Of a stretch of 47,513 nucleotides of DNA, positions 1 through 47,513 are shown in pieces (the first letter of the stretch is position 1; each line of letters begins with the position of its first letter). The notes below the pieces were generated by a model that was not told where the DNA came from, ran no database searches, and saw only the letters and a program-made list of their open reading frames with translations. The DNA comes from Sulfurovum sp. (lineage in GTDB: Bacteria > Campylobacterota > Campylobacteria > Campylobacterales > Sulfurovaceae). The DNA is taken from contig JALXCZ010000036.1 in assembly GCA_026990595.1 (NCBI GenBank), forward strand, positions 1 to 47,513. Direction: 5' to 3'. The position numbers and the translations under genes were made by a program.

Positions 1-821
1 ACTGTCTTTACTGTGAGCTTGAGCCTGCCAAGACGATGACAGGGCAGGATGAGGTGTTGAGTGTTGGGCAGATCGTTGAAGCGATCAAGAAGGGCTTGCA
101 AGAGCATGAGGATATTGATTTTCTTACTATTACTGCCAACGGGGAGCCTACACTCTATCCGCATCTTAATACGCTGATAGATGAGATCAACAAGATCAAG
201 GGTTCTACCAAAACACTCATTCTCTCCAATGCTGCGACCATAGACGAGCCTAAGGTGCAGGAAGCTCTGCTGAAGTTTGATGAAGTGAAGCTTTCGCTTG
301 ACTGTGCAACGCAAAGCTGCCTTAAAAAGCTTGACCGTTCTCACAGCGGCATAGAGGTAGAAGCCATCAAAGCAGGGATGCTGGCATTTAAAAAGCGTTA
401 CAGCGGTGCATTGGTCATAGAGATACTCATTGTTAAAACGCTGAACGACAAAGCAGAAGAGATAAAAGCACTCAATGACTACCTGCTTAAACTGCAACCT
501 ACACGTATAGATATAGGTACCATAGACAGACCACCTGCCTTTGATGTAAAACCTGTAAGCTATGAAGAACTCTTGAAGATCAGCCATTGGTTTGACAGCA
601 CCTTGCCTGTCTATATCGCTTCACGTAAAAAAACTCAGATGAATGCTTCAAGTTATAGCAATGAACAGATATTGGACACACTTAGAAAGCGACCTTTGAC
701 CATGGAGGACATAGAAGTTTTGTTCGATGAAGAGAGTCAAAAAAGGTTTCAAAACCTTCTTAAAAGTGAGAAAATAAAGTCAGTTGAGACAAATGGTGTA
801 AAATTTTACAAAAAAGCCTAA
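1..821 (+). CDS. Radical SAM Fe-S oxidoreductase (COG0731-like), 5' end missing
   Basis: Only the C-terminal part lies in the window. Reading in frame from base 3 gives CLYCELEPAKT, which contains the last two cysteines of the radical SAM CxxxCxxC cluster motif, so the true start and first cysteine are upstream. The GEPTLYP segment is the glycine-rich SAM-contact region usual in this superfamily, followed by a TIM-barrel-like LILSNAA/VKLSLD alternation. The tail (from about TLRKRPLTMEDIEVLF) looks like a small winged-helix-type add-on seen in COG0731-like proteins. The substrate cannot be read from the sequence. The gene ends 7 bp before the -35 box of the tRNA-Asn promoter. Radical SAM is secure; the subfamily is from memory. 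Confidence 0.88.
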   Translation, partial: CLYCELEPAKTMTGQDEVLSVGQIVEAIKKGLQEHEDIDFLTITANGEPTLYPHLNTLIDEINKIKGSTKTLILSNAATIDEPKVQEALLKFDEVKLSLDCATQSCLKKLDRSHSGIEVEAIKAGMLAFKKRYSGALVIEILIVKTLNDKAEEIKALNDYLLKLQPTRIDIGTIDRPPAFDVKPVSYEELLKISHWFDSTLPVYIASRKKTQMNASSYSNEQILDTLRKRPLTMEDIEVLFDEESQKRFQNLLKSEKIKSVETNGVKFYKKA

Positions 822-828
822 AAAACTC

Positions 829-857
829 TTGACATTAAAGATGTTTTTGTCTATAAT
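829..857 (+). promoter_or_regulatory. Perfect-consensus sigma70 promoter of tRNA-Asn
   Basis: TTGACA at 829-834 and TATAAT at 852-857 are separated by exactly 17 bp, and the tRNA begins 38 bp after the -10 box. Both boxes match consensus fully. This is striking here because most other candidate promoters in the window have only a -10 box. It fits strong stable-RNA transcription. Confidence 0.9.
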
Positions 858-895
858 CTCACCCACGAAACAAGCACTCAGCTTTTTCAAACCAT

Positions 896-970
896 TCCGG
901 CATAGCTCAGCGGTAGAGTAGATGACTGTTAATCATTTGGTCCCAGGTTCGAATCCTGGTGCCGGAGCCA
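896..970 (+). tRNA. tRNA-Asn (anticodon GTT), CCA encoded
   Basis: A complete cloverleaf can be drawn: acceptor TCCGGCA (896-902) pairs with TGCCGGA (960-966), the D arm is GCTC/GAGT, the anticodon arm is GATGA-CTGTTAA-TCATT with anticodon GTT at 928-930, and the T arm is CCAGG-TTCGAAT-CCTGG. Discriminator G967 is followed by an encoded CCA (968-970). A short T-run (971-976) follows and may end the transcript. GTT reads Asn codons AAC and AAT. Confidence 0.97.
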
Positions 971-1173
971 CTTTTTAATTCTCCCAAACAAAACACTCCA
1001 AGTTTAAAAATAATATGTAAAATGACATTTTTATTTTTCTGAAAATTCTATCATATAACGTTACAGCAGTCGTATTTTGACATTTTTTTGACATTTTTTA
1101 ACTATAATAGAATATTGAAAATATATATTTTATAGAAAAACAGGTTCATTTTATTTTTTTACATTAAAAAATA

Positions 1174-1182
1174 TGGTATTAT
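1174..1182 (+). promoter_or_regulatory. Candidate extended -10 promoter for the DUF11 surface locus
   Basis: TGGTATTAT is an extended -10 (TGn followed by TATTAT at 1177-1182) 65 bp before the first gene of the surface locus. No -35 lies at the right distance; TTTACA at 1158-1163 is only 13 bp away. A second candidate, TATAAT at 1103-1108, sits below two TTGACA copies (1077-1082 and 1088-1093), but neither has normal spacing (20 and 9 bp). The rest of 971-1247 is very AT-rich and shows no gene. Confidence 0.4.
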
Positions 1183-1247
1183 AGTAACGGACAAGCAGTC
1201 ACTCTATATAGAGCGAACAAATAAAAAACAGGGAGTATCACAAGAGT

Positions 1248-2162
1248 ATGCACTTTTTCAGTAAAATTCTATGTACAATTTTTTTGTTCAGTGCTCTCCT
1301 TGCTGCTAAAGGTGTACCGGCAGGTACACAGATACTCAATGTGGCACAGTTGAGTTATCAGGTCAATGGTTTTGATTTTAACACGACAAGCAATACGCTG
1401 GTTGATGTTGTCGATCAGGTATTGGATCTTGAACTTGTATGCCAATCTACCCAAAATATCATTGTGCAAAACGGTGAAGTGAAACGTGCATTGCCTTTTG
1501 TTCTGGAAAATATAGGAAACGGTACAGACAATTTTTCTCTGACTCCCGACACCAATGCCTCAAGCCCTGAAGTAGACAATAGACTTATCTTTCTTGATGA
1601 TGGTGATGGGGTGTTCAACAGTGCAGATGTACAGGTGAACGATATTAACTTGACAGCAGACCAGAAAGCAACACTCTTCTTTGTTAGTGACATTCCTGCT
1701 TCTGCTGCCTGGCAGTATTCCCATAACGGGATCGAAGCCAGATCAACCATAGGCGGTTCGGGAATACCCGGAAAAGACTACAATGTGAGTAACGGTACAG
1801 AGAACTATTATGCAGTAGACGGATACAAAGGCGGGGTAGAGAGTGCTTTGTGTACTTATGAGATGAACCATCTGAATCTGATACTTAAAAAATCTGCCAC
1901 ACTCTCAAGTGACCGTCTGTTTACCGGTACGGTCATTCATTATCGCATAGAAGCAACAGTCAAAGGTGAGGGGACGGTTAGCAATATTGTCATTAAAGAT
2001 GTGATTCCCTCAGGTACAACGTATGTGCCCGGCAGTATTAAACTTGATGGTACAGCTGTTACTGATGCAGGACATTTTTCAGCCAATAGCATAGCTGTAC
2101 CTGTGAATGATATGACCAGATCAGATACCCATGTTGTAGAGTTTGATGTAAAGGTTAATTAA
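1248..2162 (+). CDS. Secreted DUF11-type beta-sandwich protein
   Basis: 304 aa. Residues 1-20 form a signal peptide ending LLAA before KGVPAG. Residues about 22-55 carry the motif TQILNVAQLSYQVN...TSNTLVDV, which recurs at the N-terminus of the products at 2898 and 3967. An acidic loop at 117-127 (DDGDGVFNSAD) resembles the Asp-rich calcium-type loops common in DUF11 proteins. From about 209 to the end is a DUF11 domain (VIHYRIEATV...VIKDVIPSGTTYVPGSI...HVVEFDVKVN), and the protein stops on its last predicted strand. The first gene of the surface locus; exported and probably part of a surface structure. The role is inferred; export and fold type are well supported. Confidence 0.85.
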   Translation: MHFFSKILCTIFLFSALLAAKGVPAGTQILNVAQLSYQVNGFDFNTTSNTLVDVVDQVLDLELVCQSTQNIIVQNGEVKRALPFVLENIGNGTDNFSLTPDTNASSPEVDNRLIFLDDGDGVFNSADVQVNDINLTADQKATLFFVSDIPASAAWQYSHNGIEARSTIGGSGIPGKDYNVSNGTENYYAVDGYKGGVESALCTYEMNHLNLILKKSATLSSDRLFTGTVIHYRIEATVKGEGTVSNIVIKDVIPSGTTYVPGSIKLDGTAVTDAGHFSANSIAVPVNDMTRSDTHVVEFDVKVN

Positions 2163-2164
2163 TG

Positions 2165-2208
2165 CTTCGATAAGCTCAGTTTCCGGTGGGAAGTTGAGCT
2201 TGTCGAAG
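2165..2208. repeat. REP-like inverted repeat, CTTCGA-TAAGCTCAG family, copy 1
   Basis: The arms are CTTCGATAAGCTCAG (2165-2179) and TTGAGCTTGTCGAAG (2194-2208) with a 14-nt loop. As RNA all 15 positions pair, two of them as G-U. It begins 3 bp after the stop of the 1248 gene. The second copy is at 2805-2855, so the 155-aa gene lies between the two. The core is, from memory, a widespread palindromic repeat in many bacterial genomes. Confidence 0.85.
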
Positions 2209-2246
2209 ACAAAATCGGAAGACAAAATTGATCAAAAAGGAAAAAT

Positions 2247-2714
2247 ATGATAAAAAAATTATTTACAAGTTTAATGATAGCCTCGTCTGTGATGGTTATG
2301 GGTCTGTATGCAGATGTAACCATTAAGTCACACTCTTACCAGAAAGTGGTGAAGAAAAAGAAAGCAAAATGGGTCAAAGCAACCAAAGTTGTACCCGGTT
2401 CTGTAGTACTTTATATGAATACTTTAAAAAACAGAGGTAAAGAGACAGCGCAAAACCTCACAGTGGTCAATGCAATACCTGCACATATGAACTATGTCAA
2501 AGGTACAGCAAAATGTAAAAGCAAATGCAGTGTGACCTACTCGGTAGATGGCGGTAAAACATTCAATAAACCTAAAAAACTTTTTGTCAAAGACAAAAAG
2601 ACAAAGAAAATGAGACATGCAAAAGCAAAAGAGTATACGACCATCAAATGGGTAGTTGCCAAACTTAAGGGTGGTAAAAAAACCACAGTACAGTACAAAG
2701 CTAGATTGCAATAA
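2247..2714 (+). CDS. Small lysine-rich secreted single-domain DUF11 protein
   Basis: 155 aa. Residues 1-22 look like a signal peptide (MIKKLFTSLMIASSVMVMGLYA). The mature part is one DUF11-like unit: VVPGSVVLYMNTLKNRGKE, then NLTVVNAIPAHMNYVKGTAK, then a final strand TTVQYKARLQ at the C-terminus. By my count about 34 of 155 residues are lysine, so it is strongly basic. A CKSKC pair near residues 91-95 could form a small disulfide. The start has a good SD (AAAAGG near 2235-2240). It is flanked by two copies of the same palindromic repeat and followed by a 45-bp palindrome. Possibly a polyanion- or polysaccharide-binding matrix subunit; that is inference. Confidence 0.82.
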   Translation: MIKKLFTSLMIASSVMVMGLYADVTIKSHSYQKVVKKKKAKWVKATKVVPGSVVLYMNTLKNRGKETAQNLTVVNAIPAHMNYVKGTAKCKSKCSVTYSVDGGKTFNKPKKLFVKDKKTKKMRHAKAKEYTTIKWVVAKLKGGKKTTVQYKARLQ

Positions 2715-2729
2715 CTAAAGGATCATGGT

Positions 2730-2774
2730 TGACCCTTGAGGCGAACAGTTTAAGACTGTTTCCTTCAAGGGTTA
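2730..2774. repeat. 45-bp near-perfect palindrome (hairpin)
   Basis: The left arm 2730-2751 and right arm 2752-2774 pair almost fully with practically no loop. About 20 pairs form, including several G-U, with one C-C mismatch (2742/2762). It starts 15 bp after the stop of the 155-aa gene. There is no T-run behind it, so it is more likely a repeat element or mRNA-stabilising/processing hairpin than a classical terminator. Confidence 0.75.
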
Positions 2775-2804
2775 GACTTTGAGGACGAGAGGTGCTATTC
2801 TTCC

Positions 2805-2855
2805 CTTCGACAAGCTCAGGAACCGAGTGTTTTACGGTATCTGAGCTTGTCGAAG
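2805..2855. repeat. REP-like inverted repeat, CTTCGACAAGCTCAG family, copy 2
   Basis: Perfect 15-bp arms CTTCGACAAGCTCAG (2805-2819) and CTGAGCTTGTCGAAG (2841-2855) around a 21-nt loop. Same family as 2165-2208. The right arm runs to 43 bp before the start codon of the next gene, so an upstream ATG at 2847 inside the repeat is not a credible start. Confidence 0.88.
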
Positions 2856-2884
2856 ATAGAGATGGCAAGAAAAAATCATGAAAC

Positions 2885-2891
2885 AAAGGAG
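2885..2891 (+). promoter_or_regulatory. Shine-Dalgarno site fixing the start at 2898
   Basis: AAAGGAG lies 6 nt before ATG 2898. The encoded signal peptide MKKSLVIASVMLFGFIGANA begins exactly there, while the upstream in-frame ATG at 2847 is inside the palindromic repeat and has no SD. Confidence 0.85.
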
Positions 2892-2897
2892 TTACTC

Positions 2898-3896
2898 ATG
2901 AAAAAGAGTTTGGTAATAGCATCGGTGATGCTGTTTGGATTTATAGGGGCAAATGCGGCTATGACTGCGCCGGGAACGGACATTAACAATACAGCAACAT
3001 TGAGTTATGACGTAAACGCTGTTCATCAAACAGCAGTTGATGCAAGTGATGCCGGATTTAAAGTTGATAGAAAGATAGATGTAGAGGTAGCAAATACAGA
3101 TGCAGCAAAAACAGTAGATGTAACACCAGGTGCAACAGACCAAAATTTACATTTTACTATTGCCAATAAAGGTAATGACCAGGAAGAGTATACATTAAGT
3201 TATGCCGATATCGCTTCTGGAGATCAGTTTGATCCTACCAATTGCCAGATCGATGCAGGAGCAGGATTTGTTAACTTTACAACAACAATCACTATTGCAG
3301 CTGAAACCAATTCAAGTGTCACTGTACAGTGTGATATTCCTGCACAGGGAACTGTACATAATGATGATAACGGAACTATTGTTCTTACTGCAACAGTCAA
3401 TAATCGCACAAAAGCAAATGATGATGTAGATGATCCAGCAGTTGTTCAAGATGTGTTTGCTGATGGGGCAGGAGAAACGGATGCTGTTAATAATGGTGAC
3501 TATTCAGATAGAGGAACTTATCATGTAGTAAGTGCTGACTTAAGTTTGGCGAAAACATCTATTGTTACAGAAGATCCTGTTCATGCTGCAGGTGGAGCAG
3601 CAAAGCCACACAGAATACCTGGTGCAACGGTACGTTACTGTTTTGTTGTAGATAACAACGGTTCAGCAAGTGCAGATAATGTGAAGATTGCAGATGACTT
3701 TACAGCGGATAATAAAAGTGATTTAACTGTAGTTAAAGCAGGTTACACGGTACAGCCAAATACAAATGCTTGTGACTGTACTGCTGATGGTACAGACGCA
3801 GGTGTTGCAGCAGGTGCAACAAATGTAGAGATTACAGTAACACCCCTAAATGCAGGACAGAGAGAGTGTGCTTATATAGAAGCAACAGTGAACTAA
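2898..3896 (+). CDS. Secreted DUF11-type protein with shared C-terminal module
   Basis: 332 aa from ATG 2898. A signal peptide (about 1-20, ending GANAA) is followed by the N-terminal motif TDINNTATLSYDVN shared with the 1248 and 3967 products. The middle is acidic, rich in Asp, Thr and Ala, and predicted to be all beta. The last 120 residues (DNA about 3532-3893) form the C-terminal module shared with the 8562 and 10114 products: LAKTSIVTEDP, RIPGATVRYCFVVDN, ADNVKIAD, NACDCTADG, ECAYIEATVN. Its four cysteines (YC, CDC, EC) could make two disulfides. A strong hairpin follows (3902-3926), which could leave this transcript more abundant than the large downstream gene. Probably a major surface subunit; function inferred. 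Confidence 0.83.
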   Translation: MKKSLVIASVMLFGFIGANAAMTAPGTDINNTATLSYDVNAVHQTAVDASDAGFKVDRKIDVEVANTDAAKTVDVTPGATDQNLHFTIANKGNDQEEYTLSYADIASGDQFDPTNCQIDAGAGFVNFTTTITIAAETNSSVTVQCDIPAQGTVHNDDNGTIVLTATVNNRTKANDDVDDPAVVQDVFADGAGETDAVNNGDYSDRGTYHVVSADLSLAKTSIVTEDPVHAAGGAAKPHRIPGATVRYCFVVDNNGSASADNVKIADDFTADNKSDLTVVKAGYTVQPNTNACDCTADGTDAGVAAGATNVEITVTPLNAGQRECAYIEATVN

Positions 3897-3901
3897 CATC
3901 T

Positions 3902-3926
3902 CATTCCCATCGAAATGATGGGAATG
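3902..3926 (+). terminator. Intercistronic stem-loop (possible attenuating terminator)
   Basis: A perfect 10-bp stem, CATTCCCATC (3902-3911) with GATGGGAATG (3917-3926), closes a GAAAT loop directly after the 2898 gene. What follows is A/T-rich but not a clean T-run. It could partially terminate, or protect the 3' end of the upstream mRNA. Confidence 0.55.
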
Positions 3927-3966
3927 GGTCTAATAAAAATAATAAAATAAAAGAAAGGAGAAATAG

Positions 3967-6900
3967 ATGATAATATTAACATATTTACGCAGTATGCTAT
4001 TGTCTCTCTTTCTCCTTTCTTCTGTTTTATGGGGTGCAAATGTAGGAAATATCATCTCCAACACGGCAACATCGACCTATGTCATCAACAGTATAGACAA
4101 GAACAGTACCTCAAACGAAGTGAATCTTACCGTTGAGGGAACAGATGCGACCATAGAGTTCTTGAGTGCTGATCCGCATGGGGAGCAGACGCATATGCTG
4201 GGCGCAAGTGCTTATCTGGGAAGTGATGGCAGTTGGCACACCATGCCGGCACCCACACTTTCAAACGGCACAGTGCTGAGTACCACCGTGCCTATAGGCA
4301 TGACAGATACCAATGCCTATAATATAGATGACCTCTCTCTTATTAAAGTTACAGATGCTGATCAGAATGTTGACAGTAGTGTACGCGATACTATTGATGT
4401 AAATATCACTTCGCCTTCAGGCGATAGTGAGACCGTAAGGCTCATAGAGACAACTCCCAACAGTGGTATATTTACCGGTTATATTGTACTAACCAACAGC
4501 AGTAGCAGCCATGGAGACGGCAGACTGCATGTTGAAGTAGATGAGCATATAGATGTTGCATATGATGACCAGGGGGTTGCTGCACGAACGGACAGTGCCA
4601 TTATTGCTCAGCAAAAAGAGTTGAAAGTCTGGATAGAAAAACAGGTCAATAAAGAGGTTGCAAGTGTAGGCGAAATACTACTTTATACCATAACTGTACA
4701 CAATGATGAGAGTTTTGTACTGAGAAATATGCAAGTGGATGACCATATGCCGCTTGGGTTAAAATATAAAAGTGGTACGGCGAAAATAGATGGGGTAAAG
4801 ACTACACCGACACTCTCCAAAGATGGCAAGCATCTTTATTTCATCATTCCTGTGTTGCCTGCAAACGGCAGTGTGAAGATCACCTTTATAGCCCAAATAG
4901 GTGCAGGAGTACATAACCATGAAATAGCAAATGTTGCCATGGTCAATGATTCAGGCTGTCCTCTGCCAATGGCGAAAATACTTAATGGATCTGACAAAAT
5001 AATCAATATACCAAATTTTGCTGCACGCAGATGTGTGTTCAGTTCCAACAAAGCAGTGGCAAGAACACGCATACAAGAAGAGTTGATGCGAAGCAAAGGC
5101 ATCATTATAGGTCAAGTGTATGAATGTGCTTATAAAAAGAATAAAAAAGGACATGGTGTAGCCAATGTAAGACTTTATATGGAAAATGGTACCTATGTTG
5201 TGACAGACAGGAATGGTAAATACCATATAGAGGGTGTAGATGCAGGTACACATGTGGTTCAGGTAGATGAGGATATGCTGCCAAACGGCTATGTTATGGG
5301 AGATAATGCCCATCATGCACGTTTTGCAGGACGCGCCTTTTCGCAGTTCGTAGATGTGGGAAAAGGTGCACTCAAAAGAGTGGATTTCTGCTTGGATCGT
5401 ACCGTTAAAGTGAAACAGGATGCCAATGCAACGAAAGTTGAAAGTAAAATAGCAGATATCTATGACTATAAAATACCTACATCTTTACCGCACATGCCTA
5501 AATATAACCGTGGACACTTACGAAACCTCAGAGGAAAAACAGAGATACTCTGGCCGCCTGAGAAATTTGTACCGAGCATTCCCAGTACACGTATAGCTGT
5601 TGTGCACAAAAAAGATCAAAAAGCTGAAGTATGGTTGAACGGGCAAAAAGTCAGTATGCTTAACTATGAGGGCAGGGTAACAGACAGTAATAACTCCACA
5701 GTGATAGATACCTACAAAGGTGTGGATCTGCTTGATCAGACCAATACCATCACGGTACGTTTATTGGATAAGCAGAACAGACTTCTGAAGCTGTTAAGAC
5801 GCACTTTGCATGTTTCCACTGCCCCTGCAAAAATAGAATATGTGGAGAAAAACTCATTCGCAGTAGCAGACGGTAAACATTCTCCGGTCATTGCGGTGAA
5901 ATTCATAGATGCAGACGGTTATCCGCTTCGTACAGGGATCACAGGGACATTCAGTATTGAGAGTCCGTATCAGTCACAGGTTGCCCTGGATCAGTTGCAG
6001 GAAGATCCTCTGGGTAGCACTGCAGGTGAAAATAGATATACCATCGATTCAGATGGTATAGCCTACATTAAACTGCAACCGACAACACAGTCGGGTACGG
6101 CAACACTGCACTTTAAGATACAAGACAGAGACGAAGTCATCCGTGCATGGCTGAAACCGCAGCTTCGTGAGTGGATCATGGTAGGATTTGCCGAGGGTAC
6201 GGTAGGTTACAATACACTCAAAGGACATAAAGAATCTTTAGCATCCATCGATGCAGAAGACAAAGTTGTTACCCAGGGTAGAGTCTCTTTCTTTGCAAAA
6301 GGGCGCGTTAAAGGTGAGTGGCTGCTTACCATGGCATACGATAGTGGCAAAGATACAAAAAATTCAAAACTTTTTGATGAGATAGACCCAAATACCTACT
6401 ATACGCTTTATAATGACGCTTCAGTACAGAATTATGAAGCATCTTCGAGAAAAAAACTCTATCTCAAAATAGAAAAAGAGCGTTTTTCTGCACTTTTGGG
6501 TGACTTTAATACAGATATGACTGTCACAGAACTTTCACAGTATTCTCGACGTATGACAGGGATCAAAAGTGAATACCATGGAGAGAATCTGGAGGTCAAT
6601 GCTTTTGCAGCACATACAGACCAACTTTTTATGAAAGACGAGATAAGAGGGGACGGAACTTCTGGTTTCTACCACCTTAAAAACAAACCTGTTGTGCGTA
6701 ACAGTGAATCTGTAACCATAGAGGTTAGAGACCGTTATCATAATGAACGTATCATTGAGAAAAAAAGTCTGCAGAGATTTAGAGATTATGAGATCGACTA
6801 TGACAGGGGGACACTCTATTTCAAAGAGCCGATCTACAGTAATGATAAAAATTTCAACCCCAGATTCATCGTGGTGGATTATGAGACAGAAGGTGACGGG

Positions 6901-8568
6901 AGCAAACATTATACCTATGGCGGCAGAGCCGCTGTAAAGGTACATGGTGGTGCAGTGGAAGTAGGCGGAAGCTACATCTATGAAGATACGGCAAAAAAGA
7001 AGAGTGAACTCTACGGAGCAGATACTACTGTTAAAGTGGGCACACATACAGTGATGAAAGCTGAGTATGCAAAAACAAAAACCACACAGGACGGCAATAC
7101 GACCTATGGTGATGCGAAACTGGCAGAAATAGAATATATCGCAAACGGGCTCTATGTCAGAGGGTATTACCGTGAACAGGAAGATGCTTTTGGCTTGGGT
7201 CAGATAAGTTCCAGTCTGGGTGCTACAAGGAAGTTCGGGTTGGATGCCACAAAAACATTTGAAAACCGTCTTCTTCTTAAAGCTTCAGCCTATAGAGATA
7301 CGGATCTGTTGAATGATAAAGACCAGGATGTATTTGAGACAAGGGTACAGATGAATCAGACTTTGTGGTCTGCCTATATGGGATACAGATATGCAAACAA
7401 TACAGACAGTGCAGCAGTACACCAAATATTACTGGGGGCTTCTTATGCTTTCTTTGATCAGAGGTTGAAACTTTCAGTGACTCATGATCACTCTTTTGGA
7501 AAAGATGAAGACAAGCTTTTCCCTACCAAGACAACAGTGGGTGTTGATTATGCCGTGACATCAAATGTAAATCTTTTTGCCAATTACGAATGGGCAAAAG
7601 GGCGGGATGACCATGAGCTTGGACGTGTAGGACTGCGTTACAGACCTTGGTCTGGTATGACGTTTGAAAATACGACCGTCAGTGAATTTAGCAATGACAC
7701 CACACGTATTTACAATACACTGGGTATGATGCAAACCTATCAGTTCAACAAGAACTGGAGTTTTAATATAGGATATGAAAAAGGTCAGCTTCTTGATGGT
7801 AATCTCACTGATGAAGAAGATACATTCGATGCCTACCGTTTAGGGGTCAATTATCATACAGACACATGGACGGCTCTGATCAACGGTGAATACAGAAATG
7901 GTGGGAAAGAAAATAAATATAATATCACCGCAGGGATCTATACCCAGGCAAATGAAGCACTGGCACTGGCATTAAGTGCAGGCTACAATAAAGTCTATAA
8001 TGATTTTAAAAGCCAAAAAGATGCGAATCTGCGCTTCTCTCTTGCCTACAGACCCCAACAAACAAACTGGATAGTGCTGGATAAGCTGGACTATATCCAT
8101 AATACTACAGTTGAAACAAGTGATTCGACAGGGCTGACTACAAGAATAAGAACAGAAAAGATCATTAATAATCTCAATTTAAACTACACACCAAGTAATG
8201 ATTTTGAGATCTCGTTCCAGCATGGTATAAAGTATGTAGCAGATACGGTAGAGTCTTATGAACATACCGGGATTACACAACTTTTCGGTATAGATACCCG
8301 TTATGACCTGACAGAAAAATGGATGATAGGTGCACAGGGATCTGTTCTTTATGCACAAAGTGCAGACAACTGGGATTATGGTTTTGGACTCTATACAGGA
8401 TATAACATTTTTGAAAATATGCTTCTTACTCTGGGGTATAACTGGGAAGGTTTTGAAGACAGGGATTTCTCTTTGCAGACCTACCGCATAGAAGGACCGT
8501 ATTTGCAGTTTAAAATGAAGTTCGATCAGAAGAGTTTGAAAGATATGGTTAGGTTAATGTCATGGTAG
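3967..8568 (+). CDS. Large predicted outer-membrane protein: DUF11 stalk plus long barrel-like C-terminus
   Basis: 1533 aa. ATG 3967 has AAAGGAG 5 nt upstream and a signal peptide ending VLWGANVG. Order: N-terminal motif NIISNTATSTYVIN (about 25-45), a beta-rich region with DADQNVDSSVRDTI and ETTPNSGIFTGYI (about 60-215), DUF11 (about 218-330), a carboxypeptidase-regulatory/SdrD-B-like domain (about 375-478, GVANVRLYMENGTYVVTDRN), an Ig/Big-like stretch (about 560-730), then from about 735 to the end repeated short amphipathic strands rich in Tyr, Trp and Asp with Gly/Asn turns, as in outer-membrane barrels. It ends in Trp after a basic tail rather than the usual terminal Phe. It overlaps the 8562 gene by 7 bp. 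Likely the membrane platform of the locus; the barrel is inferred from pattern only. Confidence 0.8.
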   Translation: MIILTYLRSMLLSLFLLSSVLWGANVGNIISNTATSTYVINSIDKNSTSNEVNLTVEGTDATIEFLSADPHGEQTHMLGASAYLGSDGSWHTMPAPTLSNGTVLSTTVPIGMTDTNAYNIDDLSLIKVTDADQNVDSSVRDTIDVNITSPSGDSETVRLIETTPNSGIFTGYIVLTNSSSSHGDGRLHVEVDEHIDVAYDDQGVAARTDSAIIAQQKELKVWIEKQVNKEVASVGEILLYTITVHNDESFVLRNMQVDDHMPLGLKYKSGTAKIDGVKTTPTLSKDGKHLYFIIPVLPANGSVKITFIAQIGAGVHNHEIANVAMVNDSGCPLPMAKILNGSDKIINIPNFAARRCVFSSNKAVARTRIQEELMRSKGIIIGQVYECAYKKNKKGHGVANVRLYMENGTYVVTDRNGKYHIEGVDAGTHVVQVDEDMLPNGYVMGDNAHHARFAGRAFSQFVDVGKGALKRVDFCLDRTVKVKQDANATKVESKIADIYDYKIPTSLPHMPKYNRGHLRNLRGKTEILWPPEKFVPSIPSTRIAVVHKKDQKAEVWLNGQKVSMLNYEGRVTDSNNSTVIDTYKGVDLLDQTNTITVRLLDKQNRLLKLLRRTLHVSTAPAKIEYVEKNSFAVADGKHSPVIAVKFIDADGYPLRTGITGTFSIESPYQSQVALDQLQEDPLGSTAGENRYTIDSDGIAYIKLQPTTQSGTATLHFKIQDRDEVIRAWLKPQLREWIMVGFAEGTVGYNTLKGHKESLASIDAEDKVVTQGRVSFFAKGRVKGEWLLTMAYDSGKDTKNSKLFDEIDPNTYYTLYNDASVQNYEASSRKKLYLKIEKERFSALLGDFNTDMTVTELSQYSRRMTGIKSEYHGENLEVNAFAAHTDQLFMKDEIRGDGTSGFYHLKNKPVVRNSESVTIEVRDRYHNERIIEKKSLQRFRDYEIDYDRGTLYFKEPIYSNDKNFNPRFIVVDYETEGDGSKHYTYGGRAAVKVHGGAVEVGGSYIYEDTAKKKSELYGADTTVKVGTHTVMKAEYAKTKTTQDGNTTYGDAKLAEIEYIANGLYVRGYYREQEDAFGLGQISSSLGATRKFGLDATKTFENRLLLKASAYRDTDLLNDKDQDVFETRVQMNQTLWSAYMGYRYANNTDSAAVHQILLGASYAFFDQRLKLSVTHDHSFGKDEDKLFPTKTTVGVDYAVTSNVNLFANYEWAKGRDDHELGRVGLRYRPWSGMTFENTTVSEFSNDTTRIYNTLGMMQTYQFNKNWSFNIGYEKGQLLDGNLTDEEDTFDAYRLGVNYHTDTWTALINGEYRNGGKENKYNITAGIYTQANEALALALSAGYNKVYNDFKSQKDANLRFSLAYRPQQTNWIVLDKLDYIHNTTVETSDSTGLTTRIRTEKIINNLNLNYTPSNDFEISFQHGIKYVADTVESYEHTGITQLFGIDTRYDLTEKWMIGAQGSVLYAQSADNWDYGFGLYTGYNIFENMLLTLGYNWEGFEDRDFSLQTYRIEGPYLQFKMKFDQKSLKDMVRLMSW

Positions 8569-10112
8569 AAAAAAGTAAAATAATATTTTTTATAATAATA
8601 TTTTCTTCTTTACTTTCTGCAGCTCCATTGCAATATTTGGCAAAAAGTATCGGCCCTGATTTAGGTGGTAATGCTAACGGATTTGAAAATGTATCCACAG
8701 CATTTCATAGTGATTATCATCGCTCAAGTGGAGTGTATGATGATGCGTTGGACGAACATGTTCCTATAGGATTCAGTTTTCCTTTTAATGGGAGCACTTA
8801 CAATGAAATAATTATTTCATCTAATGGGATACTTTATTTGCGTACAAGTGGTGCTTTCAACAATGACAGTGAGCGATCTGCAGCAGCAGATTACACCAAT
8901 CGTCAGTTAAACAGTTCAAGTACGCCCGATAATGCTATAGTACCTTACTGGGATGATCTTTATCCAAGTGCCAGCGGTACAAAAAAGACAATAAAATATG
9001 ATACTTTAGGATCTGGAGATGGTAAACATTTTGTTGTCTATTGGAATGAAGTACCACGCTATGGTAACAGTAATTCACAATATACATTTCAAATTGCCCT
9101 CTATAAAGATGGTACAATTAAATATAGATATAAAGATGATAACAACAATGATGCGGATGGAAATTCTGCTACGATAGGTGTCAAAGAAGATTCAAGCCAT
9201 TATGATCAGAATACATATAACACCTCTAATATTGATCAAGGTAAGGATATCGTCTATCGTCCATATAGGCATTTGACTCCTGTAAGCCCGGCATGTCAAA
9301 CACCTGTACCCAAGATAGGTATGCAGACATTTCATCAGAATGATGCCCATCCAAAAGATGAATATGAATTTATTACATTAAGACAAAACAATACTAATCC
9401 ATTTGGAAGCGGATACCAAGATCAGATCAATGGAAGTGGCAATCCATATGGGAATAATGATAAGTATTGGAGTAAATTTCATGGATATATTTATCTTCCG
9501 GATACAGGTATCTACCAGTTTGGGGTAGATGGAGATGATGCTGTAGAAGTTTATCTTGATGATAAACTTATTACCGGATGGTATGGAGGACATGGAAAAC
9601 ATAATCATGCAGAATATGTGATCAATGTAGATGCACAGGCAGGATGGCATAAGATACGTTTCTATCAGGAAGAACGAAATGGTGGAGACAACTACTATCT
9701 TTACTGGAAACGACCGGGAGGCAGTATGGAAATTGTCCCCTCTTCCCGCTTTTTTCATTGTCTTCCTGATCTTTCCAAAACATCTTGTGTAATAAATGAT
9801 CCTGTTAATGGTACTACAAAACCAAAAAGAATTCCTGGAGCTACTATACGGTATGCCTTATTGGTAGACAATACTACGGATGATACTATGGATAATGTAA
9901 TAGTAGAAGATACTGTATCAAGTGATTTTGATGCAGCATCTATTAAGAATCTTCAGATACAAAGTGGGGACTGTGACTGTATAGGTGTTTCTTCTGCAAG
10001 TAGTAATGGTGCAAACGGTACTGCAGATGGAGTAAATCCTGTAAAGCTTGACTATGGAAGTGTGAGTGACAACTCTAAAGAGTGTGGGTATTTTGAAGTA
10101 GATATAAAGTGA
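8562..10112 (+). CDS. Secreted PA14-domain protein with shared C-terminal module
   Basis: 516 aa. Signal peptide 1-21 (ending LLSAA). Residues about 35-235 form a beta-sandwich with VPIGFSFPFNGSTYNEIIISSNG and NAIVPYWDDLYP, resembling nidogen-like domains. Residues about 255-400 look like PA14 (YWSKFHGYIYLPDTGIYQFGVDGDDAVEVYLDD, then GWHKIRFYQEERNGG), a fold that often binds carbohydrate. Residues 401-516 are the module shared with the 2898 and 10114 products, but the YC cysteine is replaced (YALLVDN, A432) and a new cysteine appears at KTSC (C409); C471, C473 and C508 are kept. It ends in Lys. The start overlaps the barrel gene, so it is probably translationally coupled. Domain calls are from motif memory. 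Confidence 0.85.
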   Translation: MVEKSKIIFFIIIFSSLLSAAPLQYLAKSIGPDLGGNANGFENVSTAFHSDYHRSSGVYDDALDEHVPIGFSFPFNGSTYNEIIISSNGILYLRTSGAFNNDSERSAAADYTNRQLNSSSTPDNAIVPYWDDLYPSASGTKKTIKYDTLGSGDGKHFVVYWNEVPRYGNSNSQYTFQIALYKDGTIKYRYKDDNNNDADGNSATIGVKEDSSHYDQNTYNTSNIDQGKDIVYRPYRHLTPVSPACQTPVPKIGMQTFHQNDAHPKDEYEFITLRQNNTNPFGSGYQDQINGSGNPYGNNDKYWSKFHGYIYLPDTGIYQFGVDGDDAVEVYLDDKLITGWYGGHGKHNHAEYVINVDAQAGWHKIRFYQEERNGGDNYYLYWKRPGGSMEIVPSSRFFHCLPDLSKTSCVINDPVNGTTKPKRIPGATIRYALLVDNTTDDTMDNVIVEDTVSSDFDAASIKNLQIQSGDCDCIGVSSASSNGANGTADGVNPVKLDYGSVSDNSKECGYFEVDIK

Positions 10113-10113
10113 G

Positions 10114-12060
10114 ATGGCTATGAGAGGAATATTTTGGTTATTTATTGCTTCTTTCTTCTCCTTGTTTCTTCAGGCAGAAGTTATTACCTCAGACTTGGAA
10201 TATCAGAGAATAAGTGGAGTTGGTTACAGTTGGCAAACGGTCAATCTAGGTAACAGTTACAGTGATGCCATAGTAGTATGTACCAATGTTCTGGCAAACA
10301 AAACAGATAATGAAGCAGTAGTACGCATCAGGAATATTAATTCCAGCAATTTTCAGGTGAAAATTCAGCATCCAAATGACAGTGATCCCGGTTACAGTAC
10401 GGATGTCTACTGTATCATCTCAGATGAAGGTAGCTATACAATTCCCTTTAAATACGAAGCACACAAGGTACTCTCAGATAATACCAATGGAAATACAAGC
10501 CCAAATAACTGGAGTGCAGCAAGAGCAGAAGAGGTTACGGGCAGTGTGACACAGTCCTATACAAAGCCCGCAGTACTTGGTCAGGTGATGAGTTATAATG
10601 ATCATAGATTTTCGATTTTTTGGTCTTTTAACTGTCAAAACAGAAACAGAAGACCCTTTCAAAGTAATAACAGAATATGTGTAGGAAAGCATGTAGGACA
10701 GATAGGGCAAACCCGTAATAATGAAACTTTGGGTTATTTTGTAGCTGAAGCCGGGATCTATGAACTGGAAGACTTTTCTATGGCGGTGAACTATGGGGGA
10801 GACAGTATTCGGGGTATTGGCAACAACCCACCTTACAGTTATACTCTGGATAAGGCATATACGGACGGCATTGTGCATCAGGAAGCTGAAGATGGCGGAC
10901 AAGGAGGATGGGCAGTCCTCTATGGTGCAGCACCGTTTGGTACATCATTGGATATGGGGATTGATGAAGAAACGGTACAAGGAGATACTACACGTACCCA
11001 CACGACTGAAGAAGTAGCCTATTGGGTAATGCTGAATGATCCGGTTACACCGGCAGAACTGGTGATAAATGAAGTACTTTACCGGCAAACAACAAATGGC
11101 AGCAACAATGATGAGTTTGTAGAGTTTTATGTGACACAAGGGGGTGATCTGAAAAATTATCTTTTCACAGATCAAGATGGAGCAAGTCATCATTACCGTT
11201 TCCCAAAACATACAGTCAGTACAGGCGATTATGTGATTTTACATATCGGCAGTGGTACAGATAGTACTGTTGGAAATGTACATCATTTTTATATAGGGCG
11301 TTCAGAGATATTGAATAATGGGGGAGATGATGTTTCTTTATATCGACCCGTAAATACAGATATTACCATTGTGGACAATCAGCCACTCAGTGTTATTCCA
11401 AGTGATTACATGGCTTATGGGAGTGGAGGAGCTGTAGATAGCATATCTACAAGCCAACTTGGGGTAACGGTAAACTGGAGTGGGGGTGAAAATAGCCGAC
11501 TAAGTGGGGCAGGTACAGGTGAGTCCATCGCCTTGACTCCCAATGCAAATGACAGTGATACTTCTCTATGCTGGGAACTTTCTGCTACAACGGTTGCAAG
11601 TAAAAAAGCAACAAACTGTACAAACTATATACCTACCCGAGATACCAATACCAATGCCGGACAGACCAATTCTATCACTCTCAGTAACACAGCCATGCCC
11701 GATATGCACATCACCAAAACCTCTATCGTTACAGCAGACGGAGTAAATGCTACACATCCAAAACGTATTCCCGGTGCCACGATCCGTTATTGTTTTACGG
11801 TAGATAATACAGGGGAGGGGAATGCAGACAATGTCAAGATAAATGATTCGCTTGCAGGCAACGGGAAGGACAACCTAATGTATGTCAGATCGGGGAAAGT
11901 CATTCAGGATATAGCGACGGTCTGTGATTGTGCGGCTATTTCTGACACCTCAGGCAGCATAAGCGGTACGGATGTAACGATAAATGTAGGTACACTCACC
12001 GGAACCGGTGCGACAGCTACATCAAGAGGGTGTGCCTATATAGAGACGACTGTGAAATGA
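10114..12060 (+). CDS. Secreted lectin-like / lamin-tail-domain protein with shared C-terminal module
   Basis: 648 aa. ATG 10114 starts 1 bp after the previous stop; a second ATG at 10120 is possible. The signal peptide ends FLQAEV. Residues about 25-120 (GYSWQTVNLGNSYSDAIVVC ... AVVRIRNINSSNFQVKI) resemble H-type lectin-like beta domains. Residues about 312-495 (AELVINEVLYRQ, NDEFVEFY, GDYVILHIG, LNNGGDDVSLY) fit a lamin-tail domain, common in secreted bacterial proteins. Residues about 528-648 are the shared module with all four cysteines (IRYCFTVDN, VCDCAAIS, GCAYIETTVK) and a C-terminal Lys. Probably a surface cargo protein using the same attachment route as the 8562 product. Confidence 0.82.
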   Translation: MAMRGIFWLFIASFFSLFLQAEVITSDLEYQRISGVGYSWQTVNLGNSYSDAIVVCTNVLANKTDNEAVVRIRNINSSNFQVKIQHPNDSDPGYSTDVYCIISDEGSYTIPFKYEAHKVLSDNTNGNTSPNNWSAARAEEVTGSVTQSYTKPAVLGQVMSYNDHRFSIFWSFNCQNRNRRPFQSNNRICVGKHVGQIGQTRNNETLGYFVAEAGIYELEDFSMAVNYGGDSIRGIGNNPPYSYTLDKAYTDGIVHQEAEDGGQGGWAVLYGAAPFGTSLDMGIDEETVQGDTTRTHTTEEVAYWVMLNDPVTPAELVINEVLYRQTTNGSNNDEFVEFYVTQGGDLKNYLFTDQDGASHHYRFPKHTVSTGDYVILHIGSGTDSTVGNVHHFYIGRSEILNNGGDDVSLYRPVNTDITIVDNQPLSVIPSDYMAYGSGGAVDSISTSQLGVTVNWSGGENSRLSGAGTGESIALTPNANDSDTSLCWELSATTVASKKATNCTNYIPTRDTNTNAGQTNSITLSNTAMPDMHITKTSIVTADGVNATHPKRIPGATIRYCFTVDNTGEGNADNVKINDSLAGNGKDNLMYVRSGKVIQDIATVCDCAAISDTSGSISGTDVTINVGTLTGTGATATSRGCAYIETTVK

Positions 12061-12116
12061 TGCACAATTTCTTCACAGAAAAAAGTTAGACTTAAAAAGA
12101 GTTAGGAGAATACACT

Positions 12117-12611
12117 ATGAGATATAAGATAAGAGGGATACTTTTTGGGTTATTGATTATATCAATACCTCTTTGGGCATATCAGGAAATAGTAGTTGAT
12201 CTCTCTGAGCAGAAAGCCTATGCGATAGAAGATGGGTATATAGTATTTGAAGGGCGTATCTCATCGGGGAAAATAGGCAGAGAAACTCCAAACGGTGAAT
12301 TCAAGATACTTCAAAAAAAACGTAAACATGTTTCAAACCTCTGGCCAAAACCAAATGGTGGAGCAAAAATGCCCTATATGATGCGTCTGACAAATAGTGG
12401 TATTGCGATGCATCTGGGGTATGTACCCAACAGACCTGCTTCACACGGATGTATTCGTCTTAAGAACGGTTTTGCACAAAAAATGTATCGATGGGCAAGA
12501 GTAGGAACACCTGTGTATGTAGAAGGAGATGCACGTGACTATTTGGATGCAAAACGATTTGCAAAAGAGTATTACGGTGATGAATATGGGATTGTTGATT
12601 ATCATGATTAA
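12117..12611 (+). CDS. Periplasmic L,D-transpeptidase (YkuD family)
   Basis: 164 aa with a signal peptide (about 1-21, ending SIPLWAY) and a YkuD domain over the rest. It opens with the typical EIVVDLSEQKAYAIEDG strand pair and carries the catalytic motif HLGYVPNRPASHGCIRL, with Cys in SHGCIR as nucleophile. Family members form 3-3 peptidoglycan cross-links or attach proteins to meso-diaminopimelate. SD GGAG lies near 12105 and the gene follows the lectin/LTD gene by 56 bp in the same direction. Its place beside exported proteins, two ending in Lys, makes a protein-anchoring role possible but unproven. Domain call secure; substrate unknown. Confidence 0.92.
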   Translation: MRYKIRGILFGLLIISIPLWAYQEIVVDLSEQKAYAIEDGYIVFEGRISSGKIGRETPNGEFKILQKKRKHVSNLWPKPNGGAKMPYMMRLTNSGIAMHLGYVPNRPASHGCIRLKNGFAQKMYRWARVGTPVYVEGDARDYLDAKRFAKEYYGDEYGIVDYHD

Positions 12612-12668
12612 TGCTTTGTTAATGTGATAACAATATAATAAAGCTCATTTATAAAAAAGGAAAATAGA

Positions 12669-13088
12669 ATGAATAAAATAATATTAATTTCAATGGTGGC
12701 AGCTTCAGCACTTTTTGCCGATATGGCAACAGGTATAGTAAAAGACGTAGCAGTTTCCAAAGCTAAAGCACAAGTGAAAGAGACAGTGATCAAGAAGGTT
12801 GCAGGCGATGACCCCGTAAAACAGGCAGTAGCCAAAAAAGTAGCTGACAAGGTAGTAGGTGAGCCCAGTATGGCTGATAAAGTAAAAGGTGCAGTAGCAG
12901 ATAAAGTGATGCAGGGTGATGCAGAGGGTAGTTCAGGTGTTGTAGACAAAGTTGTCAAAGGTGCTACCAAAACAAAAGAGCCATCTCTCAAAGACAAAGC
13001 TGTTGATATGGCTGCCCAAAAAGCAGTTGGCTCAAATCCTCTTAAAAAAGCAGCAGCAAAAGAGGCGATCAAGTCTTTGGCGCATTAA
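12669..13088 (+). CDS. Small exported Ala/Lys-rich helical protein
   Basis: 139 aa. The N-terminus MNKIILISMVAASALFA is a signal peptide; there is no lipobox. The mature part is almost all helix formers and repeats a short unit of the type (A/V)DKV(V/K)xxA (VADKVVGEP, MADKVKGAVADKVMQG, VVDKVVKGA, LKDKAVDMAAQKAVG), giving amphipathic helices. No known domain is recognised. It follows the L,D-transpeptidase by 57 bp with SD AAAAGG and is closed by a hairpin at 13097. It might be a periplasmic helical spacer or a peptidoglycan-associated partner of that enzyme; this is guesswork. The opposite strand is also open here but is a shadow. Confidence 0.75.
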   Translation: MNKIILISMVAASALFADMATGIVKDVAVSKAKAQVKETVIKKVAGDDPVKQAVAKKVADKVVGEPSMADKVKGAVADKVMQGDAEGSSGVVDKVVKGATKTKEPSLKDKAVDMAAQKAVGSNPLKKAAAKEAIKSLAH

Positions 13089-13096
13089 TTTTTATA

Positions 13097-13118
13097 AGTA
13101 AAGGGGCTTCCCTTTACT
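13097..13118. terminator. Terminator hairpin between convergent genes
   Basis: Perfect 9-bp stem AGTAAAGGG (13097-13105) with CCCTTTACT (13110-13118) and a GCTT loop. It sits 8 bp after the 12669 gene and 45 bp from the 3' end of the convergent coiled-coil gene. The following T content (ACTTACTTCCCTTTT) is modest. Confidence 0.6.
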
Positions 13119-13162
13119 ACTTACTTCCCTTTTCCATATGATTCATGTTTAAATTATATATA

Positions 13163-13801
13163 CTATGATGTTAAAGTCGTTTTGGAATTTTTAATAGTTG
13201 GTGAGAGTTGATGAAGATGGTATGATTCGATGTAATGTTTCTCCGATTCCAGCTTTTTTATAGATTGTTCTAATGTAGTGATCTTACGCTCAATTGGCTC
13301 CAGGAGAAGTAGCATATTTTGTTTTTGAAGTTCATGTTCAAGTAAAGACAATTCAATATCTTCAATTTCAATTTGTAATTTTTTCAATATCTCATTTCTA
13401 TTTTTAAGTATTTTTTCACGCTCTTTAGATGTATGTTCAAGGTGGGTAAGTTCACTTTCAAGCTCACTGATCACTATAGATTTTTGGCACCATTCCTCTG
13501 TAAGCCTTTCAAGAAGACGTAGTGCATAGTCCACTTCTTTTTCTGTTGAGAGCAAGGCATTGGCATGAGGCTCTTTTTCTTTATGAAGTAGTAGAAGCTG
13601 AGCATGTAGATTTTCTATTTTACGTGTATGGTTATGAAGTTCTTTAGCATATGCGCTTATATTTTCTTTATAAAGTGTATCAAGTGCACTAAGAGCTATG
13701 GCTACCTGCACTTTAGCTTGTTCTGAAGTATCATTTTTGTCTCTTTTCGATGAAGTTTCTTGTGGAACTACCGGTGTAAGCTGTGTGAATGTATCTGCCA
13801 T
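13163..13801 (-). CDS. Cytoplasmic coiled-coil protein, function unknown
   Basis: 212 aa with no signal peptide. After a polar N-terminus (about 1-30) the rest is heptad-rich coiled coil with many Glu, Lys and Leu (ISELESELTHLEHTSKEREKILKNRNEILKKLQIEIEDIELSLLEHELQ). A perfect SD AGGAGGT (13806-13812 on the minus strand) sits 4 nt before ATG and overlaps the stop of the upstream 130-aa gene. The two are therefore one operon and probably act together. No family recognised; could be a structural or scaffold protein. Confidence 0.78.
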   Translation of the reverse strand: MADTFTQLTPVVPQETSSKRDKNDTSEQAKVQVAIALSALDTLYKENISAYAKELHNHTRKIENLHAQLLLLHKEKEPHANALLSTEKEVDYALRLLERLTEEWCQKSIVISELESELTHLEHTSKEREKILKNRNEILKKLQIEIEDIELSLLEHELQKQNMLLLLEPIERKITTLEQSIKKLESEKHYIESYHLHQLSPTIKNSKTTLTS

Positions 13802-13810
13802 ACTGACCTC

Positions 13811-14203
13811 CTATGAATCTGAAGTGTGGTTTTGTTTGTTCTGACGCTTTTTTTGCAGGGATTCTATTTTCGCCACAACTTGATTTTTGGTTCCTTCCTG
13901 TAGTTTTCGTTCCATGTTTTCAATAGTATGGTTCAGGGAAAGTATTTCTTTCTCTCTTTCAGATTCTTTTGTAAAATACTCTTTTTCCTGTTCTGCATGA
14001 CGTTGATGCAATGCTATGATCTCTTTTTCTTTCTCCTGAAGCAGGATATTTTTCTGATTGCACTTATTAACATAAAAGGCATAAATACTTACTATAAACA
14101 ATATTAAAAAAAATATGGAAAGATAGAGAGAAGTATTTTGCATTGCTTTTTCTCCCGCATTTGCTGTGTGTATCAGAAGTAGGGCTAGAAGTAGGTGTCT
14201 CAT
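13811..14203 (-). CDS. Membrane-anchored coiled-coil protein, function unknown
   Basis: 130 aa. The first 17 residues (MRHLLLALLLIHTANAG) look like a signal peptide. A transmembrane helix follows at about 27-45 (LYLSIFFLILFIVSIYAFYV), then a charged coiled coil (LLQEKEKEIIALHQRHAEQEKEYFTKESEREKEI) to the end. This predicts a periplasmic stub, one membrane span and a cytoplasmic coil, which could pair with the coil of the next gene (13163-13801). SD AAGGAAT precedes the start. Alternatively the first hydrophobic stretch is a second membrane helix. No known family. Confidence 0.75.
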   Translation of the reverse strand: MRHLLLALLLIHTANAGEKAMQNTSLYLSIFFLILFIVSIYAFYVNKCNQKNILLQEKEKEIIALHQRHAEQEKEYFTKESEREKEILSLNHTIENMERKLQEGTKNQVVAKIESLQKKRQNKQNHTSDS

Positions 14204-14293
14204 AAATTATTCCTTGGGATTAGTGCGGTAATATTGGTAGATATGGTAAGATATAATACCTTAATCATTGCTATTATATATTAGAAATTTCCT

Positions 14294-14860
14294 TTACTGT
14301 ACGCGTTTAAAACTTTTTAAAATTAATAGTATTACAACGATCTCAATGCCAACAAGTAAAAAATGCAAAAAATAGACTTGATTCTGATTACTTACAATAC
14401 CATAGTGTGCTATGATCTTATAGAAAAGATAGGAGACACCCATACCTAAAAGGTATCCTAATTGTTTCACCGTATCAAGTCTGGTTAAGAGTATATCTGT
14501 TTTAAGTAACAGTGTTTCTGCCCTTACAAGGTAAGAGCCGAAAACAAAGGTGATCTGATATCCTATATAAATGATAAGTGCTGTTTGATAAGTGTAGGGA
14601 GAGGAAAGAAAATAGAGCATAGCCAAAAGCAGAATGATCTCTACAAAAAGAGAGATCCTGAAAAACCATTTGGTATTGAGAATGGTATGGTAGAGTCTTG
14701 CAATAAAAAGCATCCCTAAAGCAAGCACTACTCCGCCAAGTGAATAGACGGAAGGCTTAAGCGGTGCATACAGCGTAAAGATGGCTCCTACACTCAATCC
14801 CAAAAAGAGGGAGTTGAAAAATTTATATCTGATGAACCATTCCGGAAGTAGAGTTAGCAT
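14294..14860 (-). CDS. Polytopic inner-membrane protein next to the TonB receptor
   Basis: 188 aa with about six hydrophobic spans (roughly 14-32, 36-54, 65-82, 86-108, 130-147 and 163-183). Loops between spans carry Arg and Lys, e.g. LLKTDILLTRLDTVKQLGY, reminiscent of half of an MFS-type transporter, but no signature motif is visible. It starts 12 bp after the stop of the TonB-dependent receptor on the same strand, so it is probably the same operon and may move the receptor's substrate across the inner membrane. Family not recognised with certainty. Confidence 0.7.
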   Translation of the reverse strand: MLTLLPEWFIRYKFFNSLFLGLSVGAIFTLYAPLKPSVYSLGGVVLALGMLFIARLYHTILNTKWFFRISLFVEIILLLAMLYFLSSPYTYQTALIIYIGYQITFVFGSYLVRAETLLLKTDILLTRLDTVKQLGYLLGMGVSYLFYKIIAHYGIVSNQNQVYFLHFLLVGIEIVVILLILKSFKRVQ

Positions 14861-14872
14861 AAGTGATTATAC

Positions 14873-16723
14873 CTAAAAGCTGTATTTGATCTTAGCGTAG
14901 ATCGCTCTGCCTTCAGTTGCGTATCCGTAAACAGATTGATACTCTTTATCGAAAATATTTTTGGCATGAATGGATACATCTAAATTTTTCATGATCTTTG
15001 TACCGAAATTAAGATTCCATAACGTATAGTTTCCTGTTGAAACATTGGATGCAACAGGATAGCCACCGTCTGTATCTACACGATCACCGATATACTTGGC
15101 ATTGATACCAAAGTGTGTATTGGTATCTGTATAATAATCTATTGCTGCATTAATAGTGTCTTTTGCACGTCTGACAAGATTTGTTCCATCTTCTTTTTTG
15201 TATTTAAAGAGGTGTGTATAATTTGCAGAGAGATTAAGGTTTAATGATGCGACAGCATAGCTTCCTGAGAGTTCCAAACCTGAAAATTTTGATTTTCCAC
15301 TCACATTATAATAACCAAAATTAGTCATATCGTAATCAATACTATCTTCCACTTTATTGTTAAAGTAAGTTATAGAAAGAAGCTTTTTATAGTCTGCGGA
15401 AATATCAAACCCTTTGGTATAACTTGGTTTAAGTGAGGTACCAAAGATAGTATTAGCCAATTGATAAGAGCTGGGTGCATCATAGGATGTATAATAATTT
15501 GCAGAAGTGGTAAATCCTTCCAGAAAATCATGATGATGCTTCAGACCTATTTTATAGGTTGCTTTGTTGTTAAATGTACTATAGTTGTCATATCTGAGAT
15601 TGGTTTCCAAAAGTGTATTATGATTGATATTGTAGGTATTTGACAGGTAAACAGCTTTGTTGCTGTAGTCTGCCTGACTCTTAGGAAAGGTATTATATTG
15701 GTTAAATCCGTCTATGTCTTTATACTCTAAACCAAGTACAGCTTTACCGTTTGTATAAGAATATGCATTGATAAATGTATACTCTTTTAATGTTGCTTTG
15801 TAAACATTATGTCCGTCACCATAGAATCCTGTTGTGTAATAGTCTCTGTTATATTTCCCTTTACTGGCATGTAAAATAGTACTGTAATTATCAAGAGTAA
15901 AATAATAATCCAATGCAATATTGCTTTGGTCAGATGTTGCATGAGAGTAGTCATCGTTAGCATGTCGTGCAGAAAAACTGTCATCATACTCTGTTTTGGT
16001 CTTGATACGATTGTAATGAATATCTATCTTGTTATAGGTATCGAAAGCATATCCAAGTTTTATAGTGTAATTTTTATTTTCATATCCGTCATCTTCTGCC
16101 GATCTTGGTGTCAGTGCAGAAAAACCGTTTGTTTTCAAATAAGAAGCTATGACCTGTGCTGTAATCTTCTCATCTTTATACATAAGGTCTGCATCAGCAC
16201 CTTTTGTTGTATAAGAGCCGTAACGCAATGCGAGTGAACCGTGTAGTCCGTCTTTTGCTCCTTTTGTGATGATGTTGATCACCCCTGCACTGGCATTGGA
16301 ACCCCAAATACTGCTGCTGCCGCCTTTGATAATCTCAATGCGTTCGATGTTGCTTGTTGTAAGACTTTCAAGAAGGGCTGTACCATTGGTTGTGCTTGGA
16401 TCATTTAAACGCATGCCGTCTAAAAGGACAAGTACTTTCCCTGAGTCAGCTCCTCTGACAAAGAAAGAGGTACTTTGTCCTAAGCCACCGGCATGGTTTA
16501 CCGAGATACCGGCTACTGTACTGATAGCCTGAGAAACAGTCTGATAGCCATTCTCTTCTATCTCTTCAGCTGTGATCACTGTTACTTGTGAAGTAGTGTC
16601 TTTAATGGATTGAGGGGTTTTATTTGTAGAGATAACCGTGATCGGCTCTAAGGTTTCATCTGCAAAAGTGCTGTTTGTTAAAAGCAGTGTAGCTGTAATT
16701 AGGCAGAGTGGTTTAATTTTCAT
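14873..16723 (-). CDS. TonB-dependent outer-membrane receptor, BtuB-like
   Basis: 616 aa from ATG 16723, chosen because AAGGAA (16731-16736, minus strand) lies 7 nt upstream and the signal peptide MKIKPLCLITATLLLTNSTFA begins there; an upstream in-frame ATG at 16765 lacks these. The plug domain (about 25-150) has PITVISTNKTPQSI, VTVITAEEIEENGYQTV, FVRGADSGKVLVLLDGMRLND and RIEIIKGGSSSIWGSNASAGVINIIT, all standard for BtuB/CirA-like receptors. A 22-strand-type barrel follows and ends in YSF, the usual outer-membrane beta signal. The substrate is likely a cobalamin- or siderophore-type ligand. No cobalamin-riboswitch B12 box was found upstream; a REP-like element (16755-16924) lies there instead. 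Confidence 0.93.
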   Translation of the reverse strand: MKIKPLCLITATLLLTNSTFADETLEPITVISTNKTPQSIKDTTSQVTVITAEEIEENGYQTVSQAISTVAGISVNHAGGLGQSTSFFVRGADSGKVLVLLDGMRLNDPSTTNGTALLESLTTSNIERIEIIKGGSSSIWGSNASAGVINIITKGAKDGLHGSLALRYGSYTTKGADADLMYKDEKITAQVIASYLKTNGFSALTPRSAEDDGYENKNYTIKLGYAFDTYNKIDIHYNRIKTKTEYDDSFSARHANDDYSHATSDQSNIALDYYFTLDNYSTILHASKGKYNRDYYTTGFYGDGHNVYKATLKEYTFINAYSYTNGKAVLGLEYKDIDGFNQYNTFPKSQADYSNKAVYLSNTYNINHNTLLETNLRYDNYSTFNNKATYKIGLKHHHDFLEGFTTSANYYTSYDAPSSYQLANTIFGTSLKPSYTKGFDISADYKKLLSITYFNNKVEDSIDYDMTNFGYYNVSGKSKFSGLELSGSYAVASLNLNLSANYTHLFKYKKEDGTNLVRRAKDTINAAIDYYTDTNTHFGINAKYIGDRVDTDGGYPVASNVSTGNYTLWNLNFGTKIMKNLDVSIHAKNIFDKEYQSVYGYATEGRAIYAKIKYSF

Positions 16724-16754
16724 TTTGTTTTTCCTTATTTTTTGTAGGTTTTTA

Positions 16755-16924
16755 CTCGTTCCCATGCTTTGCGTGGGAATGCATATTTAAATTTTAAAAT
16801 AATGCCTACCCATTGCTAGATGCAAAATGAGTAAATTGTGTTTTTATTACCACTTAACGGTGGAATTGAATTTGGATGTAATTTATAGTGCCGTATGCAT
16901 TCCCACGGAGACCGTGGGAACGAG
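16755..16924. repeat. 170-bp REP-like inverted pair upstream of the TonB receptor
   Basis: Two 30-nt palindromic units in inverted order: 16755-16784 and 16895-16924. Each has the core TTCCCA...TGGGAA ending in ATGCAT on the inner side. The right unit is a perfect 9-bp hairpin (TTCCCACGG-AGA-CCGTGGGAA). The units match at 25 of 30 positions, differing only in the centre. They enclose a 110-bp AT-rich segment with no gene. This layout recalls REP doublets moved by RAYT transposases, none of which is present in the window. Confidence 0.82.
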
Positions 16925-16932
16925 AAATAAAG

Positions 16933-17100
16933 TTATAGTGTTAATGCAGGAGGTGAAGTTTTATACTCTTCTATTTTGAAGGCATGGTCATGGTACTGAT
17001 AGTTGCTGTCACATCGGCTCAACCTGTGTAATGTTGAATACATCGCTATCACTGACAGTGAAAAGTACTGTTTGGTATGTCCCCGTAAATATTTCTTCAT
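16933..17100 (-). CDS. Possible 55-aa small protein upstream of the TonB receptor
   Basis: An open frame from ATG 17100 to a stop at 16933 on the minus strand encodes 55 aa starting MKKYLRGHTKQYFSLSVIAM and ending YKTSPPALTL. The central part has a His/Cys-containing stretch (RCDSNYQYHDHAF) that could bind metal. It points the same way as the TonB receptor and is separated from it by the REP-like element. The SD is weak (GAGGG about 12 nt upstream). The 454-bp gap between receptor and dapD holds only this ORF, the repeat and the dapD promoter. No family recognised; may be chance. Confidence 0.3.
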   Translation of the reverse strand: MKKYLRGHTKQYFSLSVIAMYSTLHRLSRCDSNYQYHDHAFKIEEYKTSPPALTL

Positions 17101-17144
17101 AGGCGAATTGTACCCTCTCTATCTTACTATTAAATTAAAAAAAG

Positions 17145-17150
17145 TATAAT
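17145..17150 (+). promoter_or_regulatory. -10 box of the dapD operon
   Basis: TATAAT 28 bp before dapD ATG, in AT-rich DNA. No consensus -35 at 17 bp (TCTTAC is there), which is usual for Campylobacterota sigma70 promoters. Confidence 0.5.
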
Positions 17151-17177
17151 ATCTCTAATTATTTTTAGGAGATTTTT

Positions 17178-18371
17178 ATGGCAATTGAAACAGTAGCATC
17201 AACAGATGCGTTTAAAAAACTGGTAGCAGAGGTTACTGCACAGAAAGGTTACAGAGAGCCAATGGCATTTGCTATTGCAAGAGTAGACAGAGGGCAGAAA
17301 AATGCGGAGAAAGTACTTCAGGCAAATTTTGGGCTTATTAACTGGAAAGAGAATTTCGGGTCTGCGGCAGTTTTCATCAAAGCACTTCAGGAAGCAAAGT
17401 GCAAGGTTGATTTTTCCGGTTCTGAGTTCGTTGCAACGATCAATGACAACTTTGTAGAAAATGCTATGGCAGCCTTTGCACCATACCTTGCAGAAGCAAC
17501 AGGTGATGCACATAAGAACGTACAGGTGATCAAAACACTTGCAGTGATGGAAGATATCGGTAAAGATTTCAGGATTGTATTCCTGTTTGAAGATGTAAAT
17601 CCAGCGTCTGTGGAGGCAGTGTATTTAAAACTTTACGCACTTTCTCTAGGTAAAGCTGAACTCAGAAAAGTAAACCTCAATGGTGCATTTGGTATTTTAT
17701 CTAATGTCGCATGGGTAGGGAATACACCGTATGAGCTTGACTATCTCAGAGAGAATGAAATAGAGATGAAACTGAATGGTACTTACCCTGTGGTAGATTC
17801 TGTAGATAAATTCCCAAGATTCCTGCAGCATGTGATTCCTGCAGACAATACACGTATTCTTGAAGCATCCAAAGTAAGAATGGGTGCACAGCTTGCTGCA
17901 GGAACCACAGTGATGCCTGGTGCCTCATACATCAACTTTAATGCTGGTACTCTTGGACCGGTGATGGTAGAAGGTAGAATTTCCAGTTCTGCAATCGTAG
18001 GTGCAGGCTCAGATGTAGGTGGCGGGGCAAGTATTCTTGGTGTACTCTCCGGAACGGATGGTAACCCTATCAGTATCGGTGAGAATACACTGCTTGGTGC
18101 CAACTCAGTCACCGGTCTTCCTCTTGGTGATGCATGTATCGTAGATGCAGGAATTACCATTTTGGCAGGTACGAAGATCAAGATCGCTCCTGAAGAGTTG
18201 GAGAAGATAAAAGCTGCAAACCCTGAGTCCACACTTGATAACAAAACAACCTTTAAAGGTGAAGAACTGCAGGGTCTTAACGGTATCCACTTCAGACAGA
18301 ACTCTCTTACAGGTGAGATCATTGCCAGAAGAAGTACAAGAGAAGTGAAATTAAATGAGGATTTACATTAG
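17178..18371 (+). CDS. dapD: 2,3,4,5-tetrahydropyridine-2,6-dicarboxylate N-succinyltransferase
   Basis: 397 aa, the long DapD form. It transfers succinyl from succinyl-CoA to tetrahydrodipicolinate in the lysine/meso-DAP pathway. The C-terminal half is a left-handed parallel beta helix built of hexapeptides (VMPGASYINFNAGTLGPVMVEGRISSSAIVGAGSDVGGGASILGVLSGTDGNPISIGENTLLGANS), with family segments MGAQLAAGTTVMPGAS and ISSSAIVGAGSDVGGG. The N-terminal half is the extended domain of this subgroup. SD AGGAGA at about 17166-17171. It heads an operon with the small ORF, S4 and trpD genes. The product feeds peptidoglycan, the substrate of the L,D-transpeptidase in this window, though the genes are not linked. 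Confidence 0.95.
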   Translation: MAIETVASTDAFKKLVAEVTAQKGYREPMAFAIARVDRGQKNAEKVLQANFGLINWKENFGSAAVFIKALQEAKCKVDFSGSEFVATINDNFVENAMAAFAPYLAEATGDAHKNVQVIKTLAVMEDIGKDFRIVFLFEDVNPASVEAVYLKLYALSLGKAELRKVNLNGAFGILSNVAWVGNTPYELDYLRENEIEMKLNGTYPVVDSVDKFPRFLQHVIPADNTRILEASKVRMGAQLAAGTTVMPGASYINFNAGTLGPVMVEGRISSSAIVGAGSDVGGGASILGVLSGTDGNPISIGENTLLGANSVTGLPLGDACIVDAGITILAGTKIKIAPEELEKIKAANPESTLDNKTTFKGEELQGLNGIHFRQNSLTGEIIARRSTREVKLNEDLH

Positions 18372-18374
18372 TCA

Positions 18375-18611
18375 ATGAATGAAGAAAATGTTGTAGAACG
18401 TGTTTGTCTTTTGGCACTTATGAAAAAAGAGCCGGATGAGACACTCAAAGATATACAAAAAATGCTTGTAGATACAGGTATGTTTGATATGAAAGAGTGT
18501 AAGGCTGTTTTTAAAATGCTTAAAAGCGAACAGTATATCTCTGAAGAAGGTGGGCTTACTATGAAGGGTGTCATGGAAGCAAAATTGGCTGAGGAGATGT
18601 TTAAACAATAG
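18375..18611 (+). CDS. Conserved-looking 78-aa hypothetical protein
   Basis: Starts 3 bp after the dapD stop. The protein is acidic and helical (VCLLALMKKEPDETLKDIQKMLVDTGMFDMKECKAVFKMLKSEQYISEEGGLTMKGVMEAKLAEEMF). The helix-turn pattern with a short GLTMKG wing resembles a small winged-helix-like unit, but no DNA-binding motif is clear. Cotranscription with dapD is likely. The gene is followed by a REP-like pair (18620-18688). The opposite strand is also open but lacks coding features. Function unknown. Confidence 0.75.
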   Translation: MNEENVVERVCLLALMKKEPDETLKDIQKMLVDTGMFDMKECKAVFKMLKSEQYISEEGGLTMKGVMEAKLAEEMFKQ

Positions 18612-18619
18612 CTTTTAAA

Positions 18620-18688
18620 GGTGTTGTCATGGGACAACACCCTACGGAAAAAGAATGATAATGTAGGGTGTTGTACCCCTACAACACC
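18620..18688. repeat. REP-like inverted pair, GGTGTTGT...CCCTAC family
   Basis: Units 18620-18645 (GGTGTTGTCATGGGACAACACC then CTAC) and 18663-18688 (GTAGGGTGTTGTACCCCTACAACACC) are inverted copies differing only at the centre. Each is itself a hairpin (GGTGTTGT/ACAACACC). They fill the gap between the 78-aa and S4 genes. Confidence 0.85.
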
Positions 18689-18692
18689 AATA

Positions 18693-18699
18693 AAAGGAA
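18693..18699 (+). promoter_or_regulatory. Shine-Dalgarno site fixing the S4 gene start
   Basis: AAAAGGAA lies just before ATG 18704, where S4 homology (MRVDKWLSAVNVVKRR) begins. An in-frame TTG at 18668 lies inside the upstream repeat and is not credible. Confidence 0.75.
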
Positions 18700-18703
18700 T
18701 CTA

Positions 18704-18949
18704 ATGCGTGTAGATAAATGGCTCTCAGCTGTCAATGTGGTAAAACGTCGTACGATTGCTACAGATATGTTAAAGTCCGGTGTTGTATTTGTGAATGATA
18801 TGAAAGCAAAAGCATCCAAAGATCTGAAAGTTGGAGATAAAGTTACGATAGAATATCTTAAAGGTGCGAAGTCCTATGATGTATTGCAAATTCCTAAGAC
18901 CAAGACGATTCCAAAATCTCAAAAAGAAGAGTTCGTAAAGGAGCTTTAA
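18704..18949 (+). CDS. S4-domain RNA-binding protein (Hsp15/RqcP-like)
   Basis: 81 aa from ATG 18704. Almost the whole protein is an S4 domain: MRVDKWLSAVNVVKRRTIATDMLKSGVVFVNDMKAKASKDLKVGDKVTIEYL. The R-x-D-K-W-L opening and the VFVN...VGDKVTI ribosome/tRNA-binding signature are typical of Hsp15/RqcP proteins, which act on stalled 50S-peptidyl-tRNA complexes. A basic tail follows. The stop abuts the trpD start directly (TAAATG), indicating coupling. Fold is sure; precise role is from family knowledge. Confidence 0.88.
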   Translation: MRVDKWLSAVNVVKRRTIATDMLKSGVVFVNDMKAKASKDLKVGDKVTIEYLKGAKSYDVLQIPKTKTIPKSQKEEFVKEL

Positions 18950-19927
18950 ATGGATATAAAGACCCAATTTGAAAAACTGTTTAACAACGAAATGCCTACA
19001 GAGGAAGCACGTCAATTTCTTATAGACCTTTATGAAAAAGGAGAGACCGGATCAGATATTGCTGCTGCAGCATCTGTGATGCGGGAGCACTCGGTGAAAC
19101 TGCCTCTTTCAAATGACTTGAGAGAAAAAGCGATCGATGTTGTGGGAACAGGAGGGGATAAAAGTGGTTCATTCAACATCTCTACAACGGTTTCACTTCT
19201 ATTGGCCTCTCTTGGATGTGTGGTTGCCAAACATGGAAACAGAAGCATTACCTCAAACTCCGGTTCTGCCGATGTGCTTGAAGCTTTGGGGATCAATCTG
19301 AATCTTTCAGTAGAAAATCAGATCAAGATGCTTGAAGAGACAGGGTTTACTTTTATTTTTGCTATGAACCATCATCCTGCCATGAAGCATATTATGCCTA
19401 TTCGAAAATCCATAGATCACAGGACGATCTTCAATATTTTGGGACCATTGACCAACCCTGCAGGTGCAAGAAAATATCTTTTGGGTGTATTTGATCCGGC
19501 ATACATTAAACGTATGGCTGAAGCACTGCTTGAGCTTGATACTAAAAGAGCATATGTGGTAAGCTCCCATGACGGTATGGATGAGATCTCTTTAGCTACA
19601 AATACCTCCTTTGCCTATGTGGAAGCAGGACGTATTTCAGAAGCTGAGATTAACCCTGAAGCGATTGGTTTTAAACGGGCACCCAAAGAGGCTATCTTAG
19701 GTGGTGATGCACTATTTAATGCACATATAACAAGAGATATCTTTTCAGGTGAAGAGCGTGGAGCTAAGAGAGATATTGTGATACTGAATGCTGCTTTTGC
19801 ACTTTTTGTGGACGGCAATGTCCGTGATATAGAAGAAGCTGTAGAAATGGCAAAAGAGGGGCTTGAGAGTGGGAAAGCCAGAGAACATTTAAATAAAATA
19901 GCTGATGTAAGTCAAAAATTGGTGTAA
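18950..19927 (+). CDS. trpD: Anthranilate phosphoribosyltransferase
   Basis: 325 aa. Joins anthranilate and PRPP to phosphoribosylanthranilate, the second step of tryptophan synthesis. PRPP-binding motif GTGGD at residues 66-70, KHGNR at 94-98 and GPLTNP near 167 are all present, with DxSGSxNxST-type context KSGSFNIST. Length is normal. Unlike a trp operon, it stands among dapD, S4 and tsaE genes, so its regulation is probably independent of tryptophan-operon control. A perfect 27-bp inverted REP-like pair follows. Confidence 0.96.
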   Translation: MDIKTQFEKLFNNEMPTEEARQFLIDLYEKGETGSDIAAAASVMREHSVKLPLSNDLREKAIDVVGTGGDKSGSFNISTTVSLLLASLGCVVAKHGNRSITSNSGSADVLEALGINLNLSVENQIKMLEETGFTFIFAMNHHPAMKHIMPIRKSIDHRTIFNILGPLTNPAGARKYLLGVFDPAYIKRMAEALLELDTKRAYVVSSHDGMDEISLATNTSFAYVEAGRISEAEINPEAIGFKRAPKEAILGGDALFNAHITRDIFSGEERGAKRDIVILNAAFALFVDGNVRDIEEAVEMAKEGLESGKAREHLNKIADVSQKLV

Positions 19928-19929
19928 AT

Positions 19930-20022
19930 GTAGGTCGGGGTGCCCTCACCCCGACACATATTCAAACAATTAAAATATTATTTTATGCAAATAAATGTCG
20001 GGGTGAGGGCACCCCGACCTAC
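19930..20022. repeat. Perfect 27-bp inverted REP-like pair between trpD and tsaE
   Basis: Units 19930-19956 and 19996-20022 are exact reverse complements over all 27 bp. Each begins or ends in GTAGG and contains its own perfect 8-bp hairpin (TCGGGGTG-CCCT-CACCCCGA). They enclose 39 bp of AT-rich DNA. High GC against AT-rich surroundings and complete identity suggest a recent or actively maintained element. The tsaE start is 8 bp beyond it. Confidence 0.92.
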
Positions 20023-20030
20023 GGAGATAT

Positions 20031-20450
20031 ATGGAAATCACAGCTTCATTACACGAATTAGATAAAGTTGTTACATACCTTGATGAGGTTTTACCCCAAA
20101 ATGCCATTGTATTTCTCCGTGGAGATCTGGCTGCAGGAAAAACAACTTTGACCCAAGCTATCGCTAAAGCAAAAGGAATAGAGGGGGAAGTGACTTCTCC
20201 TACTTTTTCACTGCAGCAATGTTATAAATGTAAAGATGGATATAATCTTTACCACTATGACCTTTACCGTTTAGAGTATGATGAGTTCATGCAGATGGGC
20301 CTCTTTGAAGAGTTTGAAAAAGAGGGATGGCATATGATTGAATGGGGAAGTGATACACTTAAAGCCTTTTTAGAAGGGGTTGGCTATAATGTTGCTATTA
20401 TAGAAATCGAACCACATAATAATGTTAGAAACTACAGGATAAAAATCTAA
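20031..20450 (+). CDS. tsaE: tRNA t6A-modification ATPase TsaE
   Basis: 139 aa. Partner of TsaB/TsaD in making threonylcarbamoyladenosine on ANN-decoding tRNAs. Walker A GDLAAGKTT at residues 31-39, the TSPTFSL switch segment, HYDLYRL and the C-terminal IEWG are the family hallmarks. SD GGAGAT lies right after the repeat element. It overlaps lptB by one base (TAATG), so translation is coupled. Size is slightly below the usual 150 aa but complete. Confidence 0.95.
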   Translation: MEITASLHELDKVVTYLDEVLPQNAIVFLRGDLAAGKTTLTQAIAKAKGIEGEVTSPTFSLQQCYKCKDGYNLYHYDLYRLEYDEFMQMGLFEEFEKEGWHMIEWGSDTLKAFLEGVGYNVAIIEIEPHNNVRNYRIKI

Positions 20451-21172
20451 TGCACACACTTGAAGCCAAGCATCTCTCTAAGACCATTAAAAAGACCAAT
20501 ATCGTACATAATGTTTCCCTGGAAGTAAAAAGCAAAGAGATCGTAGGGCTTCTTGGACCAAACGGGGCAGGAAAGACTACCTCGTTCTATATGGTATGTG
20601 GCTTGACAGATACAACAAGCGGAGAGGTTTTTTTAGATGGTGAAGATGTGAGCAAATTACCGCTGAGCAGACGTGCACAGATGGGTATAGGGTATCTTCC
20701 CCAAGAGTCAAGTATTTTTAAAGACCTCACTGTAGAGGAGAATCTTCTGATCGCTGCTGAAGCACTGAATTTACCACAAGAGACAGTACAGCCGCGTATA
20801 GAAAAACTACTGGAAATCTTCAATATTGAACCAATACGAGCACGTATAGGGATACGTCTAAGCGGGGGAGAGAGAAGAAGAGTAGAGATAGCCAGAGCCT
20901 TGGTAGGTGAACCGAAATTCCTGCTTCTTGATGAGCCTTTTGCCGGGGTTGATCCTATTGCTGTGATTGATATCCAGAATATCATTAAACAACTTGTTGA
21001 ACTGGATATGGGTATCTTGATCACAGACCACAATGTTCGTGAGACATTGGGTATTTGTGACAGGGCGTATGTGATGCGTTCAGGTGAGATGATGGCAAGC
21101 GGAACCAGTGAAGAGATCGCAAACGATAAGAATGTTCGTAAACATTATCTTGGTGAACATTTTACCTTTTAG
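20450..21172 (+). CDS. lptB: LPS export ABC transporter ATP-binding protein
   Basis: 240 aa. ATPase of the LptB2FG machine that extracts LPS from the inner membrane. Walker A GPNGAGKTT (36-44), Q-loop YLPQESSIF, signature LSGGERRRVEIARAL and Walker B LLLDEPFAGVDP followed by ILITDHNVRETL are all present and match LptB rather than other ABC proteins (the DHNVRETL segment is typical). Linked with tsaE upstream and the TIGR02757 gene 3 bp downstream. EptA, also in this window, acts on the same LPS pathway. Confidence 0.95.
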   Translation: MHTLEAKHLSKTIKKTNIVHNVSLEVKSKEIVGLLGPNGAGKTTSFYMVCGLTDTTSGEVFLDGEDVSKLPLSRRAQMGIGYLPQESSIFKDLTVEENLLIAAEALNLPQETVQPRIEKLLEIFNIEPIRARIGIRLSGGERRRVEIARALVGEPKFLLLDEPFAGVDPIAVIDIQNIIKQLVELDMGILITDHNVRETLGICDRAYVMRSGEMMASGTSEEIANDKNVRKHYLGEHFTF

Positions 21173-21175
21173 GCG

Positions 21176-21943
21176 ATGTCTCTTCTAGATATAAAAACCC
21201 TTTTAGATAAGGAAGTTCAAGCCAGAAACAGTAGCCTTGAACTCTCTTATGACAAGCCTGATCCTCTTTTTATAGCTTCTAAATACAAAGATGAAACAAT
21301 TGCTCTGATGTGTGCATTGTTTGCCTATGGAAATGCAGGGGTGATCGTTAGATTTCTGGATAGTTTGGATTTCTCATTACTTGATAGCAGTGAAAAAAAT
21401 ATACAAAAAGAACTTTCATCTTATTATTATCGTTTCCAAAAAAGTGAAGATGTGATAGCATTTTTTATTGCACTTAAACGTTTAAAAGAAATTGATAGTA
21501 TAGAAAATATTTTTTATAAAGGTTACCGAAAAGAAGAAAATATTTTAGATGGTTTATGGATATTTATAGATACTTTGAAAAAGGTTCATCCGCATAAAAC
21601 ACAGGGGTATAATTTTCTTACAGGCTCCATACCAAAAAAAATAAACAGTGCAGGGACATATAAACGGTATATGATGTTTTTACGTTGGATGGTACGTAAA
21701 GATGAACTGGATATGGGATTATGGTCCAAGATACACAGCAGACATCTTCTTATACCTCTTGATACACATACATTTAAAATGTCACAAAAACTGGGACTTT
21801 TAAAACGCAAAAGTTATGATATGAAAGCTGTTATCGAGCTGACTGAACAGTTTAAAAAATGGGACAGCAATGATCCAATCAAGTATGATTTCGCACTTTA
21901 TCGTCTGGGGCAGGAAAAAGTAGATATTAAAAAACTGTTTTAA
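21176..21943 (+). CDS. TIGR02757 (DUF2400) family protein
   Basis: 255 aa cytoplasmic protein. Family marks are the N-terminal YDKPDPLFIASKYKDETIALMCALFAYGN, the middle YKRYMMFLRWMVRKDELDMGLW, and the C-terminal RHLLIPLDTHTFKMSQKLGLL with KWDSNDPIKYDFALYRLGQ. The helical layout resembles helix-hairpin-helix DNA glycosylases, but the biochemical role is not established to my knowledge. It follows lptB by 3 bp. Family call confident; function open. Confidence 0.88.
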   Translation: MSLLDIKTLLDKEVQARNSSLELSYDKPDPLFIASKYKDETIALMCALFAYGNAGVIVRFLDSLDFSLLDSSEKNIQKELSSYYYRFQKSEDVIAFFIALKRLKEIDSIENIFYKGYRKEENILDGLWIFIDTLKKVHPHKTQGYNFLTGSIPKKINSAGTYKRYMMFLRWMVRKDELDMGLWSKIHSRHLLIPLDTHTFKMSQKLGLLKRKSYDMKAVIELTEQFKKWDSNDPIKYDFALYRLGQEKVDIKKLF

Positions 21944-21966
21944 CCGACGATTTAGCACATTTTTAG

Positions 21967-21972
21967 TAAAAT
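21967..21972 (+). promoter_or_regulatory. -10 box upstream of atpB
   Basis: TAAAAT in the context TTTTTAGTAAAATAC, 30 bp before atpB ATG; no clear -35. The AGTAAAAT context recurs before purL. Confidence 0.45.
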
Positions 21973-22002
21973 ACAGGCAAATATTAAATATGAGGATGTT
22001 TT

Positions 22003-22728
22003 ATGGAAGGTGTATTTACTTACCTTGGTGGTATTTTCGGAGAGCACAACCATTCAGTGGTACTTGTCGCCCATTTGCTTTTAGTGGCAGTCATTGTACT
22101 GCTTGTCGCAAAAATGGCAACGAAAAGTCTTAGAGCAGTGCCAAGCGGTACGCAAAATGTTATGGAGTCTTACCTTGGTGGTGTGATCGCTATGGGAAAA
22201 GATGTGATCGGTGAAGAACTCGCTAGAAAGTATCTTCCGCTTGTTGCCGCTGTCGGTCTATTTATCTTTGTAGCAAATGTCATCGGTATCATCCCTGGGT
22301 TTGAGTCACCGACTTCAAATATTAATGTTACACTGCCTTTGGCATTGATGGTATTTTTTTACTACAACTATGAAGGTATCAAGAAAAACGGTGTCGTACA
22401 TTATTTTGCACATTTTGCCGGTCCGGTTAAACTACTTGCTCCACTCATGTTCCCTATCGAAATCGTATCTCATATCTCAAGGATCATCTCTCTCAGCTTC
22501 CGTTTGTTTGGTAACATCAAAGGGGATGATCTTTTCTTATGGGTACTTCTTATGCTTGTACCATTTATTGCGCCGCTTCCGGCATATTTGTTGCTTACAT
22601 TCTCTGCATTATTACAAACATTCGTATTTATGATCCTTATTTATGTATACCTTGCAGGTGCAGTTGCGATTGATGAAGAGCATGAAAAAGCACCGAATCC
22701 TGTAGCCGATACAATGGGTGCCGTATAG
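22003..22728 (+). CDS. atpB: F0F1 ATP synthase subunit a
   Basis: 241 aa polytopic membrane protein forming the proton half-channels of F0. About six spans are visible. The key helix has [15 protein letters not shown], with the essential Arg in SFRLFGN, and is followed by [30 protein letters not shown]. The gene is apart from the other atp genes, as is usual in Campylobacterota. It is followed by a small membrane-protein gene and a ThiE-like gene with 7 and 0 bp gaps. Confidence 0.96.
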
Positions 22729-22735
22729 ATAACTA

Positions 22736-23011
22736 ATGAGACTGGATGATAGATCACTCGGTTTCGTTATCAGTTTTCTTTTAGGCGTTGCATGGGCAGC
22801 TGTGCTCATCGGCGCTGTCTCTTCTTTTCTCTCTTTTTACCATATTGGTTTCTTTTTTGCACTTGTTTCTGCTTTCATCGGTATGCTGCCGGGTTTGATA
22901 GGCATAGTATTACTTGAACATATCATTACAAATAAAGAACAGCAGGAAGAACTTAAAAAACAGACTAAATTGCTTCAACAGCTGGTAACACAAAAAGAAC
23001 AAAATTCTTAA
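22736..23011 (+). CDS. Small two-span membrane protein after atpB
   Basis: 91 aa with hydrophobic spans at about 9-33 and 37-61 (LGFVISFLLGVAWAAVLIGAV and FFFALVSAFIGMLPGLIGIVLL), then a charged coiled tail (NKEQQEELKKQTKLLQQLVTQKEQ). The location directly behind atpB suggests a role in membrane energetics or assembly, by analogy with AtpI-like proteins, but there is no sequence signature for that. It ends in direct contact with the ThiE-like start (TAAATG). Function unknown. Confidence 0.75.
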   Translation: MRLDDRSLGFVISFLLGVAWAAVLIGAVSSFLSFYHIGFFFALVSAFIGMLPGLIGIVLLEHIITNKEQQEELKKQTKLLQQLVTQKEQNS

Positions 23012-23551
23012 ATGCTCTCTTATGCTATTACAGATTCTTCCACTTTAGATTTTACCTGTTTGAATACTGAGTTGGAAAAATTTTCAAAGCAAGCATCCAT
23101 GATCGTTTATCGGGATAAATCCAATTCAAACTATGCAGTGGATGCTGTTGATTTTGTAGAGGCAGCCAAGACATATCCTTTTGATAAAATAATGATTCAC
23201 GGTGATTATGAATTAGCCAAATCCATAGGATCGGATGGTGTACATCTGGCATCTACACAGTTGCATATGATCTCAGAAGCAAAAGCTAGAGGTCTTTTTG
23301 TTGTAGTAAGTACACATTCACTAAAGGAGCTTAAAGAAGCAGAAATATCAGGTGCAGATATGGCGACCTACAGCCCTGTGTTCCATACACCCAATAAAGG
23401 AAAAGCCGTTGGACTGAAGGGCTTGCACAAAGCAATTCTTCAAGTGAATATACCTGTGCTTGCATTGGGAGGTATTTTGACGAAAAAACAAATAGTATCT
23501 TGTCAAGAAGCAGGAGCAGCGGGGTTTGCTTCCATTCGTTATTTTGCCTAA
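23012..23551 (+). CDS. ThiE/TenI-like thiamine phosphate synthase family protein
   Basis: 179 aa TIM-barrel protein, shorter than typical ThiE (about 210 aa). ThiE-type segments: [12 protein letters not shown] (RxK type), [44 protein letters not shown] and VLALGGI. The ThiE DGVHLGQxD motif is altered to DGVHLASTQ, losing the Asp that helps bind Mg-diphosphate, so TenI-like or regulatory function is as likely as true thiamine phosphate synthase. Probably cotranscribed with atpB. Confidence 0.82.
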
Positions 23552-23574
23552 ACTCCTTTATAGTACCAAAACGC

Positions 23575-23580
23575 TATAAT
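23575..23580 (+). promoter_or_regulatory. -10 box upstream of gatB
   Basis: TATAAT 30 bp before gatB ATG, just after the ThiE-like gene; no good -35 at 17 bp. Confidence 0.45.
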
Positions 23581-23610
23581 CTACTTAATTATTTTACAAG
23601 GAATACTAGC

Positions 23611-25041
23611 ATGTTTGAAACCGTTATCGGTCTTGAAGTCCACGTACAACTCAATACTAAAACCAAACTTTTCTGCGCTTGTCCTACCTCTTTTGCAGAG
23701 CACCAAAATCAAAATACCTGTCCTACCTGTTTGGCACTTCCCGGTGCTTTGCCGGTGGTGAATAAAGAAGCAGCGGTTAAAGCGATGAGACTTGGGTATG
23801 CCATTAATGCAAATGTAAATCATACTTCCAACTTCGATAGAAAGTCATATTTCTATCCGGATAGTCCCTCTGCGTATCAAATTACACAGTTTACCAAAGC
23901 GATTGTCCAAAAAGGTGAGGTAATGATAGACCTTCCGGATGGAAGCACTAAGCGTATTGGAATGACTCAAGCACATCTTGAAGCAGATGCGGGTAAAAAC
24001 ATGCATGAGGGTGACCACTCAAAAGTAGACTTGAACCGTGCAGGAACACCACTGCTCGAGATTGTATCAGAACCAGACATGAGAAGCTCAGATGAAGCTG
24101 TAGCATACCTCAAAAAACTACACTCAACCGTACGTTACCTGGACATCTCTGATGCGAACATGCAAGAGGGATCATTCAGATGTGATGTGAATGTCTCTAT
24201 TCGTCCCAAAGGGCAGGAAGCATTTGGGACAAGGGTAGAGATAAAAAACATTAACTCTTTCCGTTTTGTAGCAGCTGCTATAGCCTATGAAGTGCAACGC
24301 CAGACTGAGGCGTATGAAGATGGTGTCTATGAGCAAGAGATATGTCAAGAGACACGTCTTTGGGATGCAGAGAGTGCCGAGACACGTTCAATGAGAGGAA
24401 AAGAGGAAGCAGCGGACTACCGTTACTTCCCAGACCCGGATCTGCGTCCACTGGTAGTGACACAAGAGATGATAGATGAAGCTAAAATCATGCCGGAGCT
24501 TCCTGATGCAAAAGTAAAACGTTATACCGAAGAGCTAGGGATCAAGATGTATGATGCGCTTGTAATTACCTCTGACAAAGAGATGGCATGCTACTTTGAA
24601 GAGATGCTGGAGCAGGGTGCTGTAGCAAAGATAGCAGTGGTTTGGCTTACTTCCGAGTTGCTTGGACGTTTGAACAAAGCAGGTTTTAGTATAGAAAATT
24701 CACCTATTGATGCAAAAACATTGGGTACACTTGTTGCTAAAATTTCTGATGATACTATTTCAGGAAAAGGTGGGAAAGAGATACTTGATTACATGATGGA
24801 AAATGAGAGACGTGATATAGAAGCACTTATTGATGAACTTGGACTTGCCCAAGTTAGTGATGATGGTGCTATTTTAGCGATTATTGATGAAATACTTGCT
24901 AACAACCAAGATAAAGTAGAACAATACAAATCAGGTAAAGACAAGCTTTTTGGTTTTTTTGTAGGACAGACAATGAAAGCATCGAAAGGGTCTGCAAACC
25001 CTGGAAAAGTAAACGAGTTACTTAAACAGAGACTCTTGTAG
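23611..25041 (+). CDS. gatB: Asp-tRNA(Asn)/Glu-tRNA(Gln) amidotransferase subunit B
   Basis: 476 aa from ATG 23611, with SD CAAGGA about 8 nt upstream; protein homology starts at [22 protein letters not shown]. GatB positions mischarged tRNA for amidation by GatA. Zn-binding cysteines (FCACP...CPTC), [26 protein letters not shown] and [10 protein letters not shown] are family marks. The C-terminal YqeY-like tail ends [30 protein letters not shown]. Relevant to the tRNA-Asn here: Campylobacterota often make Asn-tRNA by this indirect route. Confidence 0.96.
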
Positions 25042-25064
25042 CTTAAAAAAGAGAGGAAGATCAG

Positions 25065-26612
25065 ATGAAAGATAAACTGTTGTCGTTGGCACTCTTCCTT
25101 CATCATTCAAAAAAATATAAAACATACAAACAGTTTGCCAGAGATCTGCTTTTTGATGCAAATAATATTTATAAACGCTATTTTGATCTTACAATTATCT
25201 TTCTTGTTATATCTTCTGTACTGATCTTGATCTATGAGGTTAAAAATCCTGTGCCGATATGGTTGGATAATTATGATATCTATTTTGTTTCCATTATTTT
25301 TGCAATAGAGTATATATTGCGCTTGTGGGTGCATAATGATCTTTCTGAAATGATCATTAAAGAGTACAATGACTCTAAGTTCCTGTTAAAAGATTTCAAT
25401 CTTTGGAGGGTGATAAAAACAGGACTCTATGCAAAAATGAAATATATGTTAACGCCGTCAGCTATTGTTGATCTGTTGGCAATTCTTCCTGCATACCGAC
25501 CTTTAAGGGTTTTGCGTGTGTTCATTTTGTTTAGAGTCTTTAAATTGCTAAGATATACCAAAAGCATTAATCAGTTTGTTGATGTGCTTGTCAATAAAAA
25601 ATTTGAACTCCTTACACTTCTTTTTCTACTTTTGTTCATTGTATTTACATCAGGGATTGCTATCTATATTTTGGAAGCAGATAAAAATCCAAAGATCCAT
25701 ACGCTTTTTGACGGAATCTACTGGGCGATTGTAACTATATCCACAGTGGGATATGGGGATATCTCACCGGTAACGGATGTGGGTAGAGGGATATCTATTT
25801 TGATCATTGTCAGTGGTATCGCTATGATATCATTTGTAACATCAGTGATTGTTTCTGCATTTTCAGAGAGACTTAATGAACTTAAAGAATATCGTATTAT
25901 TGAGCAGATCAATAAAAACAGATCATTCCTCATTATCTGTGGATATGGACAACTAAGCAAAATGTTTTTCAGACAAAATCGAAAGCATATTGAGCATTAT
26001 GTCATCATGGATAATGACAAGGAACGTGTAGAAAAAGCAAAAAAAGATGGCTATGTTGCTATACACGAAAATGCAAGCAGTTTTGAAACACTTAGTAAAT
26101 TTGACAGCCAATATGCCGATATTACTATTCTTTGCCTTACTTCCAGTGATGTTGAAAATATCTATATTACACTTAATGCCAAGAGTATTTCCCGAAAAAT
26201 AAAAGTGATTGCAAGAGTGAATGACCCAGAGACAATAGATAAATTTAAACATGCAGGAGCAGATGAGATATTGATGCCTAATATAGTGGCAAATACGATG
26301 ATTTATACTGCGATCACTCAACCAACAATGTATAAAGCTATTCATGCTATTCTGACAGGCAAAAGTATAGCAAATATTGATGAGATCCATGTACACCATT
26401 CACATGGTATGGTAGAAAAGCAGATAAAAGAGCTTGATTTCAAGAGTAGTAAACTTCTTTTTATAGGTATACAAAGAGAGGGAGAATTTATTTTTAACCC
26501 ACCATCGGATGAACAGATACAGCCGTATGATATTTTGCTTGTGATGGGAAGGAAGATCAGTTTGGAGTACTTTAAGTCTATGCATGAAGGAGATATCAGT
26601 GTCAAAAAATAA
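25065..26612 (+). CDS. Six-span voltage-gated-type K+ channel with RCK domain
   Basis: 515 aa. Six transmembrane spans lie in residues about 40-270. The S4-like helix RPLRVLRVFILFRVFKLLRY carries regularly spaced Arg as in voltage sensors. The selectivity filter TVGYGD sits in AIVTISTVGYGDISP. From about 285 a RCK (TrkA-N) Rossmann domain begins with FLIICGYGQLSKMFFRQ (the third Gly of GxGxxG is Ser) and acidic MDND, then a TrkA-C domain to the end. The gene overlaps a second free RCK gene, suggesting a mixed gating ring. Selective K+ transport is sound; the ligand is unknown. Confidence 0.93.
   Translation: MKDKLLSLALFLHHSKKYKTYKQFARDLLFDANNIYKRYFDLTIIFLVISSVLILIYEVKNPVPIWLDNYDIYFVSIIFAIEYILRLWVHNDLSEMIIKEYNDSKFLLKDFNLWRVIKTGLYAKMKYMLTPSAIVDLLAILPAYRPLRVLRVFILFRVFKLLRYTKSINQFVDVLVNKKFELLTLLFLLLFIVFTSGIAIYILEADKNPKIHTLFDGIYWAIVTISTVGYGDISPVTDVGRGISILIIVSGIAMISFVTSVIVSAFSERLNELKEYRIIEQINKNRSFLIICGYGQLSKMFFRQNRKHIEHYVIMDNDKERVEKAKKDGYVAIHENASSFETLSKFDSQYADITILCLTSSDVENIYITLNAKSISRKIKVIARVNDPETIDKFKHAGADEILMPNIVANTMIYTAITQPTMYKAIHAILTGKSIANIDEIHVHHSHGMVEKQIKELDFKSSKLLFIGIQREGEFIFNPPSDEQIQPYDILLVMGRKISLEYFKSMHEGDISVKK
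26587..26592 (+). promoter_or_regulatory. Shine-Dalgarno site fixing the GTG start of the free RCK gene
   Basis: AAGGAG inside the end of the channel gene, 6 nt before GTG 26599. ATG 26584 overlaps this SD and has no SD of its own. Confidence 0.7.
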
Positions 26613-27306
26613 GATAGCGATCTTTGGTTATGGCAACCATGGAAAATTTATTGCGCAGGGTCTTATGACTGACGGGTTTGATATTACAATCATTGAGTCA
26701 GATAAAAATTTTTATAAGGATGCAAAAGCGGATGATTTTGAAAATGTATTTTTGATCGATGTGACAAAAGACAGTGAATTGAAAAATGTGGTTCTCCCCT
26801 CTTTTGAGCAGTTGGTCTGTGTAATGGATGATGAGCACTTGAATGTATTTTTGACACTCTCTTTGCGATCGCTTTTTAAAGACTCTTATATACTTTCTAT
26901 CTCAGATTCTCTAAACGTAACCAAAAAGCTAAAGATGGCAGGAGCCGATAAAGTCATAGATATGTATGAAGTAAGTGCCAATAAGATCTATAATATTTTA
27001 GACAGACCGGTTGCAACAAGACTCCTTGAAGGATTTGTAAGTAACCGTGACGGCATTACCTTTAAAGAAATGCTTATTCCTGAAGGCTCTTTTCTTGATG
27101 GAAAAATGGCAGATGATGTTAATTTTTCAAACTACGGTGTATTGCTTGTCGGTATGATCGATGAGGAGATGGGACATACTTTTGTGTTTGTAACCGCCGG
27201 GATAGAGCATAAACTTGACAGTGGAGATACGATTGTATGTATTGGTTCAAAAGAGAAACTCGATATGTTTTATGAAGAGATAAAAAAAAGGAAGAGCAGT
27301 CTATGA
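26599..27306 (+). CDS. Free-standing RCK/TrkA-like protein, partner of the K+ channel
   Basis: 235 aa from GTG 26599 (ATG 26584 is possible but lacks an SD). No membrane span. The N-terminal Rossmann fold has a full GxGxxG (IAIFGYGNHGKFIAQ) and acidic ESD ending strand 2, typical of NAD or nucleotide binding. A TrkA-C-like second half follows (FKEMLIPEGSFLDGKMADDV...DTIVCIGSKEKL). The 14-bp overlap with the channel gene means the two are coupled and probably assemble together. Its intact glycine motif contrasts with the altered one in the channel's own RCK. It overlaps gpsA by 4 bp (ATGA). Confidence 0.88.
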   Translation: MSKNKIAIFGYGNHGKFIAQGLMTDGFDITIIESDKNFYKDAKADDFENVFLIDVTKDSELKNVVLPSFEQLVCVMDDEHLNVFLTLSLRSLFKDSYILSISDSLNVTKKLKMAGADKVIDMYEVSANKIYNILDRPVATRLLEGFVSNRDGITFKEMLIPEGSFLDGKMADDVNFSNYGVLLVGMIDEEMGHTFVFVTAGIEHKLDSGDTIVCIGSKEKLDMFYEEIKKRKSSL

Positions 27307-28190
27307 AGTTAGCAATAATTGGAGCAGGAAAGTGGGGTAAAGCATTGTATCATGCTTATTCACAGAAGAATGAAGTGGTGATCTCTTCCCGCAGTACGAA
27401 AGATATTCCAAACTTTGTACCGATGGAAGAGGCATTACAGTATAAATATCTTATTATGGCTATTCCTGCCCAATTTGTACGTAGTTGGATGGAAGAACAT
27501 TTTGTTGACAAGGGACAGAATATTCTTGTGGCGGCTAAAGGAATCGAGACAAGTACAGGAGCATTTCTTAATGAAGTATATGGTGAGTTTGTTTCTGCTG
27601 ACAGGCTTGCTTTTATCTCAGGACCTTCCTTTGCTGCAGAGGTACAACAGTCTCTTCCTACAGCATTGATGATCAGTTCTGATAATTTGGAACTGGCACA
27701 AACGTATGCAGATGCTTTACCTGATTTTATTAAAGGGTATGTGAGTGATGATGTAGTTGGGGCTGAAGTAGCAGGTGCATACAAAAATGTCATAGCCATT
27801 GCCGGAGGTGTCTGTGATGGTCTGGGGTTGGGGAACAATGCTCGGGCAGCACTTATTTCAAGAGGTTTGGTAGAGATGACACGTTTTGGTGAAGCATTTG
27901 GTGCAAAGAATGAAACATTTCTTTCATTGGGCGGTGCCGGAGATCTTTTTCTAACGGCAAGTTCTACACTCTCAAGAAACTACAGAGTAGGTTTGGGATT
28001 GGCTAAAGGAAAGTCCATGCATACCATTCTTGAAGCATTAGGTGAAGTAGCAGAAGGTGTACCTACGGCAAAGGCATTGCATAAAATAGCACAGGATAAA
28101 GATATTTATCTACCTATTGCCCAAGAAGTCTATGCAATGATAGAAGAGGGTAAGAATCCTCTTAAAAGTGTAAGAGATCTATTGGGCTAA
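27303..28190 (+). CDS. gpsA: NAD(P)-dependent glycerol-3-phosphate dehydrogenase
   Basis: 295 aa. Reduces dihydroxyacetone phosphate to sn-glycerol-3-phosphate for phospholipids. Dinucleotide motif GAGKWGKAL at 7-15, ISGPSFAAEV, and the catalytic-Lys segment AGAYKNVIAIAGGVCDGLGLGNNARAALISRGLVEM, then GGAGDLFLTASSTLSRNYRVG. A little shorter than E. coli GpsA. Coupled to the RCK gene by an ATGA overlap; its 3' end overlaps the convergent eptA-like gene by 12 bp. Confidence 0.95.
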   Translation: MKLAIIGAGKWGKALYHAYSQKNEVVISSRSTKDIPNFVPMEEALQYKYLIMAIPAQFVRSWMEEHFVDKGQNILVAAKGIETSTGAFLNEVYGEFVSADRLAFISGPSFAAEVQQSLPTALMISSDNLELAQTYADALPDFIKGYVSDDVVGAEVAGAYKNVIAIAGGVCDGLGLGNNARAALISRGLVEMTRFGEAFGAKNETFLSLGGAGDLFLTASSTLSRNYRVGLGLAKGKSMHTILEALGEVAEGVPTAKALHKIAQDKDIYLPIAQEVYAMIEEGKNPLKSVRDLLG

Positions 28191-29753
28191 AATATCCATC
28201 TTTTTCTTATATACTTTTGTTTGTACGTTAAACACGCCAAGCAATGTTGAAAAAAGATTATCCTGACTATATTTTTGTTTAGACAACTTTTTGATTTTTT
28301 CTCTGTCTGTCGGGAAATTTTCTCCAAACCATATAATGGATCCTATATGTTTTTGAGCTTCTGGTGCTATGAAATAGGGGAGACCATGAAGATAAATACC
28401 ATTTTCTCCTAAAGATTCTCCATGGTCAGCCATATATATCATGGCAGTTTGGGCTGTTTTATCATATGTTTTAAGAAAATCAATGACATGTGCAAGGAAA
28501 TAGTCTGTGTAGAGAAGGGCATTGTCGTACGCATTGTTTATCTCTTCTTTTGTACATTCTTCAAGTTGATTGGTTTTGCATACCGGTGTGAATTTTTCAA
28601 ATCTTTTAGGGTAACGTTTAAAATACTCCGGACCATGATTTCCCATTTGATGAAGTACAATTAAAATATCTTTATTGCTTTTAGAAATGACTTTTTTTAG
28701 CCCTTTGAGCATCCCTATATCTCTGCATTCAGTATCACATACTGTATTCAATTTAGGGGATTTGTAGTTCTCGTGAGATACACGCAATGCAACACCTTTA
28801 GAGTCAGAATTGTTGTCTCTCCATAGTATTTGTATACCTGCATGGGAGAGCACATCAAGTACACTATAAGTGTGATGACCTTTGGAGGAATCATAATCCA
28901 CTCTGTTATACATGGAAAACATACAAGGTACAGAAATGGCTGTAGCAGTTCCACAGGAGTACATTTGAGGGAAATTAATAATTTGTTCTTTTTCAAGAAG
29001 AGGATTAGTCTTTTTTTTGTAGCCGTTAAGTGAAAAATGGTCACTACGGGCAGCTTCACCTACAACCATAATGACTATTTTCCTTTTATTGTCTTTTTTA
29101 ATTTCTCTGGCATCAAGACCGATCTTTTTCATTGGAATATTTTTATCTTTAAATTGACCATAGCTATAAGATACAAGGTTGTAAACCGCAGTAACAGGAT
29201 TGGTATAGAGACGTAAAATTCTATGTTCTCTAAAAAAGGAAGCATAAAATTTGGAAAAACTAAACAGTATTACAAGAATAAGCAGAAGATGTATAATGAA
29301 AAGTTTTATTCTGCTAAATAATTCTGTCTTAAATGATCTATATATCAAAGGTGTTTTATAGACAATATAAGAGGGAAGAAGACCAAGAAATACAACATAA
29401 ATTAGGAGTTTAAAACTAATGAGGTCTCCACTTTCATTAATATCAGTCTGTAAAATATTTGCTATCATTGTTTTGTCTATAACTATATTATAGCTCTGCA
29501 TAAAGTAGGCAATAAATGCAGCCAATATAAGAGAAATAATAATAATAGGTTTAAGTATATATCGTGAAGAAACAAGGGTAAGAAGAATAACAATCAAAGC
29601 ATAAAGTAATACACCTAAAGAGAGTATGAAAGCACTATTTGCCAAATTGAAAGGATAAACTTCCAGTACATGTTGAAAAAATGAAAAATTATCGAATAAA
29701 ACAATAAAAATTGATGTGAGTATAATCAATACTGTTATAGTGGCAGTTTTCAA
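28179..29753 (-). CDS. Lipid A phosphoethanolamine transferase (EptA family)
   Basis: 524 aa. Start is TTG 29753, with SD AGGGG (29760-29764, minus strand) 6 nt upstream and a membrane helix immediately after. Five N-terminal spans (about 5-170) are followed by a periplasmic sulfatase-fold domain. Metal/catalytic residues are in place: Glu in VVGEAARSDHF (E233), Thr in SCGTATAISVPCMFS (about 269-271), and Asp-His in ADHGESLGENG. Family members move phosphoethanolamine to lipid A or core, lowering negative charge and binding of cationic peptides. Convergent overlap with gpsA. The acceptor could also be another periplasmic glycan. Confidence 0.92.
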   Translation of the reverse strand: MKTATITVLIILTSIFIVLFDNFSFFQHVLEVYPFNLANSAFILSLGVLLYALIVILLTLVSSRYILKPIIIISLILAAFIAYFMQSYNIVIDKTMIANILQTDINESGDLISFKLLIYVVFLGLLPSYIVYKTPLIYRSFKTELFSRIKLFIIHLLLILVILFSFSKFYASFFREHRILRLYTNPVTAVYNLVSYSYGQFKDKNIPMKKIGLDAREIKKDNKRKIVIMVVGEAARSDHFSLNGYKKKTNPLLEKEQIINFPQMYSCGTATAISVPCMFSMYNRVDYDSSKGHHTYSVLDVLSHAGIQILWRDNNSDSKGVALRVSHENYKSPKLNTVCDTECRDIGMLKGLKKVISKSNKDILIVLHQMGNHGPEYFKRYPKRFEKFTPVCKTNQLEECTKEEINNAYDNALLYTDYFLAHVIDFLKTYDKTAQTAMIYMADHGESLGENGIYLHGLPYFIAPEAQKHIGSIIWFGENFPTDREKIKKLSKQKYSQDNLFSTLLGVFNVQTKVYKKKMDILAQ

Positions 29754-29759
29754 TATCGT

Positions 29760-29764
29760 CCCCT
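29760..29764 (-). promoter_or_regulatory. Shine-Dalgarno site for the TTG start of the eptA-like gene
   Basis: On the minus strand AGGGG lies 6 nt before TTG 29753. No in-frame ATG lies near; the encoded hydrophobic helix begins at this TTG. Confidence 0.65.
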
Positions 29765-29823
29765 GAAAAATAGATATGTTATCATATCAAAAAATTGTAA
29801 ACAGTATGATGTTATAGCATTTT

Positions 29824-29832
29824 TGATAGAAT
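29824..29832 (+). promoter_or_regulatory. Extended -10 promoter of tamA-tamB
   Basis: TGATAGAAT (TGn plus TAGAAT at 29827-29832), 16 bp before the tamA start region; no -35 at 17 bp. The short distance implies a brief leader. Confidence 0.4.
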
Positions 29833-29847
29833 AACTCTTTTAGGAGT

Positions 29848-31620
29848 ATGATGAAGATGTATTATAAAATTATTGTTTTTTTTCTACTGTTTTTTTCTGC
29901 TTCTCTTGTTAGTATGGCTGAAGAGGTTATACTTCCTACACATGAGATCCATTTTGAAGGGCAACACTATTTTGATGAGTCTGTACTGCAGGATGCTTTG
30001 GGAGTAAAAACAAAAAGCTTTTTTCAATTTTGGAAAAAAGATATGCCAAAGATCGAGGATAAACTACTTCCCACTTTAAAAATGTCTTTGGAAAATTTTT
30101 ATGATTCAGAAGGTTTTTATGATGCACATTTTGGAATCAGAGAAAGCAATACAACGGTTACAGTAAATATTAAAGAGAATAAACCGGTAAGAATATCTGA
30201 TATCAATGTGAGTAGTGATTATGATCTTGTGCCTCTGATTACGTTGAAAAAAGGTCAAATATTCAGAGCCAAAGATTTTATAAAAGTTAAAAGTAATATC
30301 ATTAATTCATTATTGCAGAAAGGATATTGCAGTTATGATCTGGATACAAAAGCCTATGTTGATCTTGAAAAACATACAGTAGCATTAAGATATTTGCTTA
30401 CCAAAGGTGATATATGTAGATTTGGAGAGACAAATATAAAAGGTCTTGAAAGTATTGAAAAGAAGATCATTATATCAAGGGTTGTAGCAAAAAAGGGTGA
30501 AAAATTTGATCCTAAAAAGATTAAAGAAAGTTATAATAAAGTCTATGGATTGGATGCATTTGACAGTGTAATGATCAGTACAGATCGTAAATTTTATAAT
30601 AATGTACCCATAGATATTACAGTCAAAGAATTAAGCAAGCCTTATCATTATGAAGTAGGTGCCGGATATGACACATTTGTAGGTGCCAGAGTACATGGTC
30701 TGATTACAAAAAGAAATTTTTTAGGTAATGCAAAAAAGATTACGCTCAAGGCTTCATGGTCACAAAAAGAGCAGTTGCTTACTTTGGATTTTTTTAAACC
30801 ATTGTTATTTACATTATTTGATTACGGTATTGATTTTGGAGCACAGATAGGGTATTCAAACCTTGAATATACAGGATTTAAAGAGAAAAAAACATTTGGA
30901 AAATTGTATCTGGAACATAATGAAGGAAGATTGAATTTAAGAGCTGGTTTGGGATTGGAAAATATCGAGATATCTCTTTTGGACAATCTGGAAAACAATC
31001 AAGTATTGAAACAGGCAGTGAAAGAGGGAACCTTTACCCTCTTTTATCCTTATATAAATGCCGTCTATGATGCAAGAGATTCAAAGTTAAATCCAAGATA
31101 CGGATATTATCTTTCAGCCTATATGGAGTATGGTATTCCCTATAATGCAAAGGCCAGTGCCTATGTTAAAACACTTTTGGAAGGCAGGCTGATACATACT
31201 TTCGGGGATTTGACACTTGCGGGTGTTGCAAAGTTCGGTGTAGTAGATCAAACCAAAAATGAAGTACCTGAATCAAAACTGCTTTTTGCCGGGGGATCCT
31301 ACTTTAACCGTGCTTATGGATATAATGAAATAGGGGTGATCCTCTCTCCTACAGCTGATAGTATACAAGGAGGATCAAGTATGTTAAATTTCTCTTTTGA
31401 AGCAGATTATCCTATTTGGGGTAACCTTTATGGTGCTATTTTTACCGACAACACCATGCTTACTGATAAAAGTTATGATTTTAGCGGAGAATACATCAAT
31501 ACAGCCGGTTTAGGAGTGAGATATATGACACCTATAGGACCATTTAAACTAGATGTAGGGTGGAATATACATGATACTTCACAGTATGGTATCTCGTTTC
31601 AAATAGGACAGTCATTTTGA
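29848..31620 (+). CDS. tamA: TamA/BamA-family outer-membrane assembly protein
   Basis: 590 aa. Signal peptide about 1-24, POTRA-type repeats (about 30-265, e.g. IHFEGQHYFDESVLQDAL, YDSEGFYDAHFGI, VRISDINVSSDYDLVPLI), then an Omp85 16-strand-type barrel with VGAGYDTFVGARVHGLITKRNFLGNAKKI, YDARDSKLNPRYGYY, FAGGSYFNRAYGY and TPIGPFKLDVGWN, ending in Phe. ATGs at 29848, 29851 and 29857 are all in frame; AGGAG (29842-29846) best suits 29851 or 29857. It overlaps tamB by 4 bp, the usual tamAB layout. Helps insert outer-membrane proteins, possibly including the large barrel-like protein at 3967. Confidence 0.93.
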   Translation: MMKMYYKIIVFFLLFFSASLVSMAEEVILPTHEIHFEGQHYFDESVLQDALGVKTKSFFQFWKKDMPKIEDKLLPTLKMSLENFYDSEGFYDAHFGIRESNTTVTVNIKENKPVRISDINVSSDYDLVPLITLKKGQIFRAKDFIKVKSNIINSLLQKGYCSYDLDTKAYVDLEKHTVALRYLLTKGDICRFGETNIKGLESIEKKIIISRVVAKKGEKFDPKKIKESYNKVYGLDAFDSVMISTDRKFYNNVPIDITVKELSKPYHYEVGAGYDTFVGARVHGLITKRNFLGNAKKITLKASWSQKEQLLTLDFFKPLLFTLFDYGIDFGAQIGYSNLEYTGFKEKKTFGKLYLEHNEGRLNLRAGLGLENIEISLLDNLENNQVLKQAVKEGTFTLFYPYINAVYDARDSKLNPRYGYYLSAYMEYGIPYNAKASAYVKTLLEGRLIHTFGDLTLAGVAKFGVVDQTKNEVPESKLLFAGGSYFNRAYGYNEIGVILSPTADSIQGGSSMLNFSFEADYPIWGNLYGAIFTDNTMLTDKSYDFSGEYINTAGLGVRYMTPIGPFKLDVGWNIHDTSQYGISFQIGQSF

Positions 31621-34600
31621 AAAAAATATTTTATGCTTTTATGATACTTTTGATTCTTTTTATTGTAGCGGTAGTATCAGCAGTGAACTCATCTATCGTT
31701 ATAGATAAAATAGCCAAAAGATTTGCTCCTGACTACAATCTAAGTTACGAACATATATCAGGTAATGTATTTACCGGTATTAAAATAGATAAGCTCAAAT
31801 ATGATAATAAAATTATTGCGAATAATATTATCTACAAGTGGGATCCGATCAGTCTGCTTCAAAAAAAGATCTCTATTGATAAGATCAAAATAGAAAATGC
31901 AGATATTGATGTGATCAAATCACTTGTTGCTTCTTTTACTGTGGACGGATCTGATAATAACAGTTCTGAACCTTTTAGTTTCGATGTAGGTGTAGATAAT
32001 ATCTCTATCTCTTTGAACCCTTTTAAAGAAGAAGGGATTACCTTCTATAAGACTATGTTAACCGCAAATGATATGACCTATTTTAAAAATGGAAAAGTAG
32101 CAGTGAAAGAGATGCTTTTGGATATTGATTCAAATTTAACAAAATTCTCCTTTAAAGGAAGTATGAAAGAGAATAAACTTAATATCCATGCACTCTCTAT
32201 AAAATCATTGAATTCTCAAATGCTGGAAAGTATCATTGCAAAATTTACTCATGCAAAAAGAACTAAAGAAATAAATAATGGAAATGATGTGAGTGATACA
32301 TCGCTCAATCCACTTATTCCCAGGATCATTACTTTAAAACATTTTGAAGGTTCATTACAACCAAGAGTCTATAAGTCTATGCAAATAAAACAGTTTAATG
32401 TGACATTAAATGATTTGAGAGTAGATACAGAAAAAATAGTTGCAAATGAAAAAAACAGTTTAAATATAGGAAATTTTGCATTACGCACAGATAGTAACGT
32501 TACGGATATTAGACTTCAAATGACATTAACAGAGGATAAAGTAATTTTCAAATACCTTGGATTAAAAAATATAGATATCCTGGCACTGCAGCATTTAATT
32601 GTAAGTGACTCCAATGAAAGTAATACGACAACAACGCAAGATGAGTCTAATGCCCTTATTCCTAAAACTGTAGTTATAAAACAACTTCATGCTGATTTTT
32701 TACCTGCTGAATATGAACCGGTTAAATTGAAAAAATTGATAGTGAATGCAAAAGAGATACATTTTGATGTAGAAAAACTTTTATTAAACAATGCGGTGCT
32801 TGATCTTAACGGTACGACAAACTTAAGTAATGTATCATTTGGAGGAAAAGTACAGAATAACCATTTATCGGGTAAGGTACACCTTGTTCCCAATAAACAT
32901 CTTTTTGAACTCTATGAATTACCGGTGCGTAAAGAGGCTATAGGAGATATAGTAGTTGATCTCAATGCATCCAAAGAACGTATTGTTGCTGATGTAAAAG
33001 CCAAAGCAAAGCATATACTTAAAAACAAAAAAGGTGAATTTAATGTCGATATAGACAATCTTAATTCTCATGTGGTATATGATTTGCTAAAACATAGACT
33101 GAAAGCAGATTCTCAAGCAACTGTGACTACTCCCTATGCAAAAAATATTGTATTATCCAATGATTTTTTAATGGATGATACAATCAGTTATAAAGGAGAA
33201 GTCAAAGTAAAAAAACTTAGTGGTATAGATATAAAGCTTACTAAACCACTACAACATCTGCTTATCAGGTATAGTGGTAATACAAAAAGTTTGAAAACCA
33301 TTCTCTCCTCAGATCAACTTAAAGGTCATTTTGATTCTTCTGATCTCAAAAAGGGACAATTACATTTGGAAACGACCACTCCTTTAATGCTCAATGAAAT
33401 GCTTGATCTTCCCCCAAAACTTAAAGATACAAAAGTCAATGCTGTGGTGGATGCTCCTGTAGATTTTGAAAATATCACTCCGCTAAAAGCGCAAATAAAG
33501 ATCAGTTCAAATATAGCTAATATGGATGCAGATCTGTTATATGATAAAACAATGATACTGAAAGCAAAAACGGTCATACCGAAAGATTCACTATTAAGAT
33601 CTTTTAACAAAGAAGTAAAATGGGATGCATTGGCACCATTGGATACAAGAATTGAAATGGCTGAGAAAAGTGTATCGCTTCAGTTAAGTTCAAAACAGTT
33701 GAATGCAGATATTCAATATTTTTTAAACAATGGGAGAATAGACGGTAAAGTAAAATTGGCTGGACTTGTAACGAACATCAGTGGTATCGTTAAGAAAAGT
33801 CTAAAAATCGATACTAAGATCAGTTCGATGAAATCTTTGAATAAAAGTATAAGCAGCCTTTATACATTTGAAGCATTCCCACCAATTGAAGGCTCTGCAG
33901 CTATAAGTGCAGTGATTACAGATCTTAAACGTATTAAATTCTTACTCTCTTCCCCTGAAATTGTCTATAAACCAGGTCGTAAAGCAAAATATGTGATCAA
34001 GAATATTAAATTAAGCGGTACGCTAGACCAGTCCAACATTATACTAAACTCCTATACACTGACTTACAATAAAGAAAAATTTTTCTCAAATAAAGCATCA
34101 CAAATACAAATAGACGGTGATAGGATAAGGATCAATCCCTTATGGTTGAATGATGCACTTCATATTGCAGGTGACTATAATCTAAAGACGAAGCAGGGAA
34201 GTATAACAACGCAAAGTAAAAAACTGCCTATGCACCATGAATATGCAGATATAGATACCAAGATAGACATTAAAGCACTATTGGACGGAAATAATACAAC
34301 GATCAATGGAAAAATAACACTTTTGGGTGGAAATATAAAATATGACCTTAGTCAAAAAAGTTTTGCGTCTGACAGTGATATTGTCATTATTCAAGAGATG
34401 AAGAAAAAGAAAGCAAGCCCCTTTATGGATAATCTAAGTACCAATATTCAAATAGAGACAAAAGAACCATTAGTCTATAAACAGGGTCCTATTCATATTA
34501 AAGCAAAAGCAGGTTTGAGTATCAATAAAGTGCAGCATGGACCGTTATTGGTAGTAGGATCAGTTGAATTGTTAAAAGGCGGTAGTTATATCTTTCAAAA

Positions 34601-35096
34601 TAAAAAATTTGTGCTTGAAAAAAGTTTTGTCTATTTTACGGGTGACCCCAATAAACCTCAGTTGGATATCAAAGTAAAATACAAATCTATTAAACATCTT
34701 ATTACTATTGCTATTTCGGGTACTCCTGAAGCCCCAAATATTAATTTTTCTTCAACTCCTTCTCTGACCAAAGAAAAAATACTTTCCGTGATCCTTTTTG
34801 ATTCAGAAGAGGGAGGAGATACACACAGTGGAGATGAAATGATGAAGATGATGGGTGGTGCTATGGCAAAATCAGCACTTTCAGATATGGGAATAAAGCT
34901 TGACCATCTTGTTCTTGGTGCAGACGGTAGTGTAGAGGTAGGTAAGAAACTGACCAATAAAATAACTATTATTTATATTAATGGTACGATACCTGAAGCA
35001 AAACTTATTTATCAGCATGGAAAACATACGGAGAGTACGATCAGTGCAAGTCAGAAATCCCAATCATATGACATTATTTATAAAAATGATTTCTAA
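31617..35096 (+). CDS. tamB: TamB-like inner-membrane-anchored bridge protein
   Basis: 1159 aa. Start is TTG 31617, overlapping the tamA stop (TTGA), with AGGA (31605-31608) 8 nt upstream. One N-terminal membrane anchor (about 4-25), a very long repetitive beta region as in AsmA/TamB taco-shaped proteins, and a C-terminal DUF490 domain (GPLLVVGSVELLKGGSYIFQNKKFVLEKSFVYFTGDPNKPQLDI, AISGTPEAPNINFSSTPSLTKEKILSVILF). TamB spans the periplasm to TamA; family members are also tied to phospholipid transport. Its 3' end overlaps convergent nspC by 4 bp. Length is close to that of E. coli TamB. Confidence 0.93.
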   Translation: MKKIFYAFMILLILFIVAVVSAVNSSIVIDKIAKRFAPDYNLSYEHISGNVFTGIKIDKLKYDNKIIANNIIYKWDPISLLQKKISIDKIKIENADIDVIKSLVASFTVDGSDNNSSEPFSFDVGVDNISISLNPFKEEGITFYKTMLTANDMTYFKNGKVAVKEMLLDIDSNLTKFSFKGSMKENKLNIHALSIKSLNSQMLESIIAKFTHAKRTKEINNGNDVSDTSLNPLIPRIITLKHFEGSLQPRVYKSMQIKQFNVTLNDLRVDTEKIVANEKNSLNIGNFALRTDSNVTDIRLQMTLTEDKVIFKYLGLKNIDILALQHLIVSDSNESNTTTTQDESNALIPKTVVIKQLHADFLPAEYEPVKLKKLIVNAKEIHFDVEKLLLNNAVLDLNGTTNLSNVSFGGKVQNNHLSGKVHLVPNKHLFELYELPVRKEAIGDIVVDLNASKERIVADVKAKAKHILKNKKGEFNVDIDNLNSHVVYDLLKHRLKADSQATVTTPYAKNIVLSNDFLMDDTISYKGEVKVKKLSGIDIKLTKPLQHLLIRYSGNTKSLKTILSSDQLKGHFDSSDLKKGQLHLETTTPLMLNEMLDLPPKLKDTKVNAVVDAPVDFENITPLKAQIKISSNIANMDADLLYDKTMILKAKTVIPKDSLLRSFNKEVKWDALAPLDTRIEMAEKSVSLQLSSKQLNADIQYFLNNGRIDGKVKLAGLVTNISGIVKKSLKIDTKISSMKSLNKSISSLYTFEAFPPIEGSAAISAVITDLKRIKFLLSSPEIVYKPGRKAKYVIKNIKLSGTLDQSNIILNSYTLTYNKEKFFSNKASQIQIDGDRIRINPLWLNDALHIAGDYNLKTKQGSITTQSKKLPMHHEYADIDTKIDIKALLDGNNTTINGKITLLGGNIKYDLSQKSFASDSDIVIIQEMKKKKASPFMDNLSTNIQIETKEPLVYKQGPIHIKAKAGLSINKVQHGPLLVVGSVELLKGGSYIFQNKKFVLEKSFVYFTGDPNKPQLDIKVKYKSIKHLITIAISGTPEAPNINFSSTPSLTKEKILSVILFDSEEGGDTHSGDEMMKMMGGAMAKSALSDMGIKLDHLVLGADGSVEVGKKLTNKITIIYINGTIPEAKLIYQHGKHTESTISASQKSQSYDIIYKNDF

Positions 35097-36232
35097 GAGA
35101 GTCTCTCTTTGAAATCTTTATACCCAAATTCACGTATCACTTCAATATGGCCATCTAGCCGTCGTATAGCGATACTTGGCAGCTTAATACCGTTGAAGGT
35201 GGTGGCTTTAACCATAGTGTAGTGCATCTGATCTTCAAAGATGACCCTGTCTTCTGGTTGAAGCGGTTTGTCAAAACTATAGTCCCCCATGATGTCTCCT
35301 GCCAGACAAGTATTACCTGCCAATCTGTAAGTATATGCCTTTTCTCCGGCTTTTCCTGCATCTCTTACTTCTGCACGGTAGGGCATGATGATCGTATCAG
35401 GCATATGGGCTTCAGCAGAAGTGTCCAAAATGGCAATATTTATACCGTTATAGACAATATCAAGTACCGTTGTTACAAGTGTACCCGTCTGCCAGCCTAT
35501 AGCTTCTCCGGGTTCAAGGTAAACTTCCACATTGTATTTTGTTTTAAAGTTTTGTATGAGCTGTATGAGTTTTTCTACATCATACCCTTTTCTGGTAATG
35601 TGATGTCCTCCACCAAAGTTGATCCATTTCATATTTGGAATGTATTTACCAAATTTGTCTTCAAAATTATTCAGTACATCTTCCAAAGCATTGCTATCCT
35701 GTTCGCAGAGCGCATGAAAGTGAAGTCCGTCAAGTTCTTCTATGAGTGTGTCATCAAAATTTTCCAGTGTTGTGCCCAAACGTGAGTTGATACCACAGGG
35801 GTTGTAAATTTCTTTAGGGGCTTCGGAGTATTCAGGATTGACTCTTAATCCAAGAGAGAGTCCGGGGTTAATTTCTTTTGCTTTTTTGGAAAAATATTTG
35901 AATTGTGCAGGTGTATTGAAGACCAGGTGGTGGGAAAGTTTGGCTATCTCTTCGATCTCCTCTTCTTTAAAAGCAGGAGAGTAGGTATGTACTTCTTTGC
36001 CAAATGTTTCATGGGCAAGTTTAGCTTCATTAAGACCGCTTGTACAGCATCCGTTCAAATAGGGTTTGATAGTATCAAAACTTTTCCATAAGGCATAGCC
36101 TTTAAGAGCCAAGAGTACTTTTGCACCGCTTTGCTCTTTGATCGTTTTGATCAATTCAAGATTTTTAATAAGAAGTGATTCTTCCAGCAGCCAGCAAGGA
36201 GAAGGTAAGGTAGTGTCAGTTACTATATTCAT
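35093..36232 (-). CDS. nspC: Carboxynorspermidine decarboxylase
   Basis: 379 aa PLP enzyme of the alanine-racemase-type fold. It makes norspermidine or spermidine from the carboxy precursors, the polyamine route used by Campylobacterota and Vibrio. PLP-Lys in LLALKGYALW (K44), RVNPEYSEAPKEIYNPCGINSRLG, WINFGGGHHITRKGYD, EPGEAIGW and CLAGDIMGDYSF are family marks. ATG 36232 has no SD and lies 5 nt after a minus-strand TATAAT (36243-36238), so a leaderless mRNA is likely. The palindrome 36238-36263 overlaps this promoter. Confidence 0.95.
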   Translation of the reverse strand: MNIVTDTTLPSPCWLLEESLLIKNLELIKTIKEQSGAKVLLALKGYALWKSFDTIKPYLNGCCTSGLNEAKLAHETFGKEVHTYSPAFKEEEIEEIAKLSHHLVFNTPAQFKYFSKKAKEINPGLSLGLRVNPEYSEAPKEIYNPCGINSRLGTTLENFDDTLIEELDGLHFHALCEQDSNALEDVLNNFEDKFGKYIPNMKWINFGGGHHITRKGYDVEKLIQLIQNFKTKYNVEVYLEPGEAIGWQTGTLVTTVLDIVYNGINIAILDTSAEAHMPDTIIMPYRAEVRDAGKAGEKAYTYRLAGNTCLAGDIMGDYSFDKPLQPEDRVIFEDQMHYTMVKATTFNGIKLPSIAIRRLDGHIEVIREFGYKDFKERLS

Positions 36233-36237
36233 ATGGG

Positions 36238-36263
36238 ATTATAACAAAATTTTTTGTTATAAT
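36238..36263. promoter_or_regulatory. Divergent promoter within a perfect 12-bp palindrome
   Basis: ATTATAACAAAA (36238-36249) and TTTTGTTATAAT (36252-36263) are exact inverted repeats around TT. The palindrome places a TATAAT on each strand: 36258-36263 for the rightward gene at 36309, and 36243-36238 for leftward nspC. It could be a two-sided core promoter, or an operator for a dimeric repressor, or both. Confidence 0.55.
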
Positions 36264-36308
36264 AAACAAAATAAATTATTAAAAAAAGTATTTTTATAAG
36301 GAAGAAAT

Positions 36309-36788
36309 ATGGCTCAACCGGAGAGACGAAGACGTAAAAAGAATTTGCGTTTTGATGAATCGAATATAAAGTTGGCATTATTGGTTTTAAATAAATTGGA
36401 AAAGCCGCTGGAGTTACTTTATTATCTTATGAAACGGGAAAATGAGAGACCACTTGTTTTGATGTTATTATCTGCAGAAGAGATAGAACTTGAGATTCTT
36501 TTAGAAGCAGAGAAACGTGATACCGATCTTCTTTTTGAAATAGACAAAAAAAATAATCTCTATGCACTTATCTGTCAGGAGACAAAAATTGACGGCGGAT
36601 ATAGATTTGCAGAGAGATTTTATCGTACTTTGGAAACGCAAAATGCTACAAATATCTATTCTGTGGAAATTGAAGTATGTTCACCAAAGTATGAAATAAA
36701 AGAGGTAGTATTCAAGCTGATCGAAACATATATGAAAGCGGTGAATGAAGAGCGGGAAGGTGAGATCATTTTTCATAGCCTGCATTAA
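36309..36788 (+). CDS. Hypothetical 159-aa cytoplasmic protein
   Basis: Starts with SD AAGGAAG. A very basic N-terminus (MAQPERRRRKKNLRF) is followed by mixed alpha/beta sequence (LALLVLNKLEKPLELLYYLMKRENERPLVLMLLSAEEIELEILLEAEKRDTDLLFEIDKKNNLYALICQETKIDGGYRFAERFYRTLE). The second half (LYALICQETKIDGGYRFAERFYRTL...VFKLIETYMKAVNE) loosely recalls a shrunken GGDEF-like fold without catalytic GGDEF, but this is a weak resemblance. It precedes rpmH by 106 bp, with its own promoter in the palindrome at 36238. Function unknown. Confidence 0.75.
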   Translation: MAQPERRRRKKNLRFDESNIKLALLVLNKLEKPLELLYYLMKRENERPLVLMLLSAEEIELEILLEAEKRDTDLLFEIDKKNNLYALICQETKIDGGYRFAERFYRTLETQNATNIYSVEIEVCSPKYEIKEVVFKLIETYMKAVNEEREGEIIFHSLH

Positions 36789-36828
36789 AATAAGAGTACT
36801 TCTTAGTATGCTTTAAGCGAGCTTTAGG

Positions 36829-36834
36829 TAAAAT
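36829..36834 (+). promoter_or_regulatory. -10 box upstream of rpmH
   Basis: TAAAAT in the context TTTAGGTAAAATCGCG, 60 bp before rpmH; no clear -35. A tiny frame from ATG 36878 (MKDNSE) ends on the rpmH start (ATGA) but is probably chance. Confidence 0.45.
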
Positions 36835-36894
36835 CGCGTCCAAATAATACTTTAGACAATACGTTTAAGTAAAACAGATGAAGGATAATTCAGA

Positions 36895-37029
36895 ATGAAA
36901 AGAACATACCAACCACATAACACACCAAGAAAAAGAACACATGGTTTTAGAACAAGAATGAAAACTAAAAACGGTAGAAAAGTAATTTCTGCAAGACGTG
37001 CTAAAGGTAGAAAAAGACTAGCAGTATAA
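36895..37029 (+). CDS. rpmH: 50S ribosomal protein L34
   Basis: 44 aa: begins [18 protein letters not shown] and continues [26 protein letters not shown], an unmistakable L34. SD AAGGA at 36881-36885. First gene of the conserved rpmH-rnpA-yidC-khpB-mnmE block. Length is standard for bacterial L34. Confidence 0.97.
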
Positions 37030-37042
37030 GTGAGATAAGACT

Positions 37043-37381
37043 ATTAGCAAAATTAGGCATTTTACCAGAATCAAAACCGGTAAAGAGTTTAATGGAGTGT
37101 ATCACCACTCTTCAAAAACATGGCATACACCTTACTTTGTACTCTTCTATAAAAATACGGATAACTATAAAGTAGGCTTTGTTGCCAGTAAAAAAATAGG
37201 AAATGCAGTGCATCGAAACAGGGCAAAGCGTTTGCTAAGAGCACATTTTATTGAAAATATCGATCTCTTGTCAAGAGGCTCATATGTACTGGTTGCAAAA
37301 CCTGCTCTTTTGGATAAAAGCTTTTTAGAGATTCGTAAAACCTACCTCCATGCACTTAAAAAGTGTTCTGTATTAACATAA
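37043..37381 (+). CDS. rnpA: Ribonuclease P protein component (start unusual)
   Basis: About 112 aa if begun at ATT 37043, 94 aa from GTG 37097. The family core is clear: WHTPYFVLFY, KVGFVASKKIGNAVHRNRAKRLLRAHF (the RNR motif) and YVLVAKPAL. The conserved RnpA N-terminus (RHFTRIKTGKEFNGVYHHS) is encoded upstream of the GTG, in the same frame, after a stop at 37031. There is no ATG, GTG or TTG between that stop and the GTG, so ATT 37043 or 37052 is the most likely start, perhaps coupled to rpmH 13 bp upstream; a sequencing error is the alternative. RnpA matures tRNA 5' ends with rnpB RNA. Confidence 0.88.
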   Translation: MSKIRHFTRIKTGKEFNGVYHHSSKTWHTPYFVLFYKNTDNYKVGFVASKKIGNAVHRNRAKRLLRAHFIENIDLLSRGSYVLVAKPALLDKSFLEIRKTYLHALKKCSVLT

Positions 37382-37420
37382 TTTAACCCATATCACACTA
37401 TACTATCGACTAAATTGACA

Positions 37421-37425
37421 AAAGG
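37421..37425 (+). promoter_or_regulatory. Shine-Dalgarno site fixing the TTG start of yidC
   Basis: AAAGG lies 7 nt before TTG 37433, where YidC-like sequence (EQQDLNKRLLLALALSFFVF) begins. An earlier in-frame TTG at 37415 has no SD and lies upstream of this site. Confidence 0.65.
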
Positions 37426-37432
37426 TATAATT

Positions 37433-39034
37433 TTGGAACAACAAGATTTAAACAAACGACTTCTTCTTGCACTTGCACTCTCTTTTTTTGTATTTGTAGG
37501 ATATAGCTATTTTTTCCCTCCGAAAAAAGTAACGCAACCAATAGAACAGACAGCAGATACTAAAGTATCAACATCTGATAATCCAGCACCAAATACGCTA
37601 TCTACTGCAGAACAAAAAGAAAGTAATGCACCGGTAAGTAAAACATCAACTGATCCATTGTTGGTTACGGTCAATTCCAAAACATTTAAAATGAGTATAG
37701 ATGCATTTGGACGTATTTCGCAATTTGAACTTTTAGAGAATAAATATCAAAAAGATGGGAAAGACCTTAAAATATTGAATCCTCAGGAAGTTAAACCTTT
37801 AGAGATAAGATTCTCGGATGCCAAACTGAACGAAGAAGCTTTTAAGACACCGTATAGCTATAGTGGAAATAGCAGGGTAGATGTAACATCTGCACCTAAA
37901 ACGATTACTTTAACACAAAAACTCTCTTCGGTTACGCTTACTAAAAAGATCACTGTACAGTCCAATGGTGCCTACAGTATAGATATTTCTACCTCTTCTT
38001 CTGTTCCCTATTTTGTTACTCCCGGACATAGACCTATGGCAGACAATTCTCGTTATTTATTGGTACGTGGAGCTTTAGTCAAAGGAAAAGATGGTGTGAT
38101 GACCATTATCGAAGATAAAAAAGCAAAAGGGGATGAGTCCTTTAAAGATGTTGTGATCGCTTCAGCATTTGACAGATATGTAGCTTCTACATTCTATAAT
38201 TTTAAAAAGGGTATGAACGTATCTATCATCAAAGAGAAAGATGATAATCCTCTTATTTTTGTAGAGGGAAGCCAAAATCTTCACCTTGGTGGATATATAG
38301 GTCCAAAAGAATATAAAATACTTAAATCTATTAATCCTGAACTGACAGATACGATTGAATTTGGTTTCTTTACATTTCTTTCAAGACCTTTTTATAAAGT
38401 ATTATTATGGATAGAAAATTTAGTGGGTAACTGGGGATGGGCGATTGTACTGTTTACTTTGCTTGTAAAACTGATCCTTTTCCCTCTTTCCTATAAAGGT
38501 ATGATGTCTATGCAGAAGCTTAAAGATCTTGCCCCCAAAATGAAAGAATTCAAAGCAAAGTATAAAGATGATCCGGCAAAAATGAATATGAAGATGATGG
38601 AGATGTATAAAAAGAACGGTGCAAATCCTATGGGTGGATGTTTGCCTATGATCTTGCAGATCCCCGTCTTTTTTGCGCTTTATCGTGTACTCTTAAATGC
38701 CGATGAATTGCAAGGTGCACACTGGATACATGGTTGGATAGAAAATCTTGCAGTGGCCGATCCTTACTATATTCTTCCGGTACTCATGGGTGCATCTATG
38801 TGGTTCCAGCAAAGAATTACACCCAACAACTTTACTGATCCTCTTCAGGAAAAGATATTTAAATGGTTCCCTGTTGGTATGGCACTGATGTTTATTATTA
38901 TGCCTTTCCCTTCAGGCTTGGTACTTTACTGGGTAGTAAACAATACTTTTACAATAGGTCAGCAGTATGTGATTAATAAGGCATATGCCAAGCATAAAGC
39001 CCAAGCTGTAGCAGAACACCATAAAAAAGGATAG
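37433..39034 (+). CDS. yidC: Membrane protein insertase YidC
   Basis: 533 aa from TTG 37433. N-terminal span (LLLALALSFFVFVGYSYFF), a large periplasmic beta domain (about 80-325), then five C-terminal spans with the insertase core: NWGWAIVLFTLLVKLILFPLSYKGMMSMQKLKDLAPKMKEFKAKYKDDPAKMNMKMMEMYKKNGANPMGGCLPMILQIPVFFALYRVL and the conserved Arg after NWGW-type helix TM2. Ends with a basic tail. Inserts and folds inner-membrane proteins with or without SecYEG. The yidD gene usually found just upstream is absent here. Confidence 0.97.
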   Translation: MEQQDLNKRLLLALALSFFVFVGYSYFFPPKKVTQPIEQTADTKVSTSDNPAPNTLSTAEQKESNAPVSKTSTDPLLVTVNSKTFKMSIDAFGRISQFELLENKYQKDGKDLKILNPQEVKPLEIRFSDAKLNEEAFKTPYSYSGNSRVDVTSAPKTITLTQKLSSVTLTKKITVQSNGAYSIDISTSSSVPYFVTPGHRPMADNSRYLLVRGALVKGKDGVMTIIEDKKAKGDESFKDVVIASAFDRYVASTFYNFKKGMNVSIIKEKDDNPLIFVEGSQNLHLGGYIGPKEYKILKSINPELTDTIEFGFFTFLSRPFYKVLLWIENLVGNWGWAIVLFTLLVKLILFPLSYKGMMSMQKLKDLAPKMKEFKAKYKDDPAKMNMKMMEMYKKNGANPMGGCLPMILQIPVFFALYRVLLNADELQGAHWIHGWIENLAVADPYYILPVLMGASMWFQQRITPNNFTDPLQEKIFKWFPVGMALMFIIMPFPSGLVLYWVVNNTFTIGQQYVINKAYAKHKAQAVAEHHKKG

Positions 39035-39037
39035 TGA

Positions 39038-39913
39038 ATGAAAAAGGTTGAAGCACCGACACTTGAAGAAGCGTATCAAAAAGCTGCTCAGGTGTTAGAA
39101 TGTTCTATTTCTGAACTTCAATGTGAAGTTGTGCAACATCCATCAAAAGGCATCTTGGGATTTTTAAAGAGGAGTGCTATTATCGTAGCTACGTCTAAGA
39201 AGACTTCTCTTTCAAAACACAAGGAAAAAGTTTCAGTAGAAGAAAGTATTGCTTCGGAGATCATAGAAACTGTAAAAAGTGAGACGATCAAGAAAGAAAC
39301 AGAAACGACAACGATAAAAGAAACTCCAAATAAAAAAGATGTTGTGTTGGACAGTTTTTTTGAAGCCGATAGAGTAGTTGAAGAAGATGAAGTTTTAGAG
39401 AATGAGTTGTCCGAAGAAGAGAAGAATGAAGAAGAAAGTGTAATTTATGACGAGTTGGCACATCTCATTGAAGATCAGCTCAAAGAGATGCTTTCACATG
39501 CTTGTTTTGAGATTGATATTGTTGAAGTGGATGTGAGAGACAATACTGCACTGATCTTCATTGACGGGGAAGATGCTGCACTGCTCATCGGTAAAGAGGG
39601 GTATCGTTATAATGCCCTCTCTTATATGCTGTTCAACTGGTTACATACAAAGTATGAACTTTTCATTAAGTTGGAAATTGCAGAGTTCCTTACTTCCCAG
39701 CAAGATATGATACGCAATTATATTAAACCAGTGATTGAGAATGTTGAAAAATACGGAAAAGGAAAAACCCGCTCTCTTGACGGTATTTTGGTACAAATTG
39801 CACTCGAACAGCTTCGTGAAGCATTTCCTGACAAATATGTTGCAGTAAAAACAGGCAAAGAGGGCAATAAGTTTGTTGTCATCAATGAATTCAATAACAA
39901 GAGCCATGCATAA
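39038..39913 (+). CDS. khpB: RNA-binding protein KhpB (Jag)
   Basis: 291 aa. Jag-N domain (1-52: VEAPTLEEAYQKAAQVLECSISELQCEVVQHPSKGILGFL), an acidic low-complexity linker (about 55-140, many Glu), a KH domain (about 145-225, DNTALIFIDGEDAALLIGKEGYRYNALSYMLFN) and a C-terminal R3H-like part (ENVEKYGKGKTRSLDGILVQIALEQLREAF). It sits 3 bp after yidC and overlaps mnmE by 8 bp. KhpB partners KhpA in RNA binding in Gram-positives; the role in Campylobacterota is less known. Confidence 0.92.
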   Translation: MKKVEAPTLEEAYQKAAQVLECSISELQCEVVQHPSKGILGFLKRSAIIVATSKKTSLSKHKEKVSVEESIASEIIETVKSETIKKETETTTIKETPNKKDVVLDSFFEADRVVEEDEVLENELSEEEKNEEESVIYDELAHLIEDQLKEMLSHACFEIDIVEVDVRDNTALIFIDGEDAALLIGKEGYRYNALSYMLFNWLHTKYELFIKLEIAEFLTSQQDMIRNYIKPVIENVEKYGKGKTRSLDGILVQIALEQLREAFPDKYVAVKTGKEGNKFVVINEFNNKSHA

Positions 39914-41246
39914 CTCAATCGCAGCGATTGCTACAGCACATGGTGTCTCTTCTATCTCTATTATAAGAGTAAGTGGGGAGGCAGCACTCTTTGTTGCTAA
40001 AAAAATATCAAAACTTCAAAATATTACTCCAAGATATGCCCATTTAACTTCTTTGTATAATGCAAGAGATATTCTTATAGATCAAGCGATCATGATCTAT
40101 TTTTCAGCACCACATAGTTTTACAGGTGAAGAGATTGTTGAGTTTCAGTGTCATGGTGGTATGATCGTGGCTCAGGAGATACTTGATACCATTACTTCTT
40201 ACGGAATAAGGCTTGCCCAGCCGGGAGAATTTTCAAAACGTGCATTTTTAAACGGTAAAATAGATTTGACTGAAGCAGAAGCAATTTCTAAACTAATTGA
40301 AGCAAAAAGTGTAGATGCAGCAAAGATTCTGGCAAGACAATTAAAAGGTGAATTGAAAAATTTCGTAGATGAGAGTAGGGATGCACTTTTAAAATCCTTG
40401 GCATATTCTGAAGTGATGATCGATTATGCTGAAGAAGATATTCCTAATGATATTATGCAGAATATTCTCCATCAACTCGATGGATTGACCATTAAAATAG
40501 AAAAGATTGTAGATGCTTCTCATCGTCGAAGAGGATTGATCGAGGGATTTAAAGTAGCGATCATCGGAAAACCCAATGTCGGGAAAAGTTCTCTGCTTAA
40601 TGCCTTGCTCTCTTATGAACGAGCTATTGTCAGTGATATAGCAGGAACAACAAGAGATACGATTGAAGAGCAGGTACGTATAGGATCTCATATCATACGT
40701 TTGGTTGATACTGCCGGTATACGCAATTCAGAAGATACGATTGAAAAGATAGGTATTGAGCGTTCTATCTCTTCGGTAGAAGAGGCAGATATTATCATCG
40801 CTCTTTTTGACGCTTCTGTAGTTTTTGATGATGAGGATGAGAATATCCTCTCTATTGTTCAGAAATACAAAGATAAGCACTGTATTGTTGCTATAAATAA
40901 AACTGATCTTGAATGCAAGTTAGATAAGGAAAAATTGGAGAAATTTAACCCTATAGAAGTCAGTGCAAAAAAAGGGTTTGAAAGACTCACACAGCGTATG
41001 GAAGAACTGTTAGACAGTATAGGGGAGGGAGAAGAACTCATGCTTATCTCTGCAAGGCAGATCGAAGCAGTGGAAGTGGCAAAAAATGCTATACTTGAGG
41101 CAAAGGTACCACTTCTTGAAGGTGAATTGGAGTTCTTCTCCTATCATTTGCAAGAAGCAGTTAAAGCGATATCCTCTATTTCCAAACCATATGACAGTGA
41201 AGAAATACTCGATAAAATGTTCGGTGAGTTTTGTTTAGGAAAATAG
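39906..41246 (+). CDS. mnmE: tRNA uridine-5-carboxymethylaminomethyl modification GTPase
   Basis: 446 aa. ATG 39906 matches the family N-terminus (MHNSIAAIATAHGVSSISIIRVSG). N-terminal tetrahydrofolate-binding domain to about 118, helical domain, G domain with GKPNVGKSS (G1), AGTTRDT (G2), DTAG (G3), NKTD (G4) and SAKKG, and the C-terminal FCLGK with the catalytic-area Cys. With MnmG it modifies wobble U34 of several tRNAs. It overlaps khpB and is followed by a small Sel1 gene whose SD overlaps the mnmE stop. Confidence 0.96.
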   Translation: MHNSIAAIATAHGVSSISIIRVSGEAALFVAKKISKLQNITPRYAHLTSLYNARDILIDQAIMIYFSAPHSFTGEEIVEFQCHGGMIVAQEILDTITSYGIRLAQPGEFSKRAFLNGKIDLTEAEAISKLIEAKSVDAAKILARQLKGELKNFVDESRDALLKSLAYSEVMIDYAEEDIPNDIMQNILHQLDGLTIKIEKIVDASHRRRGLIEGFKVAIIGKPNVGKSSLLNALLSYERAIVSDIAGTTRDTIEEQVRIGSHIIRLVDTAGIRNSEDTIEKIGIERSISSVEEADIIIALFDASVVFDDEDENILSIVQKYKDKHCIVAINKTDLECKLDKEKLEKFNPIEVSAKKGFERLTQRMEELLDSIGEGEELMLISARQIEAVEVAKNAILEAKVPLLEGELEFFSYHLQEAVKAISSISKPYDSEEILDKMFGEFCLGK

Positions 41247-41254
41247 GAAATAGT

Positions 41255-41569
41255 ATGATAAGTCTAAATGATATTGAACTCTATGCCATTGTCATACTTT
41301 TAATATTTACTGTCTGGTTTATTTTCAATACGATAAAGTATTACCGTGGTGAAAAAAGAAAAGTAAAGAACCTTCACCGTTTTGCAAAAGAGGGTGAAGT
41401 CAAAGCACAACAAAACCTTGCCCGACACTATCAAAAAGGTGATATGGTACAGAAAAATTGTGAAAAAGCGGCATTTTGGTATCAGAAAGCTGCCTTTTCC
41501 GGAGACAATGAAGCTAAAGGACACCTTGAAAATTTTTTAGCACATCGTAAACATAAAAATAAATGTTAA
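41255..41569 (+). CDS. Small membrane-anchored Sel1-repeat protein
   Basis: 104 aa from ATG 41255, with SD AGGAA overlapping the mnmE stop. One N-terminal membrane span (about 8-26, LYAIVILLIFTVWFIFNTI), a basic linker, then Sel1-type repeats (FAKEGEVKAQQNLARHYQKGDMVQKNCEKAAFWYQKAAFSGDNEAKGHLENF) with the ALG-like NLARHYQKG and AAFWYQKAA signatures. A compact protein-interaction unit facing the cytoplasm or periplasm depending on topology. Probably cotranscribed with mnmE. Confidence 0.85.
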   Translation: MISLNDIELYAIVILLIFTVWFIFNTIKYYRGEKRKVKNLHRFAKEGEVKAQQNLARHYQKGDMVQKNCEKAAFWYQKAAFSGDNEAKGHLENFLAHRKHKNKC

Positions 41570-41574
41570 TAGTG

Positions 41575-41580
41575 TATAAT
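41575..41580 (+). promoter_or_regulatory. -10 box of the lipoprotein gene
   Basis: TATAAT in AGTGTATAATTG, 33 bp before ATG 41613; no consensus -35. Confidence 0.45.
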
Positions 41581-41612
41581 TGTCCAATCATTAAACAGAA
41601 GGAATTATTTAT

Positions 41613-42263
41613 ATGACTAAGAAAATCCCATTATTCATGACTTTTTTTATTATGCTTTTTCTCTTTACGGGCTGTGTTCAAAGAGAATTGGTGATCTCTC
41701 AACCCGATATCCAGCAATCTCAAAATAATACATGGGGGGGACAGAGCAATATATCAGAAAATATTGATACCTCTGATCTTGATGAGAATTTAACAGAGAC
41801 AGAGACTGTGATTACAGAAGAGATGCCTGAACAAAGAATGGAGCGTATCACTTTTCCTGCAGAAGAGTATAACCGTTTGCCAAGAACAGGAAAAGGAACA
41901 GTTAAAGGTACTATCTATGTAAAAGATGCCTATGAAAAAAGAATACCTGGAAGTGGTACAAGACTTTACTTAAATCCAGTGACGAGCTATTCTGACCAAT
42001 GGTATAAAGAGAGTTATATTGGCGGTTATAAAATGGAAAAAGCAGATCCCAGACTCTTTAACTATTTAAGATTCACTGCAGCAGACAGCAATGGAAATTT
42101 TGCATTTTACGGTGTTCCCTCCGGAAAATACTATCTTATTGGCACGGTAACATGCGGTACAGAGTGCGGATACAGTTCTCCTAAAAGTATACGAATTGCT
42201 ACCCAGGTAAGTGTTACAGGGAATCAGGTGGTACAAAAAGATCTAAGTAGAATGGTGGACTAA
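41613..42263 (+). CDS. Lipoprotein with carboxypeptidase-regulatory-like domain
   Basis: 216 aa. Lipoprotein signal peptide with lipobox LFTGC (Cys about residue 21). A Gln/Asn/Glu/Thr-rich linker (about 25-85) leads to a beta domain (about 95-216): GTVKGTIYVKDAYEKRIPGSGTRLYLNPVTSY, then DSNGNFAFYGVPSGKYYLIGTVTC and a final SVTGNQVVQKDLSRM, as in transthyretin-like/carboxypeptidase regulatory domains of surface proteins. Cysteines in TCGTECG may pair. Its own promoter and SD AAGGAA are visible. Possibly an envelope structural or assembly lipoprotein. Confidence 0.82.
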   Translation: MTKKIPLFMTFFIMLFLFTGCVQRELVISQPDIQQSQNNTWGGQSNISENIDTSDLDENLTETETVITEEMPEQRMERITFPAEEYNRLPRTGKGTVKGTIYVKDAYEKRIPGSGTRLYLNPVTSYSDQWYKESYIGGYKMEKADPRLFNYLRFTAADSNGNFAFYGVPSGKYYLIGTVTCGTECGYSSPKSIRIATQVSVTGNQVVQKDLSRMVD

Positions 42264-42277
42264 AAGTGCCCTAAGGC

Positions 42278-42958
42278 TTATCCTTTCGGATAGGCAGCTT
42301 CGAGTTTAGTGTAAAGCAGAGTAGGTGTGATCTCCTCATTTTCTTCCAGAATGCTTTGCATCGTTACATTGTCTTCTTTGCCGTTCCATATTTTAATATA
42401 AGTGCCTTTTTTATATCCATGGTCCTGTCTAAATTGATTGAGGATGTTTTTACCGACATAAAGCTTATAAAGACTGTCTAAATTAAGACCTGACTGCATG
42501 GCAACATTTAGAAATGCCTCCATCAGTTTCTCTGTAGACTCATCACAGAAGAGAGCTTTCATTAGGATCTCCACTGTTTCGATCTGTTCATAATTGTTTT
42601 TACTTGTTGGTGTTAACTGTTTGTTAAAAGCCTGAAAATTAGTGAGCCTGTTTATGTTGCTTGCTAGATCTTCTATAGTTCCAAGATTTTGCATTTTATA
42701 TTCTTCAAGTCCTTGAGACATAATAAAGTGCCAGATATCCACAGCTTCTATCTTGATATTCTCATAATCAGGCTGAGCATCAATATTCTTCCAATGCTTC
42801 CAAGGATAAGACTCTATAAGTTCTGCACACTCCAGGTAGGTACAACGCTTCCAGTCAATCAGTTTTCCGTTTTTGGTCATACCTTTTTCCCAACCTGTAC
42901 CGTTAGTGGCATCATTGAGTTCCTGTTGGAGTTTTAACATTTGTAATATTTTGTCCAT
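42278..42958 (-). CDS. dut: All-alpha dUTP diphosphatase (dimeric dUTPase)
   Basis: 226 aa. Hydrolyses dUTP (and dUDP) to dUMP, keeping uracil out of DNA. Marks of the dimeric, MazG-related family: LKLQQELNDATNGTGWE, CTYLECAELIESYPWKHWKN (the ExxE-type metal site), EAVDIWHFIMSQ (second EDxxD-like site), and KNILNQFRQDHGYKKGTYIKIWNGKEDN. This type is known from Campylobacter and Leishmania rather than the trimeric E. coli Dut. SD AAGGCGG. Convergent to the lipoprotein gene with 14 bp between; divergent from purL. Confidence 0.92.
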   Translation of the reverse strand: MDKILQMLKLQQELNDATNGTGWEKGMTKNGKLIDWKRCTYLECAELIESYPWKHWKNIDAQPDYENIKIEAVDIWHFIMSQGLEEYKMQNLGTIEDLASNINRLTNFQAFNKQLTPTSKNNYEQIETVEILMKALFCDESTEKLMEAFLNVAMQSGLNLDSLYKLYVGKNILNQFRQDHGYKKGTYIKIWNGKEDNVTMQSILEENEEITPTLLYTKLEAAYPKG

Positions 42959-43041
42959 TAGTTCCGCCTTTTAAAATTCTATTAGAATCATACCACTAAA
43001 TTGTAAAGAGTTATCTAAACAGTATCTTAACACTTTTTCAG

Positions 43042-43047
43042 TAAAAT
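43042..43047 (+). promoter_or_regulatory. -10 box upstream of purL
   Basis: TAAAAT in TTTTTCAGTAAAATATAACC, 38 bp before purL, in the same AGTAAAAT context as before atpB; SD AAGGA near 43073. Confidence 0.45.
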
Positions 43048-43085
43048 ATAACCCTTATTTTACCTCCTAAAAAAGGACACATTTT

Positions 43086-45308
43086 ATGTCACAACCTGTA
43101 GAAAATCTAGATGAAGTGCTAAAGAATCATAAGCTAAGCAAAGAGGAGTATCAAGATATTTTACGTATTTTGGATGGCAGACATCCAAACATTGTAGAGA
43201 TCGGTATTTTTTCAGCCATGTGGTCTGAGCACTGCTCTTACAAATCAAGTAAAAAATACCTTAACGGTTTTCCTACCAAAGCGCCATGGGTCATACAAGG
43301 ACCGGGTGAGAATGCCGGAGTTATCGATATCGGTGAGGGTATGGCAGCAGTCTTTAAGATGGAGAGTCATAACCACCCATCATTTATTGAGCCGTTTCAG
43401 GGAGCTGCGACAGGTGTAGGAGGGATCCTTCGTGATATCTTTACTATGGGTGCAAGACCTGTGGCAAACCTCAATGCTTTGCGTTTTGGTCGTGTACGCG
43501 GTGAGAGTGAAAATGCCAAATATCAAAGACACTTGGTGCGTGGTGTGGTTGACGGTATTGGAAGTTATGGTAACTGTATGGGGGTGCCTACCATTGGTGG
43601 TGAAGTGAGTTTTGATGAGAGCTATAATGGGAATATTCTTGTGAATGCTTTCTCTTTGGGACTTGTAAAATCAGATGAGATATTTTTAGGTGTAGCATCA
43701 GGTATCGGCAACCCAGTCATGTATGTCGGTTCAAAAACAGGACGTGATGGACTTGGTGGAGCAGTTATGTCTTCAGACTCCTTTACCGAAGAGTCAAAGT
43801 CATTGCGTCCGACAGTACAGGTGGGTGACCCCTTTACAGAAAAATTACTGCTTGAAGCCTGTCTTGAACTCTTTAAAACAGACCATGTTGTAGGTATTCA
43901 GGATATGGGAGCTGCAGGGCTTACCTCCTCTGCCTTTGAGATGGCAGGTAAAACGGGTGCAGGACTCATTATGCATCTTGACAAAGTACCTGCACGTGAA
44001 GAGGGGATGACGCCGTATGACTTTATGCTTTCTGAATCTCAAGAGCGTATGCTTATTTGTGCTAAAAAGGGATCTGAACAGGCGATCATTGATATTTTTG
44101 AAAAATGGGAGCTGGATGTTGCCGTCATCGGTGAAGTAACAGATACAAAGAGAATGGAACTTTTCTGGCATGGAGAACAAGTCTGTGATATGCCGATCGC
44201 TCCGGTAAGTGAAGAAGCCCCGATCCTGGATAGACCGACGGCAAGACCGAAATATCTTGATACAGTCAATGCTAAACATGTAAATGATTATGCCAAAGTA
44301 GCAGATCAGGAAGCGTATGAAAAACTGCTCGCCTCTCTTGAAGTGGTGGATAAAGCATGGGTCTATAACCAGTATGACTCTATGGTACAGACCAACACAA
44401 CAAAACATCCGGGAAGTCTTGATGCTTCATGTATTCGTGTAAAAGAGAATGGAAGGGCTCTGGCAATGAGTTCAGATTGTAATCCACGTTACTGTTATAT
44501 TGATCCCAAGAAAGGTGCAGCTTTAGCTGTTGTTGAGTCTGGACGTAATGTGGCAATGTCAGGGGCGAGACCACTTTCTATTACAGACTGCCTTAACTAT
44601 GGTAATCCTGAAAATCCTGAAGTGATGTGGCAGTTCGCGCAAGGCTGTGAAGGGATCAAAGAGGCATGTCTTGAGCTTAATACACCTGTGGTAAGTGGAA
44701 ACGTCTCGCTTTATAATGAAACGAACGGTGTTTCTGTATTTCCTACACCGGCTATTGCTATGGTTGGACTGAATGATAATGCAAACAAAGTATTGCCAAG
44801 TTGTTTTCAGGAAGAGGAGTCTCATGTACTTCTTTTAGGTGAAACCAGAGGTGAGTTTGGTGGATCACTCTACATTAAAGAACTTTTTAACGAAACAACA
44901 GGGACTTTGCCAAGTTTCGATTATTCGGCAGAACTCAGACTTTGGGAACTTGTGATAGAAGCCAATAAAAAAGGACTGCTTAAGTCTGCCAAAGATGTGA
45001 ATGTAGGGGGTATCGCAATAGCACTCTCTAAAATGGCGGCAGTTTCAGGTAAAGGTGTGGTTTGTGGTATTCGTATGGAAAACAGCAGAGATATCTTTGA
45101 TGAATCACAAAGTAGGGCTTTGGTAGAGGTATCCAAAGAAGATATCGAAATATTTGCAAAAATGGCGATGGATCTTGGTGTAAAAGTAGATATTATCGGT
45201 AAAGTCGGCGGAGATAAAGTAAAGGTGAATGATGTTGAACTTTCTTTAGAAAAAGTAAAAGATATTTACTTCAATACCTTTGCCCGTACGATCGAGCAGG
45301 ATCTGTAG
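43086..45308 (+). CDS. purL: Phosphoribosylformylglycinamidine synthase subunit II
   Basis: 740 aa, the small-type PurL that works with PurS and PurQ. It converts FGAR to FGAM with ATP and glutamine-derived ammonia. Marks: [98 protein letters not shown] and [15 protein letters not shown]. Normal length. Lies upstream of purH in the same direction with a 134-bp gap, so purine genes are partly clustered here. Confidence 0.97.
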
Positions 45309-45391
45309 AAACTTTATATTTCTATTTTAGTTTGGAGTTTGTTTCTATTTTTTTAGAAAAAAGTAGAGCAAAAGTAACACAAAATTTTAGG

Positions 45392-45417
45392 CTAGGGTGC
45401 GTTTGCTAATGCACCTT
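45392..45417. repeat. Worn REP-like palindrome between purL and purH
   Basis: AGGGTGC (45394-45400) pairs with GCACCTT (45411-45417) around a GTTTGCTAAT loop, one pair G-U. The CTAGGGTGCGTTTGC start resembles the widespread GTAGGGTGCGTT...AACGCACC repeats known from many bacteria. Single degraded copy in the 134-bp purL-purH gap, which holds no gene. Confidence 0.5.
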
Positions 45418-45442
45418 TAAATTCATATTATAAAGAGGGAAA

Positions 45443-46975
45443 ATGAGAGCACTATTAAGCGTAAGTGATAAAACGGGGATTGTTGAGTTTGCCAGAGGGT
45501 TGGATAAGTTAGGTTGGGAGATCATCTCTACAGGGGGAACCTACAAAAAATTAAATGGAGCAGGTGTTAAGGTTGTCGAGATCGATGAAGTAACCAAATT
45601 TCCGGAGTGTTTTGAAGGACGTGTGAAAACACTGAATCCTTATGTGCATGGGGGGATCCTTCATAAAAGAGGCGATGCGGCACATGTGGCACAGGCCAAA
45701 GAGCTTGGCGTAAAGGGGATTGACCTTGTGTGTGTGAACCTCTATCCGTTCAAAGAGACCATAGAGCGTACAGAAGATTTTGATGAAATTATTGAAAATA
45801 TCGACATCGGTGGACCAACAATGGTTCGAAGTGCTGCAAAGAATTTTAATGATGTGCTTATTGTGACTGACGTTAATGATTATGAAAATGTACTCGGTGC
45901 TTTAGAATCTAAAGCAAATTCTTTAGAGTTTAGACGTGGACTTATGATCAAGGCATTTGAGCATACTGCGGCATACGATAGTATGATCGCAAATTATATG
46001 AATGTCAGATTTAATAAAGGATTTGGGGAGTATCAGTTCATTACCGGTAAAAAAGTTTTCCAAACACGTTATGGAGAGAATCCTCATCAGGATGGTGCAT
46101 TGTATGAGTTTGATAATCATTTCACTAACCACTTCAAACAAGTCAAAGGTGAAGCGTCATTTAACAACATCAACGATGTCAATGGTGCCCTTAAAATAGC
46201 TTCAAGCTTTGGTGATGAAAATGCCGTCTGTATTGTAAAACATGGTAACCCTTGTGGATTTGCATTGAGAGATACGTTGATTGAGAGTTATGTAGAAGCA
46301 CTTAAATGTGACCCTATTTCTGCCTTTGGTGGTGTTGTAGCAGTGAATGGTGTGGTAGATGCACCTCTTGCTGAAAAGATGAATGAAATCTTCTTGGAAG
46401 TAGTGATGGCAGCAGACTTTACGCCTGAAGCGTTAGAAGTATTTGAGAAGAAAAAACGTCTTAAACTTTTCTCCCAAGGTGGCAAGAAGTTGGTCATGTC
46501 CAAAGATTCTCATGACTTCAAGCATGTAGATGGTGGGTTTGTTTACCAAAATTCTGACTGTATTTGTGACAATGAAGTACATAATGCCCATAGAAAGTCA
46601 GAATTGACTGCCTCAGAGCAGGAGATGAAAGACCTGGAGATCGCATGGAAAGTAGCAGGTCTTACGAAATCTAACTGTGTAGTGTACGTCAAAGACTCTG
46701 CCATGGTTGCTGTAGGTATGGGTATGACAAGCCGTGTAGATGCTGCACAATGTGCGCTTAAAAAAGCAAAAGAGATGGGACTAGATGTAAGTGGAGCAGC
46801 CATGGCATCGGAAGCCTTCTTCCCATTCCGTGACAGTATCGATGCCGCAGCTGAGGCTGGTGTAAAAGCCATCATTGAGCCTGGTGGAAGCATTAGAGAT
46901 GATGAAGTGATTGAAGCTGCCAATGAGCACGGGATTTCGCTTTATTTTACCACTGTAAGACACTTTTTACATTAA
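45443..46975 (+). CDS. purH: Bifunctional AICAR formyltransferase / IMP cyclohydrolase
   Basis: 510 aa. Carries out the last two steps of IMP synthesis. The N-terminal MGS-like cyclohydrolase domain (about 1-140) has [46 protein letters not shown] and VNLYPFKET. The C-terminal formyltransferase domain has [25 protein letters not shown] (catalytic Lys-His) and [44 protein letters not shown] 45434-45440. Complete and of normal length. Confidence 0.97.
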
Positions 46976-46985
46976 GATACTTGTG

Positions 46986-47006
46986 TATGCATCAAAATGA
47001 TGTATA
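46986..47006 (+). terminator. Stem-loop after purH
   Basis: TATGCATCA (46986-46994) pairs with TGATGTATA (46998-47006) around AAA, one pair G-U, 11 bp after purH. No T-run follows (TATGGTTTAAG), so it is at best a weak terminator. Confidence 0.4.
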
Positions 47007-47050
47007 TATGGTTTAAGAAAAAATTCAACTTAAGCAAATACATTCTGATA

Positions 47051-47056
47051 TATAAT
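47051..47056 (+). promoter_or_regulatory. Candidate -10 box of the wecB transcript
   Basis: TATAAT about 170 bp before wecB. It is followed by AAAAGGAG (47077-47084) and a 5-codon frame MKNVW at 47093-47110, so the leader carries a strong ribosome site well before wecB. Confidence 0.4.
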
Positions 47057-47099
47057 CTATTTAAGATAGAACAAAGAAAAGGAGTCAACGTAATGAAAA

Positions 47100-47228
47100 A
47101 TGTTTGGTAGAACTCTTTTCTCTCCAATTAAAATTTTATATACAAAGAGATATTCTTCCAACAACAATTTTCTTTTTTATTATATTGGTAACTTTAAAAC
47201 CTATTTCTATCATAAGGATAGAACATGA
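47100..47228 (+). CDS. Possible 42-aa ORF overlapping wecB
   Basis: Frame from ATG 47100 to a TGA at 47226-47228 that overlaps the wecB start (ATGA). Product begins [20 protein letters not shown], basic and aromatic, with no recognised domain. Its SD would be AAAAGGAG at 15-nt spacing, too far for good initiation; the same SD fits the 5-codon frame at 47093 better. It may be a real coupled small gene, a gene remnant, or chance. Confidence 0.2.
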
Positions 47229-47513
47229 AAAAAGTATTACTCGTATTTGGGACAAGACCTGAAGCTATTAAAATGGCACCTCTTATTCTTGCATTTCAAA
47301 AATATTCGCAAAAGATAGAAGCCAAGGTATGTGTCACAGCACAGCATCGAGAGATGTTGGATCAAGTACTGCAGATCTTTGATATCACTCCGGATTATGA
47401 CCTCAATATTATGAAACCCGGACAGGATCTTTATGATGTAACAAGTAATATTCTGCTTGGTATGAAAGAGGTTTTAACTGAGTATCAACCTGATGTGGTA
47501 CTGGTACATGGTG
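47225..47513 (+). CDS. wecB: UDP-N-acetylglucosamine 2-epimerase, 3' end cut by window
   Basis: 96 full codons are present. The start [21 protein letters not shown] and [17 protein letters not shown], then [18 protein letters not shown] and [13 protein letters not shown], match the N-terminal Rossmann half of WecB. It makes UDP-ManNAc for surface polysaccharide. SD AAGGA at 47214-47218, 6 nt before ATG. Probably the first gene of a surface-glycan cluster beyond the window. Confidence 0.93.

Follow-up and report, generated by a model that had tools for sequence, protein, structure and literature searches.

Bacterial surfaces commonly bear proteins with DUF11 domains, of which only a few have a known route of export or anchoring. 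A gene cluster of Sulfurovum sp. raises this question in compact form: which of its exported products belong together, and what might bring them to the cell surface? The window analyzed here is a stretch of 47,513 nucleotides, contig 36 of a host genome of 2.05 Mb that is 99.8% complete. Between positions 1248 and 13088, ORF calling places eight plus-strand genes, all of whose products begin, as judged by eye, with N-termini resembling Sec-type signal peptides, in agreement with the preliminary description of eight same-strand genes for exported proteins. The actual unit is smaller, and consists of four core genes (p304, p155, p349, and a 1533-aa stalk-and-barrel protein; 1248–8568) followed by two cargo-like genes (8562–12060). 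The features are as follows.

1248–2162, plus strand: p304, core gene 1; exported; N-domain and C-terminal DUF11; full-length homologue of p349
2247–2714, plus strand: p155, core gene 2; small, exported, single DUF11; signature SxDGGKxF...A..EYTxVxW
2898–3896, plus strand: p349, core gene 3; exported; N-domain and C-terminal module
3546–3893, plus strand: C-terminal module of p349, from sequence comparison
3967–8568, plus strand: stalk-and-barrel protein, 1533 aa, core gene 4
4633–4950, plus strand: stalk DUF11 domain, aa 223–328
5143–5268, plus strand: stalk CarboxypepD_reg/SdrD_B-like domain, aa 393–434; a weak match here that becomes stronger in relatives
6148–8565, plus strand: barrel region, aa ~728–1533; prediction of ~36 antiparallel strands, interrupted by a small domain at ~aa 889–952
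8562–10112, plus strand: p516, cargo-slot protein; nidogen-like and PA14 head, C-terminal module
9762–10109, plus strand: C-terminal module of p516
10114–12060, plus strand: p648, second cargo-like protein; lamin-tail domain and C-terminal module
11698–12057, plus strand: C-terminal module of p648
12117–12611, plus strand: L,D-transpeptidase (YkuD); peripheral, a neighbor kept in Sulfurovum loci only
12669–13088, plus strand: small exported protein, 139 aa; judged to lie outside the system

Although its reading frame is open from an upstream TTG at 2847, p349 probably starts at 2898 (MKKSL...). Searches against Pfam and NCBIfam return DUF11 for p304 (E 4e-6), p155 (E 8e-7), and the 1533-aa protein (E 1e-8), together with weak DUF11/DUF7507 matches for p349, p516, and p648; PA14 and a weak nidogen-like match for p516; a lamin-tail domain for p648; and YkuD for the transpeptidase (E 1e-24). 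Each of the DUF11 proteins in the window carries a single such domain, and all DUF11 matches of the host genome fall within this locus. A promoter and terminator scan came out near shuffled expectation with the exception of one site, a perfect 12/12 sigma-70-like match at 829–857, upstream of a tRNA.

The two genes at the right-hand end had been counted as members and are better regarded as neighbors. Relatives of the transpeptidase, 54–74% identical, occur in nine genomes of the same genus that lack the barrel, and it is for this reason treated as a neighbor that is not specific to the locus. Similarly, the 139-aa gene, described earlier as encoding a small helical exported protein, is left out of the unit because of its distribution: it is present in three barrel-less genomes and absent from the other barrel genomes of the same genus.

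What unites the remaining proteins is more differentiated than a single type of C-terminus. Five proteins had been proposed to end alike; an all-against-all comparison instead delineates a specific module of ~118 aa that is common only to p349, p516, and p648 (34–46% identity), bearing the signature KxSxVxxDPVNGTTNPKRIPGATIRY and closing with, for example, ECAYIEATVN, whereas p304 and p155 terminate in ordinary DUF11 domains. The two sets are nonetheless connected: hhalign identifies p304 and p349 as homologues along the entire chain (99.9%), and the stalk has a DUF11 domain resembling that of p304 (98%). An AlphaFold2 model of p349 (mean pLDDT 58) consists of two beta-sandwiches, the module ending on the last strand. 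A Foldseek search with this model leads to integrins and other Ig-like proteins, matches that carry no information at so low a pLDDT. All 28 modules compared have just one cysteine, which occupies either of two sites: the first strand (KxSCV) in 17 and the second (RYC) in the other 11, with no module having both or neither. One disulfide partner reachable from two neighboring strands would fit this pattern.

The gene that follows the barrel behaves as an interchangeable slot. At its start it overlaps the end of the barrel gene by 7 nt in the window (p516); across nine loci the overlap measures 4–16 nt. While the modules of the slot proteins are 48–90% identical, 19 of the 36 pairs of heads share less than 25% identity, against a baseline from reversed sequences with a median of 15 and a maximum of 26. 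The heads include PA14, nidogen-like, MAM-like, reelin/CBM-like (carbohydrate-binding-like), and lamin-tail types. The barrel of locus G008 is 73% identical to that of the window, yet its head is only 17% identical to the window's and 62% identical to that of the distant G239, whose barrel reaches about 32%; the window head, in turn, is 67% identical to the head of the distant G266. Judged by these sequence comparisons, cargo heads do not follow descent but change from one lineage to another on a module that is retained, which bears out the earlier observation of varied N-terminal heads on a constant C-terminus. Such a pattern is that expected of an address tag with exchangeable heads, and we infer that the module may act as one. 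Cargo display is not universal among the loci, because some lack a cargo gene and end at the barrel (G029, G277, L020, L022, and L026); in further loci the barrel is followed by one or two genes that carry the module.

For the barrel, AlphaFold2 modeling of aa 520–1533 with 12 sequences gave a mean pLDDT of 68 and a pTM of 0.35, model residues 214–347 lying mostly below 50. By our own count of the listed strands, about six precede the inserted domain and about thirty follow it, the strands being long and antiparallel; closure of the barrel and the number of its strands are approximate given those two scores. Searches with Foldseek and VIA-align retrieve almost solely membrane barrels, namely, LptD, MtrB, FimD, SlpA, TonB-dependent receptors, VDAC, and SprA, and the matches to outer-membrane and mitochondrial barrels (Foldseek E 5e-9; VIA Z 9–12) place the model, within its modest confidence, among transmembrane beta-barrels. 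These structural matches support a fold class, not a family. The barrel-like C-terminus and DUF11 stalk noted at the outset are thus both recovered, the former as a large, predicted membrane barrel rather than a soluble fold, and the latter as a series of Ig-like domains (DUF11, SdrD_B-like, invasin-like). No Pfam or NCBIfam family exceeds its cut-off over the barrel region, either in the window protein or in its relatives from other phyla; no solved structure matches it by sequence at E ≤ 10. A phage origin was rejected, as none of 50,697 phage records gave a match to the barrel. Its closest named relatives reside in Sulfurovum assemblies.

To what extent do these genes travel together? Barrel loci were found in Sulfurovum and other Campylobacterales by a scan of the genome collection and by searches of relatives. 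Across 298 Campylobacterota genomes, each at least 90% complete, strong matches to the barrel (E < 1e-100), the module (E < 1e-20), and p155 (E < 1e-40) occur in exactly the same eight, all of them in the barrel locus, and no barrel-less genome yielded module proteins. Neither of two outcomes that the preliminary description had named as refuting it, module proteins common where the barrel gene is lacking and a soluble fold of the barrel region, was thus observed. The eight genomes span six genera in two families, and some are related; a naive hypergeometric estimate for the co-occurrence is 7e-16, a value that ignores linkage and shared descent, so that the true independence is smaller. Campylobacterota loci whose left flank is intact keep the order p304–p155–p349–barrel on one strand, and have little else in common in their surroundings. 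Locus L024 has the same four genes reordered as p349–p304–p155–barrel, and in L087/G266 p304 and p155 are hidden in the list by overlapping ORFs, p155 being present there nonetheless. The link between barrel, module, and p155 exceeds chance, and a partnership of the barrel with DUF11-type exported proteins is well supported.

The cassette is not peculiar to Campylobacterota, but recurs in Pseudomonadota, Cyanobacteriota, and Deinococcota. Related cassettes were found in Novosphingobium, Acinetobacter, cyanobacteria, Deinococcus, and Thermus thermophilus HB8, and relatives of p155 in cyanobacteria, Deinococcus, Thermus, and Novosphingobium. The cross-phylum cassettes of Novosphingobium, cyanobacteria, T. 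thermophilus HB8, and Deinococcus combine a p155-like gene, a stalk, a barrel, and a downstream DUF11-type gene. Novosphingobium sp. THN1 keeps the same order, with p304, p155, p349 (frame-disrupted, with the module signature), stalk-barrel, and a DUF11-ended gene. The sets of two cyanobacteria include a p304-like N-terminus and a p155-like gene (E 1e-18 to 1e-22); in them the stalk is encoded apart from the barrel, and a DUF11-containing gene is also present. On plasmid pTT27 of T. thermophilus HB8 the order is TTH_RS10905 (p155-like), TTH_RS10910, TTH_RS11750 (stalk), TTH_RS10920 (barrel), and TTH_RS10925 (DUF11). Deinococcota barrels match the family profile with a probability of 100% over 857 columns, and a p155-like query from Deinococcus retrieves Thermus and Deinococcus records. 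The sole exception seen is plasmid P2 of D. gobiensis, where a p155-like and p304-like pair has no barrel nearby; the same strain carries the full set on P3. Relatives on plasmid records are annotated as DUF11, SdrD B-like, OmpA family, or TonB-dependent receptor. A second architecture, comprising a giant multi-DUF11 protein and a separate barrel of about 1170–1330 aa, occurs in rhizobia, Vibrio, and a roseobacter, as well as in G029.

How this cassette relates to described machinery can be assessed at the level of sequence and of design. With type IX secretion it shares a very large outer-membrane barrel and varied heads on a conserved C-terminal domain, and SprA is among the structural matches, a fold-level likeness shared with many barrels. 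Here, however, the module is a DUF11-like Ig domain, and the conserved p155 and p304 are not T9SS parts; the 1533-aa protein has no NCBIfam match to SprA (TIGR04189) at E ≤ 1, the whole host genome returned no SprA match in a search in which the control genomes gave none either, and the C-termini of p349, p516, and p648 match only DUF11-type models, not the T9SS sorting domain, in NCBIfam and Pfam. The type 11 (Slam/DUF560) system likewise links an outer-membrane protein to surface cargo with a common C-terminal domain (PMC12282271), which there is an eight-stranded barrel and here is Ig-like; no Slam-type family matches the barrel in Pfam or NCBIfam, and the 25 text matches in the paper on type 11 cargo nearly all concern DUF1194, not DUF11 (PMC12282271). 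A type Va autotransporter was rejected, as Pfam gives no PF03797 match and the predicted barrel is far larger, and two-partner secretion/Omp85 was set aside in the absence of any POTRA/Omp85-type Pfam family on the 1533-aa protein. Nor does this protein match PF07715 or PF00593, both of which are matched by a true TonB-dependent receptor that neighbors the locus at 14873–16765. The grappling hooks built from GhpA/GhlA are akin in using DUF11 beads as building blocks of a surface structure, and in rhizobia, Vibrio, and roseobacters giant proteins with many DUF11 domains are encoded beside relatives of the barrel. In Litorilinea, DUF11 domains form the shaft of the hook, for which the authors proposed an alternative, signal-peptide-independent export pathway (PMC13319060). 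GhlA differs in that a single giant chain strings together 49 DUF11 domains, the envelope is a different one, and no barrel partner is described (PMC13319060), as opposed to about one DUF11 per protein here, and no giant chain of this type was found in the window. Taken together, the sequence tests give no ground for filing the cassette under the type IX, autotransporter, two-partner/Omp85, usher, or type 11 systems, although its way of working may yet resemble one of theirs. The initial impression that no machinery of a described system is recognizable therefore holds in these tests and in the open literature, where no description of the cassette was found; most subscription papers and all preprints lay outside that search and may contain one.

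One explanation to be weighed is the assembly of fibers in the manner of chaperone-usher pili. In such a scheme p304 and p349 would polymerize head to tail through N-domain and DUF11, p155 would be a chaperone or cap, p516 and p648 would be tips, and the barrel would be the assembly pore. The full-length homology of p304 and p349, and the DUF11 type that p304 shares with the stalk, speak for it, as does the arrangement of several exported Ig-like proteins and lectin-like tips beside a single large barrel gene; the usher FimD is among the structural matches, and DUF11 domains do build filaments in grappling hooks (PMC13319060). We nevertheless consider it unlikely. Usher homology, suggested by the inserted domain near the sixth strand of the model, was rejected with an hhalign probability against FimD/SfmD of 0.1% (from a usher alignment of two sequences only) and no match to the usher family PF00577 in Pfam at E ≤ 1. 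No chaperone family is present among the locus proteins in Pfam, p155 being a single-domain protein unlike a two-domain periplasmic chaperone, and the module, as modeled at low confidence, has the look of an Ig fold from which no strand is missing.

Somewhat less probable still is a self-standing giant adhesin akin to an autotransporter, in which the barrel would export and hold its own stalk and the neighbors would be adhesins or matrix proteins of the same operon that leave the cell by a different route. An Ig-rich stalk resembles adhesin stalks, and stalk and barrel form one chain in Campylobacterota, Acinetobacter, and Omnitrophota; they are, however, encoded separately in cyanobacteria, Deinococcota, and the giant-DUF11 relatives, and module and p155 accompany the barrel too strictly for a loosely shared operon. 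That the barrel is a channel for nutrient uptake or binding, served by accessory surface binding proteins, strikes us as highly improbable: some relatives are annotated as TonB-dependent receptors and the heads resemble carbohydrate- or protein-binding domains, yet the 1533-aa protein has no TonB plug or receptor family match, its predicted barrel is much larger, and no transporter or enzyme genes are kept alongside. The reading that we favor, with a little more confidence than doubt, is that the locus encodes an outer-membrane platform dedicated to DUF11-type surface proteins. Against it stand the loci without a cargo gene, the barrel-free pair on D. gobiensis P2, the modest confidence of the barrel prediction, and the fact that the module, a DUF11-like Ig domain, could serve any protein contact.

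According to this platform model, Sec would take all parts to the periplasm, and the 1533-aa protein would, by prediction, insert with its C-terminal half as a very large outer-membrane barrel. Its Ig-like stalk would be the docking site for the partners, and p304, p349, and the small p155 may form, together with the stalk, the base of a surface structure, as strict gene linkage and homology suggest. For the adhesin-like p516 and p648, the C-terminal module with its cysteine, which p349 also has, would serve as an address tag, the heads being exchanged and the tag kept. The barrel might export its partners or only anchor them, and we lean towards both; the platform would thus anchor, and probably export, DUF11-ended surface proteins.

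A broader proposition, which we advance tentatively and hold to be possible without yet being probable, is that these cassettes represent an unnamed outer-membrane secretion/assembly system of at least four phyla (Campylobacterota, Pseudomonadota, Cyanobacteriota, and Deinococcota, with barrel relatives in Omnitrophota), whose barrel, among the largest single-chain ones known, would recognize a DUF11-type C-terminal domain as export and anchoring signal. With a cross-phylum barrel cassette strictly linked to DUF11 proteins and present in T. thermophilus HB8, a harmless and genetically tractable laboratory strain, the question of how such proteins are exported or anchored becomes directly testable. 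If true, bacteria with an outer membrane would have an added route by which to decorate their surface, and one in which heads are naturally exchanged on a fixed C-terminal tag.

The stalk and the predicted outer-membrane barrel, which form a single 1533-aa protein in the window's four-gene cassette, also occur in a second arrangement, in which a giant DUF11-type protein is accompanied by a separate barrel. G029, a Campylobacterota genome, carries both the four-gene cassette and a distant second version on contig 31 (L013), where a giant DUF11-type protein of more than 2400 aa is followed by a separate 1169-aa barrel. A giant multi-DUF11 protein likewise adjoins a barrel of ~1170-1330 aa on plasmids of Nitratireductor, Sinorhizobium meliloti, Vibrio campbellii, and Roseovarius (L033, L092, L089, and L093), some being annotated as TonB-dependent receptors.

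Separation is also seen in Deinococcota, where the stalk is encoded by its own gene. These separate stalk proteins (L031, L091, L105, and L106) have a C-terminal motif in common, resembling DPxxRWRYP/RWRLP, and this end perhaps represents a contact with the barrel. On plasmid P2 of D. gobiensis, a p155-like gene is paired with a p304-like one (L107, 9938-12006), and no barrel gene lies in the vicinity; the strain's plasmid P3 contains the complete set.

The barrel on an Acinetobacter plasmid is followed by a gene for an OmpA-type protein, a peptidoglycan-binding family (L029, 11174-12256), whose positional counterpart in Sulfurovum is the L,D-transpeptidase gene, further downstream. The OmpA-type protein in Acinetobacter versus the transpeptidase in Sulfurovum possibly constitute different links to the cell wall.

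Two features flank the Sulfurovum locus:

896-970: tRNA-Asn gene, ~280 nt 5′ of p304
14873-16765, minus strand: ordinary TonB-dependent receptor, shortly downstream of the locus

The receptor is adjoined by a gene at 14294-14860, which is also found downstream of the related locus L011. Directly 5′ of the tRNA gene lies a perfect (12/12) sigma-70-like promoter match at 829-857. Two tRNA-Asn genes occupy the equivalent place in the relative L010, and none is present at the other loci compared. The tRNA-Asn gene beside p304 is possibly an integration site.
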